From Thermoanaerobacterales bacterium (GTDB taxonomy: Bacteria > Bacillota > Thermosediminibacteria > Thermosediminibacterales > Tepidanaerobacteraceae): 64,000 nucleotides of DNA. The stretch covers positions 1 to 64,000 of the forward strand of contig DUMA01000001.1 of assembly GCA_012840135.1 (NCBI GenBank). The letters are read 5' to 3'. The translations under genes were made by a program, and so were the position numbers. Below, piece after piece: positions 1-64,000 of this stretch (positions are counted from its first letter, which is position 1; every line of letters starts with the position of its first letter). The notes under the pieces were generated by a model, which saw only the letters and a list, made by a program, of their open reading frames with translations, ran no database searches and had not been told where the DNA came from.

Positions 1-150
1 AGTTATAAGTCATTTTTTAAAGGCCTGGATGATTATATAAAATTTTATCTTTGCGAAAGGCCCCATGAATCTTTGAATTATATGACACCTTCAGCATTTT
101 ATGAAGCATTTTTAAGAAATACTGTGAGCCGTGGCGTGTTGGTCGTTTAA
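1..150 (+). mobile_element. C-terminal end of an integrase-core (IS3-like) transposase, cut by the window edge
   Basis: An open frame runs from base 1 to a TAA at 148-150 and gives 49 residues. It contains the typical end of an rve integrase core: a Tyr-Leu-Cys-Glu-Arg-Pro-His-Glu-Ser-Leu stretch followed by Met-Thr-Pro-Ser-Ala-Phe-Tyr, the usual 'Y-RPH-LN--TP--Y' signature. The start and catalytic DDE residues lie upstream of the window. No terminal inverted repeat was recognised after the stop. It marks an insertion-sequence boundary next to the Rpn-like gene. Confidence 0.7.
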
Positions 151-174
151 GTCCAAGTAATAGGGGGCCAGTAC

Positions 175-1068
175 ATGGCAGATGACATAATAGAATACTT
201 CCTAAAGCTTAAACTGACGAAAATAGAAGAACTCAATCTAGAATTCACCACAGTAGAAAAAAGACAAAGCGACATGATATTCAAATGCCAGACAGAAAAA
301 GGCAACATAGCAGTACATATTGAATTTCAATCAACCAATGACAAAAAACTGGCGTACAGGATGCTCAGATACTCCATAGAAATAATAGAAAAATACGAAC
401 TTTTTCCGTATCAGATAGCAATATATATAGGGAAAATAGAACCCAAAATGCAACAAAAAATAAAATACGAATATGAAGATACAAACAAACTTGAATACAA
501 CTACAAACTAATAGATTTAGGAGAATTAAAATTCGAAGAAATAACCAACACAGGCTACTATGACCTATACTCGCTTTTACCTTTGATAGACAGAAAAAAA
601 AGACAAGAAAAAGGAGAAGAATACATAAAAGACTGCGCTGAAGCAATACTAAAAACACCGATAGACACAGATAGAAAAAAAGACATAGCCTTCTATGCGG
701 AAATATTCTCTGGGCTAATGTTTGGGGAGCAAGAAGTAAAGAAAGCCTTTGAGGAGGTGGTAAGAATGCTGGACCTGCAAGAATCATCAATCTACAAATC
801 GATTTTGGAAGAAGGAAAGAAAAAAGGGAGAAAAGAAGGAATAAAAGAAGGAATAAAAGAAGGAATAAAAGAAGGAATAAAAGAAGGAATAAAAAGAGGT
901 CTAAAAGAAGGCAAGGCGGATACTGCGATAAGACTATTGAAGAAGAAATTTGGGAAGTTAACAAAAGAGGCGGAGGAAAAAATAATAAAAGCAGACAATG
1001 AGGTGCTGGACAAAATCCTTGACAATATATTTACAATAGAAAAAATCGAAGATTTGGATAAATATTAA
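175..1068 (+). CDS. Rpn-family PD-(D/E)XK nuclease / transposase-like protein
   Basis: This 297-residue protein matches the Rpn/PD-(D/E)XK transposase-like family, DNA endonucleases linked to recombination and phage defence. Residues Asp33, Glu50 and Gln52 (an E-F-Q motif) sit where the D...ExQ active site is expected. The middle is helical. Residues 215-245 form a highly charged Lys-Glu-Gly-Ile repeat encoded by a 12-bp tandem repeat, followed by a C-terminal helix-rich segment typical of the family. A GGGGG ribosome site lies 10 bases before the ATG. It sits directly behind a transposase tail and ahead of a terminator, so it is probably a single-gene transcription unit in a mobile-element scar. 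Function is inferred from family; the family is often annotated merely as 'transposase'. Confidence 0.75.
   Translation: MADDIIEYFLKLKLTKIEELNLEFTTVEKRQSDMIFKCQTEKGNIAVHIEFQSTNDKKLAYRMLRYSIEIIEKYELFPYQIAIYIGKIEPKMQQKIKYEYEDTNKLEYNYKLIDLGELKFEEITNTGYYDLYSLLPLIDRKKRQEKGEEYIKDCAEAILKTPIDTDRKKDIAFYAEIFSGLMFGEQEVKKAFEEVVRMLDLQESSIYKSILEEGKKKGRKEGIKEGIKEGIKEGIKEGIKRGLKEGKADTAIRLLKKKFGKLTKEAEEKIIKADNEVLDKILDNIFTIEKIEDLDKY
832..891 (+). repeat. Five tandem copies of a 12-bp unit inside the Rpn-like gene
   Basis: The unit AAAGAAGGAATA is repeated five times without change and encodes Lys-Glu-Gly-Ile each time. Because the unit is a multiple of three, slippage would change protein length without breaking the frame. 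Similar KEG repeats are common in this family. Confidence 0.9.
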
Positions 1069-1089
1069 TGCCGTTATTTAATATATTAT

Positions 1090-1120
1090 CCCGCCATCTT
1101 TCCGATATGCGGGTCTTTTT
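1090..1120 (+). terminator. Rho-independent terminator after the Rpn-like gene
   Basis: CCCGC (1090-1094) pairs with GCGGG (1109-1113), extended by AT/AT inside, and is followed by TCTTTTTTT. It lies 20 bases after the stop codon of the nuclease gene. Confidence 0.8.
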
Positions 1121-1585
1121 TTGTCCTTTTAACAGATAAAGAAATTACGATGAAAGGTAGACGATGAATGAGCCTTTTCATAGTATTATACTGGGTTCCC
1201 GCCGGGAGGGAGAAAAAGGTTGTCCGAGATGTCCGGATAAGGCAGCGTCTTCAGGGCATTACCATGATTTTCTGCACTCCACCAACACTATGGCAACTTT
1301 GCCGTTACTGACAGTATTTTAAAATGTTATATTTATGGAACTTTTTTTGTTTTTTTTCGTCTATTCTAAGGGAAGGAAATTAAAGTTAAAAATAAAATTA
1401 CAGGAAGAGGAAATTTCCTATTAGCTGTGATTAGGAGGCCAACCGGGAGTAAAAAGCAGCCGGATACAGAAGAAAACTCATTGTAACCGGGAATTGCCGG
1501 AATCTTATGGGCCGTCAGTATGTTTTGCATGATTAAAGGAATATGGCATTTAAGTAAAAAAATTAAAATCAGGGAGTGAGTTGAA
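1121..1585. other. Intergenic stretch with no supported gene
   Basis: About 465 bases separate the terminator from the next ribosome site. A 52-codon open frame (1164-1322) exists but resembles no protein I recognise. The sequence is AT-rich with a T-run near 1347. A promoter for the following lipoprotein gene presumably lies here but I could not place it with confidence. Confidence 0.5.
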
Positions 1586-2066
1586 ATGCTTTTGCACAGG
1601 TTGATGATTATCCTGCTGACTGCTCTGTTTTTAACCGGATGCAGCCAAAATTCATCATCGTTTATTTATAACCCCGAAAAGATTGACACGGTAGAAATTC
1701 AGGGAGTAGATACTTAAATGCAGCGATAGATTTCCCACCAATTAAAGACCCGTCTAAAATAAAAAGGTGATAAGCTTAATCAGTGATATAAAAGTCAGAA
1801 AATTGTCTCCGGAAGAGGAAATGAATATTCTGGGCGATGGTAAAAAGATGCGGGAAAAGGGTAATTATATTGTTCAATTGACTAATAGCAACGAAAGGGA
1901 TTACAGAAAATCTCTTACGGGGATGCTTATTGTTTTAAAAGAAGGCAAATTGATTTTTATCGATGTTAAAACAATGACGGGTAAACAGCGGACGGTTTCT
2001 TACTTGCCAATAGAAGATCAGACTGAAACGGTAAAAGAATTATTGAAAATAATCGAAAACCGTTAA
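1586..2066 (+). pseudogene. Small lipoprotein gene interrupted by two frameshifts
   Basis: The ATG at 1586 follows a GGGAG site and opens a signal peptide ending in a lipobox Leu-Thr-Gly-Cys. That frame stops at 1717. Coding-like sequence continues in a second frame (about 1717-1763: Asn-Ala-Ala-Ile-Asp-Phe-Pro-Pro...) and then a third (GTG 1767 to 2066, 99 residues ending Lys-Ile-Ile-Glu-Asn-Arg). Restoring one T near 1711 and one A in the run at 1761-1765 would give one lipoprotein of about 160 residues. No function is known. Either the gene is broken or the sequence has two single-base run-length errors. Confidence 0.6.
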
Positions 2067-2143
2067 ACCTAATTTTCCAGAAATTACCAGCCAGTATAAA
2101 TAAATGAAAAATTCCATGATAACCTAATATCGGTGCAAAAAAG

Positions 2144-2410
2144 TTAGGCCATTTTAATCCGTAGATAATTGCAACCTATACTGTACAGGATGCCACCACC
2201 AAACAGCCATCCAAAGCCAGAAAGAATTATAGCGGGAATCAGGATGGGAGTGGCGATTATTATCAGCAACCCACCATCGCATAAATCAAGGTAGAAAGCC
2301 ATCCGGTGCATTCAACAAGAATCCTACGGTGACTATCCCTACAATGGCAAGTCCCCAGATGCCGGCTAATAATATCTGGCCTCTAATTCCCCATAAAATG
2401 GGAGGTTTTC
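2144..2410 (-). pseudogene. Possible frameshifted small membrane protein
   Basis: On the minus strand, two adjoining frames each encode strongly hydrophobic, Gly/Ile/Leu-rich segments. One reads from about 2410 to a stop at 2286; the other continues from about 2290 to a TAA at 2146-2144. A single-base change near 2288 would join them into a protein of about 90 residues with two or three membrane spans. No start or ribosome site is clear, and the upstream end runs into the divergent gene at 2415. It may be a remnant. Confidence 0.35.
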
Positions 2411-2414
2411 TTTC

Positions 2415-2735
2415 TTGAAAAAAGATTCCCCAGAAGAGAAAAATGAATTTGAAAAAGATATGGAGGATTTGCAGGATTGGCTGGATAACCAGTATAACCC
2501 CGGGCACTACATAGGCACGGGCCGCGTCATAAAACCTGCGGGCAGGTTAACAAAATATCCCCTTTTACTCATTATTTTCGGTCTGTTATATATTGCTTAT
2601 GCCATAATGGTTCTTATTTCTTCGAAATTTGCCTGGTCTTCTTTAATATCTTTAATCATTCCTGTCCTCATATCAATTGGTTTCATAATCGGAGGAATTC
2701 AAAGATATTCACGAATGAGAAACCGCAAAAAATGA
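2415..2735 (+). CDS. Small two-span membrane protein of unknown function
   Basis: The 106-residue product starts at TTG 2415, chosen because GGAGG lies 9 bases upstream. The N-terminal 40 residues are acidic and soluble (many Glu/Asp), with a Gly-His-Tyr-Ile-Gly-Thr-Gly motif. Two hydrophobic helices follow (about residues 48-68 and 75-95), and the C-terminus is Arg/Lys-rich, which predicts a cytoplasmic tail. I do not recognise a named domain; similar short membrane proteins with an acidic head occur in clostridia. It stands alone between a possible minus-strand remnant and the secreted protein at 2996. Confidence 0.6.
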   Translation: MKKDSPEEKNEFEKDMEDLQDWLDNQYNPGHYIGTGRVIKPAGRLTKYPLLLIIFGLLYIAYAIMVLISSKFAWSSLISLIIPVLISIGFIIGGIQRYSRMRNRKK

Positions 2736-2995
2736 TGTTCTGACTGTTATACATCGATTTGAACAGAGAAATTACGTCGAGATCCGGCAATGTACTTTTA
2801 AAGTACGTTCATTGATGGCCAGGCCGGAAACTTTCTATATGACAGTCGGCGGGTACCAGGCTGATATTGAAGGCGAACGAGTTTATGCATGAGAAAGACC
2901 CATCAATTAGTAATTGAATCGTAAGATTGGTGCCGGGACGGTCATGATATTGCGAGCCCGCCACTGAGAATTAACATACTGAGGAGGTTTTTGAA

Positions 2996-3934
2996 ATGAA
3001 TGTAATTTCTTTGAAAAAGAGCTATATGGTCATATTCGTGATTATTATTTTAATTATTAATACTTTTCCCGCTGCAGCTTTTGCAGATTCTATCCCCAAT
3101 TATGGCAACATCAAACTTCTTTTTACAGGGCCGTTTGCAGATCACAGCCCCTTTGGAGACGCTGCCCCTGTAATCATAAACGATGTCCCCAGGTTCATAC
3201 TGACACCCCAAAAGGAAGGGCCGTTTATTCTGGGCGGCAGGGTATACCTTCCCATGCGCCTCGTATTTCAAATCCTCGGCTACGATGTAAACTGGCAAAA
3301 GGATAATCCCATCATTGAGATTTCGAAAAACGGTGAAAAAATTGTGGTAGACCCGGTCGGAAAAACAGTTCAAAAAGGAGAAAAAATAACTTCTGTGCCG
3401 ATGCTTTTAATAAACGACCGGTATTACATAGCCCTACGGGCCTTTTCCGAGGTGACGGGAGATGATATCCTCTGGGAAAGCGACACCCGGACCGTGATTT
3501 ATAAGATTAAGGGTGCAAAAGGGGTGCTTCCTCCGGTCAGGATAGTGGATATAAAATATAAAGAAACCCAAAAATCTTACGGATACTTTATAAACGGTAA
3601 AATACATGAAGCTATCGTAGAGGGAAATGAGATTACCTATACTCTTAAAAATACTTGCGGAGTTACTATCGCAAAAGACAGCCTGATAAGGCTTTCCAAC
3701 ACGTGGAACCTTGGGGAAAACAAAAAGGCATCTTTTCCCGATGGAGGAAGTACGATTAGAGGATATGACGCTTATAAAAGAGAGTTAAAGCCGGGCGGCT
3801 TTACGGGTGAGCAGAAAATTTTTACTGCATACGGCAACTATGAGATACTGATTTTCGGTGTGGTGGGGAAAGATGAATATGTAAATCGTGTGAGCTCCTA
3901 CCCAATGCCGCCCGACACTGCAGGATGGGAGTAG
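2996..3934 (+). CDS. Secreted protein with copper-amine-oxidase N-terminal (stalk) domain
   Basis: A 312-residue exported protein with a good site (GGAGG) before the ATG. Residues 1-31 form a signal peptide ending Ala-Phe-Ala-Asp. Residues about 50-170 carry two copies of the stalk-domain pattern: 'Gly-Gly-Arg-Val-Tyr-Leu-Pro-Met-Arg' with 'Leu-Gly-Tyr-Asp-Val-Asn-Trp', then a second 'Tyr-Tyr-Ile-Ala-Leu-Arg-Ala' unit ending 'Trp-Glu-Ser-Asp-Thr-Arg-Thr-Val'. Despite the family name it has no amine oxidase catalytic domain; these modules mediate cell-surface or matrix attachment in clostridia. Residues 180-312 form an unassigned beta-rich domain. The next gene starts 25 bases later and may be co-transcribed. 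Confidence 0.75.
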   Translation: MNVISLKKSYMVIFVIIILIINTFPAAAFADSIPNYGNIKLLFTGPFADHSPFGDAAPVIINDVPRFILTPQKEGPFILGGRVYLPMRLVFQILGYDVNWQKDNPIIEISKNGEKIVVDPVGKTVQKGEKITSVPMLLINDRYYIALRAFSEVTGDDILWESDTRTVIYKIKGAKGVLPPVRIVDIKYKETQKSYGYFINGKIHEAIVEGNEITYTLKNTCGVTIAKDSLIRLSNTWNLGENKKASFPDGGSTIRGYDAYKRELKPGGFTGEQKIFTAYGNYEILIFGVVGKDEYVNRVSSYPMPPDTAGWE

Positions 3935-3959
3935 AGCTTATGAAAGAGGAGGTTCCGGT

Positions 3960-4202
3960 ATGTTTAAACTTTGGAATCATTCAGTCAGCAATGAAAAAAA
4001 GTTGGTTTACACCGCTACAGGGAACGGTCAATATTTAAAGATAATTGAAATATTAACTGAACAGGGTATTCCATACACCACAAGAAATAACAGCGTTTTT
4101 AGAAGCAGCGGATTTCTGCAGGATCAATTTATTCAATATGAAATATATGTAGACGAAAAAGATGAGGAGAGAGCAAAATCGGCTATTTTTTCATCGATCT
4201 AG
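3960..4202 (+). CDS. DUF2007-like small protein
   Basis: An 80-residue protein resembling the DUF2007 ('putative signal transducing') fold: a beta strand Leu-Val-Tyr-Thr-Ala, a helix with 'Leu-Lys-Ile-Ile-Glu-Ile-Leu', the phrase 'Gly-Ile-Pro-Tyr', and a final strand/helix 'Tyr-Glu-Ile-Tyr-Val-Asp-Glu-Lys-Asp-Glu-Glu-Arg-Ala'. There is no signal peptide, so it should be cytoplasmic. A GAGGAGG site precedes the ATG by seven bases. Its molecular role is unknown. Confidence 0.65.
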   Translation: MFKLWNHSVSNEKKLVYTATGNGQYLKIIEILTEQGIPYTTRNNSVFRSSGFLQDQFIQYEIYVDEKDEERAKSAIFSSI

Positions 4203-4263
4203 TTTTAATATTGTGTGTCTTCTTAAAATGTTAATGTAAATCTAGGGCAGGGAGGTAAATATT

Positions 4264-4821
4264 ATGTCCGGGGTGGATGGATATTATCCCTCGCCGAGAG
4301 ATAGTTTTTCAATCCGTATCGGGACGAGTAAATTAATTGTTGTATTCTTGATTGTAATATTGTTTTTGTACTTGTTTTATACATACCCTCAAAGATGCGT
4401 TGTTCGGATGGAAGGAATTGGGTTTAGATCGGGGGACGTCTCATTTGAGGAGAAAGTTTCGGTCAAAATCGACGGATGGTATTCCAAAAAACTGCGGGGA
4501 AACGAATTTGAAGGTTCCATGTTTATAAATGATAACGAACTTCATGAGGTAAATTTTAAGTTTGATAAGTACGGAAACAGCTCAATTTTTTCATACAGGG
4601 AAGATAAGGGGGAATATGATTTTTTCGGGGAATTGTTTGTAGACGGACGTTTTGAAAAACTGGCTATATGTGTTTTCGAAAAGGATATAAAAAACCCCGG
4701 CGCATCGCATTGGAGCAGTAAAGATGGATTCGTGATAGCAGCTCCGGCGGCAAGCAGGGATGAAGCGCTGAAGATTGCAACGGAGCTTATTGGGAAAAAA
4801 CTCAAGATTAACTTAAAATAA
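4264..4821 (+). CDS. Membrane-anchored protein of unknown function
   Basis: A 185-residue product with GGGAGG ahead of the ATG. The first 22 residues are soluble, then one hydrophobic helix (about residues 23-41), then a 140-residue mostly beta domain, predicted outside the cell by the positive residues before the helix. No domain was recognised. It lies among several secreted or lipid-anchored proteins, which hints at a surface role only by association. Confidence 0.6.
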   Translation: MSGVDGYYPSPRDSFSIRIGTSKLIVVFLIVILFLYLFYTYPQRCVVRMEGIGFRSGDVSFEEKVSVKIDGWYSKKLRGNEFEGSMFINDNELHEVNFKFDKYGNSSIFSYREDKGEYDFFGELFVDGRFEKLAICVFEKDIKNPGASHWSSKDGFVIAAPAASRDEALKIATELIGKKLKINLK

Positions 4822-5036
4822 ACGGTAGAACTTTAAAATGAAAGGGGTTATAGGCCGGAACTCAGAATTTGATGATGCCACCTGGCTGAAATGACCTGTG
4901 CTGTTCTAATGTCCGCGGCGAGGATAGAGATTGGAAGGGATTTCAGCTTACGGGAAGACGCAGGCTTTCCTATAATGGCGAACCGGCGAGGCGTAATTGG
5001 GAGTCATATTGATTACACGGAATAGGGGGTCTACGG

Positions 5037-5930
5037 ATGAAACAGCCAAAAATAAAAGTCAGCTTGAAAGTCGTGTTAATGATGTTATTAATCCTGTATT
5101 TTGGATTCGGTGTTATCAGGAATGCGCATTTTTCCCCACCGCAGGAATTCGGAGAAATAGTTCCCCCGGACGCAAACCTGTACGAGGGATCTCTGATTGT
5201 TGAAAAACCAGGGGGAGTAAGACGGAGCGACAACATGAATAAAATACTGCAGATCCTCAATTATTACAGGGGTTTAAAGCTCAGCAGGACTTTATCAAGA
5301 GATTATGATAAATCGTATTATTACGACATATCCCTTCCGGTAAAGCAGGGCCCGAACATCTCCGTACGCTTTTTTAGGGACGGATATTTATGGGTGGAGA
5401 AGGGCGGAGAAATAAACTATTACAGGGTCCTGGATGGGAAAATCGACCTTGACTATATGGACCGAATGTTCGACTCCATGGAAAAGACAGGCACAACCGT
5501 GCAGCGAAAACTGGAGTTTCCCATGCTGCTGGAATTAACGGGCGTCCAGAGTATGGAGACGGATTTGAACGGTGATGGCACCCGCGAGCAAATATTCCTT
5601 TACTGTGACGAATACGCCGACCTTTTCAGATTGAGGATAAATAACTTATCGATAACCAGTTACGGCAGCCATATAGACAAAAAAATCGAGCTGGTGGATA
5701 TCGATAAAAATGATACCGAAAAGGAAATCGCCATTCCGGAAAGCGGCCGCGATGGTGAGTATGCCGTGTCCTTTTACCGGTACACCCCGGATAACATTAT
5801 CTTTATCGGGAAAATTGAAGGTTCCTTTTATAATGGCGAAATAGTCATAAAGGGTGACGGGACGGTCCAGAGCAAAACCAAAGAAAAATATAAACTGCAG
5901 ATTCATCCGCTATTAAGCCTGACCATGTGA
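5037..5930 (+). CDS. Membrane-anchored protein with an FG-GAP/VCBS-like C-terminal part
   Basis: The 297-residue product has an N-terminal anchor (about residues 9-25) after a Lys-rich start. The extracellular part includes 'Thr-Asp-Leu-Asn-Gly-Asp-Gly-Thr' near residue 180 and a second 'Val-Asp-Ile-Asp-Lys-Asn-Asp' near residue 220, the calcium-loop style of FG-GAP/VCBS repeats that describe beta-propeller blades. The start at 5037 follows GGGGGTCTACGG. Its first 36 bases are nearly repeated at 24267-24302 after the ABC-2 exporter, suggesting that a paralogue once stood there. Function unknown. Confidence 0.6.
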   Translation: MKQPKIKVSLKVVLMMLLILYFGFGVIRNAHFSPPQEFGEIVPPDANLYEGSLIVEKPGGVRRSDNMNKILQILNYYRGLKLSRTLSRDYDKSYYYDISLPVKQGPNISVRFFRDGYLWVEKGGEINYYRVLDGKIDLDYMDRMFDSMEKTGTTVQRKLEFPMLLELTGVQSMETDLNGDGTREQIFLYCDEYADLFRLRINNLSITSYGSHIDKKIELVDIDKNDTEKEIAIPESGRDGEYAVSFYRYTPDNIIFIGKIEGSFYNGEIVIKGDGTVQSKTKEKYKLQIHPLLSLTM

Positions 5931-6041
5931 GAGTATTCTTTGTTCACACAAAACATCAACTTGGAGATGGTTGGGTGAATTGTATAGTTGAATACACGAC
6001 TCCTTTAAAAAATCGAAATTAAGCAAAAGGAGAAAAAGAAT

Positions 6042-7594
6042 ATGAAACGGCTATTATTTTTATTATTCGTTTCAGTAATTATTTTTGCTTCTGGATGTTT
6101 AAATTGTTTTTCCGGAAGATTGGCCAAAGCCAAAATCGCAGCAGGGCTGGATTGGAAACGAAAAATTTGAAGCGGGAGTGCCGGGGCCGGCATAATTGGA
6201 TTCATGGTCCACTATCGAAGCCCCGGTGGCTATGGGGCCATTTTGCGTTATTTCGGGTTTATGATCGATATCAAGTCCGCCGGGAGAAAAATCCCCGAGG
6301 CCGTGGTTTAGCAAGATATACCGGTCAGGGCCTGACACACTTCGCGTTGAATACCCTTATCACATCGGAGAATTCCATAAACACCCTGACGGCTATGAAT
6401 ATAGTGCCAACCAGGGCTTCTGGCATATTCGATCGGTGGTCGACACCAATAAAAAAACAGTAACATCCTGGGAAGTAAAACAAGGTCCGGGAGGCTTAGA
6501 ATTGACATACCCTCACCCTGTCAGGTCCGCGACTTTCAAGCTATCTATGGGGACTTCAGGGAATCCATTCATATCACCGGGCCCGGTGCCGATGCCCGTA
6601 TATGGCCCGCAGGCCGGGTAATCTGGTTGGCTGCCAGCAAACGCCACATTATTGCAGGGACCAATAAGGGAAGGGTCTACTTAGTTGAAGTGCCGGCTGA
6701 GGAACAGGAAAAAGATAACACAGAGGTTCAAAGAAAGACTTTGAATGTGTTTGCAAACAACCTGATCAACAATAGCAGAGAAGTAAAACAATTAAGGCTA
6801 ATTTCAACCACGGAACAAAACTTGATTGATGCAAAATCGTTCCCCAAAAAACGGGCAGAAAGTTATGGTCGTATTATTTGAGCCATAAAGGAATGAGCTA
6901 TTATTTCAGCAAAGATGGGAGATATATTTTTTTATCACTGCTTGCGGGTCCAAACGCAGCTTTGGCAAAAATAGAAGTCAATACAGGCCGCATAGTGTGG
7001 GAAAAACATTTCAACAATCAGATAAACATTGCAGGCTCGAAGGGTATCGTGCTTGTGGCTCTGGACTATTTTTTTATAAAATTTGATCAGGGCGACAAAC
7101 AGACCATTGACTATCGTGTCCTTCGAGTTCTTAACGATGAGTATGCGGTAATAAACGACCTGAAATATCAAAAACCATCCGGATTCGGTTTGTATTCATT
7201 GGATAAGCATAAAGTGTTATGGAAAAAAGAGGCGCAGTTCAAATCTGCGGTGATAGAAGAAGACATACTGTATTATTACACGGATGATAAAGTCTCGGCT
7301 GTAGAATTAAAGACCGGCAAAGAGATATGGTCCGCTCCGTTTGTAACACAGAATGAGCAAAAAGGTTGGAAAAAACCGGTCATCATTAAGGATAAACTGG
7401 TGATTGCCACATTTAGAGACATATTTGCCTTTGATAAAAAATCCGGTGAATTTGTCTACAGGGTTTCGGATTTTTCGGTTGGCGAAGCAGAGGCAAGATT
7501 TTATGAAAATACTTTTGAAATGCTGACAAGGATAGGTGATGAACTGTATATAGGTTCTGATACAGACTGCTTCAATAAATTGAAAATAGAGTAA
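6042..7594 (+). pseudogene. Decayed lipoprotein with a PQQ/WD40-like beta-propeller
   Basis: The ATG at 6042 opens a signal peptide with lipobox Ala-Ser-Gly-Cys. Sensible protein then moves between frames: one from about 6110 to 6530 (with in-frame TAA 6193-6195 and TGA 6262-6264), one to 6881, and a third from 6870 to 7594. The last 238 residues hold PQQ-like blades ('Gly-Arg-Ile-Val-Trp-Glu-Lys', 'Thr-Gly-Lys-Glu-Ile-Trp-Ser', 'Asp-Lys-Lys-Ser-Gly-Glu-Phe-Val-Tyr'). Single-base changes near 6108, 6530 and 6872 would join the frames, but the two nonsense codons argue for genuine decay. The intact ancestor would be a surface lipoprotein of roughly 515 residues. Confidence 0.75.
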
Positions 7595-7717
7595 CAGATT
7601 AGCCTAAACCAGGAACTTTTTTATAGGGCTTTGCGTCTGATGTAATATGAAAAACGTAATTGTTGCACTTTAATTTGGCAGTTAATGTGCGATGATAAAA
7701 AAAGGAGGGAAGCAATC

Positions 7718-9955
7718 ATGTTGAATTTTATACCAAAACCTGTTAAGATTGGTATTACTTTGAAAACTGAAGCGTTTTTCTTTCTTATGAAAAGAATATC
7801 TTTGCCTGTACTGCTGCTTACAGCAATGTTGTTTCAAGTATCGGCTTCAGCTGAACCCCGGGACAGTTTCATACATTTTAAGGATGGGGTTCTGGAGGCT
7901 GCTGTTCGGGAGAAATTAAAAACCACGGGGGAAATAACGGCAGAAGACATGGCCCGATTGACAGAACTGAAGATAGAGACGGGTGTGGTCCGGGACCTGA
8001 CGGGGCTGGAATATGCATTGAACCTGCAAAGCCTGATTATAAATAATACATCTATGATAAGAGATTTAAGCCCCCTCCGCGGTCTTAAAAACTTGCATAC
8101 TTTGGTTCTGGGGGTGGGTGGAATAGTCGGCACACATCCCAATGAACTAAAAGAACTTCTCAAAAATCTACCTCCTGACGCAATTTTAGTAAACAATCCC
8201 TGCGGAATGATTCAAGATATTTCGCCCTTAAAAGACCTCACAAACATGAAAATCCTCAAATTGAACGGGAACCTTATCGAGGATATTTCTCTCCTGCGGG
8301 GAATGACAAACCTCCAGGAACTTTATCTCTCCAATAATCTCATTAGTGACATATCGCCGGTTGAGGGCATGAAGAATCTCCAAAGGCTTGACCTCAGCGT
8401 AAATCGGATCAAGGACATTTCTCCCATTAAAGGTTTAACAAGGCTCAAATCCCTGGCACTTCAGAACAACCAAATTGAAGATGTGTCCTCTATTGCAAAT
8501 CTGACCGAATTGGAGGAACTCAATATCAATGACAACAACATAAAAGATGTCTCAAGTCTTTCGGGGCTTGGAAAACTAAATTATTTGGATATTTCTCAAA
8601 ATCAGATCCGGGATATATCTCCCATTTCAAATCTGCTGAGGTTAAGGGTCCTTCACCTTCGAAGCAATGAAATTAAAGATATTTCAACAGTTTCCCGCTT
8701 AAAAAATTTACAATACCTAAGTCTTGGTCAAAACTACATAGAAGACATATCACCTCTGGCAAAACTGACCGGAATAGTAAGCGTTGACTTGTTTAATAAT
8801 AGGATTAAGGATATATCTCCTTTAATTAAAGCTGTGCCGGGACCGGGCGGTTCTGTGAATCTTTGGGAAAATCCCATTGATATTGATAAGTCGAAAAAAT
8901 ATTTAGATATACTTCAAAAAAGAGGTATAAGCGTGGATTATGACAGGCAAGGTGAAACCTTTAAAGGCAGATCGACCAGGACTTCACCGGCTATTGTCAT
9001 AAACGGGGCACAGGTAAGTTTGGACGTAGAACCGGTCACTGAAAAGGGCAGAATTTTAGTCCCCATAAGAGCCGTCTTTGAACGGCTGGGCGCCGAAGTA
9101 AAGTGGGATGGACAAACCAGGACGGTTACAGTAAAAAAGGATGAAAATACCGTCATACTTGAGTTAAATAAAAAATCGGCCATGAAAAATGATACTGAGA
9201 TACCCCTGGATGTTCCGGCAAGGATGGTTAAAGGAAGAGTATTGATACCGGTAAGATTTGTTTCAGAGGCTCTGGGGGCAAAAGTGGACTGGAGGCCGGA
9301 TGCCGGTATTGTGGACATAAAAGACATCTGTTTAGGAGTCTGGAACAAAGGGCCGGATGCTTTGACGTATGTAGGCCGGCAAGCCCCCTTTGATGTAGAA
9401 TTATATCACCTTTCGTCGGGAGTTTGGCCGGAAAAGTTTGATGCCGGGCAGGATGTAATACTCAATTTAACACTGAGATATAACGCTGATTTAACCGATT
9501 CTCAGGGTAAGGAGCCCGAAACTCTCGATATAATAGAATATTCTCCTGTTATAACCATATATTCCGACAGGGATGTACCTGTGTGGGAAAAGGCCCTGCC
9601 CGCTTTAAAAGGGACCTTAAAACCGGGAGAATACTACAGCATTAAATTGGCGTGGAACCAGACCGATTTTTCAGGCAAACCCGTTCCGCCGGGAGGATAC
9701 GGGGTTTTTCTTAAACCCGGATTAATCCATTATACGGCTTCCGACGGAAACGATTACTTCCAGGTGGTGCAGGATACGATTTCAACTCGGACCGGCCTGA
9801 CCATAGACGGCATATGCCGATTTTATGTTGCCCTACACGGTAGCCCTTTTGCAGCAGCGAAGTTTAAAATTGTACCAGGGGGATTCTACGAGCGTCACAT
9901 GGATACTACGGCTTACGAGTGGCAATTTTTCGTCGAGGGTTATCGTGAGCGTTAG
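7718..9955 (+). CDS. Secreted leucine-rich-repeat protein with stalk domain and BsuPI-like domain
   Basis: I place the start at ATG 7718 because AAAGGAGGG lies eight bases upstream, giving 745 residues. A signal peptide (Met-Lys-Arg-Ile-Ser-Leu...) ends near residue 45. About ten internalin-style 22-residue leucine-rich repeats follow (residues ~90-400, with recurring 'Ile-Lys-Asp-Ile-Ser-Pro-Ile'). Residues ~430-535 form a copper-amine-oxidase-N (stalk) domain with two 'Gly-Arg-Ile/Val-Leu-(Val/Ile)-Pro-(Ile/Val)-Arg' units. The last part (~555-700) resembles a BsuPI proteinase-inhibitor-like beta domain ('Lys-Pro-Gly-Glu-Tyr-Tyr', 'Val-Pro-Pro-Gly-Gly-Tyr'). Such a protein would bind surfaces or partners outside the cell. 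It converges on the minus-strand gene with only four bases between stops. Confidence 0.85.
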   Translation: MLNFIPKPVKIGITLKTEAFFFLMKRISLPVLLLTAMLFQVSASAEPRDSFIHFKDGVLEAAVREKLKTTGEITAEDMARLTELKIETGVVRDLTGLEYALNLQSLIINNTSMIRDLSPLRGLKNLHTLVLGVGGIVGTHPNELKELLKNLPPDAILVNNPCGMIQDISPLKDLTNMKILKLNGNLIEDISLLRGMTNLQELYLSNNLISDISPVEGMKNLQRLDLSVNRIKDISPIKGLTRLKSLALQNNQIEDVSSIANLTELEELNINDNNIKDVSSLSGLGKLNYLDISQNQIRDISPISNLLRLRVLHLRSNEIKDISTVSRLKNLQYLSLGQNYIEDISPLAKLTGIVSVDLFNNRIKDISPLIKAVPGPGGSVNLWENPIDIDKSKKYLDILQKRGISVDYDRQGETFKGRSTRTSPAIVINGAQVSLDVEPVTEKGRILVPIRAVFERLGAEVKWDGQTRTVTVKKDENTVILELNKKSAMKNDTEIPLDVPARMVKGRVLIPVRFVSEALGAKVDWRPDAGIVDIKDICLGVWNKGPDALTYVGRQAPFDVELYHLSSGVWPEKFDAGQDVILNLTLRYNADLTDSQGKEPETLDIIEYSPVITIYSDRDVPVWEKALPALKGTLKPGEYYSIKLAWNQTDFSGKPVPPGGYGVFLKPGLIHYTASDGNDYFQVVQDTISTRTGLTIDGICRFYVALHGSPFAAAKFKIVPGGFYERHMDTTAYEWQFFVEGYRER

Positions 9956-9959
9956 ATGA

Positions 9960-10379
9960 TTAATATTTTTGTCCGTAGTAATAGGCAAAACCCATATTGA
10001 AGACAAGCTGAACGAGCAGGAGAACTGCCAGGGTCATGGATGTTTCTCTGAAGCCTGCCAGAGCCGCCGCCAAGATACCAATAGCTTCGATATAGAGCGT
10101 CACAGAATAAGAAGCTGAATTTGCTTTCGCCTTTAAAAAGAGTGTGCGCTCTTCATCTTTGGCAATTTCGACTTCCATAGCTCTTGCGGGGTTTTTAATT
10201 AATCGAAGGCAGGCAACAATACCCAGTATTCCGGTGGAGACAAGCCCGCCGGCTATCCCTGAAAGCACACCTTCTTTGAAACCATCACTGAAATGAATAA
10301 AGATGGTGGCCAGCAATAAAATAATGCCGACGGCGGTTTGTATTAAAGCATAAATAAGCATCTTTTTAGCGTAATTCAT
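9960..10379 (-). CDS. Four-span membrane protein paired with an HTH regulator
   Basis: The 139-residue product has four hydrophobic segments (roughly residues 8-28, 37-60, 90-110, 114-135), with a charged loop between the second and third. It resembles the small DUF2178-type membrane proteins found downstream of minimal Xre-type regulators. The stop of the upstream regulator lies three bases before its start, so the two are co-transcribed and probably co-regulated. Its role is unknown; pairing with a regulator suggests membrane-linked sensing or immunity. Confidence 0.65.
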   Translation of the reverse strand: MNYAKKMLIYALIQTAVGIILLLATIFIHFSDGFKEGVLSGIAGGLVSTGILGIVACLRLIKNPARAMEVEIAKDEERTLFLKAKANSASYSVTLYIEAIGILAAALAGFRETSMTLAVLLLVQLVFNMGFAYYYGQKY

Positions 10380-10382
10380 AAA

Positions 10383-10580
10383 TCATTCCTCCTCGAAAAT
10401 AAATACTTCCTCAATCGACAATCCGAATATTTTGGCTATTTTATGGGCAAGGAGAATAGATGGATTGTATCGGCCGTTCTCAAGGGATATAATGGTCTGC
10501 CGGGTGACTTTGCAGAGTGACGCCAGCTCTTCCTGGGTCATGTGCTTTTCCCTGCGCAGCTCCTGAATACGGTTTTTCAT
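10383..10580 (-). CDS. Minimal Cro/CI-type HTH transcriptional regulator
   Basis: A 65-residue DNA-binding protein consisting almost only of an HTH_3 domain: 'Arg-Arg-Glu-Lys-His-Met-Thr-Gln-Glu-Glu-Leu-Ala' for helices 1-2, 'Val-Thr-Arg-Gln-Thr-Ile-Ile-Ser-Leu-Glu-Asn-Gly-Arg-Tyr-Asn-Pro-Ser' for the recognition helix, and the usual acidic Phe-rich tail. Such short regulators usually repress their own operon with a partner membrane protein, here the gene 3 bases downstream. Three direct repeats just upstream of its start are likely its operator. Confidence 0.85.
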   Translation of the reverse strand: MKNRIQELRREKHMTQEELASLCKVTRQTIISLENGRYNPSILLAHKIAKIFGLSIEEVFIFEEE

Positions 10581-10601
10581 ATTTCACCTCCGGCCATGTT
10601 A

Positions 10602-10661
10602 AGTAAACTTTACATAAAAAGCATAGTTTACTTTACGTAATTTGTCAAGTATATTTTACAT
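10602..10661. promoter_or_regulatory. Three direct repeats, likely operator of the HTH regulator
   Basis: Three 14-bp copies begin at 10602, 10625 and 10648: AGTAAACTTTACAT, AGTTTACTTTACGT and AGTATATTTTACAT. They are spaced exactly 23 bases apart and lie between 20 and 80 bases upstream of the regulator start. The regular phasing on nearly the same helix face suggests cooperative binding, and autoregulation by the adjacent HTH protein is the simplest reading. Confidence 0.6.
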
Positions 10662-10667
10662 AGCTGA

Positions 10668-10946
10668 TTAAAAGAAATCGGGCACGAGGAACTTCTCTGT
10701 GCCCAATTCCCGGATCTTAATTTTTTCCTTTGTCGAGAAGAAAAGGATAGAGTTCAGAAACTTTTCCAGATCAAATTTTTTATAGCCCGAATATATATCC
10801 GCTGGTTTTGCCTGCAGTGTATTATTTATATGACTGAAAAGTGCTGAATTCGTATTTTCATTTAACATTTGATTGACGACAGCCATTGCCCTTTTGTATT
10901 GAGCGTTGTTCAATTTATCCCTATTTTTTAAAAGCATGGCTTGCAT
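10668..10946 (-). CDS. Unrecognised small protein, possibly an N-terminally truncated remnant
   Basis: The 92-residue frame is Lys/Asn-rich and helical with no domain I recognise. Coding-like sequence appears to continue upstream of the ATG for about a dozen residues (including Phe-Ser-Thr-Lys-Leu-Lys-Asn-Pro-Glu-Asn) before a stop, with no start codon or ribosome site. That suggests a 5'-truncated or frameshifted gene. The same Phe-Ser-Thr-Lys string recurs near residue 71. It lies between the HTH operon and the Cmr operon. Confidence 0.35.
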   Translation of the reverse strand: MQAMLLKNRDKLNNAQYKRAMAVVNQMLNENTNSALFSHINNTLQAKPADIYSGYKKFDLEKFLNSILFFSTKEKIKIRELGTEKFLVPDFF

Positions 10947-11251
10947 ATTTTCCGGATTCTTCAGCTTAGTTGAAAAATATGCAATATTTTATTATCATAA
11001 GATAATATTTTATTAATTTTCCATATTTATTACAAATATTCATACCCAACTAACCGCCGGTTGTACCGAAAAATCCGCCAGTTGTTCCGGTGTGGCAGGA
11101 AACAGAAAGCTCTAAAGATTTCAACCGGGCCTTTTTACACATTATATGGACTTGCTTGCTATAGTAATAGATGCTTATAAAAAAATTGAAATATAAAGAA
11201 GGAAATTCAGAAATTTTGTAGAAGAAAATATGTACTATTTAGTTTACCTAT
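10947..11251. other. AT-rich intergenic region before the Cmr operon
   Basis: Very AT-rich sequence with no supported gene. I looked for CRISPR repeats and found none: no 28-37 bp unit recurs. A short duplicated phrase (CCGGTTGTACCG and GCCAGTTGTTCCGG, near 11058-11092) is too small to interpret. Confidence 0.5.
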
Positions 11252-11285
11252 GAGGGTTTAGGATAAAAGCCCTCTTTTTTTATTT
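11252..11285 (+). terminator. Terminator-like hairpin upstream of cmr1
   Basis: GAGGG pairs with CCCTC around an A/T-rich loop and is followed by seven T. No gene on the plus strand ends just upstream, so it either terminates a short non-coding transcript or acts as an attenuator in the leader of the cmr operon, which starts 140 bases later. Confidence 0.6.
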
Positions 11286-11425
11286 ATAAGTTGCGGCACG
11301 ATATGAGAAGAACAATGCTGAAATATAGTCCGACAGGGACTAATTCATCTAGAAATGGAAATAAAAGCAGAGCATCGGTTCTCAATTCTACATAATATTT
11401 TGTTAAATTTTCTAGGAGGGGAATC

Positions 11426-12601
11426 ATGAGCGTTATCAAAGCCAGGTACAAAATTGTGACACCCATGTTTATTGCGGGAGCCGATCAAGAAGATTCGGCT
11501 GAATTGCGTCCCCCTTCCTTTAAGGGCGTGCTCCGATTTTGGTTTAGGGCAACCGCCCTGCCGCATTTTGACAATAAGGTGGAAGAGGTGGCGAGTGCGG
11601 AAGGGCAGTTATTCGGAAGGCAGTCATCAGGAGGCGTTGATGCCGGGAAATCCAGATTTTCGCTGAAGATCGACCATAAAATCAAGGATAACCAGATTGT
11701 AAAAGCAGGAGAGAGGTGGGATGGATACGGTCTCGCATACCTGGGGTATGGAGTTATAAACCGGAAAGAAAAAAACACCAGATCATATATAAAGCAGGGC
11801 AACACTTTTGAAGTCACATTGTTTTTAAAACCCGATGTTTCGGACAAAGAAAAATTGTTGCTCAGGCGATCTTTGATTGCATTGGGACTTTTCGGCGGGC
11901 TTGGCTCGCGTTCAAGGAAAGGATTCGGTTCGGTAAATCTTCAGTCAATAACTGAAGACGACCGGGAAGTGTGGGTTCAGCCCGGAACGGTGGATGAACT
12001 CAAAGACCGAATAAAAAATTTTGTTAAAGAACTGGGCTTTTTGTCTAAAGATCTGCCGCAGTATTCTGCCTTCAGTGAACATACAAATATTGCCATTTTC
12101 AGCAGGAATGCTGATTCCGTAAAACTGCTGGATGAAATCGGAAAAGAAATGATCAGATATCGCAGTTACGGCGTGGACAGAGGAGGCAAACGTATTTTGC
12201 CATGGGGCGAGACAGCACAGCAGAACTTTAAAGTTGACCACGACCGGATTGTAAATGCAATTAAAGGAGAAAAGCCCGATGCCCTTCCGGAGAGAATTGT
12301 ATTCGGTCTTCCTCAAAACTATCGTTTTTCAAGCTATCATTTTTCAAGGGGAGAAAAAGTTGCAATAACTCCTGTAAATGCAAACAGGCGGGCAAGTCCG
12401 TTGTTCATCCATATCCATGAATTGAGCAACTGTTCTGCTGCTGTTTTTACCTTACTTACATCCCATTTTTTGCCATCAGGTGAAAAAATAAAGATTGCGG
12501 TAAGTGGTCAGGAAGACATTGTCTTTGATGCAAAAGTAAATTACAGCGTCATACTTGATTTCATCAGGCGGTTTCCGAGTAAAATTCAGGTTTATCCTTA
12601 A
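11426..12601 (+). CDS. cmr1: Type III-B CRISPR complex subunit Cmr1 (Cas7-like RAMP)
   Basis: The 391-residue product opens with the Cmr1 signature: a beta strand, 'Thr-Pro-Met-Phe-Ile-Ala-Gly-Ala', then 'Leu-Arg-Pro-Pro-Ser-Phe-Lys-Gly-Val-Leu-Arg-Phe-Trp-Phe-Arg-Ala'. A second Gly-rich RAMP motif 'Gly-Leu-Gly-Ser-Arg-Ser-Arg-Lys-Gly-Phe-Gly-Ser' lies near residue 155-170. Cmr1 caps the 3' side of the crRNA-bound Cmr complex and helps capture target RNA. AGGAGGGG lies eight bases before the ATG. It is the first gene of the operon, with cmr2 starting 27 bases after its stop. Confidence 0.95.
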   Translation: MSVIKARYKIVTPMFIAGADQEDSAELRPPSFKGVLRFWFRATALPHFDNKVEEVASAEGQLFGRQSSGGVDAGKSRFSLKIDHKIKDNQIVKAGERWDGYGLAYLGYGVINRKEKNTRSYIKQGNTFEVTLFLKPDVSDKEKLLLRRSLIALGLFGGLGSRSRKGFGSVNLQSITEDDREVWVQPGTVDELKDRIKNFVKELGFLSKDLPQYSAFSEHTNIAIFSRNADSVKLLDEIGKEMIRYRSYGVDRGGKRILPWGETAQQNFKVDHDRIVNAIKGEKPDALPERIVFGLPQNYRFSSYHFSRGEKVAITPVNANRRASPLFIHIHELSNCSAAVFTLLTSHFLPSGEKIKIAVSGQEDIVFDAKVNYSVILDFIRRFPSKIQVYP

Positions 12602-12628
12602 GATTAGTTCAATGCAGGAGGTGGAGGA

Positions 12629-14269
12629 ATGAGTCAGTACTTATTACTGTTTAGCTTTGGACCTGTCCAGTCTTTTATCGCTCAGGCAAGAAAAACCCAG
12701 GATTTATATTCGGGCAGCTATATTCTTTCCCATTTGTGCCGCAAAGCAGCTCAAAAGCTCTCGCAAGAAGTTAAATGCGAGATTGTTTTTCCCGACATGA
12801 AGAATAAATCTGTACCAAATCGCTTTGTAGCATTGGTCGATGGGGCTGCAGTGAACTTGAGTGCGGTGGGTAAAGAGATAGAGGAATGCGCACGGGCCGA
12901 ATTTAAAAAAATAGCGAATGAAGCGTTAAATAAACTGGGTCTTAAAAAACCGCCGGGTTTTGATGAACAGATGGCAAAAAATTTATCAGTTCAATGGGTT
13001 ATTCTGCCGTTTGATGGAAAAGGTTATCGGGAAAGTTTTAAAAAACTGGAGGTTTTGCTGGGCGCCATTAAAAATACCCGCAGCTTTGATCAGCTGGTGG
13101 AGAAAGGCCGGAAGTGTTCTGTTTGCGGGGAGAGAAATGTTAAATTTTATCGCAAAACCGAGGATGAAAGCAAAACCGGGAAAAACGTGCATAAAAAACT
13201 TTTTTCCAGAGAAGTGTGTGTATTTGAATATAACGAGTTTAAAAATGTGGAACTGAAACATCTTCAGCCTGGAGAAGGCCTTTGCGGGGTGTGCTTTACA
13301 AAGAGAGTAGCTGAAAAATACTTCACTGATGATTTTGAAAAAGATTTTCCTTCTACTGCTAAAATAGCTCTTTTTGATCCTTTGGATAGACTAGAAAAAA
13401 ATGGTGTCATTGTGCCGCAAAAAATTGAGGAGGAAGCAATTTTTGATTTAAAAAGCGGGCGAAAACCGGGAAGGGAATTGACACAAGAAAAAGAAAATGC
13501 AGAGAAAATTTATGAGGCATTGAAGGAGAAAAAAATTCCTTTTTCTCCCTATTACGCCGTTTTGTTATTTGATGGAGACAGCATGGGGAAAAAGGTTTCC
13601 AGCCCCAATCTTAAAAATGGCGCGTCCCTAAAAGACTATCATAAAGCCCTTACAAAAAAGCTGGGTGAATTTGCCGATAAGGTCAAAGAAAATATCATCA
13701 TAGAGCCGAGGGGACATACAGTTTATGCAGGGGGAGAAGATTTCCTGGGCTTTATAAACCTGAATTATCTTTTTAAAATAATGAAAGACCTAAGGGAGGA
13801 ATTTGGAAAAATTAAGCTATCTGAATATACCGATGAAGAGTTTACCTTTTCGGCGGGCGTTGCAATAGCCCACATAAAGACTCCCATTTCGGAAGTTCTG
13901 AAATGGGCCAGAAAAATGGAAAAAGAAGCAAAAGAAATAAATGACGGGGGAAAAGATGCTTTCGGCATAGCAGTTTTAAAACGATCCGGTGAAATCAATA
14001 AAGCCGTTTTTAAGTGGAGAATTGGTGAAAAATGGGTTACGGATATAATTTTAAATATTTATAACAATTTGCAAGCAGGAAAGTTATCCAATAAATTTAT
14101 TAAGAACCTGAATATTGAGTTTTTAAAGCTGGTTGATGACAGCGGTTTATTTGATGAGGAAAAGATAATTGAGTTAGAGATAAAAAGGCTCCTTACCAGG
14201 GCATGTATGTTAGTTGAAGATGATGAAAAAAATGAGCTGATTGCAAAAACTATCAGAGGATTTATTTGA
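12629..14269 (+). CDS. cmr2: Cas10/Cmr2, cyclase subunit without HD domain; C-terminus frameshifted
   Basis: Cas10 senses target RNA binding and makes cyclic oligoadenylates. The protein begins straight at the Cmr2 N-terminal motif ('Phe-Gly-Pro-Val-Gln-Ser-Phe-Ile-Ala-Gln-Ala-Arg-Lys-Thr-Gln-Asp'), so the HD nuclease domain of long Cmr2 proteins is absent. Zinc-ligand pairs are Cys163/Cys166 and Cys219/Cys222. The palm motif is Gly-Gly-Glu-Asp at 368-371, a known GGDD variant. The frame stops at 14269, but Cmr2-like tail sequence continues in another frame to TAA 14349-14351 (ending Phe-Leu-Ser-Ala-Leu-Asn-Ile-Ala-Asp-Phe-Met-Ala-Arg-Glu). One fewer A in the A-run at 14245-14249 would join them, so the natural end is probably 14351, two bases before the cmr3 start. 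Confidence 0.93.
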   Translation: MSQYLLLFSFGPVQSFIAQARKTQDLYSGSYILSHLCRKAAQKLSQEVKCEIVFPDMKNKSVPNRFVALVDGAAVNLSAVGKEIEECARAEFKKIANEALNKLGLKKPPGFDEQMAKNLSVQWVILPFDGKGYRESFKKLEVLLGAIKNTRSFDQLVEKGRKCSVCGERNVKFYRKTEDESKTGKNVHKKLFSREVCVFEYNEFKNVELKHLQPGEGLCGVCFTKRVAEKYFTDDFEKDFPSTAKIALFDPLDRLEKNGVIVPQKIEEEAIFDLKSGRKPGRELTQEKENAEKIYEALKEKKIPFSPYYAVLLFDGDSMGKKVSSPNLKNGASLKDYHKALTKKLGEFADKVKENIIIEPRGHTVYAGGEDFLGFINLNYLFKIMKDLREEFGKIKLSEYTDEEFTFSAGVAIAHIKTPISEVLKWARKMEKEAKEINDGGKDAFGIAVLKRSGEINKAVFKWRIGEKWVTDIILNIYNNLQAGKLSNKFIKNLNIEFLKLVDDSGLFDEEKIIELEIKRLLTRACMLVEDDEKNELIAKTIRGFI

Positions 14270-14353
14270 AATGTTTCTTGGCTCTGGAAATGTCAGTAAT
14301 TTTTTATCAGCCTTAAATATAGCTGATTTTATGGCCCGGGAGGTGAAATAAAC

Positions 14354-15445
14354 TTGTTTATAAAAATTGAGGCCCTTGACACACTATTTTTTCGGGACGG
14401 CAAGCCCTTTACCATGGGAAGCGAAACCTGGGCAAATGGGATTTTTCCGCCGCCTCCCTCGGTAATCTACGGTGCTTTAAGGAGCGCTTATTTTGCCGAA
14501 AATATCGGTGAACTCCCTAAAGCAAAGACCAAAGAAGATCCTACAGCGAATTTAAAAATAAAAGGAATGTTTTTAAGTATCGGTGGGAGTATTTATTACC
14601 CCCTTCCCCTCGATTGTGTGAAAGAAAAAAATAATAGTGAAGATAAATGTGCTTTTATGCTTTCTTTAGACGAGAATAATGTGATATCCAGTTGCGTGAC
14701 TCAAATGTTATTAAAATCCCCTGATAACATAGAGGTAGAGACAGTTGAAGGTGGAGTTTTAGATCATCTTTGCTTTGAAGATTATTTATCTTTGCGGAGA
14801 AAAAACTTTTTTTACAAGGAAATTTCTGAATATGTTTTGCTGGAACCGAAAATTGGCATAGGCAGGAATAAGCAGACCCTTACTACCGATCCTGAAAATG
14901 GCAGGCTTTATCGTGTGGGCATGAACAGGTTGGCGTCGCGGATGAAGACGGACAGGGAAACTGAAACTCTTTCGCTGGTCGTAGATTTTACTCGGCTGAA
15001 ACTTCCTGAAAGTGGTTTTTTACGGCTTGGGGGCGAGGGTAAGGCAGCATTTTACAGTCAGATTCAGGATTTAGATATTGCAAAACCTGCTGGATTAAAG
15101 GGTATGCGTTTTAAATTAGTTCTGACAACACCTGCAATTTTTGAGCACGGTTGGCTACCGCGCTGGCTAGATAATGAAAAGTTAGAAGGTGAGTATGAAG
15201 GAATAAGATTGAAACTTTTAACTGCTGTTGTGGGTAAATATTTAACCATTGGAGGGTTTGATATTAAGGATAAACAGCCCAAACCAATGTGGCGGGCAGT
15301 TCCTCCGGGAAGCGTATATTACTTTGAACTTTGTGATGAGGGGGATATTGCTGAAGTAGTGAATGTCTTTAACTATAAAAGTATTTCGGATTATAGCCCG
15401 GAAGAGGGATACGGCATTGCTTTTGTGGGGGGTGTGGAGAATTGA
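14354..15445 (+). CDS. cmr3: Type III-B CRISPR complex subunit Cmr3 (Cas5-like)
   Basis: The 363-residue product starts at TTG 14354 behind GGGAGGTGAAA. It carries the Cmr3 opening: 'Asp-Thr-Leu-Phe-Phe-Arg-Asp-Gly-Lys-Pro-Phe', then 'Gly-Ile-Phe-Pro-Pro-Pro-Pro-Ser-Val-Ile-Tyr-Gly-Ala-Leu-Arg'. Near residue 220 is the RAMP glycine loop 'Leu-Gly-Gly-Glu-Gly-Lys'. Cmr3 binds the 5' handle of the crRNA and contacts Cas10. Its stop overlaps the TTG of the CARF gene by four bases, so translation is coupled. Confidence 0.95.
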   Translation: MFIKIEALDTLFFRDGKPFTMGSETWANGIFPPPPSVIYGALRSAYFAENIGELPKAKTKEDPTANLKIKGMFLSIGGSIYYPLPLDCVKEKNNSEDKCAFMLSLDENNVISSCVTQMLLKSPDNIEVETVEGGVLDHLCFEDYLSLRRKNFFYKEISEYVLLEPKIGIGRNKQTLTTDPENGRLYRVGMNRLASRMKTDRETETLSLVVDFTRLKLPESGFLRLGGEGKAAFYSQIQDLDIAKPAGLKGMRFKLVLTTPAIFEHGWLPRWLDNEKLEGEYEGIRLKLLTAVVGKYLTIGGFDIKDKQPKPMWRAVPPGSVYYFELCDEGDIAEVVNVFNYKSISDYSPEEGYGIAFVGGVEN

Positions 15446-16551
15446 AAAGGGTAATTACGACTGTGGGAACCTCTCTTTTTACAAATTATCTGGACAGGAA
15501 GAAAGATATAGAGCCACACTATAAAAGTATAAAAGAATCGCCACATAAGGAGTGGGAAGAAAGAAGAACGAGAGTGGAAATAATTAAAAGATCTGTGCTT
15601 GCCTGGGCAAAGAACAACTCAAAAGCTTCTGCCGAGATAACCAGCATTCTGAAGCTTAAAGAGAGCCTTAAAGATGATTTGGAAGTATATCTCTTAGCCA
15701 CGGATACCGTTGTCTCAAGGTTGGCGGCAGAGATAATTCAAGAAGTCCTGCCGGATTATGGAAATATAAGAGTTGTGTTTAATCCCAAAACCGATGTTAT
15801 TGAAGGTCTGCAGGTAGATGACTATAAATCTTTTGTAGAAACCGGTCTGCGCAAACTGGTTGAGAGGATTGAGCAAATAATAAATTACTATCCGGATAAC
15901 ATTATCTTTAATATTACCGGCGGTTATAAAGGAGTAATACCATATCTCACTATTCTCGGGCAGATTAACAGGTGTGAAATTGTATATATCTATGAAGAAA
16001 CGGAAACTTTAATCACCATTCCCAGAGTGCCCATTTCTGTAGATTTCCAGGTCTTTGATAGATACTACGAAGAAATACTCCAACTGGAAGAGGCAATAGA
16101 TAATTATTCGAAGACAAAAAGCGAGAATTTTGAAGCATTTGAAGTACTGGAGAAAATGGGGCTGGTGGAAAAAAGGGATGGCGGGGCGGTCTTAAGCCCT
16201 ATTGGCATAATCTTGTTTGAAAGTTTTAAAAGTCAGTATTTTGTGTTCTACTGCAGCGATGATGTATGGGATGAAATTCAAAACCAGAGGGACATCCAGA
16301 GGGTACTCACTGAAAAGTTCTGCAATAAACAAATTAGAGAAAATAAGACAGAAGATAAAAATGGCCATTATGTGTATGATGATGGGGATAATCCCAACAG
16401 AATATATTACTTCGAAAAGGACGGAAAAATTTATATTTATAAGACTTTTGAAGACGAAGAGGCTGCAAAAGCATATATTAAAAAATCTATTGATAAAGAA
16501 CAAATAATTAAAAAATCAAAAAAGCGGGAATGGAGGTTAAAAGATGTTTAA
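15442..16551 (+). CDS. CARF protein with winged-helix and predicted RelE-like toxin domain
   Basis: A 369-residue predicted cyclic-oligoadenylate-activated effector. Residues 1-220 match the APE2256-type CARF domain: 'Thr-Thr-Val-Gly-Thr-Ser-Leu' at the start, a 'Thr-Asp-Thr-Val' strand end, and the hallmark 'Asn-Ile-Thr-Gly-Gly-Tyr-Lys-Gly' at 157-164. Residues ~230-262 look like a winged helix ending 'Leu-Ser-Pro-Ile-Gly'. Residues ~265-360 have no HEPN R-x4-6-H motif. Instead they show a RelE/ParE-like pattern: N-terminal helices, then 'Asn-Arg-Ile-Tyr-Tyr-Phe-Glu-Lys-Asp-Gly-Lys-Ile-Tyr-Ile-Tyr' strands and a basic C-terminus. Known CARF-RelE proteins (Cami1) cleave ribosome-bound mRNA; that role is inferred here. 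The TTG overlaps the cmr3 stop and its end overlaps cmr4 by eight bases. Confidence 0.8.
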   Translation: MKRVITTVGTSLFTNYLDRKKDIEPHYKSIKESPHKEWEERRTRVEIIKRSVLAWAKNNSKASAEITSILKLKESLKDDLEVYLLATDTVVSRLAAEIIQEVLPDYGNIRVVFNPKTDVIEGLQVDDYKSFVETGLRKLVERIEQIINYYPDNIIFNITGGYKGVIPYLTILGQINRCEIVYIYEETETLITIPRVPISVDFQVFDRYYEEILQLEEAIDNYSKTKSENFEAFEVLEKMGLVEKRDGGAVLSPIGIILFESFKSQYFVFYCSDDVWDEIQNQRDIQRVLTEKFCNKQIRENKTEDKNGHYVYDDGDNPNRIYYFEKDGKIYIYKTFEDEEAAKAYIKKSIDKEQIIKKSKKREWRLKDV

Positions 16552-17491
16552 GCTGGCCAAGCCGTTTTTTATGATTTGTGAAACTCCGTTGCATGCAGGC
16601 AGCGGAAACGATCTGGGGATTGTTGATTTGCCCATACAGCGGGAAAGGCATACCGATTTCCCCAAAGTGGAAGGCTCCAGTTTGAAGGGATGTATCAGGG
16701 AAGCGTTTGAAGACCTCGAAGAAATAGATTTAAATGGCAGCAAATTGACTGAAAAAAATAAGAGGGAAGAAGCTGTTACACTTGCTTTCGGTCCCGAGAA
16801 AGGAGACCTTCATGCCGGCGCTCTCGGTTTTACCGATGCCAGGATACTTTTATTCCCGGTTAAATCCATGAAAGGCGTTTTCGCGTGGATCACATGTCCC
16901 AAGGTTTTAGAGAGGTTTAAAGGCGATCTCCTCCTTTCCGGCATTAAGGATCTTCCGGAACTACCTGAAGCCAACACCGTTCCCTATGGCAGCAGTTTGC
17001 TGTTTGAGGGGGACAAGGTTATACTGGAAGAGTATACTTTTAATGTAAAAAAGCCTGCAGAAGGGGATGAATGTACCAGGTTTGCGCAATGGCTGTCAAA
17101 TAAAGTTTTCCCATCCTGTAAAGAGTATAAATACTGGTCGGAAAAGATGCGAAAGGATATTGTCGTCCTCTCCGACGATGATTTCAGAGACTTTGTGAAT
17201 TTGTCAACGGAGATTGTAACGAGGACAAGGATCGACAATGATACCGGAACGGTTCAAGGTGGCGCACTCTTTACAGAAGAATACTTGCCGGCCGAGAGCG
17301 TGCTATATTCTCTGGTCCTGGCAAGTCCCATTTTTAGCGAGAACAAAGGCGTATTTAAAAATAAGGATAAGAAAGAGGAAGAAATGATTCTGGAATATTT
17401 CAGCAATAATCTTCCCGGGATCATTCAGCTCGGCGGGAACACCACCCTCGGGAAGGGGATAATCCGCACGCGGATAATGGAGGCGAGCTAA
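16544..17491 (+). CDS. cmr4: Type III-B CRISPR complex subunit Cmr4 (Cas7 backbone, target RNA nuclease)
   Basis: The 315-residue product is the repeated backbone subunit that cuts target RNA at 6-nt steps. The opening is typical: 'Thr-Pro-Leu-His-Ala-Gly-Ser-Gly', 'Asp-Leu-Pro-Ile-Gln-Arg-Glu-Arg-His-Thr', 'Val-Glu-Gly-Ser-Ser-Leu-Lys-Gly'. The aspartate in the loop after 'Gly-Asn-Asp-Leu-Gly-Ile-Val-Asp' is a candidate for the catalytic residue of the family. It ends 'Leu-Gly-Gly-Asn-Thr-Thr-Leu-Gly-Lys-Gly', the RAMP glycine loop. GGAGG precedes the ATG; cmr5 starts two bases after its stop. Confidence 0.95.
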   Translation: MFKLAKPFFMICETPLHAGSGNDLGIVDLPIQRERHTDFPKVEGSSLKGCIREAFEDLEEIDLNGSKLTEKNKREEAVTLAFGPEKGDLHAGALGFTDARILLFPVKSMKGVFAWITCPKVLERFKGDLLLSGIKDLPELPEANTVPYGSSLLFEGDKVILEEYTFNVKKPAEGDECTRFAQWLSNKVFPSCKEYKYWSEKMRKDIVVLSDDDFRDFVNLSTEIVTRTRIDNDTGTVQGGALFTEEYLPAESVLYSLVLASPIFSENKGVFKNKDKKEEEMILEYFSNNLPGIIQLGGNTTLGKGIIRTRIMEAS

Positions 17492-17492
17492 A

Positions 17493-17909
17493 ATGGCCGA
17501 AAAGACTGTAATAAAGGGGCTGGAACAGGGAAGGGCTTCTTTTGCGTATAAGTGCGCGCGAGCGGGAAATCAGATTGATAAGAGAAAGGAATACAAACAG
17601 TATGTCAAAAAACTGCCCATGTTGATAAAAACCAATGGCCTGGGAGCTGCTCTGGCGTTTGTGAGGTCTAAAATCAGTGATAAAACAAGTGAATCGGGCC
17701 ATGCGTACAAGCTGATTTACGATCAAATAGCAGAATGGCTGAAGAAAGATGACAAAAAGCTGATAGACCTTTCGGGCGATGCTGATTTGGTGGCAGCCAT
17801 TATTTCTCTGGATTCTTCTCAGTACAGAGCTGTTACGATAGAGGTGCTGGCGTTTCTCAACTGGCTGAGAAGATTTGCAGAAGGTTTGATAGAAGGTGAT
17901 CTTGGATAA
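17493..17909 (+). CDS. cmr5: Type III-B CRISPR complex small subunit Cmr5 (Cas11)
   Basis: A 138-residue all-helical protein matching Cmr5: 'Leu-Glu-Gln-Gly-Arg-Ala-Ser-Phe-Ala-Tyr' near the start, then 'Tyr-Val-Lys-Lys-Leu-Pro-Met-Leu-Ile-Lys-Thr-Asn-Gly-Leu-Gly-Ala-Ala-Leu-Ala-Phe', the conserved helix that packs in the complex belly. It ends in the usual 'Ala-Phe-Leu-Asn-Trp-Leu-Arg-Arg-Phe-Ala-Glu-Gly'. Its stop overlaps the cmr6 ATG by one base (TAATG), indicating coupled translation. Confidence 0.95.
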   Translation: MAEKTVIKGLEQGRASFAYKCARAGNQIDKRKEYKQYVKKLPMLIKTNGLGAALAFVRSKISDKTSESGHAYKLIYDQIAEWLKKDDKKLIDLSGDADLVAAIISLDSSQYRAVTIEVLAFLNWLRRFAEGLIEGDLG

Positions 17910-18945
17910 TGGACAATAAAGGGAAAACCAAAAAACAGGTGGCATGGTTTGTTTCGTATAATAAGAATAAAGGATTCGGCTTCTTGAAGAATGAAAATTA
18001 TAATAAGATTTATTTTAATAAGGAGATCCTCCATGAAAATAAAATCAAAGAAAAAATGCTGAATGTAAATGCTATTTTTGAAATAACTGTTGGAGAAAAC
18101 GAAAGGGGAGTGAATGCTGAAGAGATCACGTACATCCGTTATCGAATGCCGCAAGATACAAGAATCCTTGTGGAAAAAGAACATAATGAGCAAGAGGTGG
18201 ATAACTTTTATTTGAGGTTGAATAAAGCAGCCTGTTTCAATATCGACAGATTTGATTTTGCCGGGGCGGTAAAAAGCAAAAGCATGGAATTTAAAAAAGT
18301 CCCAATCGAGTCTCTTGTCAATCGGCAACTGCTTTATCTAAAAGATATGGGAATTCTGTATCAAAAGATAGACTTCGTCCCCCAATGGCGCCTTGTTGTG
18401 GGTCTGGGGCATGAATCCGTCTATGAAACATCCATGACTCTGCACCATATATACGGCATTCCCTACATACCCGCTCAGACTATTAAGGGAGTTTTGAGAA
18501 ACTTTATTATCAACCAGCTCTTTGCTGAAAATGAAGAAGGAATTCTTGATTTGAAAAATGCGGAAAAGAGGGCTTTAACAGATCTGGGTTTTAAGTATAT
18601 TTTTGGAGATGAGAAACAGCAGGGCAAGGTGATGTTTTTTGATGCTTACCCCGCATCCGGGATAAAAATTGAAGCGGATATAATGAATCCTCACTATGGT
18701 CCCTACTATAGGGGAGAAGGAAAGTACCCCGGGGACTACTACGATCCCGTGCCTGTTGCGTTTTTGACCGTAAAGGAAACAAAATTCCGCATGTATTTTG
18801 GCATAAAGAAAAAGATGATGTGACAATTGAAGAAGGGAAGTTTGAAGGGCAAAAACCTTTAGCTGTTATATCCTGCTGGCTGGAAAAGACGCTTAAAGAA
18901 CATGGAATTGGCGCAAAAACTGCTGCAGGCTACGGATATGCGTGA
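17909..18945 (+). CDS. cmr6: Cmr6 with an N-terminal cold-shock-like domain; frameshifted near the end
   Basis: Residues ~9-75 match a cold-shock fold: 'Val-Ala-Trp-Phe', the RNP1-type 'Lys-Asn-Lys-Gly-Phe-Gly-Phe-Leu', an RNP2-like 'Lys-Ile-Tyr-Phe-Asn', and a final 'Arg-Gly-Val-Asn-Ala-Glu-Glu-Ile'. Such domains bind single-stranded RNA or DNA. From ~100 it is a Cmr6 RAMP ('Gly-Leu-Gly-His-Glu-Ser-Val-Tyr-Glu-Thr', 'Tyr-Ile-Pro-Ala-Gln-Thr-Ile-Lys-Gly-Val-Leu-Arg'). The first frame stops at 18823, but the required Cmr6 tail ('Gly-Ile-Gly-Ala-Lys-Thr-Ala-Ala-Gly-Tyr-Gly') continues in the -1 frame to TGA 18943-18945. One extra T in the TTTT at about 18795 would restore one frame through Tyr-Phe-Trp-His-Lys. 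It is either a sequence error, a mutation, or less likely programmed slippage. Confidence 0.88.
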
Positions 18946-18981
18946 GGGAGCTCTTCTGGAAAAAGAAAGAAGGGAAAAAGG

Positions 18982-20739
18982 GTGATAAAATTTCTTTCGT
19001 TTTTGGGAACGAATAAATACGAGGTATGCAATTATTTATATCAGGACCAGAAAGCCGAAAATTGCTGCTACATCCAGGAAGCCCTGTTGAAAATGCTCAT
19101 CGGTGAAGATAAGATCCCAGACAAGGTCGTCATATTTACGACTTCCAGGGCCTTTGAAGTCAACTGGATAAAGAATGCCAACGAAGAGTGCAGGATGCCC
19201 GGGTTGAAAGATACGCTGGAGAATCTTAAAAAGGACATGAACGGGGCAGATGTAAAAAATGTCATGATTCCGGATGGAAACGATTATAAAGAACTGTGGG
19301 AGATTTTCAATATCATTTTAAGCGAGATAGAAAACGGAGATGAATTAGTTTTTGACATAACGCATTCCTACAGGTTCCTGCCGATGATGGCCTTTCTGGT
19401 GCTCAATTATGCCCGGATGATAAAAAATTGCAGGGTAACTGCCGTGTTTTACGGAGGATTTGAGGCGCTTGGCACGGTAGGCCAGGTAAAACAGATGCCT
19501 CTGGAAAAAAGGAATGCTCCCGTTTTTGAACTGACCCCCTTTATAGAAGTGTTTGACTGGACAATAGGGGTTGACAGGTACCTGAATACAGGTGATGCAA
19601 GCCTTATAAATAATCTCACGCTAAGCGGAGTGAAAGCTGCAAATCGAGAGATTTTAAAAAGCGCAGAAAGCATGAAAGATTTAAAGACCGCGGCCTTATT
19701 GAAGGAACTGGCGGCAAAGCTTCAAACTTACAGCGATACAGTTTTTACATGCAGGGGGAAAAAGCTTTCAAAAGCAGCATGCAACCTGAAAGGGATAATA
19801 GAGGAAGTTGCGGAAAAGTCGGCGCATGATTTTTTGAAACCGCTGGCGTCGGTGATGCAGAAGCTGTATGAAAGGTTCGGGGTTTTCGGCAGAAGCGAGT
19901 ATGAAGATCTGATCGAGATAGTGAAGTGGTGCAGAGATAATAAGCTTTACCAGCAGGGCCTGACAATCATGGAAGAAGGCCTGATCGGCTACATATGCGA
20001 TGTTTTCGGGCTGAATAAAGTAGATTTGAACGACAGAGATCTGGCATCCCAATGCGTGGCCATAAAAATACGGAATATTGCCGAAGAAAAATGGAAAAGC
20101 CCTGCCCGGGAAAATCGTGAAACTGCGAGGCGCGTCATCAATTCAAGCCGATTACCTTCGAGCTTTTGGAATTTGATGTACAGCATACAAAATTCAAGAA
20201 ATGACATCAACCATGCGGGATGGCAGAAAAACCCGCGAAATGAGGCCGCATTTAAAGACGAGCTCGATTCATTCATAACAACGGCGGAAAGAATAGTTTC
20301 GGAAGCACCGCCGGAATCGGTGCCAAAAGAAGCTGCAATGCCGCATAAAAAGAGGCGGAAAATGCTCCTGATATTTTCGCACGAAATGACTCAAGAGCAG
20401 GAAAAGGATGCGGAAAAAGACCTGGGAGTGGAAGAATTTATTTCTCTTCCTGCGTCTTTGCAGGATAAATGGTCGAGGATCCCTGCCGAGATTGAGTCTC
20501 TTGATGAATACTTGCGGAATATACTTTACTGGATTGATGAAAACGCTGCAGCGGGAGATTATGCACTGGTGGAAGGCGATTTTGGCGCCACTTACGCGGT
20601 GGTGGGCTACTGCAAGAAAAAAGGTATAATTCCCGTCTATTCCACGACGGAAAGAAAAGTCGCAGAGGAACATGCAGATGGCGAAGTGAGAACCTATAGA
20701 TCCTTCAGGCATGTAAGATATAGAGTCTACGGGGGATGA
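18982..20739 (+). CDS. csx1: Csx1 (CARF-HEPN ribonuclease) fused to a Csx20 ring-nuclease domain
   Basis: A 585-residue, three-part effector starting at GTG 18982. Residues 1-200 form a TM1812/Csx1-type CARF domain ('Phe-Leu-Gly-Thr-Asn-Lys-Tyr', 'Phe-Asp-Ile-Thr-His-Ser-Tyr-Arg-Phe-Leu-Pro'). Residues ~210-440 are helical and hold the HEPN motif Arg406-Asn-Asp-Ile-Asn-His411. Residues ~460-585 match the stand-alone Csx20 family nearly end to end: 'Leu-Ile-Phe-Ser-His', 'Leu-Gly-Val-Glu-Glu-Phe', 'Trp-Ser-Arg-Ile-Pro', 'Gly-Asp-Tyr-Ala-Leu-Val-Glu-Gly-Asp-Phe-Gly-Ala-Thr-Tyr', 'Pro-Val-Tyr-Ser-Thr-Thr', 'Phe-Arg-His-Val-Arg-Tyr-Arg'. Csx1 degrades RNA when cyclic oligoadenylate binds; Csx20 proteins are ring nucleases that destroy the messenger. 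It is the last gene of the operon; the terminator overlaps its stop. Confidence 0.9.
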   Translation: MIKFLSFLGTNKYEVCNYLYQDQKAENCCYIQEALLKMLIGEDKIPDKVVIFTTSRAFEVNWIKNANEECRMPGLKDTLENLKKDMNGADVKNVMIPDGNDYKELWEIFNIILSEIENGDELVFDITHSYRFLPMMAFLVLNYARMIKNCRVTAVFYGGFEALGTVGQVKQMPLEKRNAPVFELTPFIEVFDWTIGVDRYLNTGDASLINNLTLSGVKAANREILKSAESMKDLKTAALLKELAAKLQTYSDTVFTCRGKKLSKAACNLKGIIEEVAEKSAHDFLKPLASVMQKLYERFGVFGRSEYEDLIEIVKWCRDNKLYQQGLTIMEEGLIGYICDVFGLNKVDLNDRDLASQCVAIKIRNIAEEKWKSPARENRETARRVINSSRLPSSFWNLMYSIQNSRNDINHAGWQKNPRNEAAFKDELDSFITTAERIVSEAPPESVPKEAAMPHKKRRKMLLIFSHEMTQEQEKDAEKDLGVEEFISLPASLQDKWSRIPAEIESLDEYLRNILYWIDENAAAGDYALVEGDFGATYAVVGYCKKKGIIPVYSTTERKVAEEHADGEVRTYRSFRHVRYRVYGG

Positions 20740-20756
20740 ATCCCCTTTATTTTTTT
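20731..20756 (+). terminator. Terminator of the Cmr operon
   Basis: GGGGAT (20732-20737) and ATCCCC (20740-20745) form a tight hairpin followed by TTTATTTTTTT. The csx1 stop codon TGA (20737-20739) lies within the hairpin. Confidence 0.8.
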
Positions 20757-20855
20757 CATCTATAACTATAACAGGAATCATTGAGAATGTCACATTTTCC
20801 TTTTTTGATGTGTTAATATATATGAAGACCGGGCCTGGGAGGAGGGGGTGTTCTT

Positions 20856-21326
20856 CTGGAGTTCAAGAAAGTATTCATGGATTACTATGACAGGATAAAA
20901 AAACAGCTCATATACATGCTGCATGACCCGTACCTGGCGGAGGATATGGTCCAGGAAGTCTTTTTAAGGCTTTATGAACATCCCCCGAAAAACGAGGAAC
21001 ATATGGGAGCATGGCTTTACCGGGTGGCGAAAAACGTAGCTTTAAACCGCATAAGGAGTGACAGGAGCCGTATGTTGAGAGAAGCCAGGGTGTGGGAGAT
21101 GGATGGGCCGCATGTATACACGCCATTTCAGCAAAATGAAGAAGTGATGCATGTGCGCGAGGTTTTAAACGCTATGGATGAAAGGGACAGGACCATCCTG
21201 ATAATGAAGCATTCGGGCTATTCCTATGATGAGATAGCAAAAGTTTTGAAGGTGAAAAAGACTTCGGTGGGGACCCTTGTGGCCAGGGCCCAGAGGAAAT
21301 TTAAAGAACTGTACGGGGAGGTGTGA
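20856..21326 (+). CDS. ECF-type RNA polymerase sigma factor
   Basis: An extracytoplasmic-function sigma factor of about 157 residues. Region 2 is seen as 'Leu-Ala-Glu-Asp-Met-Val-Gln-Glu-Val-Phe-Leu-Arg-Leu-Tyr', and region 4 as 'Met-Asp-Glu-Arg-Asp-Arg-Thr-Ile-Leu' through 'Tyr-Ser-Tyr-Asp-Glu-Ile-Ala-Lys-Val-Leu'. The first ATG is 20877, but the family normally has a few more residues before the first helix; CTG 20856 (Leu-Glu-Phe-Lys-Lys-Val-Phe) sits nine bases after GGAGGAGGG and is my preferred start. The anti-sigma gene follows after three bases, so the pair is co-transcribed. Confidence 0.85.
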   Translation: MEFKKVFMDYYDRIKKQLIYMLHDPYLAEDMVQEVFLRLYEHPPKNEEHMGAWLYRVAKNVALNRIRSDRSRMLREARVWEMDGPHVYTPFQQNEEVMHVREVLNAMDERDRTILIMKHSGYSYDEIAKVLKVKKTSVGTLVARAQRKFKELYGEV

Positions 21327-21329
21327 AGC

Positions 21330-22490
21330 GTGTGCTACGATGAGGGCATGATCCAGGCCTATATAGATGGGGAGCTTTCTCCGGAGGAATCGAAAGAGGT
21401 TTGCAAGCACCTGAAAATATGCGAAAAATGCCGGAGAAAATACGATGAGATGAGTGCAGTCGATGCTTTTGTGGAAGAGAAGCTGGCCGTCGAGGAAAAG
21501 GCTTTTAACTTTCTCTGCAAAGACAGGGCCTGGGATAGATTTAACCGGCGCCCCGCTAAAAGCAATATTGAAAAAGGAGTGTTTTACATGATAAACAGGT
21601 ACAAAAAGATAGCGGCCGGAGCGGCTGCAGCGGTGCTTATCTCTTCAATAATATGGGTGGCTCCCGTGAGAAATGCGGCGGCGGATTTTCTGAGTATTTT
21701 CAGGGTCTCGAAGTTTAAAACCATAACATTCACCGCCGATGATATTGCCCAAATACAATTCCAGCTTGAGGAAAAGGGTATAAAGAATATTGACCTTAAA
21801 CAGTACGGGAAGATCACTGTAGATGGTGGAGATCTGAAAAAGGAGATCAGGTTTGAAGAAGGTTCACCAGAGGATGCCGTAAAATCTGCTTTGCAATCCA
21901 TAAAGGATGATGCTGGCGTGGAAGTTTTGCTGCCCGAAGTCCCCGACGGCCTGAGGCTGGCAAGCATACAGGTGACGAACCCTGCCAACATGAAGATAAC
22001 TCCGAATGTGAAAAACTTGAATCAGTTGATTTCCTTGTTCGGGGGGGTGCAGTACTTCCCCGAAGCCCTGGATGGTAGGAGCTTCGAAATATCCATAAAG
22101 AGCAATGTCCGCATCTATTATGAAAGCTCGGTGAATGGGAAAAGCCGGGCCAATTATTGGATGGCCATAGAAAAAATGCAGTCGCCGGATGTCACCGTTC
22201 CTGATGGCGTGAACCTGGAGGCTGTGAGGGATGCGGTGATTTCCCTGCCCTTCATGCCGGAAAATGTAAGGCGGCAGCTGGCAGACATAAAAGACTGGAA
22301 AAATACGCTGCCATTGCCTGTGGAAGATGGTGCTGATGTCAGAAATATCGTTGTAAATGGCAATCAAGGTATATTGATATCCGGCAGGCACAATAATTTT
22401 GCCGCATGGTCCGATGGAAAATTCATGTACTGGATAAATACTTCACTGCCGGAAGAGCAGGTTCTTCAGATAGCGGAGTCTTTGAGGTGA
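21330..22490 (+). CDS. Membrane anti-sigma factor with zinc-finger head
   Basis: The 386-residue product starts at GTG 21330. Its cytoplasmic head carries a ZAS zinc motif, His27-x3-Cys31-x2-Cys34. One membrane helix follows (about residues 92-112, Ala/Ile-rich). The outer part of about 270 residues resembles DUF4367-type sensor regions ('Leu-Leu-Pro-Glu-Val-Pro-Asp-Gly-Leu'). It should hold the preceding sigma factor inactive until an envelope signal arrives. The ABC exporter begins four bases after its stop, so it is probably part of the regulon and operon. Confidence 0.8.
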   Translation: MCYDEGMIQAYIDGELSPEESKEVCKHLKICEKCRRKYDEMSAVDAFVEEKLAVEEKAFNFLCKDRAWDRFNRRPAKSNIEKGVFYMINRYKKIAAGAAAAVLISSIIWVAPVRNAAADFLSIFRVSKFKTITFTADDIAQIQFQLEEKGIKNIDLKQYGKITVDGGDLKKEIRFEEGSPEDAVKSALQSIKDDAGVEVLLPEVPDGLRLASIQVTNPANMKITPNVKNLNQLISLFGGVQYFPEALDGRSFEISIKSNVRIYYESSVNGKSRANYWMAIEKMQSPDVTVPDGVNLEAVRDAVISLPFMPENVRRQLADIKDWKNTLPLPVEDGADVRNIVVNGNQGILISGRHNNFAAWSDGKFMYWINTSLPEEQVLQIAESLR

Positions 22491-22494
22491 AAAA

Positions 22495-23421
22495 ATGGTA
22501 ATAGAGACCTTTAACCTTACGAAGCAGTATAACGGCCGGGGCGGATGTACAGACATCCGCCTTGCGGTCGGTGAAGGGAAAGTCTTCGGCTTGCTGGGCC
22601 CCAACGGCGCCGGTAAAAGCACCCTGGTAAAGACCCTGGTGGGGCTTTTGCAGCCCACTTCCGGCACCGCAAAAATTCTGGGCAGACCTCTGGGAGACAC
22701 CGGAGCGAAAAGCCGCATAGGTTATCTGCCGGAAAACTTCAAGTACCACGACTGGATGTCTGGGCTGGAGGTCTTGAGATTCCATGCGGAGCTTTACAGG
22801 ATGAAAAATCCCCAAAAAAGGATTTCCGAGCTCATCGACCTGGTGAAGCTCACCGGCCATGAGAAAAAAAGAGTGTCTGGCTACAGCAAGGGCATGCAGC
22901 AGAGGCTGGGTCTGGCTGTGGCGCTTCTCCCCGACCCGGACCTTCTGTTTCTCGACGAGCCCACATCGGCACTGGACCCGGTGGGGAGAATAGAGGTGCG
23001 CGGGATTATTAAATCTTTGAAAGAAAAGGGTAAAACCGTGTTTTTAAACAGCCACCTGCTGAGCGAAGTGGAAATGGTGTGCGATGAGGTCGCCGTAATA
23101 AACCGGGGGAGGATCATTGCCCGGGGCGAACTTGCGGATATGCTGGAAGCGGGGATCCGAATGGAGGCCAGGATCTCGAACCCATCAGAAAATCTTTTGA
23201 ACGCTCTAAAAGGGGAAACAGAACATCTGGAGCTCAAAGGCGATATGCTCATCTTCAAGGTAAAAGACCGGCGGGACGTGCCGGAAATCATCAAAATAAT
23301 CGTGGAATCCGGGACTTTGCTGTATGAAATAAAGTCTGCAAACAATTCCCTGGAAAGCTTTTTCGTGAAATTGCTGGAAGAGGGGGACAGGCATGCTGAC
23401 AATAGCCAAATTCTCGTTTAA
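22495..23421 (+). CDS. ABC-2 exporter ATP-binding protein
   Basis: A 308-residue CcmA-type ATPase. Walker A is 'Gly-Pro-Asn-Gly-Ala-Gly-Lys-Ser-Thr' (about residue 36-44), the signature is 'Val-Ser-Gly-Tyr-Ser-Lys-Gly-Met-Gln-Gln-Arg', and Walker B is 'Leu-Leu-Phe-Leu-Asp-Glu-Pro-Thr'. The H-loop is 'Leu-Asn-Ser-His-Leu-Leu-Ser-Glu'. The C-terminal 80 residues form the usual regulatory tail. It overlaps the permease gene by 29 bases and would energise export of an unknown substrate, under the upstream ECF sigma/anti-sigma pair. Confidence 0.9.
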   Translation: MVIETFNLTKQYNGRGGCTDIRLAVGEGKVFGLLGPNGAGKSTLVKTLVGLLQPTSGTAKILGRPLGDTGAKSRIGYLPENFKYHDWMSGLEVLRFHAELYRMKNPQKRISELIDLVKLTGHEKKRVSGYSKGMQQRLGLAVALLPDPDLLFLDEPTSALDPVGRIEVRGIIKSLKEKGKTVFLNSHLLSEVEMVCDEVAVINRGRIIARGELADMLEAGIRMEARISNPSENLLNALKGETEHLELKGDMLIFKVKDRRDVPEIIKIIVESGTLLYEIKSANNSLESFFVKLLEEGDRHADNSQILV

Positions 23422-24235
23422 GGAAATGCTCAATAAAAAAGCCCTCGGCCTTGTAATTCTTCTTACCATAGTGTATCTCACTCTTTACGGCTTCGGCTTA
23501 AGAGAGGTTTACCGGCACGGTACTTCCAATGAGATATACAGGGCGGCACTTTCGTCACAGCTGATTTCCGTGGGGCTTTATTTTGCAAACTTCATTGTCG
23601 CGTTTCTGGTGGCTTTCTCGGCAGTGGGCGCCCTTTCGGGGGATGTGGAAAGCGGCGCCATGCAGGCTTTGCTGGTAAAGCCCATCCGGCGATGGGAAGT
23701 GGTGATGGGCAAGTTCCTGGGTATAGGAGCCATGATATCCCTTTACAGTGCCTTGTTTTTCACGGCCATTATCGCCTTAAATAAAATTCTGGGGGCTAAG
23801 ATTATTATTCAAATTCCGAATTTAATACAGGGCATGCTGCTGTTCATACTGGGCCCCATTATCCTGCTTTCGGCGGCCCTGTGGGGCAGCTCCAGGCTTT
23901 CCACCCTCAACACCGGCATCCTAGTGGTGATGCTTTACGGATTTGCCATGGTGGGAGGTATGATGGAGCAGGTGGGTTCCATGATGGCCATGGCGGGACA
24001 AAAAATCCAGGGCCTCATAAATGTGGGTATCATATCCAGCCTCATCATGCCCACCGATGTGATTTTCCGCAAGATGAACTCCACCCTTTTCACCGGCGCA
24101 GGTATAAACTTTCTTTCAGGCGGTTTTTTCGGGGCCGGTTCCGAACCCAGCATCTGGATGATGGTGTATATAGGCATATATGTGGTTGCGTCCTTATATA
24201 TGGCGATGAGTTACTTCAACCGCAGGGATATCTGA
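23393..24235 (+). CDS. ABC-2 type permease
   Basis: A 280-residue membrane protein with six predicted spans, of the NosY/ABC-2 type. It begins 'Leu-Thr-Ile-Ala-Lys-Phe-Ser-Phe-Lys-Glu-Met-Leu-Asn-Lys-Lys-Ala', typical of these permeases, and has 'Leu-Ser-Gly-Asp-Val-Glu-Ser-Gly-Ala-Met-Gln-Ala-Leu-Leu-Val-Lys-Pro-Ile' in the first cytoplasmic loop. Its ATG lies inside the ATPase gene. Substrate unknown. A third gene of the operon appears lost: only a short duplicated start remains just downstream. Confidence 0.85.
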   Translation: MLTIAKFSFKEMLNKKALGLVILLTIVYLTLYGFGLREVYRHGTSNEIYRAALSSQLISVGLYFANFIVAFLVAFSAVGALSGDVESGAMQALLVKPIRRWEVVMGKFLGIGAMISLYSALFFTAIIALNKILGAKIIIQIPNLIQGMLLFILGPIILLSAALWGSSRLSTLNTGILVVMLYGFAMVGGMMEQVGSMMAMAGQKIQGLINVGIISSLIMPTDVIFRKMNSTLFTGAGINFLSGGFFGAGSEPSIWMMVYIGIYVVASLYMAMSYFNRRDI

Positions 24236-24268
24236 TGATGGGCGGCATTGATATGGGAGGGCTTGCGG

Positions 24269-24343
24269 ATGAAACAGCCAAAAATGAAAGTCAACTTGAA
24301 AGAAGTAATTGATATGGTTATTTCAGCGAACGGACTATCTTAA
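24269..24343 (+). pseudogene. Truncated duplicate of the start of the 5037 gene
   Basis: Bases 24267-24302 match 5035-5070 with about two differences in 36, including the ATG and the first 11 codons (Met-Lys-Gln-Pro-Lys-Met-Lys-Val-Asn-Leu-Lys). The frame then diverges and stops at 24341-24343, inside the end of the opposite-strand anti-sigma gene. It looks like the remaining 5' end of a third gene of the exporter operon, cut off when the following sigma/anti-sigma block arrived. Confidence 0.5.
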
Positions 24344-25085
24344 GGGCTTCCCTTTCACTCAGATCCGTCTCCACTCTGAAACTGATGCTGTCCGCAAACC
24401 AGAGTATGGTCAATTCGTCCTTTCCGGAATAGGGATTGTGCTGCGCAACGAGAGTGCCCTCCACTCCATTGATATTGACCTTTTTTGCCCGGGCATTGGA
24501 AAACATATGGCTTGAGGCAAAATCGCCGGGCATGTGCCGCTGGCTTATTATCAGCCTGTTTTTATCCGAACGGTAGTACTGGTTTACCGTGTTTTTATCC
24601 ATCAGAGTAGTGATGTCCAGCTTTAGGCCTCTGGTCAAGTAAGAGGGTTCTTTGAAAGAAAATGAGGCTTCAGCCCTGGCCTGTTCCGGCGTGACCACCT
24701 TTTCTCCCGTTGCAAGGGGCCAGTCGGGAGGAGGCGGAGGGGCATCCGGGGGAGGGGTGGAGGTGTTGTCCATGGTTATCATGATGTCGGCGGGCGCCGG
24801 ACTTCTGAACAAATCCACTACCGTTTTTAATATTCTGTTACTGCGGGCATTTACTGGAGAAGGGTTTGCAAAGTAAAAAAGCGTTCCAAGAATAAATATT
24901 ATCAAGCTTGCAACAGCCAGCTGAAAGCGAAAAGCCCTGCTTTCATGCAATAGACCGTGGCGAATTTTCCTTTTTTGTGCGGCAGAGATTTTTGCCCATA
25001 CCGGGTCTGAAGGAGGTACATCTATGCGTTGAGCTTCTTCGAGTAAAGTGTCTTTTATAAGATCTTCCAGGTAAGATTCTTTCAT
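24318..25085 (-). CDS. Anti-sigma factor-like membrane protein with DUF4367-type sensor
   Basis: A 255-residue single-span protein. The N-terminal ~50 residues are cytoplasmic and charged ('Leu-Glu-Asp-Leu-Ile-Lys-Asp-Thr-Leu-Leu-Glu-Glu'), a membrane helix covers about residues 54-72, and a Pro-rich linker near 110-120 leads to a DUF4367-like outer domain ending 'Ser-Glu-Arg-Glu-Ala-Leu-Lys-Ile-Val-Arg-Ser-Leu'. No zinc motif is visible in the head, unlike the neighbour at 21330. It overlaps the upstream sigma gene by four bases (ATGA), so it is its likely partner. Confidence 0.75.
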   Translation of the reverse strand: MKESYLEDLIKDTLLEEAQRIDVPPSDPVWAKISAAQKRKIRHGLLHESRAFRFQLAVASLIIFILGTLFYFANPSPVNARSNRILKTVVDLFRSPAPADIMITMDNTSTPPPDAPPPPPDWPLATGEKVVTPEQARAEASFSFKEPSYLTRGLKLDITTLMDKNTVNQYYRSDKNRLIISQRHMPGDFASSHMFSNARAKKVNINGVEGTLVAQHNPYSGKDELTILWFADSISFRVETDLSEREALKIVRSLK

Positions 25086-25729
25086 TGCAAGGTTCCCCCC
25101 TTTTTTATCATGGTATTATACGCGGGCAACGGAAAGCTTTTATCGCTGGATATTTTTGAATTCAGTATTTTTAAGGCCCGGTGCAGACGGGACTTGACGG
25201 TACCCGTAGGCAAATCAAGAATTCCAGAGATTTCCAGAGTATCAAAGCCCAGGTAGTATTTCAAGACTATCACCTGCCTGTGAATGGCGTCTAAGGAACG
25301 GATGACCTCTCTCAGTTTCGCCTTAAGCTCCCGAAGTTCAGCTTCGGTTTCGGGCTGGGGCAGCAGGGCTGGCGATATACAATCATTAATGGGATAGTCG
25401 GCATAATCGTCAAGCAAAGTAAGGCGTTTTTGCTGGCGCAGCATGTCGATGGCGCAGCGGGCGGTGATGGCCTTTATCCATGAGACGAACTTTTTAGGTT
25501 CTTTCAATGTATCCAGCCGCTCAAAAGCTTTTAGAAACGCTTCCTGTACGGCATCTTCCGACATGGTGCGGCTCTGGGTGATCATGTAAGCGGTCCGGTA
25601 CACTTCATCATAGGATAGCTCGAACAGCACCTGAAACGCTTTATTATCTTTATTTTTGGATTGGCAGACTAATTTTAACAGATCCATGCCGCACCTCGGA
25701 TTCAATAGATAAGACGTAAGAATTGACAT
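25082..25729 (-). CDS. ECF-type RNA polymerase sigma factor
   Basis: A 215-residue ECF sigma factor. Region 2: 'Phe-Glu-Leu-Ser-Tyr-Asp-Glu-Val-Tyr-Arg-Thr-Ala-Tyr' and 'Ser-Glu-Asp-Ala-Val-Gln-Glu-Ala-Phe-Leu-Lys-Ala-Phe'. Region 4: 'Leu-Gly-Phe-Asp-Thr-Leu-Glu-Ile-Ser-Gly-Ile-Leu-Asp-Leu-Pro-Thr-Gly-Thr-Val-Lys-Ser-Arg-Leu'. Some 25 residues precede region 2, and the true start may be an internal one. It is the second ECF/anti-sigma pair within 5 kb, in opposite orientation, sharing the same type of extracellular sensor domain. Confidence 0.88.
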   Translation of the reverse strand: MSILTSYLLNPRCGMDLLKLVCQSKNKDNKAFQVLFELSYDEVYRTAYMITQSRTMSEDAVQEAFLKAFERLDTLKEPKKFVSWIKAITARCAIDMLRQQKRLTLLDDYADYPINDCISPALLPQPETEAELRELKAKLREVIRSLDAIHRQVIVLKYYLGFDTLEISGILDLPTGTVKSRLHRALKILNSKISSDKSFPLPAYNTMIKKGGTLQ

Positions 25730-25994
25730 AAAAGTTCCCCAAAATAGAGGTAATTGTTTATAATAGGATAATCTCTATATCAGTATATAACTTTTTATGG
25801 CAGAATGTAAGGGGTAGCGCAGGGGTTTTTTAGAACCTGCAGTGCCGGAAAGCCTATAAAAGAAGCCGTGAATATGGCATAATTTAGATACTGGAAAAGG
25901 GTGGAATAGGAATAATCCGATTTTTTCAGCACGGCTTCAAAGTATGATCCTTATATGGCGATATTGGACTGAATTTTTTTCGGGAGAGTTAAAT

Positions 25995-26909
25995 ATGAAA
26001 AGAAAGATCTTCATCTGTCTTTTATTGGGTATGATCGTTTTTGCTTTGATGAATCTGGCATCGTATATTTGCGGCAGGATTCAGGAAGGGCATCAGGTGA
26101 ATAGAACGGGCGGGGAGGTTTTGCAGGCGCCTTCCGCAAAGCAGGGTCGGGGCGAAAATATTATCAACGAAAACGGCAAGACCTTGTTTGAGCGGATAAA
26201 TGCCCCGTATGGATTTGAGAGAGTAGAGGTTGAACCTGGGTCTTTTGGAGAGTATTTAAGAAACCTGCCGCTTAAGCCCCATGGCTCGAAGGTGCATTAT
26301 TACGACGGGAAAGTAAAAGGCAATAATGTATACGAAGCCGTCATAGACATGGATGTGGGGACAAAGGACCTGCAGCAGTGTGCCGATGCCGTTATCCGGT
26401 TGAGGGCGGAGTATCTTTTCGGGAAAAGACAGTATGACAGGATTCATTTTAACTTCACAAACGGCTTCAGGGCCGATTACAGCAAGTGGATGCAGGGATA
26501 CAGAATTAAGGTCTCCGGCAACAAAGCCGCATGGGTAAAGACCGCAGGGCATTCTGCAGATTATGAAGACTTCAGGAGATACCTGGATACGGTATTTTCG
26601 TATGCCGGGACTTTGTCTCTGTCAAGGGAATTAAAACCTGTGTCATTGGAGAAAATGGAAATCGGAGATGTTTTCATACAGGGAGGCACTCCCGGCCACT
26701 GTGTAATCGTAGTGGACATGGCGGAAAACAGAGAAACCGGAGAAAAAATTTTTATGCTAGCCCAGAGCTACATGCCTGCCCAGGATATACACGTCCTCAA
26801 GAATCATGATGATCCAGGCATGAGCCCCTGGTATGCCGTAAAGCCTGAAAGAGCTTTGGTTACACCCGAATGGACCTTTGAATGGAGTGACCTGAAGAGA
26901 TTTGAATGA
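25995..26909 (+). CDS. DUF4846 family exported protein
   Basis: I start at ATG 25995, where GGGAGAG lies upstream and a signal anchor begins (Met-Lys-Arg-Lys-Ile-Phe), giving 304 residues. After the anchor, the protein matches DUF4846: 'Arg-Ile-Asn-Ala-Pro-Tyr-Gly-Phe-Glu-Arg', 'Gly-Ser-Phe-Gly-Glu-Tyr-Leu-Arg-Asn-Leu-Pro-Leu-Lys-Pro', 'Ala-Asp-Ala-Val-Ile-Arg-Leu-Arg-Ala-Glu-Tyr-Leu', and a C-terminal 'Gly-Asp-Val-Phe-Ile-Gln-Gly-Gly-Thr-Pro-Gly-His-Cys-Val-Ile-Val'. The Cys-His pairing suggests a papain-like fold but no activity is established. Confidence 0.85.
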   Translation: MKRKIFICLLLGMIVFALMNLASYICGRIQEGHQVNRTGGEVLQAPSAKQGRGENIINENGKTLFERINAPYGFERVEVEPGSFGEYLRNLPLKPHGSKVHYYDGKVKGNNVYEAVIDMDVGTKDLQQCADAVIRLRAEYLFGKRQYDRIHFNFTNGFRADYSKWMQGYRIKVSGNKAAWVKTAGHSADYEDFRRYLDTVFSYAGTLSLSRELKPVSLEKMEIGDVFIQGGTPGHCVIVVDMAENRETGEKIFMLAQSYMPAQDIHVLKNHDDPGMSPWYAVKPERALVTPEWTFEWSDLKRFE

Positions 26910-26968
26910 GGCATCCATGATGCATTCGTTTATTCTGCATTTAATCCCGACACAGGAGGAATAAGATA

Positions 26969-27163
26969 ATGAAACGGGGTTATTTAATCTACATTCTCGG
27001 AGTCTTTATTGCCGCCACCCTGATTTTTACGGGATGTTTTAGGGCTATCATACCTGCACCGGGAAATGAAAGCCGGCTTTTTCAATTTTTGCGACACAGT
27101 ACTGTATTTACAATGTATATTATAACTGTTATGATAACTGATGTGAGGATATTTGCAAGATAA
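26969..27163 (+). CDS. Short lipoprotein, probably truncated
   Basis: A 64-residue frame behind AGGAGGAATAAG. The first 25 residues are a lipoprotein signal peptide with lipobox Ile-Phe-Thr-Gly-Cys. The following sequence has no pattern I recognise and ends soon after, so the gene has probably lost its 3' part. The GNAT gene begins 63 bases later. Confidence 0.45.
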   Translation: MKRGYLIYILGVFIAATLIFTGCFRAIIPAPGNESRLFQFLRHSTVFTMYIITVMITDVRIFAR

Positions 27164-27226
27164 AAAGCGATGTTTCAAGGTAAAAAAACGTTGTTGTGTT
27201 TCTACATAGAATGGGGGAATGCTGCT

Positions 27227-27715
27227 GTGTGCGACAATTTTAATATCAGATTTGCTGAGAGAAAAGATACCGGATTGATTCTTCAATTAATCAGAGAACT
27301 GGCCGAATACGAAAAGCTGCCGCACGAAGTGACGGCAGATGAAAAAATGCTGGAAGAATCTTTGTTTGACAGAAAAGATGCTGAAGTCATTATTGCGGAG
27401 TATGATAATATACCCGTAGGTTATGCCCTTTTCTTCCATAACTTTTCCACTTTCCTCGGCAAGCGCGGCTTGTACCTTGAAGATTTATACATAAGACCGG
27501 AATATCGCGGCAGGGGATTTGGCAAAAAGCTTTTTGCTTTTTTGGCTAATCTGGCGCTGGAACGTAACTGCGGCCGCATGGAATGGTCCGTATTGGATTG
27601 GAATAGGCCATCCATAGATTTCTATAAATCTTTAGGTGCAAGACCAATGAACGAATGGACTGTTTACAGATTGACCGGCGACGCACTCTGGAATCTGGCG
27701 GATAAATTAAAATAA
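27227..27715 (+). CDS. GNAT family N-acetyltransferase
   Basis: I prefer GTG 27227 (GGGGGA eight bases upstream), giving 162 residues; a longer frame from 27170 has no site. The fold is clear: 'Ile-Arg-Phe-Ala-Glu-Arg-Lys-Asp' for strand 1, 'Tyr-Leu-Glu-Asp-Leu-Tyr-Ile-Arg-Pro-Glu-Tyr-Arg-Gly-Arg-Gly-Phe-Gly-Lys-Lys' for the acetyl-CoA pyrophosphate loop, and 'Trp-Asn-Arg-Pro-Ser-Ile-Asp-Phe-Tyr-Lys-Ser-Leu-Gly-Ala' for motif B. It resembles the spermidine/diamine acetyltransferase-like branch, but the substrate cannot be read from sequence. Confidence 0.85.
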   Translation: MCDNFNIRFAERKDTGLILQLIRELAEYEKLPHEVTADEKMLEESLFDRKDAEVIIAEYDNIPVGYALFFHNFSTFLGKRGLYLEDLYIRPEYRGRGFGKKLFAFLANLALERNCGRMEWSVLDWNRPSIDFYKSLGARPMNEWTVYRLTGDALWNLADKLK

Positions 27716-27732
27716 CTCCACGGAGCAGGATT

Positions 27733-28302
27733 ATGAGACGGTTTCTTTACGCTGCATTTACTCTGGTTATCCTATTGGTCCTATTAATGGGGGGGATGTA
27801 TGTATATATTGAGTGGTACGGGCGAAATTGTGAACCCGAAAAAGCCGATGCTATAATTGTCCTGGGTGCAGCCGTATGGAAAGACGGCCCAAGCCCTGCC
27901 TTGCTGGAGCGCATCAATCTGGCGGAGACACTTTACAGGCACGGTTATGCCCATGCTATTATTACAACAGGTGGGGTTGGGAGTTTCAATCCTACTCCTG
28001 AAGGGAGGGCGGCAAGAGACGAGCTTATACGCAAGGGAATTTCCGGGGATGCCGTTTACGAAGAAATTCGTTCCAGAAATACCGGTGAGAATTTGAAGGG
28101 GGCCCTTGAGATTATGAAGAGATATGGCTGGCAGAAGGCTGTCATAGTAACCCACGACTTTCAACTTTTTCGGGCTGTAATGAAGGCGAAGAAACTGGGG
28201 ATGTATGTGACCGGTGCGGGAGTGCACAGGACGGCTATGGTAAGGACACCGATGGTGCTGCGGGAAGTGATAGCCAGCCTGGCCGGGATTATTGGATATT
28301 AA
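27733..28302 (+). CDS. YdcF/SanA-like DUF218 membrane-anchored protein
   Basis: A 189-residue protein with one N-terminal membrane helix (residues 4-24). The DUF218 core follows: 'Ala-Asp-Ala-Ile-Ile-Val-Leu-Gly-Ala-Ala-Val', 'Leu-Leu-Glu-Arg-Ile', 'Thr-Thr-Gly-Gly-Val-Gly', 'Glu-Ile-Arg-Ser-Arg-Asn-Thr-Gly-Glu-Asn', and 'Val-Thr-His-Asp-Phe-Gln-Leu-Phe-Arg-Ala'. The family is linked to envelope integrity and vancomycin resistance in enterobacteria; the biochemical activity is unsettled. A short palindrome overlaps its stop (28299-28318). Confidence 0.85.
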   Translation: MRRFLYAAFTLVILLVLLMGGMYVYIEWYGRNCEPEKADAIIVLGAAVWKDGPSPALLERINLAETLYRHGYAHAIITTGGVGSFNPTPEGRAARDELIRKGISGDAVYEEIRSRNTGENLKGALEIMKRYGWQKAVIVTHDFQLFRAVMKAKKLGMYVTGAGVHRTAMVRTPMVLREVIASLAGIIGY

Positions 28303-28652
28303 CTTCAGTTGAAGTTAATACAGCTTGTAAACAAAGCCCGCATGATATTTGCTACGGACACGCTCGCACGCCGTTTGCGGCAGCAAAGCTGCCGACGGCT
28401 GAGCGAAACCAGTCCCGCTCCATAATACATGCGGACTAAGTGAGTTTATCAACGGTATGGTTTGGGCATTGATGGTAGATTCCATTACCATATTTATCCC
28501 TCCAGAAAAAACCTGGCATTATCAAAAGTTTTTACTCTCATATAACTCTTTAAATTACCAAAAACCTTTTATAAAATCATAACAATTTTAAGTATATTTG
28601 TAAATAGTAAAGGTTTTTTCCCTTGCTACCAAACGAATGATTGGCGAAAAAT
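28303..28652. other. Intergenic region with palindromes, no gene seen
   Basis: Between the YdcF stop and the terminator of the YhcN gene I find a 9-bp-arm palindrome (TTAACTTCA / TGAAGTTAA, 28299-28318), a GC-rich compound hairpin (28361-28405, listed separately) and a long AT-rich tail. No coding pattern was found on either strand. Confidence 0.5.
28361..28405. repeat. REP-like compound hairpin
   Basis: Three nested arms pair: CGCTC (28361-28365) with GAGCG (28401-28405), GCCGT (28370-28374) with ACGGC (28395-28399), and CGGCAGC (28378-28384) with GCTGCCG (28388-28394) around an AAA loop. No T-run follows, so it is not an ordinary terminator. It is much more GC-rich than its surroundings, as imported palindromic repeats are. 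Confidence 0.65.
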
Positions 28653-28679
28653 AAATCCTGCGCTTTTTACGCAGGATTT
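28653..28679 (-). terminator. Terminator of the YhcN-like gene, possibly bidirectional
   Basis: A 10-bp perfect stem (28653-28662 with 28670-28679) has a 7-base loop, T-rich sequence on the plus side and an A-run on the left that becomes a U-run on the minus strand. It lies directly after the stop of the minus-strand lipoprotein gene. Confidence 0.85.
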
Positions 28680-28685
28680 TTGCTT

Positions 28686-29186
28686 TTATTTCACTTTGCC
28701 TTTCGGAACCATCCGACGGGTTATTTCGGTGAGTTCTCTTGTAAAGCTTGAAATGGGTTTTCCTGCCCGTATACCTTCCGCTATCTTTTTGAGCCTTGTT
28801 ACCAGGTTAGGATCGGTGGTCACATTCACGGCTTTAATGCGCGCATCGGCTCTCTTTACCGCGTCGGCTACCTTTGACTTGATTTCATTGGTTTTACTGG
28901 CTTCTACGTTGGGTTTTATCTCCAGGCCCACAAATGCTGTGGAACCGGAAACGACTACAGTGGCCGATTTTACTCCTTCTACTTTTTCAGCTGCACTGGC
29001 CAGTTTGGTAGCAAGGGCATGGGCTGTTGGAGCTGCAGGTCTTGGAGCGGGCGTCTTCGAAGGAGCCGGTGTCACTCTGCTGGGAGGAGCTGGCTTTGGC
29101 GCGGGCTTGCGGCTGACGGAACATCCTCCGATGGTCATGGAAAAAATCGTCAGCAATATCAAAAGAGAAGATAATAATCTTTTCAT
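28686..29186 (-). CDS. YhcN/YlaJ family sporulation lipoprotein
   Basis: A 166-residue lipoprotein with lipobox Ile-Gly-Gly-Cys at about residue 22, then a Pro/Ala/Lys-rich linker (residues 25-55), then the YhcN/YlaJ domain: 'Ala-Glu-Lys-Val-Glu-Gly-Val-Lys-Ser-Ala-Thr-Val-Val-Val' and 'Ala-Asp-Ala-Val-Lys-Arg-Ala-Asp'. In Bacillus such lipoproteins are found in the forespore membrane and spore. Its presence supports a spore-forming host. It is a single-gene unit with its own terminator. Confidence 0.88.
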   Translation of the reverse strand: MKRLLSSLLILLTIFSMTIGGCSVSRKPAPKPAPPSRVTPAPSKTPAPRPAAPTAHALATKLASAAEKVEGVKSATVVVSGSTAFVGLEIKPNVEASKTNEIKSKVADAVKRADARIKAVNVTTDPNLVTRLKKIAEGIRAGKPISSFTRELTEITRRMVPKGKVK

Positions 29187-29315
29187 TTGGTTTTCCCTCC
29201 TTCTTTAATTTTAGAATAAGGATTTTCGAACTTTTTTATACTGTAAGTTTAAGGACTGCCCTGGAAAAAGATTACCACTTACAATTTGTGATATAATATT
29301 ATTGAGGTGGTTTTT

Positions 29316-29750
29316 GTGTATGAACTTCTGGTTCAGGCAGCAAAATTTGTTTTGATAGGTATTATTTACTATTTTTTATATAATTTTTTAAAAGTCATGG
29401 TAGTAGATTTAGCCCTGGATAAGCAGAATCCAGGAGAAACCGGGTTTTATCTTGAGGCCGACGATGGAAGGAAGTATCCCCTTTTTTCCGTAAACACCAT
29501 AGGCAGGGCTTCGGATTCGGATATAGTCATTGATGACCCGTTTCTTTCCAGCAAACATGCCCTTATAACTAAAAGGGGCAGGGGTATGTTGATACAGGAT
29601 TTGAACAGCACCAACGGCACCTTCGTGAATGGAAAGAGAATAAAAAAACCTTTTAGGCTGAAGGAAAGGGATGAGGTGGTTCTGGGCGACAAGAAGTTTA
29701 CATTTTTAAGGAGGGAAAGCCATGGAATTAAAAATGGAAGCCATTTATAA
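29316..29750 (+). CDS. Membrane-anchored FHA domain protein
   Basis: I choose GTG 29316 because GAGGTGG ends five bases upstream; the product has 144 residues. One membrane helix (about residues 9-27) is followed by an FHA phosphothreonine-binding domain: 'Thr-Ile-Gly-Arg-Ala-Ser-Asp-Ser-Asp-Ile-Val-Ile', 'Ser-Ser-Lys-His-Ala', 'Asp-Leu-Asn-Ser-Thr-Asn-Gly-Thr-Phe-Val-Asn-Gly'. It overlaps the FtsW/RodA gene by 29 bases. FHA-FtsW-PBP clusters usually link Ser/Thr-kinase signalling to cell-wall synthesis; no kinase gene is in the window. Confidence 0.9.
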   Translation: MYELLVQAAKFVLIGIIYYFLYNFLKVMVVDLALDKQNPGETGFYLEADDGRKYPLFSVNTIGRASDSDIVIDDPFLSSKHALITKRGRGMLIQDLNSTNGTFVNGKRIKKPFRLKERDEVVLGDKKFTFLRRESHGIKNGSHL

Positions 29751-30945
29751 CAAGACCCTTAGCGCCACGGCTCTCATTGGTTTTATCGCCTTTTTGCTTC
29801 TCTCTCTAAAGACCTCGCCCTTTTCCCCGGTTCCCATATATGGAGCCATAGCCTTTGCAGCCATCATGTTTACGGGTTATTTTTTGTCCAATTCTCTGCT
29901 TTACGGCCAGGACTCCGCCCTTTTTATCCTGGCCTGCTTCATAACCGAACTGGGGCTCATAATGCTGTACAGGATAGACCCGGCAGTTTTTATGAAGCAG
30001 ATAAACTGGTTTGCACTGGGAGTGCTGGCTTTCATCCTGAGTTCCATAGTCGTTAAATACTGGGTTAATCTAAAAATAAACCCTCTTTATTTTTTTGCCA
30101 TAACCGTAATACTTCTGCTGCTGCCGCTGGCCTTCGGAGTGGAAAAGGGAGGCTCCAGAAGCTGGATACAGATAGCGGAATATTCCTTCCAGCCGTCGGA
30201 ACTGGCCAAGATAACATTTGTGCTGTTTCTGGCAGGGAAATTAAAGGATGGCAGGATAGATGGCGTCCTTCGGCTGGCGGCGGAAATACTGGCAGTAGCA
30301 GGACTTCTGGCGATGGCCAGGGACCTAGGCGGGGCCATGCTGTTTTACCTGACAGCCCTTGCCCTGGTGTTTGCAGCCACTTCTCGGTGGGATCTGACGG
30401 CGGCGGGTCTCGCTGCATCGGCTGCCGCCTCGGTTTTGGGATACTTTCTTTTCGGGCACGTGAGGGTGAGGGTGGAAGCATGGCTGAACCCCTGGCAGGA
30501 TGTGCCCGGAAGGGGGTACCAAATAGTTCAGTCCCTTTTTGCCATCGCCCAGGGAGGTTTTTTTGGAACGGGTCTGGGCCTGGGGCACCCGGAGTACATT
30601 CCTGCAGTTGCCACGGACTTCATTTTTTCGGCGTTTTCGGAGGAGTTCGGTTTTCTGGGAGCAGCGGCGCTGATTATCGTGTATTTTTTGCTGGTATACC
30701 GGGGTATAAAGATCTCCCTTACGGTGAAAAACAGCTTTCTGGCCCTGGCTGCTCTCGGGATTGTCACCCTTTTTGGACTGCAGATATTTACTATCATAGG
30801 CGGAGTGATAAAACTCATTCCCATGACGGGTGTCACCCTTCCCTTTATGAGCTACGGCGGAAGCTCCATGGTCATGAGTTTTATTTCCCTGGGGATTTTG
30901 AACGGTATCCGCCTGAACGAGAGGAGACAGGAAGCCGATGGATAG
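29722..30945 (+). CDS. FtsW/RodA/SpoVE family peptidoglycan polymerase
   Basis: A 407-residue SEDS protein with about ten membrane spans. Landmarks include 'Gly-Ser-Arg-Ser-Trp-Ile', 'Phe-Gln-Pro-Ser-Glu-Leu-Ala-Lys', 'Asp-Leu-Gly-Gly-Ala-Met-Leu-Phe', 'Gly-Tyr-Gln-Ile-Val-Gln-Ser-Leu', 'Phe-Ser-Glu-Glu-Phe-Gly-Phe' and 'Pro-Met-Thr-Gly-Val-Thr-Leu-Pro-Phe-Met-Ser-Tyr-Gly-Gly-Ser'. SEDS proteins polymerise glycan strands with a cognate class B PBP, here the next gene, whose start overlaps by eight bases. Confidence 0.93.
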   Translation: MELKMEAIYNKTLSATALIGFIAFLLLSLKTSPFSPVPIYGAIAFAAIMFTGYFLSNSLLYGQDSALFILACFITELGLIMLYRIDPAVFMKQINWFALGVLAFILSSIVVKYWVNLKINPLYFFAITVILLLLPLAFGVEKGGSRSWIQIAEYSFQPSELAKITFVLFLAGKLKDGRIDGVLRLAAEILAVAGLLAMARDLGGAMLFYLTALALVFAATSRWDLTAAGLAASAAASVLGYFLFGHVRVRVEAWLNPWQDVPGRGYQIVQSLFAIAQGGFFGTGLGLGHPEYIPAVATDFIFSAFSEEFGFLGAAALIIVYFLLVYRGIKISLTVKNSFLALAALGIVTLFGLQIFTIIGGVIKLIPMTGVTLPFMSYGGSSMVMSFISLGILNGIRLNERRQEADG

Positions 30946-32356
30946 GCTCAGAAAAAATACAAAGATTATCTTCGGGATTTTTTGCGGCCTTTTTATATCG
31001 CTCATTGTGTATCTTTCATATTTTACGGCCTGCGAGAGGGAAAAACTCATTCAGAGTTCGTACAACCGGCGGCTATGGGAACAGGAGGACAGGGTAACGA
31101 GAGGCACCATCTATGATGCCAAGGGAAGACCCCTGGCCGACACGGTTATCGATAATAATGTCAAAAAGAGGATTTACCCCGGTGGCGAGGCATTCGGCCC
31201 GCTGATAGGATACTCGGACAGGCGGCTCGGAAGAGCTGGTCTGGAAGATGTATTTAACGGTGAACTGCTGGGAGTCATCGAAAAGGACCCTATGATTCTG
31301 CTGCGCCAGAAGATCCTGGGGGTATCCGATAGAGGCAACGACATATATCTCACCATTGATTCGGAATTGCAGAAGACAGCATACAGCATGTTCCGGGGAA
31401 GGCGGGGGGCTCTGGTGGCCATGGACCCAAATACGGGAGCTATCCTGGCCCTGGTGAGTTCGCCGGGATATGACCCTTCAAACCTTCAAAAAAAGTGGGA
31501 CAGCCTGGTGAAAAACCCGGACAAACCCCTTATAAACCGCGCCACCCAGGGTTTGTACCCTCCCGGCTCCGCCTTTAAGATCGTAACGCTGGCGGCCGCT
31601 CTTGTCAGCCATCCGGAAATAGAGAAAAAAGTGTACTACACTCCTGGTTATGTGAAAATAAACGGCAGGATAATAAGAGATTATGAAGGCCTGTGGCCCG
31701 GAAACTATGACATTACCAATGCCTTCAGGTATTCCAGCAACACGGTGTTTATACAGATAGGGCAGGAAGTGGGGAAAGACGATCTTTTTTCCATGGCGGA
31801 AGCCTTTGGATTCAATGCCAGGGTGAATACCGACATTCCTGCAGCCACCAGCACTATCCCGCGGCCTCCGATGCTGGGAGGAGAAGTGGAACTGGCAGAA
31901 GATTCCATAGGCCAGGGGAAAATATTGACTACTCCTCTGCAGATGGCGCGAGTGGCTTCGGTGATAGCCAGCGGCGGCAAACTGGTCACACCTTATATCC
32001 TTCAAAAATCAGTATCGCCTCTTGGGATTGAAAGGTCTGTTCATAATATTGAAGCCCCGAAACAGGTGATGAACAAAAGCGTAGCCGATGAAATAAAGGC
32101 CCTCATGGTGGATGTGGTAAAAAACGGTACCGGATCTCCGGCCCAAATAGAAGGCATCACCGTGGCGGGAAAGACCGGCAGCGCCCAGAACCCCTTCGGA
32201 AAAACCCATGCGTGGTTTGTGGGTTTTGCTCCGGCGGAAAATCCAAAGATAGCCGTGGCGGCGGTGGTGGAAAATGCCGGCGGCGGCGGGGCTAATGCAG
32301 GCCCCATTGTGAGAGAAGTGATGTTGCAGTATTTAAACAGTCTGCAGGATAAATAG
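30938..32356 (+). CDS. Class B penicillin-binding protein (transpeptidase)
   Basis: The 472-residue product has a membrane anchor (about residues 8-28), a short dimer domain, and a transpeptidase domain. The catalytic motifs are Ser211-Ala-Phe-Lys214, a Ser-Ser-Asn near 266-268, and Lys412-Thr-Gly. Class B PBPs crosslink the glycan made by their SEDS partner, encoded immediately upstream. A long hairpin with a T-run 100 bases downstream may end this operon. Confidence 0.93.
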   Translation: MDRLRKNTKIIFGIFCGLFISLIVYLSYFTACEREKLIQSSYNRRLWEQEDRVTRGTIYDAKGRPLADTVIDNNVKKRIYPGGEAFGPLIGYSDRRLGRAGLEDVFNGELLGVIEKDPMILLRQKILGVSDRGNDIYLTIDSELQKTAYSMFRGRRGALVAMDPNTGAILALVSSPGYDPSNLQKKWDSLVKNPDKPLINRATQGLYPPGSAFKIVTLAAALVSHPEIEKKVYYTPGYVKINGRIIRDYEGLWPGNYDITNAFRYSSNTVFIQIGQEVGKDDLFSMAEAFGFNARVNTDIPAATSTIPRPPMLGGEVELAEDSIGQGKILTTPLQMARVASVIASGGKLVTPYILQKSVSPLGIERSVHNIEAPKQVMNKSVADEIKALMVDVVKNGTGSPAQIEGITVAGKTGSAQNPFGKTHAWFVGFAPAENPKIAVAAVVENAGGGGANAGPIVREVMLQYLNSLQDK

Positions 32357-32386
32357 TATAGTGCAGAACTCTTCGTCAGCACTATA
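32357..32386 (+). repeat. Short palindrome after the PBP gene
   Basis: TATAGTGC (32357-32364) pairs with GCACTATA (32379-32386) across a 14-base loop, right after the PBP stop codon. No T-run follows, so its role is unclear; it could protect the 3' end of the mRNA. The rest of the 340-base gap is occupied by the long hairpin at 32454 and AT-rich leader sequence. Confidence 0.55.
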
Positions 32387-32453
32387 TTGGCAAGTCTTCA
32401 TAATCGTTGGCGGGATAGATATTATAATTGCAGAACCTGTTTAGTTAAATGAT

Positions 32454-32528
32454 GATTCGGGTGTAAAAGTTCTGTTTCCTGAGGGTCATCTCCGACAGCG
32501 GATTTAGTTTTTACACCCGAATCTTTTT
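32454..32528 (+). terminator. Long-stem hairpin with T-run; terminator or end of a small RNA
   Basis: A perfect 15-bp stem (GATTCGGGTGTAAAA at 32454-32468 with its complement at 32509-32523) encloses a 40-base loop and is followed by TTTTT. A TATAAT box lies at 32423-32428, about 26 bases before the stem, so a short transcript of about 95 bases is possible. Otherwise it terminates the FHA-FtsW-PBP operon. Confidence 0.65.
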
Positions 32529-32699
32529 AAATTGTAGGGGAAACGACCGTGATATAAGAAGATTAAGACAATAATTTGGATTGCAAAATATCGCATTGGC
32601 AGAGAAGGGAAAAAAGAATATATGCAGAATATTTATATTAGTCTTTTCGGCTATAATGGCACTCCTGCAGTTAGATAATGGAGCAAAAGGAGTGATGTG

Positions 32700-34313
32700 A
32701 TGATCAAGGTTATCATAGCGGATGATGAAGAAAAGGTATGCCAGCTGATTTACCATCTTATTGACTGGAAATCGGTGGATATGGAAATTGTTGGAGTAGC
32801 CCACAACGGCATCGAAACTCTGGAATTGATAAAAACCCTCAGACCGGATCTGGTGATTACGGATATCCGCATGCCGGGATACGATGGGCTGGAATTGATT
32901 AATCTTGGAAAACAGGTAAAAGAAGACATGGATTTTATTATAATCAGCGGATACAGCCATTTTGAATATGCACAGAGCGCCATAAAATACGGCGTCAGCG
33001 ATTATCTGTTAAAACCCATTAAAAAGAACGAGCTTCTAGAAACCCTCAATAAAATACGTAAAAAATACATGCAGAGAGCCGAACGGTTATCTGTTGAAGA
33101 ACGGATGAAAATCCGCCTGCAAAGCGATATCGACAAATTGAGGGCGGGATTTTTCCTGGAAAAATTGCTGCAGAACGATCCGAATCGGGAAAAGATAGAT
33201 ATTGAAAGATGCAATGAGGATCATCATTTAAATTTTAGCCCCGGTTGTTTTCAGATTTTTATCGTAAAACTGGACTATGAATATGAGAATCTGAATGAAA
33301 GCAGCATAAGGATATTGGAAGATAAGGTGGCACAGATTCTCAGAAGCTCTTTGAAAAACGAATGTTTCGACATGGAAATCTGCTTTCACGGAAGCAGGAT
33401 ATACTGCGTGTTAAATTATGAAGACTCGAACAGGAAGACAGTAAGAAAGCAGCTCAAGGCTTGCATGGATGAACTTATGGTGCAGAAGAGCATTTATGAC
33501 AGGATTGAATTTACTATCGGATTGGGCAGTATAACTGACGATATTGATCAGTTGAAATCTTCGATGAAGGTTGCAGAAATGGCTGTACAGCAGCGCCTGA
33601 TTGAAGGGACGGAAAAACTGATAGAAAATGTCCATCAAAAATCTTCCACCGCTCGCATGGATATAATTCTATCGGACCTGATGAAGAGTCTGGAGGCTTC
33701 TATGGAAATTCTGGATTCCGGTGGTGCCATCGAAGCCATCGAGGCTTTTAAAGAAAGCCTTCTGAAAGAGAACATTTCGGGCCATGAAATCCTGCGAACG
33801 GTGATAAGTGCCTTTAATATATATCTGATGCTGCTCAGGAAGCATCAGCTCAATATTGAAAATGCGGAACAATTGTACGAAAAATTTTCTTTGCATGCCG
33901 ACCTTTGCAGTTCGGTAACGAAATTGTTTGACTGCCTCTCAAAATTTATGAGTGAGTCTTTAGATGCCGCCTTCGAAGAGAGAAAGCAGGCTTACATTAA
34001 ACCTATTCGCACGGCAAAACAGTATATTCAGCAGAACTATATGAAGCCCATCACCCTGAAGGAGGTCAGCAGCGTGGTGGGGTTCAATGACTCTTATTTC
34101 AGTTCCCTGTTTAAAAAGGAGACCGGCAAAAACTTTATGGAATATCTTCTGGAAGTACGAATGAACAGGGCAAAGGAATTGTTGAAGGAGACGAATTTGA
34201 GCATAGCCGGCATATGCGAAAAAATCGGATATTCCGATCTGAAGCATTTTACGAAAAGCTTTAAAAAATATACCGGTCTTAATCCGAATGAATTCAGAAA
34301 AATATACTCATAG
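32700..34313 (+). CDS. YesN-type response regulator with AraC DNA-binding domain
   Basis: About 537 residues from ATG 32700 (AAGGAG seven bases upstream; GTG 32697 is closer). The receiver domain covers residues 1-120 with the acidic pair 'Ala-Asp-Asp-Glu', phospho-acceptor Asp55 in 'Ile-Thr-Asp-Ile-Arg-Met-Pro-Gly', and 'Leu-Lys-Pro-Ile'. A long helical linker (120-430) is typical of the YesN family. Two AraC helix-turn-helices end the protein ('Phe-Asn-Asp-Ser-Tyr-Phe-Ser-Ser-Leu-Phe-Lys-Lys-Glu-Thr-Gly' and 'Ile-Gly-Tyr-Ser-Asp-Leu-Lys-His-Phe-Thr-Lys-Ser-Phe'). It should control the sugar transporter downstream. Confidence 0.9.
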   Translation: MIKVIIADDEEKVCQLIYHLIDWKSVDMEIVGVAHNGIETLELIKTLRPDLVITDIRMPGYDGLELINLGKQVKEDMDFIIISGYSHFEYAQSAIKYGVSDYLLKPIKKNELLETLNKIRKKYMQRAERLSVEERMKIRLQSDIDKLRAGFFLEKLLQNDPNREKIDIERCNEDHHLNFSPGCFQIFIVKLDYEYENLNESSIRILEDKVAQILRSSLKNECFDMEICFHGSRIYCVLNYEDSNRKTVRKQLKACMDELMVQKSIYDRIEFTIGLGSITDDIDQLKSSMKVAEMAVQQRLIEGTEKLIENVHQKSSTARMDIILSDLMKSLEASMEILDSGGAIEAIEAFKESLLKENISGHEILRTVISAFNIYLMLLRKHQLNIENAEQLYEKFSLHADLCSSVTKLFDCLSKFMSESLDAAFEERKQAYIKPIRTAKQYIQQNYMKPITLKEVSSVVGFNDSYFSSLFKKETGKNFMEYLLEVRMNRAKELLKETNLSIAGICEKIGYSDLKHFTKSFKKYTGLNPNEFRKIYS

Positions 34314-34326
34314 GCAGGTCATATGT

Positions 34327-35355
34327 GTGAAGAACAGAAATTTTCGATATTTATCCTATCGAGCCTGTTTTATAATTCTGATATTGTTATTTTTAAATGC
34401 CTGCCTGCTGCTGCCATTGACTTTTATATCCATCAATGAAAAAAAGTATGTTTTTATTCTGCTGGTAGGCCTTTACTCGTTTTTTGCCGTTTTATATTCC
34501 GGCTATCGATGGGTTTATCTGCCATACAGGGAAACCAGCAAAGTATTGCAACTTTTTGCCGGAGGGTATACCATGGAAGGCATCTACGAACTGAGGTATC
34601 CCTTCAGTCCGGAAATGGAGTATGCTGTAAAAAAACTGAAGGCATTAATCAACACAAAAGAGCTTATCAGCACTACGAAAAGGCAGGCCCAGTATCTCGC
34701 ACTGCAGAATCAGATAAATCCTCATTTTTTGTACAACAGCCTGGAAGGAATACGGGGCGAAGCCATAGCAGCGGGCCTGAACAATGTGGCGGAGATGACG
34801 GAGGCGCTGGCCACTTTTTTCAGGTATACGATTTCCAACATGGAACACCTGGTTACCTTGGAGGACGAGCTGGCTCACATCGAAAACTATTATATAATCC
34901 AGCAGTTTCGCTTTGGGGAACGGCTGAATTTAAGCATTGAATATGACTGTAAAGACAAGGATGAGATTTTGAAATATCGTTTGCCCAGGCTTACGCTACA
35001 GCCCATCGTAGAAAATTCGATTTTTCATGGCATCGAGAGAAAGATGGGGAAGGGAAGTATTTGCATTAAGATAGAAACCACTTCAAAGCGGCTGATAATA
35101 ACGGTTTCCGATGATGGCCTGGGGATAGAGGAGGACCGGCTGAGGAAGCTGAATGAAAAGCTCAAAACCCAATCCTTCGATTATGTAAAGCAGGACGGTG
35201 AAAGGGAAAACGGGATTGCGCTAATAAATGTTAACAACAGAATCAAGCTTTTGTACGGGGAAGAATACGGAATTAACATTTACAGCACGGTGAATGTGGG
35301 TACCGATGTGGAGATTACCCTGCCGCTGATTGTAGAAGAAGGAAAGGGATCTTGA
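34327..35355 (+). CDS. YesM-type sensor histidine kinase
   Basis: A kinase of 342-355 residues; GTG 34327 has a weak AGGCAGG site and an ATG at 34288 (inside the regulator gene) has none. Two membrane spans lie near the N-terminus. The His-kinase box is 'Gln-Ile-Asn-Pro-His-Phe-Leu-Tyr-Asn-Ser-Leu-Glu', followed by a HATPase domain with 'Ile-Val-Glu-Asn-Ser-Ile-Phe-His-Gly' and 'Ser-Asp-Asp-Gly-Leu-Gly-Ile'. The long extracellular sensor of YesM proteins is missing: only a few residues separate the two spans. It may therefore need a partner protein to sense its signal. Confidence 0.88.
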   Translation: MKNRNFRYLSYRACFIILILLFLNACLLLPLTFISINEKKYVFILLVGLYSFFAVLYSGYRWVYLPYRETSKVLQLFAGGYTMEGIYELRYPFSPEMEYAVKKLKALINTKELISTTKRQAQYLALQNQINPHFLYNSLEGIRGEAIAAGLNNVAEMTEALATFFRYTISNMEHLVTLEDELAHIENYYIIQQFRFGERLNLSIEYDCKDKDEILKYRLPRLTLQPIVENSIFHGIERKMGKGSICIKIETTSKRLIITVSDDGLGIEEDRLRKLNEKLKTQSFDYVKQDGERENGIALINVNNRIKLLYGEEYGINIYSTVNVGTDVEITLPLIVEEGKGS

Positions 35356-36810
35356 ATGAAAGAGGAAGTTTTCAGGCTGGAAAGGGTCACACAGATCGTG
35401 GACGGCATTACCCTTCTGGATAATTTCAGCATGCACATTTTCAAGGGTGAAATTATGGGCCTGGTGTGCATCAATGCCCACGGAAAGGAAGCTTTAATCA
35501 ATCTTCTCTGTCAGAATATCCCCATCCATTACGGGCACATCTATTTTCAGGAAAAACTGGTGAACAATTATGAGCACAGTTCCATGAGCATGAACCCGGT
35601 GGCCGTCATAGAAAAGCAGAGCTGGCTGGTGGAAGATTTGACCGTGGCGGACAATATATTTGTCCTGCGGAAGGGATTTAAAAAATGTATTATCAATCCC
35701 AGAACGCTAAATGCACAATTTCGGCGATTTACGGAGGAAATAGAAATTGACATCGATCCCGGTGAGCCGGTATCCGATCTATCCTTTTTTGAAAAATGCG
35801 TGGTGGAGCTTTTGAAGGCGGTCGTAGCCGGCGCAAAACTCATCATATTTCGAGATATGAGCAACTTTATCAGTGCGGCCGAATTAAAAAAAATCCACGC
35901 TCTAATGCGGCATTACTCGAAGAGAGGTCTTTCTTTTTTATACATATGCAATCACCATGAAGAAGCATTTGAAATATGTGACCGCATTTCAATAATGGAG
36001 AACGGAAAAGTCTTGAAAGTCTTGAGTAAAAAGGATTTCCGCTGCGAAATGATAGCCCCGTATACCCTGGACTTTAGTCGCATAGAATCTATACCTGCCC
36101 GAAAGACCAGCATGGATGGAATATTAAAGTTTGAAAATGTGGTTACGGAAAAAATTAAAGATATGAGCTTTACTGTTGAAAAAGGCGAGTGCGTTGTTTT
36201 TCTGGACATAAACAATACGGCTTTGAGCGACATGATTAAACTGATGATGGGTGAAATAAGGCCGGTGTCGGGGAATATCCTGCTGGATGGTCAGCCCTTT
36301 GCCGGAAAGGATTCCGGTTTAAAAAATGAAGTCTGTATCATCCAGGAAAACCCTATTCAGAGCATGTTGTTTGGAGAAATGAGCTATATTGACAATCTGT
36401 GTTTCTTGCTGGACAAGAAGCAGCCCCACCTGTGGATGAACAAAAACGTCAAGAGAAGTGTCATGCAGGAATATGAACCGTTGATCGGAGAGGATATTTA
36501 CGCCAGCGATATTTCGGATCTATCCCTTTTTTCCTTGTACAATCTGGTCTATTATAGAATCCATCTCTATCACCCCGATGCAGTCTTCTGCGTTCAACCC
36601 TTTTCGGGCGCGGACATGTACCTCAGGCGCCACATTGTTGAATTAATCAATCAGTTGCGGAAAAAAAGGATTACAGTGATCATTCTGGCGGTGAATATTG
36701 CCGATTCTCTGGTGGTGGCCGACCGCCTGATGGTGATAGAGCAGGGGCGGCTTCGCAAGGAATACCGGAGCGAGGAATTTCATTTCTTTCGTGAAAGTCA
36801 TTACAGATAA
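35356..36810 (+). CDS. Degenerate double ABC-ATPase (predicted non-hydrolytic)
   Basis: The 484-residue protein has the architecture of an RbsA-like double ATPase but its active sites are lost. In the first half, Walker A has become 'Cys-Ile-Asn-Ala-His-Gly-Lys-Glu', missing the first Gly and the Ser/Thr after Lys, and Walker B reads 'Leu-Ile-Ile-Phe-Arg-Asp-Met-Ser' in place of Asp-Glu-Pro-Thr. In the second half the Walker A loop is 'Leu-Asp-Ile-Asn-Asn-Thr-Ala'. No intact LSGGQ is visible. The start lies directly after the kinase stop, and an intact RbsA-like ATPase follows 200 bases later. A regulatory or scaffolding role between kinase and transporter is inferred. Confidence 0.8.
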   Translation: MKEEVFRLERVTQIVDGITLLDNFSMHIFKGEIMGLVCINAHGKEALINLLCQNIPIHYGHIYFQEKLVNNYEHSSMSMNPVAVIEKQSWLVEDLTVADNIFVLRKGFKKCIINPRTLNAQFRRFTEEIEIDIDPGEPVSDLSFFEKCVVELLKAVVAGAKLIIFRDMSNFISAAELKKIHALMRHYSKRGLSFLYICNHHEEAFEICDRISIMENGKVLKVLSKKDFRCEMIAPYTLDFSRIESIPARKTSMDGILKFENVVTEKIKDMSFTVEKGECVVFLDINNTALSDMIKLMMGEIRPVSGNILLDGQPFAGKDSGLKNEVCIIQENPIQSMLFGEMSYIDNLCFLLDKKQPHLWMNKNVKRSVMQEYEPLIGEDIYASDISDLSLFSLYNLVYYRIHLYHPDAVFCVQPFSGADMYLRRHIVELINQLRKKRITVIILAVNIADSLVVADRLMVIEQGRLRKEYRSEEFHFFRESHYR

Positions 36811-36812
36811 AA

Positions 36813-36845
36813 AAAACCGTCCTCGGTGGGGAGCGGTTTTCTTTT
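36813..36845 (+). terminator. Terminator after the degenerate ATPase gene
   Basis: AAAACCG (36813-36819) pairs with CGGTTTT (36834-36840), with inner CTC/GAG pairing and trailing CTTTTG. It separates the regulatory genes from the transporter genes. Confidence 0.7.
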
Positions 36846-37007
36846 GTACTGGCAGCAGCCGTACAAAACTTCAAAAAAATGTCCCCCTGATTCCAAAGTT
36901 TTTCTCCTTATCTTCCGAAAGTTAAGATGATATATTAAAAAAAGAGTGAAAAGTAAATGAAAATTGCAACTATACAGGGTTTTAAAAGATGGAAACGGGT
37001 GAAATAC

Positions 37008-38534
37008 ATGCGGGATTATATTGTTGAAATAGAGCACTTAAATAAAGCTTTTCCGGGGGTCAAAGCGCTGGACGATGTATCATTCAAATTGAAGGCAGGA
37101 GAGGTTATGGCGCTGGTGGGAGAGAACGGTGCCGGGAAATCAACGCTGGTCAAAATAATCAGCGGGGTATACACGAGAGACAGCGGGGACATGATCATCT
37201 TCGGCAAAAGGGTGGATGAATTGACTCCGCGGAAGGCCCGGGAACTGGGCGTGGCAATGATACATCAGGAATTGAACCTGTGTCCCCATCTTTCCGTAGC
37301 CGAAAATATCTTTTTGGGACGTGAAATGACCCGGGGTTGGGTCCTATCCGACGGTGAGATGAATAAAAGGGCAAAGCTCATTCTTGAAAGGTTTAATATT
37401 AATATTCCGCCGGAAACCATCGTGGGGGATCTTGCCGTTTCAAAGCAGCAGATGGTGGAAATCGCAAAAGCCCTTTCGATAAATGCCAGAATACTGATAA
37501 TGGATGAGCCCACTTCCGCTCTGACATCGAAGGAGATCAACGAACTGTTTGAAATTATCGGCAGGTTGAGGGATGAGGGCTGCGGCATTATATACATTTC
37601 TCACCGGCTGGAAGAGCTTCAGCGCATTGCAGATCGAGTGACGGTGATGCGAGATGGCAGACATATAATGACCGCCAATTTTTCCGATGTTACCATGCAG
37701 GATATCATTACCGGCATGGTGGGACGGGAGATAAAGGAGAAATTTCCAAGGGTGAATGTAAGACGGGGCAGGAAAATCCTGGAAGTCAGGAATCTGAATG
37801 CCGGAAGGCTGGTAAGGGATGTCAGCTTCGAGCTGTACGAGGGGGAGATTTTGGGAATAGCCGGGCTCATGGGCGCCGGGCGCACGGAGACCACCAGGGC
37901 CATCTTCGGAGCCGACCCGAAGGAATCCGGAGAGATTATCCTGGATGGTAAACCGGTCGATATAAATGAACCGCTGGATGCCATAAAGGCGGGTATTGTG
38001 CTGGTCCCCGAAGATAGAAAAAAAGATGGTCTGTGCATCAGGCTGAGTGTTCGGGACAATATAGCCCTGCCGAATCTGGATATGCTTGTCAAATCATGGA
38101 GCGTCATCGAAAGGAGGAAAGAAAAGAACATGGTGGAAAAGGCCATAGCCGACCTTATGATAAAGCTGCCCGACAGCGAAGTTGAAGCCGGCAGCCTTTC
38201 CGGGGGGAATCAGCAGAAGGTGGTGGTCAGCAAATGGCTGGCCAGAAACTCCCGCGTGGTAATGTTCGATGAGCCCACGAGAGGCATCGATGTGGCGGCC
38301 AAGGTGGAAATATACAATCTGATGAACCATTTAAAAAGACAGGGGATCGGCGTTCTCTTTGTTTCTTCGGAAATGCCCGAGATCCTGGGCATGAGCGACA
38401 GAATACTGGTAATGTGTGACGGGAGGATCACCGGTGAGCTGGACATAAAGGATGCCACGCAGAACCTTATTCTGGAATATGCTACCAGGTTCGACAGCAG
38501 AACAGGCGATGCGGCCATCGGCCGAGCCATTTAA
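37008..38534 (+). CDS. Sugar ABC transporter ATP-binding protein (RbsA/MglA-like)
   Basis: I start at ATG 37008, where homology to the family begins (Met-Arg-Asp-Tyr-Ile-Val-Glu-Ile), giving 508 residues; 36957 would add 17 unsupported residues. The first half has an intact Walker A (Gly-Glu-Asn-Gly-Ala-Gly-Lys-Ser-Thr) and 'Met-Asp-Glu-Pro-Thr-Ser-Ala'. The second half has the altered loop 'Gly-Leu-Met-Gly-Ala-Gly-Arg-Thr-Glu' and 'Leu-Ser-Gly-Gly-Asn-Gln-Gln-Lys', both normal for RbsA. It powers uptake of a pentose or similar sugar with the next two genes. Confidence 0.93.
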   Translation: MRDYIVEIEHLNKAFPGVKALDDVSFKLKAGEVMALVGENGAGKSTLVKIISGVYTRDSGDMIIFGKRVDELTPRKARELGVAMIHQELNLCPHLSVAENIFLGREMTRGWVLSDGEMNKRAKLILERFNINIPPETIVGDLAVSKQQMVEIAKALSINARILIMDEPTSALTSKEINELFEIIGRLRDEGCGIIYISHRLEELQRIADRVTVMRDGRHIMTANFSDVTMQDIITGMVGREIKEKFPRVNVRRGRKILEVRNLNAGRLVRDVSFELYEGEILGIAGLMGAGRTETTRAIFGADPKESGEIILDGKPVDINEPLDAIKAGIVLVPEDRKKDGLCIRLSVRDNIALPNLDMLVKSWSVIERRKEKNMVEKAIADLMIKLPDSEVEAGSLSGGNQQKVVVSKWLARNSRVVMFDEPTRGIDVAAKVEIYNLMNHLKRQGIGVLFVSSEMPEILGMSDRILVMCDGRITGELDIKDATQNLILEYATRFDSRTGDAAIGRAI

Positions 38535-38553
38535 AAAGTTAGGGGAGTAGTGC

Positions 38554-39597
38554 ATGAAAAGGAGAGAAAAACAAAATTATTTAAAGAGAATGCTGGCCAT
38601 AAGGGGTATGGGTCAGGTCATAACAGTGACTGTGGGTCTCATCATACTGTGCATCGTATTCGGCATTTTAAATCCCATTTTCTTTTCAGGGAGAAACATC
38701 AGCAACCTGCTGCGCCAGATAGCTCCCATTCTTCTTATCGGTATAGGGCAATCCTATGTGCTGATCACCGGCAACATAGATCTGTCCATAGGTTCCGTTG
38801 TGGGCATGAGCTGCATGATTTCAGCCACTCTGATGACAAAGGGCGTAAACCCATGGGTGGCAGTATTGATTACCATCGTTTGCTGTATAACTGTGGGGGT
38901 GATAAACGGTCAACTGGTGGCAGGCTGCAAGCTGCCGGCTTTCATTGCCACGCTGGGCACCATGACCATTGCAAGGGGCATAGCTCAGATCGTAAACAAT
39001 AATTACAATACTGACTCCATAGGCAGCGCGGCAAAAGGTTTCAGGGACTTTTTTTACTACGGCAAACTTCTCGGTATATACAACACCATATGGATAACGC
39101 TGGTGCTGTGGCTCATATTCAATTTTATACTGAGCAGGACGCGATGGGGCCGCTATATTTATGCGATAGGCAGCAATCTTGAAGCGGCAAGGCTATCCGG
39201 AGTCAATATAGTTTCCACCACTACATATGCATATGTGGTGAGTGCCCTTTGTTCCTGCACGGTGGGATTCATAATATGTGCTACCAGCGGCATGGGCACA
39301 ATGGATGCGGGCAATACATACGAGCTTTATGCGGTGGCGGCTTCAGTCATCGGCGGCGTCAGTACCCTGGGAGGTCAGGGCATACTGCTTGGAACGGTGG
39401 TCGGCGCTTCCGTCTGGGGAGTGCTGCAAAACGGCCTGCAATTTGCGGGCGCTCCGGTGGCCATCCGCAATATTGTCATCGGCATCATAGTCATTATCTC
39501 TGTCCTGCTGGATGTGGTGGTGAGAAAGGGCAGACCCAGAAGAAAAAGGGAAAAAGAAAAGGGAAAGCCTGTCAACTACACCGGAGTTAAGGCGTAA
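38554..39597 (+). CDS. Sugar ABC transporter permease (RbsC-like)
   Basis: A 347-residue permease with 8-10 spans. Typical family phrases: 'Asn-Leu-Leu-Arg-Gln-Ile-Ala', 'Ile-Asp-Leu-Ser-Ile-Gly-Ser-Val-Val-Gly', 'Leu-Pro-Ala-Phe-Ile-Ala-Thr-Leu-Gly-Thr', 'Gly-Gly-Val-Ser-Thr-Leu-Gly-Gly-Gln-Gly'. The segment 'Ala-Ala-Arg-Leu-Ser-Gly-Val-Asn' is the EAA-like loop that contacts the ATPase. The C-terminus is very basic. It follows the ATPase by 19 bases. Confidence 0.93.
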   Translation: MKRREKQNYLKRMLAIRGMGQVITVTVGLIILCIVFGILNPIFFSGRNISNLLRQIAPILLIGIGQSYVLITGNIDLSIGSVVGMSCMISATLMTKGVNPWVAVLITIVCCITVGVINGQLVAGCKLPAFIATLGTMTIARGIAQIVNNNYNTDSIGSAAKGFRDFFYYGKLLGIYNTIWITLVLWLIFNFILSRTRWGRYIYAIGSNLEAARLSGVNIVSTTTYAYVVSALCSCTVGFIICATSGMGTMDAGNTYELYAVAASVIGGVSTLGGQGILLGTVVGASVWGVLQNGLQFAGAPVAIRNIVIGIIVIISVLLDVVVRKGRPRRKREKEKGKPVNYTGVKA

Positions 39598-39641
39598 AGC
39601 TTTAACCATAAAAAATAAAAAATCAAAGGGAGGATTGTAAA

Positions 39642-40622
39642 GTGAAACGGAGGGTTTTAGCGTTATTGTTGTGCATCGTGGTGGCTGGAAGTTTACTGGT
39701 GGGTTGCGGAAGTAAACCTGCCGAGCAGCAGTCTCCGGCGCCGGCGGAAAATTCCGCCCAGAGCAAGCCTGAAGAGCAGCCAGCTGCTGAAAAGTACAAA
39801 GTGTACTTGATTACAATGGACCAGATGGATCAGCACTGGGTAAATGTGGATAAGGGCTGCAAAAAAGCGGTGGATGAGCTTGGCAACATCGATTACCAGT
39901 GGCTGGCGCCCGACGTCAAAGATGATGCAAAGCAGATCGAATGCATCAACAATGCGGTGGCCGGCGGCGCCGATGCTATACTGCTTGCCGCCAACGGCCC
40001 TGTAGCCGTCACATCGGCTCTTGAGGAAGCACAAAAGGCCGGAGTAAAGATTGTATATGTAGACTCGCCCGCAGATTTTCCGGGTATTGCCACTTTTGCC
40101 ACCGACAACAAGGCTGCCGGGAAAACCGCAGGGGAGGAGATGCTTAAGGCCCTGCAAGCTGCAGGCATCACGGAAGGCAAGATAGGTATAGTAAATGTCA
40201 ATGCCGCCACGGCGTCTGTTGTGGCAAGGGAGGAAGGTTTCCGCTCCGCCTTTGAAGGTTCAAAGTTCCAGATCCTGGAGACACAGTACAGTGAAGGCGA
40301 TGCTGCAAAATCCAAGGATATAGCCGCCAACTACATCACTCAGGGCTGTGTAGGAATCTTCGGCGCCAATGAAGGCTGTACCGTAGGGACCGGCAACGCC
40401 ATCAAGGAAGCAGGGAAAAATGTTATCGGTGTCGGGTTTGATAAGTCCGATGCGATTCTCAATCTTATAAAAGAAGGGTTCCTGGTATGCACCATGGCTC
40501 AAAACCCGGATGTCATGGGCTACGAGGGCATGAAGGCTGCAGCTCAGGCTCTGAGCGGCCAGTATACAGGTCCAAAAAATGTTGATACCGGCGTGACGGT
40601 GCTCGACAAATCCAAGCTGTGA
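39642..40622 (+). CDS. Sugar ABC transporter substrate-binding lipoprotein (RbsB-like)
   Basis: A 326-residue lipoprotein behind GGGAGGATTG. The lipobox is Leu-Leu-Val-Gly-Cys (Cys22), followed by a Pro/Ala/Glu linker and a Peripla_BP_4 domain: 'Met-Asp-Gln-Met-Asp-Gln-His-Trp', 'Asn-Asn-Ala-Val-Ala-Gly-Gly-Ala-Asp-Ala-Ile-Leu-Leu', 'Val-Asp-Ser-Pro-Ala', 'Val-Gly-Phe-Asp-Lys-Ser'. It captures the sugar outside the cell for the RbsAC-like importer. The exact sugar cannot be read. A strong terminator follows. Confidence 0.93.
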   Translation: MKRRVLALLLCIVVAGSLLVGCGSKPAEQQSPAPAENSAQSKPEEQPAAEKYKVYLITMDQMDQHWVNVDKGCKKAVDELGNIDYQWLAPDVKDDAKQIECINNAVAGGADAILLAANGPVAVTSALEEAQKAGVKIVYVDSPADFPGIATFATDNKAAGKTAGEEMLKALQAAGITEGKIGIVNVNAATASVVAREEGFRSAFEGSKFQILETQYSEGDAAKSKDIAANYITQGCVGIFGANEGCTVGTGNAIKEAGKNVIGVGFDKSDAILNLIKEGFLVCTMAQNPDVMGYEGMKAAAQALSGQYTGPKNVDTGVTVLDKSKL

Positions 40623-40653
40623 TTCAAATCGTATGTTGGCATTTTATTATAAG

Positions 40654-40688
40654 AGGTGGTTTTTACTAAAAGTAAAACCACCTTTTTT
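40654..40688 (+). terminator. Terminator of the sugar transporter operon
   Basis: AGGTGGTTTTTAC (40654-40666) pairs with GTAAAACCACCT (40672-40683), with one bulged T, and is followed by TTTTT. Confidence 0.92.
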
Positions 40689-40743
40689 GTAATTATTGTA
40701 TTACTAGTAAATGCGTGATATTATAGAATCAGAGGTGATAAAA

Positions 40744-40985
40744 ATGCAGTATCAGAACATTACTCTGTCTATTCCCAAAGAACTTTTAAGAAAAATTAAA
40801 CATATAGCTATAGAAAAGCAGACGTCTATACAGCTCTTTTGACAAAGACTTTGGAAGAAATAGCGCAAAAAGAGAATTCTTATGAAAAGGCTAAAAAGCA
40901 ACATTTATCTATATTAGAAACAGGTTTTGAGTTAGATACCTGCGGTAAAATAAATTGGAGAAGAGAGGATCTTCATGAGATATAA
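40744..40985 (+). pseudogene. Frameshifted ribbon-helix-helix antitoxin (VapB/CopG type)
   Basis: The ATG at 40744 opens 'Ile-Thr-Leu-Ser-Ile-Pro-Lys-Glu-Leu-Leu-Arg-Lys-Ile-Lys', an RHH antitoxin start, but that frame stops at 40842. The rest of the family ('Leu-Leu-Thr-Lys-Thr-Leu-Glu-Glu-Ile' and the tail 'Gly-Lys-Ile-Asn-Trp-Arg-Arg-Glu-Asp-Leu-His-Glu') continues in another frame to TAA 40983-40985. One missing T near 40829 explains the break. No PIN toxin gene follows; its tail overlaps the EamA gene start. Confidence 0.7.
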
Positions 40986-41898
40986 TTTGAAAAAGAGCCT
41001 TTTGGCAGACGGGGCCCTGCTGCTGATCACCATGACCTGGGGCCTTAATTTTGTCGTCATGAAAAACGCACTTATAAAAATAACACCCTATCTGTACCTT
41101 GGCATAAGATTTATGCTGGCTTCACTCATACTGGCTCTCATTTTTAACCGGCAGCTTAGAAAACTTTCGAAGGAAGAATTAAGAGGCGGGCTGATTATAG
41201 GTCTTTGTGTATTTTTGGGGTTTATAACCCAGACCGTCGGGCTTTTATATACTACCCCTGGAAAGTCAGGGTTTATAACCAGCACGTACGTGGTGCTGGT
41301 GCCTTTCCTTGCATTTTTCCTGACAAAGGAGTTTCCCGGCTGGTTTCAGGTGCTGGGGGCCGCAGTTACCTTCTTAGGTCTTGGTATAATTTCTATTAAT
41401 GAAGATTTTACTATAAACTTCGGAGATGCTTTGACACTGGTGTGTGCGGTGGCTTTTGCACTTCAGATAATTTACACCGAGCAATACGTTAAAAAATCGA
41501 ACCCCATAAACATCGCCATTTTACAGACGGGAGTCACGGGATTTTTGACACTGGTCATAGGGCTCTGGCTGGAACCCTTGCCGGAGACCATAGATCCTGC
41601 AATCTGGACGGCCATACTGTATGCGGTAATCTTTTGTACGGCCGGAGCCTTTGTCATTCAAAACATAGCTCAAAAATATACCAGTTCCACCCATGCGGCG
41701 GTCATAATGGGAATGGAATCGGTATTTGCCGGGCTTTTTTCTTTTATTTTCTGGGGCGAAATCATTTCACTGAGAACATTGATAGGGTTTGCCCTCATCT
41801 TCGGAGGAGTCCTGATAACGGAACTTATGCCGTCTGCCGATCTAAGAGTCAAAAGCAGGACATTGGATGAACAGGCAGAACTTAACCAGGAGATATAA
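40975..41898 (+). CDS. EamA/DMT family transporter
   Basis: A 307-residue membrane protein with ten predicted spans in two EamA halves. The first half opens 'Met-Thr-Trp-Gly-Leu-Asn-Phe-Val-Val-Met-Lys', a standard DMT start, with 'Pro-Gly-Lys-Ser-Gly-Phe-Ile-Thr' between spans 3 and 4. The second half includes 'Ser-Thr-His-Ala-Ala-Val-Ile-Met-Gly-Met-Glu-Ser-Val-Phe-Ala' and 'Ile-Gly-Phe-Ala-Leu-Ile-Phe-Gly-Gly-Val'. These proteins usually export amino acids or metabolites. Its ATG lies inside the end of the broken antitoxin gene, with AGAGAGGA as site. Confidence 0.9.
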   Translation: MRYNLKKSLLADGALLLITMTWGLNFVVMKNALIKITPYLYLGIRFMLASLILALIFNRQLRKLSKEELRGGLIIGLCVFLGFITQTVGLLYTTPGKSGFITSTYVVLVPFLAFFLTKEFPGWFQVLGAAVTFLGLGIISINEDFTINFGDALTLVCAVAFALQIIYTEQYVKKSNPINIAILQTGVTGFLTLVIGLWLEPLPETIDPAIWTAILYAVIFCTAGAFVIQNIAQKYTSSTHAAVIMGMESVFAGLFSFIFWGEIISLRTLIGFALIFGGVLITELMPSADLRVKSRTLDEQAELNQEI

Positions 41899-41904
41899 TA
41901 CTTA

Positions 41905-41933
41905 CAAAAAAAGGGCGGAGATGTTTCTCCGCC
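41905..41933 (-). terminator. Terminator between EamA gene and liv operon, oriented for the liv operon
   Basis: GGCGGAGA (41914-41921) pairs with TCTCCGCC (41926-41933). The run of seven A at 41906-41912 becomes a U-run on the minus strand, 47 bases after the livF stop. The plus side lacks a T-run, though the hairpin follows the EamA stop closely. Confidence 0.8.
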
Positions 41934-41979
41934 GTCTGGAAATCCTGAATATTCAACCGGAACTTTTGAACCGGGAGGA

Positions 41980-42684
41980 CTATTCCCCCAGATAAGCCTT
42001 TTTTACCTGTTCGTTGTTCAGCAGATTTTTAGCCGTATCTTCCAGGACTATCCGTCCGGTTTCTATTACATATCCTTTGTGCGCTATGGAAAGCGCCATA
42101 TGGGCGTTCTGTTCCACCAGGAGGATGGTGGTGCCGCTCTGGTTTATTTCCTGGATGATATCGAAGATATTGGAAACTATCATTGGAGCAAGGCCCATGG
42201 AAGGCTCATCCAGAAGAAGCAGCTTCGGCCTTGCCATCAGAGCCCTCCCTATGGCCAGCATCTGCTGCTCGCCGCCCGATAGAGTGCCTGCTATCTGTTT
42301 TAAGCGCTGCTTCAAAATTGGAAAGAGCTCAAAGACCCGCTCCAGATCTTTTCTTATAAGATTCTTATCCCCATTCAGATATCCTCCGAGCTGCAGATTC
42401 TCGAGCACGGTCATGCGGGGGAAAACCCTCCGGCCTTCCGGGACCATGGCTATGCCTGAACCCACGATATCCGAGGTGGGTTTTCCCGTTATATCCTTTC
42501 CCCGAAAAAAAATCTTTCCAGAACTTATACTCACCAGGCCGCAGATGGCCTTCAGGGTGGTAGTTTTTCCCGCCCCGTTGGCGCCTATTACCGTCACTAT
42601 CTCTCCCTGATTGATTTCCAGTGAAATGCCCTTCAATGCCTGGATGTTTCCGTAGTGTGTCACAACATTGTCCAGTCTTAACAT
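41980..42684 (-). CDS. livF: Branched-chain amino acid ABC transporter ATPase LivF
   Basis: A 234-residue ATPase with Walker A 'Gly-Ala-Asn-Gly-Ala-Gly-Lys-Thr-Thr', signature 'Leu-Ser-Gly-Gly-Glu-Gln-Gln-Met', and Walker B 'Leu-Leu-Leu-Leu-Asp-Glu-Pro-Ser-Met-Gly-Leu-Ala-Pro', the last phrase diagnostic for LivF. It ends 'Lys-Lys-Ala-Tyr-Leu-Gly-Glu'. It overlaps livG by seven bases and is the last gene of the operon. Confidence 0.95.
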   Translation of the reverse strand: MLRLDNVVTHYGNIQALKGISLEINQGEIVTVIGANGAGKTTTLKAICGLVSISSGKIFFRGKDITGKPTSDIVGSGIAMVPEGRRVFPRMTVLENLQLGGYLNGDKNLIRKDLERVFELFPILKQRLKQIAGTLSGGEQQMLAIGRALMARPKLLLLDEPSMGLAPMIVSNIFDIIQEINQSGTTILLVEQNAHMALSIAHKGYVIETGRIVLEDTAKNLLNNEQVKKAYLGE

Positions 42685-43466
42685 GCACGGACCTCCTTGC
42701 CGGCTCTGTCGCCCAGATAAGCCTTTATGACTTTTTCGTCGTTGCGCACCTTTTCGGGAGGCCCGTCGGCGATCTTTTTGCCATAATCCAGCACCATTAT
42801 CCTCTGGGAGATACCCATGACCAGCTTCATATCATGTTCTATCAAGAGAACGGTTTTCCCCATGTCGTTAATTTTATCGATAAGGTTAATCAATTCGTTA
42901 GTTTCCTGAGGGTTCATGCCGGCGGCGGGTTCATCGAGCAATATCAAATCCGGGTCCGTAGCAAGAGCCCGAGCCATTTCAAGGCGCCGCTGTTTACCGT
43001 AAGGGAGGTTTTTTGCTTTTTCCCCGGCTTCGCCGGCAAGACCTACGAAGTTGAGGATATCCATGGCCCTGTCCCGGACCTTTTTTTCTTCCTTTCTGGT
43101 GGCCGGTCCCCTGAAAATTGCTCCGAATACCCCGGTATTTGTGCGGCAATGCTGCCCTATGATGACATTATCCAGCACGCTCATTTCCCCGAAAAGCCTG
43201 ATGTTTTGAAAGGTGCGGGCAATGCCCATCTTTGTAATGTCATAGGGTTTGAGGTTTTTTATCTCCCTCTGTTTGAAGCAAATGGACCCCCGGGTGGGTG
43301 AATAAACGCCCGTAAGAAGGTTAAAAAGGGTGGTCTTTCCAGCGCCGTTGGGACCGATGAGGCTCAATATTTCCCCTTTGTTTATATTTATATCCACCGA
43401 ATCCAGGGCCGCCAGGCCTCCGAAAACCATGGTCAGGTCTTTACCTTCAAGCAGAGTCATTGTCAT
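42678..43466 (-). CDS. livG: Branched-chain amino acid ABC transporter ATPase LivG
   Basis: A 262-residue ATPase. Walker A is 'Gly-Pro-Asn-Gly-Ala-Gly-Lys-Thr-Thr', and the LivG hallmark 'Asp-Glu-Pro-Ala-Ala-Gly-Met-Asn-Pro-Gln-Glu' contains Walker B. The signature loop reads 'Leu-Pro-Tyr-Gly-Lys-Gln-Arg-Arg-Leu-Glu', as usual for LivG. Its ATG overlaps the livM stop by four bases. Confidence 0.95.
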   Translation of the reverse strand: MTMTLLEGKDLTMVFGGLAALDSVDININKGEILSLIGPNGAGKTTLFNLLTGVYSPTRGSICFKQREIKNLKPYDITKMGIARTFQNIRLFGEMSVLDNVIIGQHCRTNTGVFGAIFRGPATRKEEKKVRDRAMDILNFVGLAGEAGEKAKNLPYGKQRRLEMARALATDPDLILLDEPAAGMNPQETNELINLIDKINDMGKTVLLIEHDMKLVMGISQRIMVLDYGKKIADGPPEKVRNDEKVIKAYLGDRAGKEVRAC

Positions 43467-44359
43467 TGCCCTCCTTTCTCCGCAATCTTTTTGACTTTTA
43501 TTTTTCCAAAAACTGATGATTTTAGAAAATCAAAGGAAGTATCGCTCAAAAGGCCCTGAGGCCTTACGATCATCATCACCACCAGCAAAATGCCGTAAAA
43601 GACCATGCGGTACTGGGAGATGACCGGAGATACCGACCGCAAAAACTCCGGCAGGATCGTCAGTATGGTGGCGCCCAGCACGGCTCCGGATGTATTGCCC
43701 ATGCCGCCCAGGACGACCATGCACAATATTTCTATGGATTTCATGAAACCGAAATTATTGGGATTAATATAACGGAACAGGAATGCGAAAAGACCTCCTG
43801 CTATGCCGGCATAAAAGGCGCCGATGGCAAAGGCCAGGATCTTGAAGTTTGTTGTATTAATCCCCATAGCTTCGGCTGCCAGTTCATCTTCTCTGATGGC
43901 TATGAAGGATTTTCCCACCCGGGAGTTCATTATTCTGTTTAAAGAAAATATTACGAGGATGACGGCAGCTGCTACTATATATATGTTGGTTATCTTGGGA
44001 ATGCCACGAAGTCCCATGGGGCCACCAGTAATCTTGAGGTTCAGCAGGATATTCCTCATGATCTCCCCGAATCCCAGTGTCGCAATGGCAAGATAATCGC
44101 CCTTGAGCCGGAGGGTGGGGACTCCGATGATAAAGCCAAAAAAAGCTGCCGTCGCGGCTCCTATGATTAGGGCGACCAGAAAGGGGACGTGGAGTTTTAG
44201 GGCAAACAACGTGGCGGTGTAAGCTCCGATGCCCATGAAAGTAGCATGCCCAAGGGAAAGCTGTCCGGTGAAGCCCGATACGAGATTGAGACTTACTGCA
44301 AGTATTATGTTTATTCCTATTACCATTAATACCTGTAAATAATAATTCATCCACATCAC
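43463..44359 (-). CDS. livM: Branched-chain amino acid ABC transporter permease LivM
   Basis: A 298-residue permease with about nine spans. Diagnostic phrases: 'Leu-Asn-Leu-Val-Ser-Gly-Phe-Thr-Gly-Gln-Leu-Ser-Leu-Gly-His-Ala', 'Leu-Arg-Leu-Lys-Gly-Asp-Tyr-Leu-Ala-Ile-Ala-Thr-Leu-Gly-Phe-Gly-Glu' and 'Ile-Arg-Glu-Asp-Glu-Leu-Ala-Ala-Glu-Ala-Met-Gly', the ATPase-contact loop. It starts directly after the livH stop. Confidence 0.95.
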   Translation of the reverse strand: MMWMNYYLQVLMVIGINIILAVSLNLVSGFTGQLSLGHATFMGIGAYTATLFALKLHVPFLVALIIGAATAAFFGFIIGVPTLRLKGDYLAIATLGFGEIMRNILLNLKITGGPMGLRGIPKITNIYIVAAAVILVIFSLNRIMNSRVGKSFIAIREDELAAEAMGINTTNFKILAFAIGAFYAGIAGGLFAFLFRYINPNNFGFMKSIEILCMVVLGGMGNTSGAVLGATILTILPEFLRSVSPVISQYRMVFYGILLVVMMIVRPQGLLSDTSFDFLKSSVFGKIKVKKIAEKGGQ

Positions 44360-45253
44360 CTACACTTTCTCTTGAACTCTGCGGCCCATGAGTCCCGTCG
44401 GCTTAAACAGCAAAATGAGTATCAATACTGCAAAGGCTATGGCATCTTTATACTGCGACATGTATACGGCTCCCAGCACCTCAGCAAGCCCCAGAATGAG
44501 ACCTCCCACCATGGCGCCCGGGATATTGCCGATACCCCCGAGCACGGCGGCTACAAAGCCTTTAAGGCCAGGGAAGAAACCCATCATGGGGTCTGCAGAA
44601 TTAAAATATACCCCCACCAGAACTCCGGCGGCGCCTCCCAGGGCTGAACCTATAGCGAAGGTAAAGGATATAACCCTGTCTATCTTGATACCCATGAGCT
44701 GGGCTGTTTCCTTGTCCTGAGCGGTGGCCCTCATGGCCTGGCCGATTTTGGTTTTTTGTATGAGAAAATGAAGTCCAACCATGAGAAAAATGGATATAAT
44801 CAATATTAAAAGCTGCAGCGGGGAAATCTGGATGATTCCGAGATTTAAGCCCGGTGCGCTAAAATTAGCCGGAAATGCTCTCGCCTGAGGTCCCATGGCC
44901 AGTAGCGCAGCATTCTGTAAAAATATGGACACACCAATGGCGCTGATGAGAGGCGCTATCCGGTTTGCTTTTCTTAAAGGCCTGTAAGCTACCTTTTCGA
45001 TGATCACTCCCAGCATGCAGGCACCGGCCATTCCGGCAAGCAGCGCTGCAGCAAAAGGAAGTTTATATACGGTGACGGCCATCAGCCCAATAAAGGCGCC
45101 GGTCATATATATTTCGCTGTGGGCAAAATTTATTAGCTCCAGAATCCCGTAGACCATAGTGTAGCCCAAAGCTATGAGGGCATAGGTGCTTCCCAGTGTC
45201 AAACCGTTTACAACCTGTGCGAAAAACTGCGAAAAGAACATGTGGTTTTCCAT
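44360..45253 (-). CDS. livH: Branched-chain amino acid ABC transporter permease LivH
   Basis: A 297-residue permease with about eight spans. It opens 'Gln-Val-Val-Asn-Gly-Leu-Thr-Leu-Gly-Ser-Thr-Tyr-Ala-Leu-Ile-Ala-Leu-Gly-Tyr-Thr', then 'Met-Val-Tyr-Gly-Ile-Leu-Glu-Leu-Ile-Asn-Phe-Ala-His', the LivH signature, and has 'Met-Arg-Ala-Thr-Ala-Gln-Asp-Lys-Glu-Thr-Ala' as ATPase contact loop. It follows livK by 67 bases. Confidence 0.95.
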   Translation of the reverse strand: MENHMFFSQFFAQVVNGLTLGSTYALIALGYTMVYGILELINFAHSEIYMTGAFIGLMAVTVYKLPFAAALLAGMAGACMLGVIIEKVAYRPLRKANRIAPLISAIGVSIFLQNAALLAMGPQARAFPANFSAPGLNLGIIQISPLQLLILIISIFLMVGLHFLIQKTKIGQAMRATAQDKETAQLMGIKIDRVISFTFAIGSALGGAAGVLVGVYFNSADPMMGFFPGLKGFVAAVLGGIGNIPGAMVGGLILGLAEVLGAVYMSQYKDAIAFAVLILILLFKPTGLMGRRVQEKV

Positions 45254-45320
45254 TCCTTTCTAAATGGGAAAGTCAATGGACGAAGGACGTCCATTGACCC
45301 ATATTTTGTAAAACCCTTTT

Positions 45321-46505
45321 TTAACGGAGCTTGGAGAATTTGCCGTTTTCAACCTTGAGAATTATTATATCCTTTACAGCGTCGCCGTTTTCTGCAAAGG
45401 AAGTATTTCCGGTAATGCCGGGGAAGTCTTTGGTCTTTGCCATTTCTGCCTGCAGAGTTTCTCCGCCGGCGCCGTTTGCGTTCTTTATGGCGGAAAGCAG
45501 GATCTTGGCAGCATCATAAGCCTGGGCTGCGAACATGTCGGGTTCGCTGTTGAATTTTTCCTTGTAAGCTTTTACAAAGTTCTGTACGCTTTCAGCAGGG
45601 TCATCGGCGAAGAAACCAGCGGTGAATATGGCTCCCTCCACGGATTTGCCGCCCAGTTCCACCAGTTTGGGAGAATAGAATCCGTCGGCTCCCAGGATCT
45701 GGACCTTCAAGCCCTGCTCCTGAGCCTGCTGGGCTATTTTTGCAGCCTCGGTGTAATATCCTGCGATGTAAAGGGCATCAGGCTCGAATCCTTTTATCTT
45801 GGTGAGCTGTGCCCTGAAATCACTTTCGCCGTCGTTGTATGTTTCGATATCCACTACCTGTGCCAGTTCTTTGGCTTTTTTCTCAAAAGCGTTTTTGAGA
45901 GAAAGACCATAGTCGTTGTTTGTGAACATTATGGCGAATTTCTTAAGTCCCAGGTCTTTTGCGGCATATTCAGCAAGCTGTGTGGCCTGCACATCGTCGG
46001 AGAGACAGTTTCTGAAGATGTATTCTCCTATATCCGGAATACCTGTAGCCGTTGATGAAGAAGATATCATTACGACCTTGGCGTCGTTGGCAATGGGGCC
46101 TGCGGTCATGGTTTCGGAGCTCAGCACACCGCCCACTATGGCTATGACCTTATCCTGCTCGATGAGTTTTGTGGCCGCATTGGCCGCTTCGGTCTGATCT
46201 CCGCGAGTATCTTCAGAAAATAGTTTTACCTGTTTTCCGTTGATACCACCGGCTTTATTTATTTCATCTACGGCCACCTCTACCCCGTTTTTGGTGCTTA
46301 TGCCGTAGGTGGCGGTATTGCCCGTCAGAGGTCCGAGCGTACCTATCTTGATTACATCATCGCCGGCCGGCTGAGAGGAATTTGTATTTGAGGAACTGGA
46401 AGAACTGGAAGAATCAGTAGACTGGCTTTGCCCGCATCCGGCCAGAGCCAGCAGCGTTATTGCAATCACAAAGATCAGAATAGCAGTTTTTGAAATTTTA
46501 AACAT
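45321..46505 (-). CDS. livK: Branched-chain amino acid-binding lipoprotein LivK
   Basis: A 394-residue lipoprotein with lipobox Leu-Ala-Gly-Cys (Cys24) and a Ser/Asn-rich linker. The type I periplasmic-binding fold is seen in 'Ile-Lys-Ile-Gly-Thr-Leu-Gly-Pro-Leu-Thr-Gly', 'Ala-Ile-Val-Gly-Gly-Val-Leu-Ser-Ser-Glu-Thr', and 'Leu-Gly-Ala-Asp-Gly-Phe-Tyr-Ser'. It delivers Leu/Ile/Val (or related) to LivHMGF. The first gene of the operon, it lies behind a ykkC-class riboswitch with terminator. Confidence 0.93.
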   Translation of the reverse strand: MFKISKTAILIFVIAITLLALAGCGQSQSTDSSSSSSSSNTNSSQPAGDDVIKIGTLGPLTGNTATYGISTKNGVEVAVDEINKAGGINGKQVKLFSEDTRGDQTEAANAATKLIEQDKVIAIVGGVLSSETMTAGPIANDAKVVMISSSSTATGIPDIGEYIFRNCLSDDVQATQLAEYAAKDLGLKKFAIMFTNNDYGLSLKNAFEKKAKELAQVVDIETYNDGESDFRAQLTKIKGFEPDALYIAGYYTEAAKIAQQAQEQGLKVQILGADGFYSPKLVELGGKSVEGAIFTAGFFADDPAESVQNFVKAYKEKFNSEPDMFAAQAYDAAKILLSAIKNANGAGGETLQAEMAKTKDFPGITGNTSFAENGDAVKDIIILKVENGKFSKLR

Positions 46506-46595
46506 AATGAACCCCCTTTTAATAATGTCAAAAATTAAAATATTAGCACCCTAAAGGATAAGGGAACCATTAATATTTTGGCAACCACCTCCCGG

Positions 46596-46647
46596 TAAAA
46601 TAAAAACGGCATATTCACCCATGACAAAAGAAGGGTGGAACCTGCCG
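46596..46647 (-). terminator. Intrinsic terminator of the liv riboswitch expression platform
   Basis: On the minus strand CGGCA (46647-46643) plus CACCC (46637-46633) pair with GGGTG (46620-46616) and TGCCG (46611-46607), followed by TTTTTATTTTA. The CACCC arm overlaps the 3' strand of the aptamer closing stem, so the two structures exclude each other. Confidence 0.75.
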
Positions 46648-46737
46648 CTGGGGTCTTTTCTACCCACGGTGTACAATATTCTTGCTGTACCGCTCGGACC
46701 TGTCGCTTTCAGCCGGAACCCTAGGTACACTCCCACC
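46634..46737 (-). promoter_or_regulatory. ykkC-family riboswitch, probably the ppGpp subtype, controlling livKHMGF
   Basis: Read on the minus strand, the leader carries the ykkC conserved blocks in order: CTAGGGTTCCG (about 46724-46714), then GACAGGTCCGAGCG (about 46706-46693), then a GTAC-type hairpin, then ACACCGTGGG...AGAAAAGACCC. The closing stem is GGTGGGA (46737-46731) with TTCCACC (46640-46634). Ligand binding would hold TTCCACC and so block the terminator, an 'on' switch. ykkC RNAs split into guanidine, ppGpp and PRPP sensors; ppGpp types typically precede branched-chain amino acid genes, as here. The ligand is inferred from context. Confidence 0.82.
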
Positions 46738-46839
46738 AGAATCCATGATACTGTATTATAGCTTTTATATATTATAATCTAATTTTTATAAAATGTCACT
46801 AATAAAGTCATGGACTTTTATAAATTTTTTTTGCATGTT

Positions 46840-48084
46840 TTACGGTTCTTTCATTGTAAAGGAAATCAGAAATCCCGATAAAACAAAGGCGAAGGTGAAC
46901 ACAAATAAAAATGTATAATTAAACCTGTTTATCAAAAAACCGCCTAGGATGGGAAGAAATGTGGTTGGTGCGGTTACCGTGTTTAAGAGACCTATGTACA
47001 ACGGCCTTTTTTCCTCGGGAGCAATTTTTAAAAGATAATTGAATATGCCCACCCAGACTCCGCTGTAGGTCACTCCTATAAATGCGAAGATGGAAGTATA
47101 AAGCAGAATAAAAGGATAACCCCTCAAATATAGCCAGTAGCTGGTCAGAGCCAGGACGGGCTGAAGTGCGGTAGCAAAACCTGTTATTAAGATTACCGGT
47201 CTGCTTCCCATGTGATCATTGATCCGTCCGAGAGCCACTCCTGCCAGCACGTATCCCAGCATCTGGGAAGATACGAAAAACCCAACAATGTCATAAGGGA
47301 GCCTCAGATTTTCTCTGGCGAAAATGACATAAAAGGGGAGGGGCATGAAAAAAAACCTTACCAGAGTATTGACCAGGATGAGTTTCCTGAGGGGGACATC
47401 GTTCATGAGAAAATGCGGTATTCTGCATAAAAATTCTATTAGGTTTTCCTGAGCTGGTTTTGTTTCGGAAATTTTTTCTCTTACCCGGCAAAAAGAAATG
47501 AATGATGCGGTGGCCAGTATAAAACCCATCATAAAAATGATAAAATAATTGTTGGGAAAGACCAGGTCTTTATTATCCAGGATGCCTTTTATGAGAAAGC
47601 CGGCTCCGAAGGCCAGGCTTCCGCCCAGGAACTGGGTCAGGGAATAATACCTGCCCCTGCGCTCAGGAGGAATGGATTTTGCAAAAATGTCAATCCACGG
47701 CACTCCCGTTATGCCGTCTGAAAAGGACAGTATGACGAAAAATAGATAGAACAAAACGAGGGAAAGGTCCGGATTTCTGGGAGCCAGCAGTGCCGATAAT
47801 GCCATGATGCCTATGGAAACCCGGAGGCTGCCGCCAGCCCAGAGCACTATGGGCTTTTTGTAGGGGAGGGCTTCCACCCGGTGGGCTACCAGCAGTTGCG
47901 GTAAAAACCATCCGCAATTCCTGATGGTGGTGGTAAGCCCGATCAGTATTGGAGAGTTGGTCAGCATGCTCACAAAAGACGGTATCACCGTGCTCGGGTC
48001 CAGAAAGGCCGAGGAAATGTTGAAGAAGATGGCATCAAAGCTAATGGCGTTGAAATTGGTTGCCAGCCGCTTTTTTTCATCCAT
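46840..48084 (-). CDS. MFS family permease
   Basis: See the entry with ascending coordinates; this line records the same gene read 5' to 3' on the minus strand, starting at ATG 48084 and ending at 46840. It has about 414 residues. Confidence 0.3.
   Translation of the reverse strand: MDEKKRLATNFNAISFDAIFFNISSAFLDPSTVIPSFVSMLTNSPILIGLTTTIRNCGWFLPQLLVAHRVEALPYKKPIVLWAGGSLRVSIGIMALSALLAPRNPDLSLVLFYLFFVILSFSDGITGVPWIDIFAKSIPPERRGRYYSLTQFLGGSLAFGAGFLIKGILDNKDLVFPNNYFIIFMMGFILATASFISFCRVREKISETKPAQENLIEFLCRIPHFLMNDVPLRKLILVNTLVRFFFMPLPFYVIFARENLRLPYDIVGFFVSSQMLGYVLAGVALGRINDHMGSRPVILITGFATALQPVLALTSYWLYLRGYPFILLYTSIFAFIGVTYSGVWVGIFNYLLKIAPEEKRPLYIGLLNTVTAPTTFLPILGGFLINRFNYTFLFVFTFAFVLSGFLISFTMKEP
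46840..48084 (-). CDS. Major facilitator superfamily permease
   Basis: About 414 residues from ATG 48084 (AAGGA eight bases upstream); a longer frame to 48165 lacks a site. Twelve membrane spans are likely. It starts 'Phe-Asp-Ala-Ile-Phe-Phe-Asn', has 'Asp-Gly-Ile-Thr-Gly-Val-Pro-Trp-Ile-Asp-Ile-Phe-Ala-Lys-Ser-Ile-Pro-Pro-Glu-Arg' with 'Arg-Gly-Arg-Tyr-Tyr-Ser' after span 4, and 'Gly-Arg-Ile-Asn-Asp-His-Met-Gly-Ser-Arg-Pro-Val' between spans 8 and 9, the MFS loop motif. Substrate unknown. It is divergent from moeA, sharing a palindromic spacer, and lies upstream of the liv riboswitch. Confidence 0.85.
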   Translation of the reverse strand: MDEKKRLATNFNAISFDAIFFNISSAFLDPSTVIPSFVSMLTNSPILIGLTTTIRNCGWFLPQLLVAHRVEALPYKKPIVLWAGGSLRVSIGIMALSALLAPRNPDLSLVLFYLFFVILSFSDGITGVPWIDIFAKSIPPERRGRYYSLTQFLGGSLAFGAGFLIKGILDNKDLVFPNNYFIIFMMGFILATASFISFCRVREKISETKPAQENLIEFLCRIPHFLMNDVPLRKLILVNTLVRFFFMPLPFYVIFARENLRLPYDIVGFFVSSQMLGYVLAGVALGRINDHMGSRPVILITGFATALQPVLALTSYWLYLRGYPFILLYTSIFAFIGVTYSGVWVGIFNYLLKIAPEEKRPLYIGLLNTVTAPTTFLPILGGFLINRFNYTFLFVFTFAFVLSGFLISFTMKEP

Positions 48085-48165
48085 GCCTTTTTCCTTGTCT
48101 TGCAACAAAGTAAAACCCCCAATGCAGATTGCCTTCATCCTGCCTGATAAATTGATTCGACACAA

Positions 48166-48209
48166 TTAATATTATTCCTTCATTCAAAATAAAAGAAGGA
48201 TAATATTAA
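48166..48209. repeat. Long inverted repeat between divergent MFS and moeA genes
   Basis: TTAATATTATTCCTTC (48166-48181) and GAAGGATAATATTAA (48195-48209) pair with one bulged T across a 13-base loop. It lies upstream of both genes, so it may be an operator or a leader hairpin. No T-run follows on either strand. Confidence 0.6.
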
Positions 48210-48256
48210 AGATTGTAGAATATTATATCATCAGTGTTGTGCGGAAAGATTATGAC

Positions 48257-49507
48257 ATGACGAAAGGAATGAATCAATTGTTGTTCAGTGCCGTCAGCGT
48301 GGAACAGGTAAAAGAGGTTCTTAAAAAATATCTGGAGGAATACGAGCCCGATATTGAGGAAGTGGACCTGCTTTCGGCTTACAACAGGGTTCTGGCGGAG
48401 GACATAGTTTCACAGGAAGACATTCCCGCCTTTAACCGTTCCACCGTGGACGGTTTTGCGGTGAAGGCCAGGGACACCTTTGGGGCCAGTGAATCCATGC
48501 CCGCACTCCTGACCCTGGTGGGCGAAATCAGGATGGGAGAGCAAACGGACATAAAAATTTCGACGGGCGAGGCGGCAAAAATACCCACCGGAGGCATGCT
48601 GCCGGAAGGTTCCGATGCCGTCGTTATGCTGGAATATACACAACTGATGGATGATACCACCCTCTGGGCCGAAAGGCCAGTGGCTCCCGGGGAAAATGTG
48701 GTGACAAAGGGGGAAGATATCCGAAGGGGCAGTGTGGTGCTGAAAAAAGGTCACACCCTCAGGCCCCAGGACCTTGGCGCACTGGCAGCTGTGGGCATCG
48801 ATAAGGTGAAAGTGGTAAAGCCCCCGCTCATTTCGGTTATTTCCACCGGAGACGAGGTTAAGCCTCCGGGACAGTCCATAAAGCCGGGGGAAGTGAGGGA
48901 TATAAACACATATGCCATCTGCGGTGAGGTCATGAAATGGGGAGGGCAGCCTCTGCCGCAGGGCATAGTGAGGGATAATTTCGGGGATTTGTACAATGCC
49001 GTAAAAACTGCCCTGGGAAAAAGCCATGCGGTGCTACTGACCGGCGGAAGCTCGGTAGGAGCCCGAGACCACACCGTGAAGGTCATTGAAAGCCTAGGAA
49101 AACCCGGCGTGCTGGCCCACGGCCTTCCGGTAAAGCCCGGCAAGCCGACGGTGGTGGCGGTGGTGGAAGGCAAGCCCGTCATAGGCCTTCCCGGCCATCC
49201 GGTCTCGGCCATGGTGATATTCGAAATAATCGTAAGGCCCGTCATATCCACGATGCTGGGAAGGCCCGAAGATTACGGGGGAACAAGGGTCTTGGCCAGG
49301 TTGTCCAGGAATATGGCATCCGCCGCAGGAAGAGAAGATTTTATAAGGGTGAAGCTGGAGCGAAGGGGAGAAGAACTGTGGGCGGTGCCTGTTCTAGGAA
49401 AGTCCGGCCTTATATCCAGCATGGTGGACTCCCATGGCCTGGCGCATATCCCGCCGCATAAACAGGGAGTAGCGGAAGGGGAACTGGTGGAGGTGGAGAT
49501 ATATTAA
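48257..49507 (+). CDS. moeA: Molybdopterin molybdenumtransferase MoeA
   Basis: About 416 residues from ATG 48257 (GGAAAG upstream); GTG 48239 is possible. MoeA inserts molybdate into adenylylated molybdopterin. It has 'Pro-Ala-Phe-Asn-Arg-Ser-Thr-Val-Asp-Gly-Phe-Ala-Val', the conserved substrate loop, 'Ile-Pro-Thr-Gly-Gly-Met-Leu-Pro', 'Ser-Thr-Gly-Asp-Glu-Val', 'Thr-Gly-Gly-Ser-Ser-Val-Gly-Ala-Arg-Asp', and 'Leu-Pro-Gly-His-Pro-Val-Ser-Ala'. It is the first of six cofactor genes in a row. Confidence 0.93.
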   Translation: MTKGMNQLLFSAVSVEQVKEVLKKYLEEYEPDIEEVDLLSAYNRVLAEDIVSQEDIPAFNRSTVDGFAVKARDTFGASESMPALLTLVGEIRMGEQTDIKISTGEAAKIPTGGMLPEGSDAVVMLEYTQLMDDTTLWAERPVAPGENVVTKGEDIRRGSVVLKKGHTLRPQDLGALAAVGIDKVKVVKPPLISVISTGDEVKPPGQSIKPGEVRDINTYAICGEVMKWGGQPLPQGIVRDNFGDLYNAVKTALGKSHAVLLTGGSSVGARDHTVKVIESLGKPGVLAHGLPVKPGKPTVVAVVEGKPVIGLPGHPVSAMVIFEIIVRPVISTMLGRPEDYGGTRVLARLSRNMASAAGREDFIRVKLERRGEELWAVPVLGKSGLISSMVDSHGLAHIPPHKQGVAEGELVEVEIY

Positions 49508-49589
49508 GGAAGAAACACGGGAAGGTTATTTTATCTTTTAGCCCGGCAGAATAATTAATATAGATTAGATTATATAAAGGAGATTTTGT

Positions 49590-51542
49590 ATGAAAAAGAG
49601 GGATGTTTATCTGGACAATATGCCCCTGGAAGAGGCAAAGAAGCTGTTTTTCGAGGAGCTGCGGGAGGCTGGGGTTTTAAAGCCCCGGGAACCGGAGATT
49701 CTGGATGTTCGGAAGGCTCTCGGCAGGATCACGGCGGAGCCGGTTTTTGCTAAAATATCGTCTCCCCATTACCATGCGGCAGCCATGGATGGCATTGCGG
49801 TGGCGGCAAAGGACACCTTCGGAGCTGATGAAAGCAATCCCATCAGGTTGAAGGAAGGAATCAACTTTAAATATGTGGACACCGGCGATCCCCTTCCTCC
49901 CGGATGCGATACGGTGATAATGATAGAAGAAATCCACCCGGTGGGCGATGGAGAAGTAGAGATAATAAAACCCTGTTCCCCCTGGGACAATTTGCGGGGC
50001 ATAGGGGAGGATATAGTGGCCACAGAGCTCATTGTGCCTGAAAATCACCGGCTGCGGCCCCAGGACCTGGGAGCCATCCTGGCGGGAGGGCATGTGCAGG
50101 TGGCCGTGAGAAGAAAACCGGTAGTGGCCATAATACCAACGGGAACCGAACTGGTATCTCCAGGGATGACCTTAAAGCCCGGTGATATCATAGAATACAA
50201 TTCTTCCGTGCTGGCGGGGTTTGTGGAGGAGTGGGGCGGTCAGGTCCTGGTCATGGAAAAGGTGGAAGACGATTATGAAAAAATAAGACAGAGGGTTAAG
50301 GAAGCCCTGGAAAGAGCCGATGCGGTCATAATAAACGCCGGTTCCTCGGCAGGTTCCGAAGACTACACTTCATCCTGCATAGCGGAACTGGGCAAACTGC
50401 TGGTGCACGGTGTGGCCATAAGGCCCGGCAAACCCGTGATGCTGGGGAGGATAGGCGATAAGCCAGTCCTGGGCATTCCCGGCTATCCTGTATCGGCAGC
50501 CCTTACCATGAACCTCTTTGTGAAGCCATTGCTTTATTTGATGCAGGGCATCCCGGCTCCTGTGCCGGAGAAGATAGAGGCGGTCATGTCCCGGCGGGTT
50601 GTGTCTTCAATAGGCACCGAGGAGTTCCTCAGGGTAAAGCTGGGTCGCATAGGGGAGCGGGTCTGCGCATCACCACTTTCCCGGGGAGCGGGTGTCATTA
50701 TGTCAATGGTGAGAGCCGACGGCATTGTCAGGATACCGGCACTGAAGGAAGGGCTGGAGGCTGGAGAGCGGGTGGAAGTGGAGCTTTTGAGGCCGGCCTA
50801 TGAGATTGAAAACACCGTCGTTATAACAGGAAGCCACGATATAACCCTCGATCTTCTGGCCAGCGAGGTCAAAAAATATTATCCTGAGCTCAATGTCTCT
50901 TCCGCCCACGTGGGGAGCATGGGCGGGATCATGGCATTGAAGCGTGGCGAAGCCCACATGGCGGGCATGCACCTTCTGGACCTCGATACGGGAGAATATA
51001 ATGTTCCGTATTTAAAAAGGTACCTGCCGGAAAGAGGGATAGTGCTGGTGAACCTCGTACGCCGCCAGCAGGGTATCATGGTGCAGAAAGGCAATCCTAA
51101 AGGAATAAAGGGCATCGAAGATTTAAAAAGGCCCGATGTGCTCTTCATTAACCGCCAGAGGGGAGCCGGGACCAGGCTGCTTCTGGATTTGAAATTAAAG
51201 GAACTGGGAATATCCCCCCATGAGATAAGAGGATACGACCGGGAAGAATATACCCATATGGCGGTAGCGGCGGCGGTGGCAGGAGGCAGCGCCGATGCGG
51301 GCTTGGGGATTCTGGCGGCTGCCAATGCCCTGGACCTGGACTTCATCCCCGTCTCACCTGAAGAATACGATCTTGCCATCCCTGAAGAATTTTACCATCT
51401 GGACTCCGTAAAAAAGATGCTCAGTGTCATCAACACCGCCGAATTCAAAAAAAAGGTCGAAGCTCTGGGAGGCTACGACACCCGCGATACAGGCAAAATA
51501 ATATATCAAGGGGTCGGAGTGTCACAGGGACGGTTCCGTTGA
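49590..51542 (+). CDS. MoeA fused to a periplasmic-binding-protein-like domain
   Basis: The 650-residue protein has two parts. Residues ~1-405 form a second MoeA ('His-Ala-Ala-Ala-Met-Asp-Gly-Ile-Ala-Val', 'Asn-Ala-Gly-Ser-Ser-Ala-Gly-Ser-Glu-Asp-Tyr', 'Ile-Pro-Gly-Tyr-Pro-Val-Ser-Ala'). Residues ~415-640 resemble a PBP-like substrate-binding domain ('Gly-Ser-His-Asp-Ile-Thr-Leu-Asp-Leu-Leu', 'Asn-Arg-Gln-Arg-Gly-Ala-Gly-Thr-Arg', 'Ala-Asp-Ala-Gly-Leu-Gly'), probably binding molybdate or tungstate or sensing it. This fusion is common in Firmicutes and archaea. The last residues and stop codon are encoded by a dispersed repeat starting at 51519, so the C-terminus may have been altered. Confidence 0.92.
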   Translation: MKKRDVYLDNMPLEEAKKLFFEELREAGVLKPREPEILDVRKALGRITAEPVFAKISSPHYHAAAMDGIAVAAKDTFGADESNPIRLKEGINFKYVDTGDPLPPGCDTVIMIEEIHPVGDGEVEIIKPCSPWDNLRGIGEDIVATELIVPENHRLRPQDLGAILAGGHVQVAVRRKPVVAIIPTGTELVSPGMTLKPGDIIEYNSSVLAGFVEEWGGQVLVMEKVEDDYEKIRQRVKEALERADAVIINAGSSAGSEDYTSSCIAELGKLLVHGVAIRPGKPVMLGRIGDKPVLGIPGYPVSAALTMNLFVKPLLYLMQGIPAPVPEKIEAVMSRRVVSSIGTEEFLRVKLGRIGERVCASPLSRGAGVIMSMVRADGIVRIPALKEGLEAGERVEVELLRPAYEIENTVVITGSHDITLDLLASEVKKYYPELNVSSAHVGSMGGIMALKRGEAHMAGMHLLDLDTGEYNVPYLKRYLPERGIVLVNLVRRQQGIMVQKGNPKGIKGIEDLKRPDVLFINRQRGAGTRLLLDLKLKELGISPHEIRGYDREEYTHMAVAAAVAGGSADAGLGILAAANALDLDFIPVSPEEYDLAIPEEFYHLDSVKKMLSVINTAEFKKKVEALGGYDTRDTGKIIYQGVGVSQGRFR

Positions 51543-51583
51543 CACACATCCATATCGTGTCAAAAGAACCGTCCCCATGACAC
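51519..51583. repeat. Dispersed palindromic repeat (GGGACGGTTC family)
   Basis: GTGTCACAGGGACGGTTC (51519-51536) faces its near-complement at 51566-51583, and inside it TTGACAC faces GTGTCAA. The core GGGACGGTTC recurs at 58002-58011. Elements with this core are widespread short repeats in clostridia. It overlaps the end of the moeA-PBP gene. Confidence 0.75.
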
Positions 51584-51633
51584 AACAGGGACACAACCGT
51601 GACAAAAATATTTGGTGAATAGGGGGGCCATGG

Positions 51634-52605
51634 ATGAAGGATGCCGTCGGCAGAGAAATAAATTACCTCAGGATTTCCGTCACCGACCGGTGCAATTTCC
51701 GGTGCCTTTATTGTATGCCTGAAAAGGGAGTGGAGCCCAAATCCCATTCGGATATTCTCCGCTTTGAGGAGATGGTGGAATTTGTAAGGGCCGTAGCTCC
51801 TCTGGGCATCACCAGAATCAGGGTCACCGGCGGCGAACCCCTGGTGAGGAAGGGGATACCGAGTTTTATCCGGGAGCTTCGAAACATAAATGGTATAAGG
51901 GATATATCCATTACTACCAACGGTTCGCTCCTTGCGCCCATAGCGGCGGATTTGAAAGATGCAGGTCTAGACAGGGTAAACATAAGTCTTGACACCTTAA
52001 AGCCTGAAAGGTTCCGCAAAATCACCCGCTGCGGCAGGCTCTCCGACGTGCTGCGCGGAATAGAATCTGCGCTCGAGACAGGCCTTGTCCCGGTGAAGTT
52101 AAACTGTGTGATGGTCCGTGGATTCAATGATGATGAGATCGGGGATTTTATCGAACTTACCAGAAGTTATCCCATTTACATTAGATTTATTGAGCTCATG
52201 CCCCTGGGCGAAAAAGGATGGAGCCAGGGCAAATATATTTCCGCGGAAGAAATAAAATCCTCCATAAAAGAAAGACTTATGCCCACCGGCGCCCCTGCCG
52301 GAGCGGGTCCGGCCGTATACTACAGGGTACCCGGGGCTGTCGGAGCGGTAGGTTTCATAACCCCCATCAGCCGCCATTTCTGTGATGCCTGCAACCGTGT
52401 TCGGCTCACCGCTGACGGCAAGTTAAAACCATGCCTGGAATCGGACCTGGAGATAGATATAAAGAAAGCCCTGAGGGAGAAAAAAGGCGAAGAGGAACTG
52501 CGAAGCCTTTTCAGGGAGGCTATTATGAAAAAGCCCGTGTGCCACCATATGATGCCGGAAGAAAAAAGCGCTCATCGGCGCCACATGTGGCAGATAGGGG
52601 GTTAG
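51634..52605 (+). CDS. moaA: GTP 3',8-cyclase MoaA (radical SAM)
   Basis: A 323-residue enzyme that converts GTP to the cyclic intermediate, the first step of molybdopterin synthesis. The radical SAM cluster ligands are Cys20, Cys24 and Cys27. The second cluster uses Cys250, Cys253 and Cys267. The conserved C-terminal Gly-Gly needed for activity is present. GGGGGG precedes the ATG. The gene begins about 90 bases after the moeA-PBP stop, across the repeat element, and runs into moaC. Confidence 0.95.
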   Translation: MKDAVGREINYLRISVTDRCNFRCLYCMPEKGVEPKSHSDILRFEEMVEFVRAVAPLGITRIRVTGGEPLVRKGIPSFIRELRNINGIRDISITTNGSLLAPIAADLKDAGLDRVNISLDTLKPERFRKITRCGRLSDVLRGIESALETGLVPVKLNCVMVRGFNDDEIGDFIELTRSYPIYIRFIELMPLGEKGWSQGKYISAEEIKSSIKERLMPTGAPAGAGPAVYYRVPGAVGAVGFITPISRHFCDACNRVRLTADGKLKPCLESDLEIDIKKALREKKGEEELRSLFREAIMKKPVCHHMMPEEKSAHRRHMWQIGG

Positions 52606-52608
52606 ACA

Positions 52609-53094
52609 ATGGAATTTACTCATTTCAATGAGGAAGGGAAAGCCCGCATGGTGAATGTGGGGCAAAAAGCGGACACAGAGCGGGTAGCCGTGGCCCGGGG
52701 ATTAATAGAAATGAAGCCCGAAACCCTGAAAATGATACTGGAGGGGAGGGCCAAAAAAGGTGATGTTCTGGCGGTTTCTCAGGTGGCGGGCATCATGGCG
52801 GCAAAAGAGACATCCCGCATCATACCCATGTGCCACAATATTTTTTTGACCGGGGCGGATATAAAGTTTGAAATATATGAAGACAGGAGCGCCATTGGCG
52901 TGGAAGCTCGCATTACCACCGTGGGCAAGACCGGAGTGGAGATGGAAGCCTTGACGGCGGTATCAGCGGCTTGCCTCACCATATACGACATGTGCAAGGC
53001 AGTAGATCGCGGCATGGTGATAAAAGATATCCGCCTGGTGGAAAAAAGAGGCGGAAAGAGCGGGACGTTCAAGATCGAAAAGTGTGATGCGTGA
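52609..53094 (+). CDS. moaC: Cyclic pyranopterin monophosphate synthase MoaC
   Basis: A 161-residue enzyme that completes cPMP formation after MoaA. Family phrases are 'Met-Val-Asn-Val-Gly-Gln-Lys', '[17 protein letters not shown]', 'Ile-Pro-Met-Cys-His', '[10 protein letters not shown]' and 'Asp-Met-Cys-Lys-Ala-Val-Asp-Arg'. It starts three bases after moaA ends. Confidence 0.95.
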
Positions 53095-53188
53095 AGTAGA
53101 TTGTCCGGTTTATGATCCTGAAAAAGAAGGTGATTAGTGCACATAAAAAGGCTAGGTATGTTTTAACATAAAAAGCGGAGGTTGACTT

Positions 53189-53620
53189 ATGGGGAAGATT
53201 ATAGCTGTATGCAAGAGCGAGCAAAAAGGTGAACGCAAGGTTAATGTGGGTTCCGCACGGCTTGTGGAAAACTTTGGCGTAGAAGGCGACGCCCATGGCG
53301 GCAGCTGGCACCGCCAGGTGAGCCTCCTTGCCGTGGAAAGTATAACTAAAATGGTGGAAAAAGGCCTGAAAGTCGGGCCCGGCGATTTTGCCGAAAATAT
53401 TACCACCGAAGGCATAGACCTGGCAAACCTGGCTGTGGGCACGAAGCTTCAGGCTGGTCAGGCCCTGCTGGAAGTAACGCAGATAGGCAAGAAATGTCAC
53501 GCCAGATGCGCCATATATGAACAGGCCGGTGACTGCATCATGCCCCGGGAGGGGATCTTCGCGAGGGTTTTAAAGGGCGGGATCGTATCCGCCGGCGACA
53601 GTATAGATATAGTACAATAA
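53189..53620 (+). CDS. MOSC domain protein
   Basis: A 143-residue stand-alone MOSC domain, a fold that binds sulfurated molybdenum cofactor. It has 'Gly-Ser-Ala-Arg-Leu-Val-Glu-Asn-Phe-Gly-Val-Glu-Gly-Asp-Ala-His-Gly-Gly', 'Pro-Gly-Asp-Phe-Ala-Glu-Asn-Ile', and 'Gly-Lys-Lys-Cys-His', in which Cys near residue 110 is the typical sulfur-carrying position. Found next to mog in many clostridia, where it may handle sulfide on the cofactor; exact reaction unknown. Confidence 0.92.
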   Translation: MGKIIAVCKSEQKGERKVNVGSARLVENFGVEGDAHGGSWHRQVSLLAVESITKMVEKGLKVGPGDFAENITTEGIDLANLAVGTKLQAGQALLEVTQIGKKCHARCAIYEQAGDCIMPREGIFARVLKGGIVSAGDSIDIVQ

Positions 53621-53701
53621 GCAATAAATATGTTGCAGATTCGGTGACCGGAAAAACGCATATGATGAATGATATTTTTTGAAAAATAAACGGAGGCGAT
53701 A

Positions 53702-54190
53702 ATGGTGATAAAAATAGCCATTCTTACGGCCAGTGACCGCGGATCAAAGGGTGAGAGGGAGGATGTAAGCGGCAGGGTCATAGAAGAAATGGTAAAGGCC
53801 ATCGACGGTCAGGTGGTGGACTACAGGGTGGTGTCCGATGACCTTGATGTATTGAAAGAGACCATGCTCCAGATGTGCGAAAAAGGTGCCGATATCATCC
53901 TCACCACCGGGGGCACCGGCTTTTCGCCCAGAGACAACACTCCCGAGGCCACCCTTTCCGTTATAGAAAGGGAGGTGCCCGGCATACCCGAGGCCATGCG
54001 GCAAAATAGCCTGCAAAAGACTCCCAATGCTATGCTCTCCAGGGCCCGGGCCGGAATCCGCGGCAAGACTCTCATTGTAAACCTGCCCGGCAGCCCCAAA
54101 GCCGTCCGGGAAAATCTCGAAATAATACTCCCGGCCCTGCCTCACGCGGTGGAAGTATTAAAAGGGTGGGTAAAGGACTGCGGAAAATAA
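53702..54190 (+). CDS. mog: Molybdopterin adenylyltransferase MogA/MoaB
   Basis: A 162-residue enzyme that adenylylates molybdopterin before MoeA acts. The start 'Ile-Ala-Ile-Leu-Thr-Ala-Ser-Asp-Arg-Gly' and the motifs 'Leu-Thr-Thr-Gly-Gly-Thr-Gly-Phe-Ser-Pro-Arg-Asp' and 'Asn-Leu-Pro-Gly-Ser-Pro-Lys-Ala' are diagnostic. The ATG at 53702 follows GGAGGCGATA. It closes the cofactor cluster. Confidence 0.93.
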   Translation: MVIKIAILTASDRGSKGEREDVSGRVIEEMVKAIDGQVVDYRVVSDDLDVLKETMLQMCEKGADIILTTGGTGFSPRDNTPEATLSVIEREVPGIPEAMRQNSLQKTPNAMLSRARAGIRGKTLIVNLPGSPKAVRENLEIILPALPHAVEVLKGWVKDCGK

Positions 54191-54283
54191 AAAAACCGGC
54201 GAAATATAATTGTATCTATGGTCAAATGAAGAAAGTCAATTTTCGAACATTCAATTTGAGTAGCTACAATACCGCAACAAAAG

Positions 54284-54676
54284 TTACTTTATTGTTAAAA
54301 TGCCATACTGCTCGAAATGATGATCAAAAGTAAAAGCTCTGTCAATATTTAGTCTCTTGATCATAGCAAAACTGGTGGCATCCGTATAAGAAAAGTCTTT
54401 GTCTTCATACTTTTCGATGATACTTTTCGCACTTTTTTCGTCGGCATCGGTGACAGACTCCACATTCCATGTATTGGTCAATAACCACCGACGGGCTAAA
54501 CTAGGATGAGTTCTTGCCGATAAAAGGTTGTAAGTTTCGGCCACAATAAAATTGGAGATGATTAGTTCAGCACCTTGTTCTGTTAACCTTTTTAAAATAT
54601 CTACAGATAAAAGATGGTTGTAATCATTTTTGATTAGTAGTGCTGCGATGGCACTGGTATCTACAAAGACTATCAT
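54284..54676 (-). CDS. PIN-domain toxin (VapC-like)
   Basis: A 130-residue predicted ribonuclease. The acidic PIN residues are Asp6 ('Val-Asp-Thr-Ser'), Glu47, Asp99 ('Tyr-Thr-Asp-Ala') and Asp118 ('Phe-Asp-His-His-Phe'). Toxins of this type cut tRNA or rRNA when the labile antitoxin is lost. Its start overlaps the antitoxin stop by four bases, giving the usual antitoxin-first operon. Confidence 0.88.
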   Translation of the reverse strand: MIVFVDTSAIAALLIKNDYNHLLSVDILKRLTEQGAELIISNFIVAETYNLLSARTHPSLARRWLLTNTWNVESVTDADEKSAKSIIEKYEDKDFSYTDATSFAMIKRLNIDRAFTFDHHFEQYGILTIK

Positions 54677-54933
54677 TGTTTATCACCTAAATATTTATGT
54701 TTATTTGATGAGATATCAGTTTTCCCTTCCTTATCTTCGGCCGAACCTATGAGATTCCATATACCATCATCAAAAGAAGCTTTATTATAATTGGGTAACT
54801 TATATAAAATAATTTTTTCATTTACAACTTCGGCTATGACGTAGTCATTTTCGTTAATGTGTAAATTGTCCCTTATTTTTTTTGTCAGTGTTATCTGACC
54901 TTTCTCTCTTACTCTTAAAATTTGTTTTTCCAT
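54673..54933 (-). CDS. AbrB/SpoVT-type antitoxin
   Basis: An 86-residue DNA-binding antitoxin with a swapped-hairpin AbrB domain at the N-terminus ('Val-Arg-Glu-Lys-Gly-Gln-Ile-Thr-Leu-Thr-Lys-Lys-Ile-Arg') and 'Asn-Glu-Asn-Asp-Tyr-Val-Ile-Ala-Glu' as second strand. The C-terminal 35 residues, with Ser/Asp/Gly, would wrap the toxin. It probably represses its own operon. Confidence 0.85.
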   Translation of the reverse strand: MEKQILRVREKGQITLTKKIRDNLHINENDYVIAEVVNEKIILYKLPNYNKASFDDGIWNLIGSAEDKEGKTDISSNKHKYLGDKQ

Positions 54934-55138
54934 TTTTGCTCACTTCTCCTACTTTATAATACTTTCTAACTAGATCTTACTAAAGATTTTATAAAAAATC
55001 AATAAAGTTTATAGAATTATATAAGATAATAAAATAGGTTGCGGGTAAATCATAAAAGTGATAAATATCACTGAATTTGGTTGGGATTAGGTTGATTAGA
55101 TTGGTTCAAAAAAATCATAGGAAGAGCGAGGTGTAAAA

Positions 55139-55708
55139 ATGCAAAGGTGTCCCTGGTGCGGCAGCGATGAGCTTTACGTTAAATATCACGATGAAGAATG
55201 GGGAGTGCCCGTCCATGATGACAGGAAACACTTTGAATTTCTGGTGCTGGAGTCGGCTCAGGCGGGATTGAGCTGGATTACCATTCTTCGAAGGAGAGAA
55301 AACTACAGAAGGGCCTATGCGGACTTTGACCCTGCGGAAGTATCCAGGTACGATGAATCCAAAATCCAGCAACTGATGAAGGACGACGGTATCATAAGGA
55401 ACTATAAGAAGATAGAGGCTTCCGTAAACAATGCCAGAAGATTTCTTGAAATCCAGAGGGAATTCGGGAGCTTCGACAATTACATATGGCGCTTTGTGGA
55501 TTATAAACCCGTATTTAATGCCTGGGAAAGCGTTTCGGAAATACCTCCGAGGACGGAAATATCCGATGAAATCAGCAGAGACTTAAAAAAGCGGGGCTTT
55601 AAATTTGTGGGTTCTACCATAATCTATTCCCACATGCAGGCAACGGGCCTGGTGAATGACCATATCATAAGCTGCTTTAGATACCGTGAGCTTAATCAAC
55701 CAGGTTAA
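55139..55708 (+). CDS. tag: DNA-3-methyladenine glycosylase I
   Basis: A 189-residue DNA repair enzyme that removes 3-methyladenine. The zinc ligands Cys4, His17, His175 and Cys179 are all present at the same positions as in E. coli Tag. 'Glu-Ser-Ala-Gln-Ala-Gly-Leu-Ser-Trp' carries the catalytic Glu. AGGAAGAGCGAGG lies upstream. It is a single gene upstream of groESL. Confidence 0.95.
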   Translation: MQRCPWCGSDELYVKYHDEEWGVPVHDDRKHFEFLVLESAQAGLSWITILRRRENYRRAYADFDPAEVSRYDESKIQQLMKDDGIIRNYKKIEASVNNARRFLEIQREFGSFDNYIWRFVDYKPVFNAWESVSEIPPRTEISDEISRDLKKRGFKFVGSTIIYSHMQATGLVNDHIISCFRYRELNQPG

Positions 55709-55899
55709 AGCTTAGATTATTATGTATAATTTAGTTTATACTGGAAAATATATAATAACAGGGCCCCGGTCAAACTTTCACAACCCATTTTTAAAACGTA
55801 AAGATTTCTGGTGAAAATTCACGAAATCTACATGAATATCCATATAAACCGGAACAAGCAGTATTTTTTATGGAAAAATACGGGCAAAAGGAATTGATT

Positions 55900-55927
55900 T
55901 TGACAGAAGCTTTGTATAAGATATATC
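55900..55927 (+). promoter_or_regulatory. Vegetative promoter of groESL
   Basis: TTGACA at 55900-55905 and TATATC at 55922-55927, 16 bases apart, sit directly before the CIRCE operator. Confidence 0.7.
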
Positions 55928-55933
55928 TTGTAA

Positions 55934-55960
55934 TTAGCACTCACCGAGTGGGAGTGCTAA
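55934..55960 (+). promoter_or_regulatory. CIRCE operator (HrcA site) of groESL
   Basis: TTAGCACTC, nine bases, GAGTGCTAA: a perfect match to the CIRCE consensus. HrcA repressor bound here shuts off groESL until heat stress. hrcA is not in the window. Confidence 0.97.
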
Positions 55961-55995
55961 CAGGCAGGAGTCAATAATTAAAAGGAGGGGTATAG

Positions 55996-56280
55996 ATGAA
56001 CATCAAACCATTAGGTGACCGCATTGTCATCAAAGTTCTGGAGAAAGAGGAAAGGACCAAAGGTGGCATTGTTCTGCCCGATACCGCCAAGGAAAAACCC
56101 CAGAAGGGCGAAGTCCTGGCAGTGGGCAGCGGTGAAATCATCGACGGTCAGAAAGTGCCTCTGGAAGTCAAAGTTGGGGACAAAATCATATTCTCCAAAT
56201 ATGCCGGCACCGAAGTCAAGATCGATGACCAGGAATACCTCATCTTGAGACAGAGCGATGTCCTTGCCATAATAGAGTAA
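55996..56280 (+). CDS. groES: Co-chaperonin GroES
   Basis: A 94-residue ten-kDa chaperonin. It has the mobile loop '[11 protein letters not shown]' and the ends 'Ile-Lys-Pro-Leu-Gly-Asp-Arg-Ile' and '[11 protein letters not shown]'. It caps GroEL during folding. AAAGGAGGGG precedes the ATG; groEL follows by 27 bases. Confidence 0.97.
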
Positions 56281-57918
<1,638 letters not shown>

Positions 57919-57939
57919 TATAAGGCAAAAGCTGCCAAA

Positions 57940-57969
57940 AAAAGACCCGTCGAAATCGACGGGTCTTTT
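57940..57969 (+). terminator. Terminator of groESL
   Basis: AAAAGACCCGTCGA (57940-57953) and its complement at 57956-57969 form a very strong hairpin ending in TTTT. It lies 20 bases after the groEL stop. Confidence 0.93.
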
Positions 57970-58001
57970 ACTGCGTCCGGGGGTGCAGTTCATTTCAAGC
58001 C

Positions 58002-58023
58002 GGGACGGTTCTCGACTTGAAAA
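58002..58023. repeat. Partial copy of the GGGACGGTTC repeat
   Basis: The core GGGACGGTTC (58002-58011) recurs here, framed by TTCAAG (57994-57999) and CTTGAA (58015-58020) as an imperfect palindrome. It matches the core of the element at 51519-51583. Confidence 0.5.
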
Positions 58024-58044
58024 AAAGTCCTGGTTCATTGTGCA

Positions 58045-58854
58045 TTATGTGGCTCGGGGGCCGGTAAAATCTTTTCTTCTTTCAGGCAATATATAGCATA
58101 AATAATATACTGCGGGAACTATAAAGGCACCTCCCACAATGTTTCCAAAAGTTACTGGCAGAAGATTTTCAAGCCATATCTTGCCCCATGATACCTGAAG
58201 GCCTAGGAATCTGGCGACGGGCAAAAAAAACATATTGGCTATGCTGTGTTCAAAGCCGGATAGGACAAAAAGCATTATGGGAAACCAGCAAGAGAGTATC
58301 TTGGAAATAACGTCCTGGGCGGATGTGGCAAGCCATACCGCCAGCACCACCAGCATGTTGCAGCCGATCCCCCTTAAAAAGGCACTGGCAAAATCCAAAG
58401 ACAGCTTGGCCCTGGCTATATTCATGGCGGTATCGGCTGCCGGGCCTGTCAATAATCCCGATGCCGAAACCATATATGCTAAAAAGACAGACCCCAGGAA
58501 ATTCCCTATGTAAACCAGCAACCAGTTTTTCAAAAGCTGCATTAATGTTATTTTTTTATCAAACAGGGCCAGAGTCATGAGATTGTTTCCGGTAAACAGT
58601 TCCGCTCCTGCTATAACCACAAGCATAAGGCCTACGGGGAAAACCGCCGCACCTAGGAACTTCATGAGCCCCACGTCTATATTTTTAAAGGTCTGCATTA
58701 TGATTATATCGGCGTTGGCTCCAAAAGCGATAAAAGTCCCTGCGAAAAAGCCCAGCAGGATCATCTGCAAAGCTGACAGATTGGCCTTTTTGACACCCGT
58801 ATTTATGGTGGCTTCGGCGATTTCCGCCGGCGTCAGGAAATTTTTCTGCATCAA
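58045..58854 (-). CDS. Formate/nitrite channel family protein
   Basis: A 269-residue six-span FNT channel. Diagnostic phrases are 'Leu-Leu-Gly-Phe-Phe-Ala-Gly-Thr-Phe-Ile-Ala-Phe-Gly', 'Gly-Ala-Glu-Leu-Phe-Thr-Gly-Asn-Asn', and 'Gly-Phe-Glu-His-Ser-Ile-Ala-Asn-Met-Phe', the last holding the central His of the pore. FNT channels pass formate, nitrite or hydrosulfide. With the molybdenum-cofactor genes nearby, formate for a dehydrogenase is a sensible guess, but not proven. Confidence 0.92.
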   Translation of the reverse strand: MMQKNFLTPAEIAEATINTGVKKANLSALQMILLGFFAGTFIAFGANADIIIMQTFKNIDVGLMKFLGAAVFPVGLMLVVIAGAELFTGNNLMTLALFDKKITLMQLLKNWLLVYIGNFLGSVFLAYMVSASGLLTGPAADTAMNIARAKLSLDFASAFLRGIGCNMLVVLAVWLATSAQDVISKILSCWFPIMLFVLSGFEHSIANMFFLPVARFLGLQVSWGKIWLENLLPVTFGNIVGGAFIVPAVYYLCYILPERRKDFTGPRAT

Positions 58855-59069
58855 AATCCCTCCGTAAAAATAAAATATAGAATGATAATATTTTCACAAA
58901 CTTATTATAATATTACTATTTAATAAAATCAATTGTCAAAAAGGATATAAATGGAGCGGGGGGAAAAATTAAAGGGGGCTATAAAGGTTTTACGGGATTT
59001 GTTGACCGGATGCGTTAAAATGATTAAAATGTAATTATAATTCCAATAAACTATGAAAGAAGTGAATCC

Positions 59070-59915
59070 ATGCGAGAGATCAAGGCCGAAATTATAACAA
59101 GTACCGTCAAGAACCTTTTTATGGAGGCTAATTACATAATAGACCGGGATGTATATGAGGAGTTGAAGAAAGCCTGCGATACAGAAGTTTCGCCCATCGG
59201 AAAGTCTATTTTGAAGCAGATAATTGAGAACGATGAAATAGCGGCAAAGGAAAGGATTGCACTGTGCCAGGATACGGGAATGGCGGTGGTTTTCGCAGAG
59301 CTGGGGCAGGATGTGAGGATAACCGGCGGAGATTTTAATGAAGCTGTAAATCTCGGTGTGAGAGAGGCATACATGGAAGGCTTTCTTCGAAAATCCGTGG
59401 TGAAAGACCCTCTTTTTGAACGCAAAAATACAAATGACAATACTCCGGCGCTGATATATGTGGACATTGTCCCCGGAGACAGGTTAAAAATTGTCGCCGC
59501 CCCGAAAGGCGCCGGCAGCGAGAACATGAGCGCATTGAGGATGTTAAAGCCCGCCGATGGAGTGGAAGGGGTTAAAAATTTTGTGGTGGATACGGTGTTG
59601 AAGGCTGGCCCCAATCCGTGTCCGCCAACCATTGTGGGCGTAGGTATCGGAGGCACCATGGAAAAGGCCGCCCTATTATCAAAAAAGGCGCTGCTCCGCC
59701 CGGCGGGTCAGCCCAATTCCGATGAAAGGTACGCTCGGCTTGAAAAAGAAATCCTCTGCGAGATAAACAAGTCGGGCATAGGCCCCGGTGGCCTCGGAGG
59801 GAGGATGACATCTCTTTCGGTCCACATCGAGCATTTTCCCACCCACATCGCATGCCTCCCCGTGGCCGTCAACATCTGCTGCCACGCATGTCGCCATGCC
59901 AGCGCAATTTTATGA
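59070..59915 (+). CDS. Class I fumarate hydratase, alpha subunit (iron-sulfur)
   Basis: The 281-residue N-terminal half of a class I fumarase (or tartrate dehydratase). It has 'Leu-Cys-Gln-Asp-Thr-Gly-Met-Ala', a 4Fe-4S ligand region, 'Ala-Pro-Lys-Gly-Ala-Gly-Ser-Glu-Asn', 'Ile-Gly-Gly-Thr-Met-Glu-Lys-Ala-Ala-Leu-Leu-Ser-Lys-Lys-Ala-Leu-Leu-Arg' and a C-terminal Cys-Cys-His-Ala-Cys-Arg. The beta subunit is encoded directly downstream. The two would form the TCA-type hydratase; tartrate or other hydroxy-acids are alternatives. Confidence 0.93.
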   Translation: MREIKAEIITSTVKNLFMEANYIIDRDVYEELKKACDTEVSPIGKSILKQIIENDEIAAKERIALCQDTGMAVVFAELGQDVRITGGDFNEAVNLGVREAYMEGFLRKSVVKDPLFERKNTNDNTPALIYVDIVPGDRLKIVAAPKGAGSENMSALRMLKPADGVEGVKNFVVDTVLKAGPNPCPPTIVGVGIGGTMEKAALLSKKALLRPAGQPNSDERYARLEKEILCEINKSGIGPGGLGGRMTSLSVHIEHFPTHIACLPVAVNICCHACRHASAIL

Positions 59916-60076
59916 TTAGTTGTGGAACGCCGGAGCAAAACGGGTGTTACCGGGAAAACTTTGCCTGCCTTATATGACCGAGTCCTTCAAAATTGTGTAT
60001 AATCTTTGTATGGAAAAATAATTTTTCCTGTGCTTTAAATCAAGACAAAATAAATAATGCGATGGGAAGTGGAAAT

Positions 60077-60646
60077 TTGAACAATACAGACGCAAAGCCC
60101 ATAAAAATTGCCGCTCCTTTAACCGATGACGTGGCGAGATCTTTAAAGGCCGGACAAAATGTGCTCATCAGCGGCATCATATATACCGCAAGGGATGCCG
60201 CCCACAGGAGGCTGGCGGAACTTATCAGTCTTGGACAACCGCTTCCGGTGGACTTCAGCGGGCAAATTATCTACTATGCAGGTCCGGCACCGGCCAGGCC
60301 TGGTTATGCGTCAGGCTCCGCCGGGCCCACCACCAGCTACCGCATGGACCCGTACACAGTGCCGCTGCTGGAACGCGGCCTCAAGGGCATGATAGGGAAG
60401 GGCACGCGATCGAAAGAGGTAATAGAAGGCATGAAAAAATACGGTGCCGTGTATTTCGGGGCAGTAGGCGGCGCCGCCGCTCTCATTGCCAGGAGCATAA
60501 AAAAGGTAGAAGTGGTGGCCTATGAAGATCTGGGCACCGAGGCCATCCACCGCTTCCATGTGGAGGATTTTCCGGCCATTGTGGTGATCGACAGTCAGGG
60601 CAATAATCTGTACGAGACAGAACCGCCGAAATATAGAAAGAGATAG
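60077..60646 (+). CDS. Class I fumarate hydratase, beta subunit
   Basis: I start at TTG 60077 (GGGAAG seven bases upstream), giving 189 residues; ATG 60062 lacks a site. Landmarks are 'Ile-Ser-Gly-Ile-Ile-Tyr-Thr-Ala-Arg-Asp-Ala-Ala-His', 'Tyr-Tyr-Ala-Gly-Pro-Ala-Pro', 'Gly-Pro-Thr-Thr-Ser-Tyr-Arg-Met-Asp', and 'Gly-Lys-Gly-Thr-Arg-Ser'. It is the C-terminal half of the enzyme. A gap of 160 bases lies between it and the alpha subunit. Confidence 0.92.
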   Translation: MNNTDAKPIKIAAPLTDDVARSLKAGQNVLISGIIYTARDAAHRRLAELISLGQPLPVDFSGQIIYYAGPAPARPGYASGSAGPTTSYRMDPYTVPLLERGLKGMIGKGTRSKEVIEGMKKYGAVYFGAVGGAAALIARSIKKVEVVAYEDLGTEAIHRFHVEDFPAIVVIDSQGNNLYETEPPKYRKR

Positions 60647-60705
60647 TGCCGGACAAAGTTCGGTTGTGAGGGAATGTAACCTGCATTCCACAGTCGCTGC
60701 TTTTT

Positions 60706-61011
60706 TTATTCGTCTGCAGGAAGTTCCCCGGGCTCGAACAAAGCCTTTATTATCTTTTTCACATCTTCATTGGCGATGGAATAGATGACCTCCACGCCCT
60801 TTCTTTTTCCCTCAATGATGCCCCTGGATTTTAGGATGGCAAGATGTTGAGAAACGGTTGACTGGGGAAGGTCCAGGCAGTTTTGCATGGTGGAGACGTT
60901 GCAGTCTTTGTTCATCAGCTTGCATATTATGCAAAGCCTGGCCGGGTGGCCGATGGCCTTCAGGATCTCTGCAGTTTTCAACAGTTTGTCTTTATATTTT
61001 TCTTTGTCCAT
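60706..61011 (-). CDS. ArsR family transcriptional regulator
   Basis: A 101-residue winged-helix repressor: 'Leu-Lys-Ala-Ile-Gly-His-Pro-Ala-Arg-Leu' for helix 1 and 'Leu-Pro-Gln-Ser-Thr-Val-Ser-Gln-His-Leu-Ala-Ile-Leu' for the recognition helix. Cysteines at 27, 30, 37 and 45 flank the first helices and could sense a metal or a thiol/persulfide. Convergent with the fumarase gene; its target is not evident. Confidence 0.9.
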   Translation of the reverse strand: MDKEKYKDKLLKTAEILKAIGHPARLCIICKLMNKDCNVSTMQNCLDLPQSTVSQHLAILKSRGIIEGKRKGVEVIYSIANEDVKKIIKALFEPGELPADE

Positions 61012-61256
61012 ACTGACCCTCTTCTATATTAAATATTATATATTAATATTATGATATATTTGGGGCCATGTCAAATGATGAAATACCTTCGATATACTCT
61101 GAGGATTTTGAAAATGCCTCCGATGTTTCGGGAGGATTTCTGACAAGCTGGTTAAAATTTTAGCCAAAAAGTCCCTTGACTATTTTTTTTAAATTTCATT
61201 ATGCTTAAGAAGGAATAACGAAATCTTTATAGAATATATTTATAAGAATATAGTTT

Positions 61257-61592
61257 TTGAATTATCTTCAAAAGGTTGTGTTGAACGTGAAAGTGAAGGC
61301 TGTCACTTTTTTGCCGGCAATGGCCGCCGTTTTAATCATCACCTGCCTGGCAGCCGTATGGTTAGTTTTTTCACGGAATTTTCCTGTAAACACTCAGGTT
61401 AAGGGCATAGAACAGATCATCGTTGTGGGCGATGAGAGGGTTCCGGCCGGAGGCAGCGGGTTCGGGGGGATTTTTATAATCCAGGGAGGCGAGCTTTCTT
61501 ACAAGAGTCCGGGGAATCTGCTGATGGTTCCATACCGGAGGGAGCTTGTAAAGGTAGGTGAAAGTAGCAGATCGGTGGATGGCAATGAATAG
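61257..61592 (+). CDS. Membrane-anchored protein, possibly the 5' part of the next gene
   Basis: A 111-residue frame with one membrane helix (about residues 18-38) and a short outer beta domain. The start is uncertain: TTG 61257 is the earliest, and GTG codons near 61278-61290 follow an AAAGG site. It overlaps the next frame by 35 bases. The outer sequence ('Gly-Gly-Ser-Gly-Phe-Gly-Gly-Ile-Phe-Ile') reads well into the next frame if one base near 61590 is removed, so the two may be one gene. Confidence 0.45.
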   Translation: MNYLQKVVLNVKVKAVTFLPAMAAVLIITCLAAVWLVFSRNFPVNTQVKGIEQIIVVGDERVPAGGSGFGGIFIIQGGELSYKSPGNLLMVPYRRELVKVGESSRSVDGNE

Positions 61593-62505
61593 GGGCATAG
61601 TCTATCAATCCAGAAAAATGGTTTCCTTTTCAAGCTTGCTGGATGCCCCTGCCCGAAGGATTGCGGTTTATTCGGAAGAAGGGGATGTGCTTTATACCGA
61701 TGCCGATGCCCGCCTGCAGATCAACTCCCCTCGCAGCCTGGTGCTGTATAGTAAAACTATCGAGGTAAAAAAGCCCCTGGGCTTTGTAGCTGACCCTCCG
61801 TCCGCCGCGATTACCGATATAGCCGGAGCAATACTGGACAGAGCGGAGCGGGGCCGCAGGGTAATGGTGGTGTACATAGACGGCATGGGATATGAGATAT
61901 ACGAAATAGCGAAAGAGAAAGGCATTGTACCGTTTATTTCTTCCATGGGGGAACCGCAAAAAGCCCTTACGGTGTTTCCACCCATTACCGATGTGGCCTT
62001 CTCTTCCATGGTCACCGGCAAAACCCCGGCCCATACCGGAATAAAAAGCAGGGGTGACAGCAACCTGAAGTGCGATACGGTTTTTGAAACATTTTCCCGC
62101 TCGGGCAAAAGGTGCACGGTGGTGGAAGGCCATATCAAAATACTAAAGGATGACAGCAATACGGTATTGAACATCGATGAAAACAAAGATGGCATCATCG
62201 ATGATGAAATATTCGATTCAAGTTTAAAACAATTGAAAAACAGGCCTGATGTAATTCTGATTCACTTTCACTCCTATGATGAACTGGCCCACAAATATGG
62301 TCCGCATTCTCCGGAAGCCATGAAACAGCTGGGCAAGATCGATGGGTGGACAAAACAGCTGGCTGGGAATTGGGACGGAGACATGATTGTCGCGGCTGAC
62401 CACGGCCTGCATGAAGAAGGTCAGGGAGGCAATCACGGGAGCTTTTGCCCTGAAGACCTTTTCATTCCCATAATATACGGCTCAAATATGCGGGCAGCAA
62501 AATAA
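61558..62505 (+). CDS. Alkaline-phosphatase-superfamily hydrolase
   Basis: About 306-315 residues (GTG 61558 or ATG 61579/61585). From ~100 on it has the superfamily core: 'Val-Val-Tyr-Ile-Asp-Gly-Met-Gly', then 'Phe-Pro-Pro-Ile-Thr-Asp-Val-Ala-Phe-Ser-Ser-Met-Val-Thr-Gly', then 'Ser-Tyr-Asp-Glu-Leu-Ala-His-Lys-Tyr-Gly' and 'Ala-Ala-Asp-His-Gly-Leu-His'. Asp, His and Thr there are the usual metal and nucleophile positions. It probably cleaves phosphodiester or phosphate bonds outside the cell. Located ahead of two oxidoreductase-like lipoproteins. Confidence 0.82.
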   Translation: MKVADRWMAMNRGIVYQSRKMVSFSSLLDAPARRIAVYSEEGDVLYTDADARLQINSPRSLVLYSKTIEVKKPLGFVADPPSAAITDIAGAILDRAERGRRVMVVYIDGMGYEIYEIAKEKGIVPFISSMGEPQKALTVFPPITDVAFSSMVTGKTPAHTGIKSRGDSNLKCDTVFETFSRSGKRCTVVEGHIKILKDDSNTVLNIDENKDGIIDDEIFDSSLKQLKNRPDVILIHFHSYDELAHKYGPHSPEAMKQLGKIDGWTKQLAGNWDGDMIVAADHGLHEEGQGGNHGSFCPEDLFIPIIYGSNMRAAK

Positions 62506-62595
62506 GTGTTCTGCCAGGAAGCCATGGGTCTAATCTTTACTGCTTGGCATTGTGCCGGCAGTTAAAAATATTCAAAACAGGAGGGGATATTTACG

Positions 62596-63719
62596 ATTGA
62601 AAAAAGGATACCGGCGATCCTGCTGGTTTTTATGCTGATTGCGGCATTGACCGCCTGCGGTACATCGGAAGCGAAAAAAGCAGAAGATACAGGCGGCGAA
62701 AAAAGTAAGGTGAATGCGGAAACCGACGCTACCGCCGCTGCCACGAAAGAATTGGAGGAAGCTACAAGTTTTGTGATAAAGGGAGCTCTGGACAAAGACC
62801 TGGAGTTCACGGTGGATGAAATTAAAGGTCTTGCTGCCAGAGATGTAGAGACACAGTTGAAGGATTCCGGAGGAAATGTCACCGATATCACGGCCAGAGG
62901 GCCGACAAAACAAAGGGCATAGCCCTTGAGGATTTTTCGGCCGTCCAGGTGAAAGCCCGGGACGGTTATGCCGTGCAGATCCCCGAGGAGGTCGTCAGGA
63001 GCCGGGATATTATCCTGGCCTATCAAATAAACGGAAAGCCCTTGCCTGAAAGCGATACACCTGTCAGGATCGTTGTTCCCGGTGAATTCGCCATGTACTG
63101 GGTTAAGGCTGTGAGCAGCCTGGAACTTAAGAAGGACTCGGCGAAAGTTGCCGCCGTCAGGATGCTGTTTATGGACTCCTCGGGTCTTGAACCGGTGGAT
63201 TACAGCTTTGATGATGAGGGAGACAAAGCCCTGGTGCTGAAAGAGCTCCTTGATAAATTTGCTATTGAGTATGAGGGTAAGCCGTTTTTAGTGAAGGCAA
63301 GAGACGGCCTCAAGAAAACCGAAGAAATGGAAACCGCTAAAAAAGCTTACATAAAGATAACCGGGGAAAATGCTCCGGAATTCATTTCTCCCGACATATC
63401 CTACGGCATGTATGTAAAAAACCTGGTCTGGTTCGGCACGGACAAAGAGGTTATCATGGGCCTCAAGCAAAACCTGGCGGCTTACTTTAAGAGTGAAACG
63501 ATACCGCTGGAAACGGTGTTCAAAGAAGTGAACATGGAAATAATGGACGACAAGAATTATGTAATAAAAGATGCAGACGGCTATTCGGTTGATATTAAAG
63601 GAAAGGACTTAAAGCAGGGTGAGCTTTTGCTGGGTGATGGTGGCCCAAGGGTCAGTTTTAAGCAACTGCCCAAAAAATACAATATAAAAAATTTGATGGA
63701 AATATCGCTGAAAAAATAG
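62596..63719 (+). pseudogene. Molybdopterin-oxidoreductase-like lipoprotein with two frameshifts
   Basis: AGGAGGGG lies ten bases before ATT 62596. A seven-A run instead of six at 62600-62605 would give TTG as start. A lipobox Leu-Thr-Ala-Cys follows. The first frame ends at 62922, the second runs from about 62906 to 63719; one extra G near 62898 would join them into about 375 residues. The joined sequence resembles the sulfite-oxidase-type molybdopterin-binding domain ('Lys-Gly-Ile-Ala-Leu-Glu-Asp-Phe', 'Tyr-Gln-Ile-Asn-Gly-Lys-Pro-Leu-Pro', 'Val-Arg-Ile-Val-Val-Pro', 'Tyr-Trp-Val-Lys'). The cofactor is not proven. Confidence 0.65.
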
Positions 63720-63754
63720 GTGAATAATAACAAATATACAAGGGGGTTTTAAAT

Positions 63755-64000
63755 ATGTATAAAAAATATCTGGTAATTACTATATTCTTAATGTTTATGT
63801 TGCCGCTCATGGCGGGCTGCAGTCAGAAATCACCTCAGGTGCCTGCCGAAGCAAAATGGAAGATTCAGGTAACAGGTAAGGATGTCGACAAGACACTTAC
63901 CGACGTTGACATGGAAAAACTTGGTCCAGTGGATGCCAGGATTGCCATGCTCAAAAAGGATGACTCCACCGAGGGTCACGATTGGACCGGTGTGCCGCTG
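63755..64000 (+). CDS. Lipoprotein, cut by the window end
   Basis: ATG 63755 behind AAGGGGG opens a signal peptide with lipobox Met-Ala-Gly-Cys. The 82 residues seen end in 'Trp-Thr-Gly-Val-Pro-Leu', the beginning of the same molybdopterin-oxidoreductase-like fold as the previous gene, so a tandem pair is likely. The stop lies outside the window. Confidence 0.75.
   Translation, partial: MYKKYLVITIFLMFMLPLMAGCSQKSPQVPAEAKWKIQVTGKDVDKTLTDVDMEKLGPVDARIAMLKKDDSTEGHDWTGVPL

Follow-up and report, generated by a model that had tools for sequence, protein, structure and literature searches.

An ATPase-dead relative of RbsA as candidate input subunit of a sensor-less kinase beside a sugar importer

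The window, a stretch of 64,000 nucleotides from a Thermoanaerobacterales bacterium, carries a gene for a relative of the importer motor RbsA with dead ATPase motifs, here termed psA (pseudo-RbsA). The reading that we prefer, whose chances we judge to be evenly balanced, is that psA is the input subunit of the neighbouring kinase, that the unit formed by regulator, kinase and psA switches on rbsACB, and that psA most likely touches the permease RbsC. Loss of motifs, conservation, selection, gene order, co-occurrence with the importer, a kinase lacking a sensor and a repeat ahead of rbsA are all directly observed. The first-pass annotation had placed psA between an almost sensor-free kinase and an intact RbsACB set, and this is borne out by Pfam domains, by the hairpin form of the kinase and by the motifs of the cognate RbsA (Table 1).

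Table 1. Features of the psA-rbsACB cassette in the window
Feature	Position	Strand	Remarks
YesN-type response regulator (receiver + AraC HTH)	32697..34313	+	Pfam Response_reg, HTH_18, HTH_AraC
Sensor kinase, 355 aa	34288..35355	+	membrane hairpin (about 24-51, 55-91), His_kinase, HATPase_c
psA (pseudo-RbsA), 484 aa	35356..36810	+	double nucleotide-binding domain, motifs dead in both halves
Probable terminator of the regulator-kinase-psA unit: hairpin with T-rich tail	36813..36840	+	fold -13.1 kcal/mol, z -2.64
Two-copy direct repeat TCCAAA-N5-CCCCCTTA, copies about 22 bp apart	36870..36910	+	position matrix 44.1 bits
Extended -10 box TGATATATT of rbsA promoter	36928..36936	+	near-fixed distance behind repeat, conserved
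RbsA, intact double ATPase	36957..38534	+	longest frame
RbsC permease	38554..39597	+	Pfam BPD_transp_2
RbsB sugar-binding lipoprotein	39642..40622	+	Pfam Peripla_BP_4

Structure and distribution of psA

The psA ATG immediately follows the kinase stop in the window. Among NCBIfam models, AraG, XylG and RbsA are the best matches of psA and span its whole length (131-160 bits against cut-offs of 689-745); the top three scores of 160, 159 and 153 bits stay below their respective cut-offs of 689, 699 and 745, so that psA does not qualify as an RbsA-like equivalog. Pfam yields a single ABC_tran match, in the first half. The best of five AlphaFold2 models (mean pLDDT 86.4, pTM 0.82) retains two nucleotide-binding domains, and VIA alignment of this model finds the tandem domains arranged as in DppD (Z 27.2, rmsd 4.3, 466 aligned). 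The RbsA-type layout of two fused nucleotide-binding domains in about 500 amino acids, proposed from the sequence alone, is thus confirmed by NCBIfam, the structural model and PDB matches. An RbsA-type chain was absent from the PDB sequence search at E 1e-60 and likewise from the Foldseek and VIA lists, which is uninformative either way.

In the window protein, the first Walker A reads CINAHGKEA (canonical GxNGAGKST), the first Walker B IIFRDMSN, and CN replaces SH at the H-switch; the second Walker A is LDINNT, the second Walker B VQPFSGAD, and the two signatures are LSFFEK and LSLFSL. None of 27 aligned orthologs keeps the H-switch histidine, the first-signature serine, the second-signature GG or, in the second half, the Walker B aspartate, the catalytic glutamate or the Walker A arginine/lysine. 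The first Walker B aspartate is found in one ortholog and the first catalytic glutamate in three, never together, so a functional first site (GKST, DE, H-switch histidine and signature) does not occur in psA. Loss of Walker A, Walker B and signature from both halves, as originally claimed, therefore stands across the orthologs, with two reservations. The first Walker lysine is kept in 16/27 (followed by S/T in 5/27) and replaced by Q, E, R or L in the other 11, which indicates that a remnant of the first P-loop persists in deep branches. A published account describes the second site of canonical RbsA as already degenerate and devoid of the Walker A lysine (PMC11466899), and the same is visible in the cognate RbsA rows of our alignment; loss in the second half of psA is consequently only partly new.

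Not all former RbsA positions have simply relaxed. Across 121 columns that are near-invariant in 25 RbsA rows, psA keeps 28, shows another conserved residue in 27 and is relaxed in 66. Conserved substitutions occupy former catalytic sites, namely NHH at the H-switch and QPF-AD at the second Walker B. The best conserved stretch of the protein, residues 193-209 (FLYICNHHEEAF), lies at the H-switch, followed by 94-108 (DLTVADNIFVLRRGF) and 21-36. Residues 94-108 are located just behind the Q-loop position, a part that presumably faces the permease coupling helix, as we take it to do in ABC importers.

Further degenerate RbsA proteins adjacent to kinases, a search proposed with the original observation, were indeed found: after removal of duplicates, 29 distinct psA loci are scattered over Clostridia, with 36-72% identity to the window psA (L039 being the most distant at 36%). 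The frame is open in 28 of them. In the remaining one (L034:8001-9426), psA is frameshifted near residue 91-107 in the assembly, by sequencing error or real loss. This row and L011, a near copy of L035, were left out of the non-redundant 27-row alignment, and L036 (27% identity) was rejected as an unrelated ABC protein. At E<=1e-45, psA occurs in 5/26 genomes of the class of the window genome and in 6/398 of a sample of its phylum; three further orders contain it in 3/345, 3/10 and 4/17 genomes. A collection of named genomes contributed 19 orthologs (L017-L035, 52-72% identity); hosts include Tepidanaerobacter, Marasmitruncus, Anaerotruncus, Anaeromassilibacillus, Caproiciproducens, Clostridium, Pygmaiobacter and two Lachnospiraceae MAGs. 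Identity to the window protein is 69% for the psA of Marasmitruncus and 71% for that of an uncultured Clostridiaceae MAG, no lower than within its own family (66-72%); this suggests movement of the cassette between lineages.

psA is under selection. Six of nine pairs had usable dS, and their dN/dS (NG86) amounted to 0.061, 0.066, 0.071, 0.088, 0.040 and 0.088, one pair being near saturation at dS 2.25; where measurable in the same pairs, values were 0.036-0.055 for RbsA and 0.024-0.115 for the kinase. In a tree of 36 rows, psA forms one clade (100/100) apart from the clade of cognate RbsA (100/100), and thus it is no recent duplicate of the neighbouring rbsA; the tree program warned that a long RbsA row (L006) meets the psA branch. 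When 398 genomes were searched with a broader profile that includes distant members (up to three candidates scored per genome), the six known genomes reached 721-810 bits and all else at most 241. All of 24 further relatives that were fetched have intact Walker A, two DEP boxes, signature and SH. The family is therefore sharply bounded, and independent origins of dead RbsA were seen neither in the profile search nor among the fetched relatives.

The signalling unit and its predicted operator

In the kinase, two membrane helices separated by a few residues are connected to the catalytic domains through a linker of about 40 residues. That it has no external sensor, close to the first suspicion of almost none, agrees with its model, itself weak (pLDDT 70.5, pTM 0.51), in which no extracellular domain is present, and with Pfam, by which HAMP and sensor domains are absent from 18/18 orthologs. 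The two other kinases of the His_kinase family in the same genome (E<=1e-10) are longer and possess inputs of their own: HAMP behind a long N-terminal region, or 5TM plus GAF. Encoded together with an ABC transporter and lacking an extracellular sensor, the kinase matches transporter-coupled two-component systems (Pst/PhoR, Bce) in this respect. No binding-protein gene lies among regulator, kinase and psA, and RbsB, encoded downstream, is the only such protein in the cassette.

psA is firmly tied to this kinase. All 29 loci have psA directly behind the same kinase type, and the distance from kinase stop to psA start is -50 to +15 nt in 22/23 loci, the frameshifted L034 being the exception. The regulator, whose true start in the window may be the ATG at 32700, adjoins in every locus that extends that far.

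A direct repeat is present in the psA-rbsA gap next to the rbsA -10 box in 20/20 loci; the box reads TGCTATACT in many orthologs, and the repeat of L029 overlaps the psA end. With a position matrix of the repeat, the 20 loci score 32.7-53.0 bits, in part by construction, as 19 of these sites served to train it; among 300 shuffled gaps the highest score is 7.1. L029, the locus outside the training set, scores 38.4 bits. Elsewhere in loci of up to 17 kb no score exceeds 25.3 bits, that one being the same site one base off, and the repeat is the only strong site in the window. Among eight distinct held-out loci, the best match falls inside the gap in seven; six score 13.2-25.5 bits against 8.9 for the best of 11 control loci, whereas L014 (8.4) stays under this control and L047 has no match. 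A pattern scan of the genome of the window, allowing up to three mismatches, returned this repeat as single match; the reversed control pattern gave 1 and 3 matches, so the pattern alone is not specific.

The repeat is likely to be an operator of the response regulator, as predicted from its sequence and position. AraC proteins typically possess two helix-turn-helix motifs, and two half-sites about 10 bases apart in each copy suit such a regulator. Since the repeat abuts the -10 box and no clear -35 element is seen, the arrangement suits activation, which is the sign of control we infer. Besides the window, L019, L022 and L033 have a hairpin with T-rich tail behind psA. A strict terminator pattern is passed by 3/20 gaps, that of the window not among them, against 0.1 expected; a terminator in every psA-rbsA gap was accordingly rejected. 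Two transcription units are likely, one comprising regulator, kinase and psA and the other rbsACB under the repeat. GC content is 42.3% in 32697-36810 (regulator-kinase-psA) and 50.2% in 36957-40622 (rbsACB), a difference that hints at separate histories of the two units.

Behind psA, 27/29 loci have an intact rbsA start. In one exception (L046:2958-3300), rbsA ends after about 40 codons while the repeat is present and psA and kinase are open; in the other (L047), psA is followed by an unrelated frame that looks ArsR-like on inspection and by a run of N. psA is therefore able to persist without an adjacent importer. In the sample of 398 genomes, psA and one RbsC subfamily (E<=1e-85) occur in exactly the same six. 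The link to the importer is stronger than was known at first, because an operator-like repeat precedes rbsA; together with fixed gene order and co-occurrence, this predicted operator argues that regulator, kinase and psA probably form a dedicated circuit controlling rbsACB.

The longest rbsA frame of the window begins only about 20 nt behind the -10 box, and homology begins near 37008, where an ATG is the likelier start. Elsewhere in this genome, a pair of RbsA-type genes is arranged in tandem on the same strand (L005, C35:125776-128885). Genes for a ROK-type sugar kinase and a GmhA-like phosphosugar isomerase are found repeatedly next to the cassette (L019:13388-17059, L021, L022, L023, L025-L027, L030, L031, L034), the isomerase in 10/19 loci, and ManA in two. 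Of ten neighbours scanned, NCBIfam cut-offs were reached by ManA (L019) and a xylulokinase (L024) only. None of these sugar-metabolism genes adjoins the cassette of the window. The importer may serve an unusual hexose or heptose.

Candidate roles of psA

A kinase without input and a dead motor encoded by adjoining or overlapping genes, together with the operator, make psA a likely input subunit. The hairpin-only kinase would be unable to sense alone, and psA would bind it from the cytoplasm. Most likely psA would also contact the dimer of the permease RbsC, taking the place of RbsA or binding in a similar way, and would relay the loaded or idle state of the importer to the kinase. Regulator, kinase and psA would thus act as one unit and switch on rbsACB via the tandem repeat. 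Binding to kinase, binding to permease and direction of control are all inferred. That an ATP-dead motor copy seated on the permease serves as sensory domain of the sensor-less kinase, so that engagement of the importer is read without a sugar receptor, is a tentative proposal with chances clearly below even.

The permease is favoured as the object of sensing because psA is a motor relative, because it travels with one RbsC subfamily and because locked PstB sets the output of PhoR (see below). Docking on the permease is plausible, and the stretch corresponding to the groove is among the best conserved parts of psA. Retention of RbsA residues in the groove (32% and 26%) barely exceeds the overall value of 26% in psA; judged by conservation, permease docking is thus unsupported, these residues showing no special retention. 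We also compared distances at 15 loci with all six genes, as partial correlation beyond the common trend with 500 permutations. The divergence of psA parallels that of kinase and regulator (partial r 0.57 for both; 0/500 permutations as high) and, weakly, that of RbsB (0.21; 7/500); across these 15 loci it tracks neither RbsC (-0.03; 284/500) nor RbsA (-0.30). As the distances are not independent, this is a lean and no proof, placing psA in the signalling unit and counting against tight co-evolution with the permease.

The same co-divergence would be expected if psA were a soluble receptor whose rebuilt nucleotide site binds a ligand in the cytoplasm, for instance the sugar after import or a phosphate of it, and signals to the kinase without the permease. 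The 27 of 121 RbsA-invariant columns with other conserved residues tell that the sites have not simply drifted, and no part of the protein is better conserved than the H-switch stretch 193-209. On the other hand, 66 of these columns are relaxed, and exact co-occurrence with one RbsC subfamily exceeds what such a receptor needs, unless a shared substrate explains it. We consider this reading rather unlikely and rank sensing of the permease by psA somewhat ahead of a free receptor with rebuilt pocket.

psA could also compete with RbsA for RbsC as a decoy or brake, its position in the kinase operon reflecting mere co-regulation. The RbsA-type fold over its full length and the strict linkage to rbsACB fit this role. 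However, psA belongs to the kinase unit instead of the importer unit, upstream of the operator and probably with no further promoter in front of it; its divergence tracks the kinase, and the kinase would be left without any input. Such a role therefore seems improbable. Even less probable is that the first half of psA binds nucleotide without hydrolysis and reports energy state: the first Walker lysine and the S/T behind it persist in deep branches, but other residues replace the lysine in 11/27 orthologs, no ortholog combines the first Walker aspartate with the catalytic glutamate, and the H-switch is lost in 27/27. A functionless, decaying duplicate of rbsA, for which motif loss and the frameshift in L034 might speak, has a negligible chance, being refuted by conserved orthologs with open frames in 28/29 loci, by dN/dS of 0.04-0.09 and by the single psA clade separate from cognate RbsA (100/100). 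An isolated decayed copy, which would have overturned the original idea, is thereby excluded.

Related systems and implications

The preferred reading, psA as kinase input that reads the importer, has several partial parallels. A study in E. coli reports that locked forms of the motor PstB are by themselves sufficient to determine the output of PhoR, a kinase that lacks a periplasmic sensor (PMC5775613), and in the PstSCAB-PhoU-PhoR system the cytoplasmic go-between PhoU is described as contacting both PstB and the kinase (PMC6978683; PMC5775613). The likeness lies in a kinase that has no periplasmic sensor and reads an ABC importer. The candidate go-between here is instead a dead motor copy, the kinase belongs to the YesM/His_kinase family and the regulator to the AraC type. 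PhoU is not known to be an ABC ATPase.

The CuaDSR type comes closest in logic. A published description reports that in CuaDSR and XylFII-LytSR a duplicated part of an ABC importer is the dedicated sensor of a kinase, and that a YesN/AraC regulator of CuaDSR controls importer genes (PMC10384115). The duplicate in these systems is the extracellular binding protein, whereas here it is the cytoplasmic motor; CuaS has a large extracellular region and HAMP, of which the present kinase has neither. An extra solute-binding protein adjoining the kinase, as in the CuaDSR type, is absent from the window cassette.

BceAB-BceRS likewise ties a kinase to an ABC transporter, in a circuit described as controlling the genes of that transporter (PMC6978683). 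BceAB, an active transporter, is the sensor in its own right, in contrast to psA, which is a separate soluble protein without ATPase motifs beside a sugar-type importer. Bce-type kinases typically have only a short hairpin as input. With RbsA, AraG and XylG, psA shares the full-length fold and layout, but the defining catalytic motifs are gone and it forms a separate clade.

We rate the psA system as a variant of transporter-coupled two-component systems in which the accessory part is a duplicated motor and not a binding protein. Literature searches among open-licence PubMed Central papers turned up no title or abstract opening that describes such a protein. Proteins like psA are likely annotated as ATP-binding subunits of sugar transporters, which would make transport predictions misleading. 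How sensor-less kinases read a transporter still awaits an answer even for PhoR, and a compact, conserved three-gene unit with a dead motor, a hairpin kinase, a single regulator and one predicted operator makes this question directly testable. If our reading is true, ATP-dead copies of importer motors would be a new class of signalling part, and importer pseudo-ATPases would join the pseudoenzymes used in signalling.

Follow-up and report, generated by a model that had tools for sequence, protein, structure and literature searches.

A probable ppGpp riboswitch in the leader of a livKHMGF uptake operon from Tepidanaerobacteraceae

The livKHMGF uptake operon of a Thermoanaerobacterales bacterium (Tepidanaerobacteraceae) is very probably preceded by a ppGpp riboswitch of ykkC subtype 2a, laid out as a transcriptional ON switch. 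The element was found on the minus strand, 129 nt upstream of livK, in a 64,000-nucleotide stretch of DNA (positions 1–64,000 of contig DUMA01000001.1, assembly GCA_012840135.1), hereafter the window. We computed its aptamer architecture, its subtype signature, the overlap between helix P0 and a terminator, its conservation in 13 genomes, the order of the operon and the presence of a RelA/SpoT gene. Judged on these features, the element has every sequence-testable property of the ppGpp riboswitch class. The downstream genes, assigned by family search, are as follows.

45321–46505, minus strand: livK, substrate-binding protein (Peripla_BP_6), first gene of the operon
44360–45253, minus strand: livH, permease
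43463–44359, minus strand: livM, permease
42678–43466, minus strand: livG, ATPase
41980–42684, minus strand: livF, ATPase

Neighbouring genes are separated or overlap by at most 68 bases, and livKHMGF provides the amino-acid transport context that characterizes ykkC 2a RNAs. LivK scored 171.7 against an NCBIfam cut-off of 477 for branched-chain amino acid binding proteins; its substrate is therefore not certain, and we infer the exact amino acid imported.

Using RF00442, we gathered ykkC RNAs from 61 related genomes and labelled them by their first downstream genes, which are independent of the RNA itself (liv, 13; ilv-type, 15; glutamate synthase, 11; purine, 13; and others). Except for the window's own genes, these labels were read from sequence and BLAST clustering rather than from family searches. 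We built one covariance model from 12 ilv-context RNAs and another from 12 pur-context RNAs, keeping the liv leaders out of both. The ilv-context model aligned over its full length (1–115/115) to positions 46736–46634 of the window (89.9 bits, E=1e-23), delimiting the following predicted features.

46634–46737, minus strand: ykkC subtype-2a (ppGpp) aptamer (ilv-context model, 89.9 bits; pur-context model, 71.7 bits; RF00442, 43.3 bits)
46732–46737, minus strand: 5′ strand of P0, GGUGGG, an add-on helix without counterpart in guanidine-I, paired with 46639–46634 in the fold
46634–46639, minus strand: 3′ strand of P0, UCCACC, common to the aptamer and the terminator (model match, fold and livK-leader comparison)

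The preliminary description of this DNA had placed ykkC core blocks in the livK leader without giving a strand. The blocks CUAGGGUUCCG, GGUCCGAG, UACACCG and AGAAAAG all lie within 46724–46655 of the minus strand, in a core with P1, P1b, P2 and P3, and the interval originally proposed, 46596–46740, covers both aptamer and terminator well. Across the 13 liv leaders, the named structure pairs in 97.6% of cells of the alignment, while P0, the extra helix closing the ends of the aptamer, is paired in 96.9%. The aptamer helices covary, with 6 pairs in which both sides have changed, a number reached in 0 of 500 shuffles and in no slid control; the ilv-context alignment behaved in the same way. A shifted P3 register that would set a G opposite C75 in the RF00442 alignment was rejected, as only the 4-pair register survives in relatives carrying GAGU/ACUC.

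The folding energy of the whole leader is ordinary, with no excess stability (z=0.05). We left it out as evidence, and the case for the element thus rests on the covariance model and on comparative evidence. Ordinary stability would also be expected of a decayed, non-functional ykkC relic, and in one relative (L075) the aptamer is gone while a terminator-like hairpin remains. Intact conserved core bases, covarying helices and an overlap of P0 with the terminator that is kept in livK leaders make such decay scarcely credible here.

We compared the two context models as a test of subtype. The window scored 18 bits better with the ilv-context (ppGpp) model than with the pur-context (PRPP) model, and all 13 liv leaders shared this preference. 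Conversely, a purine RNA outside the training set (L024) preferred the pur-context model by 47 bits (97.3 against 50.6), although near ties among some glutamate-synthase RNAs mean that the models are imperfect sorters, to be taken as guides rather than proofs. Three positions reported to distinguish the subtypes (PMC6031431) were then located in the window. A pyrimidine occupies position 49 in the ppGpp and PRPP classes, where guanidine-I has A; the ppGpp guanine pairs with C75; and G96 is conserved in PRPP RNAs and not in ppGpp RNAs, and a PRPP aptamer in which it was changed to A became a ppGpp aptamer (PMC6031431).

46692, minus strand: position 49, C, where guanidine-I has A; all 13 liv leaders have C, and of the 13 pur leaders 12 have T and 1 has C
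46671, minus strand: position 75, C, the expected partner of the ppGpp guanine (role from PMC6031431)
46650, minus strand: position 96, C, where the PRPP class has G; all 13 pur leaders carry G and all 13 liv leaders a C or U

The window thus carries the pyrimidine at 49 and the C at 75 of the ppGpp class and lacks the G96 of the PRPP and guanidine classes. Position 96 was found by counting 21 bases after C75 and 7 before A103; values for several glutamate-synthase RNAs with a shorter 3′ part were left out because the anchor was misplaced. Since G also occupies this position in some amino-acid-context relatives, including a few ilv-context RNAs, it is not an absolute marker by itself. Together, the context-labelled models and the diagnostic positions agree with the ppGpp subtype put forward in the preliminary description.

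These comparisons also bear on the possibility that a PRPP riboswitch (subtype 2b) happens to precede a transporter. The RNA shares with that class (PMC5912903, PMC6031431) its overall fold, P0, a pyrimidine at 49, most core bases and the ON layout, and it reaches 71.7 bits with the pur-context model. However, that model is not its best match, G96 is missing, as is the CGGGUAGGUUUC 3′ block that typifies purine-linked RNAs, and the operon contains no gene of purine synthesis, so that we regard PRPP as an improbable ligand.

Rfam by itself could not settle the ligand. At gathering score, Rfam 15 gave no match in the leader; below threshold, RF00442 (Guanidine-I) matched at full length over 46735–46643 (43.3 bits, cut-off 63, E=1.2e-6), and V_AS9 and other weak matches were at chance level. 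RF00442 was the only ykkC model in Rfam to appear for any subtype tested, and it also scored a purine-linked PRPP-type RNA (L006) at 68.2 bits and an ilvB-linked RNA (L028) at 52.8. A best match to 'Guanidine-I' therefore does not decide the ligand. Such a match had been named in advance as grounds for abandoning the ppGpp assignment; nominally it did occur in Rfam, yet it is no refutation of the assignment, given that the same model catches PRPP-type RNAs. The Rfam cut-off misses the liv-type RNA, yet puts the guanidine name on purine-linked RNAs of PRPP type.

A guanidine-I riboswitch, as the name of this top match would have it, shares the P1–P3 fold and the core blocks with the window. The differences are the sub-threshold score, C rather than A at 49, C rather than G at 78 (RF00442 alignment) and the presence of P0, which is missing from guanidine-I (PMC6031431). 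With no guanidine gene found nearby, this identity is extremely unlikely. Few mutations suffice to switch the ligand of a ykkC aptamer (PMC6031431), and the preference for pppGpp varies among natural examples (PMC12373219), so another nucleotide might be sensed, such as an ADP-type ligand as in the NDP riboswitches (2c), or pppGpp specifically. The ykkC fold is common to the 2c class, whose NUDIX/HAD hydrolase context is absent here. The window retains C75, and replacement of this base by U reportedly favours adenine ligands (PMC6031431); the single NUDIX-context, 2c-like RNA found and compared (L062) has a different core, and the gene context is amino-acid uptake. We consider a different nucleotide about as improbable as PRPP.

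We next examined the ppGpp-type aptamer together with the sequence that follows it.

46606–46648, minus strand: predicted intrinsic terminator, a hairpin that overlaps the aptamer's 3′ end (70-nt stretch, −22.4 kcal/mol), with equivalents in other livK leaders
46597–46606, minus strand: U-tract of the terminator, UUUUUAUUUU
46771–46799, minus strand: predicted promoter, GTGACA–17 nt–TATAAT, 11/12 to consensus; also upstream of the aptamer in 12/13 livK leaders as GTGAC[AT]-17-TATAAT

The 5′ arm of the terminator (46648–46633) spans the 3′ strand of P0 and pairs with 46620–46606 around a loop of 12. This bears out the on-switch layout suggested earlier, in which the closing stem and the terminator share CACCC. 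A simple terminator scan, which permits loops of up to 8, missed the real hairpin and gave a wrong-strand candidate. Folding energies were −44.2 kcal/mol for the terminator form and −35.5 kcal/mol for the aptamer form, favouring the terminator by 8.7 without ligand. The aptamer and overlapping terminator precede livK in 13 genomes, 12 of them from Tepidanaerobacteraceae, and predictions place an equivalent hairpin over these aptamer bases in 13/13 livK leaders. The ON-switch layout is supported and conserved in all 13.

We propose that transcription would start just past the TATAAT at 46776–46771 and that the RNA would fold into the ykkC aptamer, its ends closed by P0. Amino-acid starvation would raise (p)ppGpp, and the alarmone would bind the aptamer with its guanine paired to C46671; both the identity of this ligand and its binding we infer. 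Bound (p)ppGpp would hold P0 closed and keep its 3′ strand (46639–46634) from the terminator, leaving polymerase to read through in vivo and the uptake operon to be made. Without (p)ppGpp, 46648–46633 would pair with 46620–46606 and transcription would stop at the U-tract. The switch is predicted to be ON because the ligand would hold P0 and P0 would block the terminator.

The promoter of the liv leaders (46801–46771 in the window; livK leaders L021–L057) shows unusual cross-genus conservation, TAGTGAC[AT]TTT...AATTAGATTATAAT, which includes parts of the spacer and looks as though a regulator might bind there too.

Besides one RelA/SpoT gene (156.9 bits), the genome itself contains, in front of a glutamate synthase gene, a second RNA of ppGpp type (G000:C54:82652-82756, 66.7 bits). 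Close homologues of livK in named records belong to Tepidanaerobacteraceae. Of the eight nearest, five have the RNA, Thermovorax (L074) and L075 are without the aptamer, and the upstream sequence of L077 is too short to judge. The livK leader of L075, a record labelled Methanococcoides sp. EBM-47, keeps the promoter as well as its hairpin; the gene is Tepidanaerobacter-like, and the record name therefore looks misassigned.

At E≤1e-12, 111/299 genomes of the phylum contained a match to the ilv-context model, a figure that overstates the ppGpp class because this threshold also picks up PRPP-type RNAs. Among the strong matches, those examined stand before ilvB, ilvE, ilvD, leuA-like, glutamate synthase, LivK and peptide or amino-acid transporter genes, while purine genes carry a CGGGUAGGUUUC-type RNA instead. 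At one locus (L028, 1611–1139, minus strand), ilvB is preceded by a ppGpp-type RNA and then a T-box leader (80.2 bits, cut-off 93), in the published ppGpp/T-box tandem arrangement. Other ppGpp-type RNAs precede an unidentified membrane protein family (L059, which starts MQLTPILALSIVLTIFAVGDVVAIK, L123, L127, L130 and L148) or, in L011, a peptidase-like gene; the literature on the class that we examined names neither context. In another genome (L124, G089), a strong ppGpp-type RNA now has a transposase-like small gene downstream, which suggests an insertion behind the switch.

Between the terminator and livK, all 13 livK leaders contain GGRGGTG, a match to the anti-Shine-Dalgarno sequence, lying 6–14 nt past the U-tract in 12 and 24 nt past it in one. 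This conserved segment is the one unusual addition to the liv leader. In the window, GGGAGGTG (46593–46586, minus strand) follows the U-tract and leads into a possible 17-codon frame, MVAKILMVPLSFRVLIF (46588–46535); L057, from the same genus, has MVIKVLLLFSISFNVVIF in its place. The liv leaders might carry a second control or stabilizing element after the terminator, either a branched-chain leader-peptide attenuator or a ribosome-loaded mRNA stabilizer coupled to the ppGpp switch, although we think this rather unlikely. The short frame is rich in Val/Ile/Leu codons in some genomes and clear only in the two same-genus copies; among the livK leaders compared, it is not conserved between genera, and in most genomes its start codons lie inside or too near the Shine-Dalgarno sequence, with poor spacing. 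For these reasons we keep the leader peptide as a lead only.

Two further features were seen in this segment. An AT-rich hairpin at 46579–46537 (minus strand), formed by AAAATATTA/TAATATTTT with an inner CCCT/AGGG and followed by AATTTTTG, lies just upstream of the livK ribosome site; its stem is kept in L057, and it may serve as a stabilizer or as a second, weak terminator. In L029, L041, L043, L048 and L049, a block AATATT[CT]ACGAATTGAGT...CTTGTCTGAA between the terminator and livK is kept in Tepidanaerobacter-like leaders despite frame shifts.

The ppGpp riboswitch (ykkC subtype 2a) was described by Sherlock, Sudarsan and Breaker (2018), as cited in PMC5912903 and PMC9481103; examples include Desulfitobacterium hafniense ilvE and Clostridiales bacterium oral taxon 876. 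The D. hafniense ilvE switch has been assayed as a reporter fusion in laboratory B. subtilis, comparing the wild type with a (p)ppGpp-null strain (PMC12373219). The window has in common with this class the core, P0, the signature at positions 49, 75 and 96, a terminator sharing aptamer nucleotides, the ON layout and the amino-acid genes. We found no essential difference, its P2 being very short, with about 3 pairs. The riboswitch class and its gene association are both already published, and the element is a clean new example. Through it, the starvation alarmone would also act directly by RNA on the branched-chain-type uptake operon of Tepidanaerobacteraceae. Taken with the copy before glutamate synthase, it suggests that at least two amino-acid supply operons of this genome are under predicted ppGpp riboswitches.
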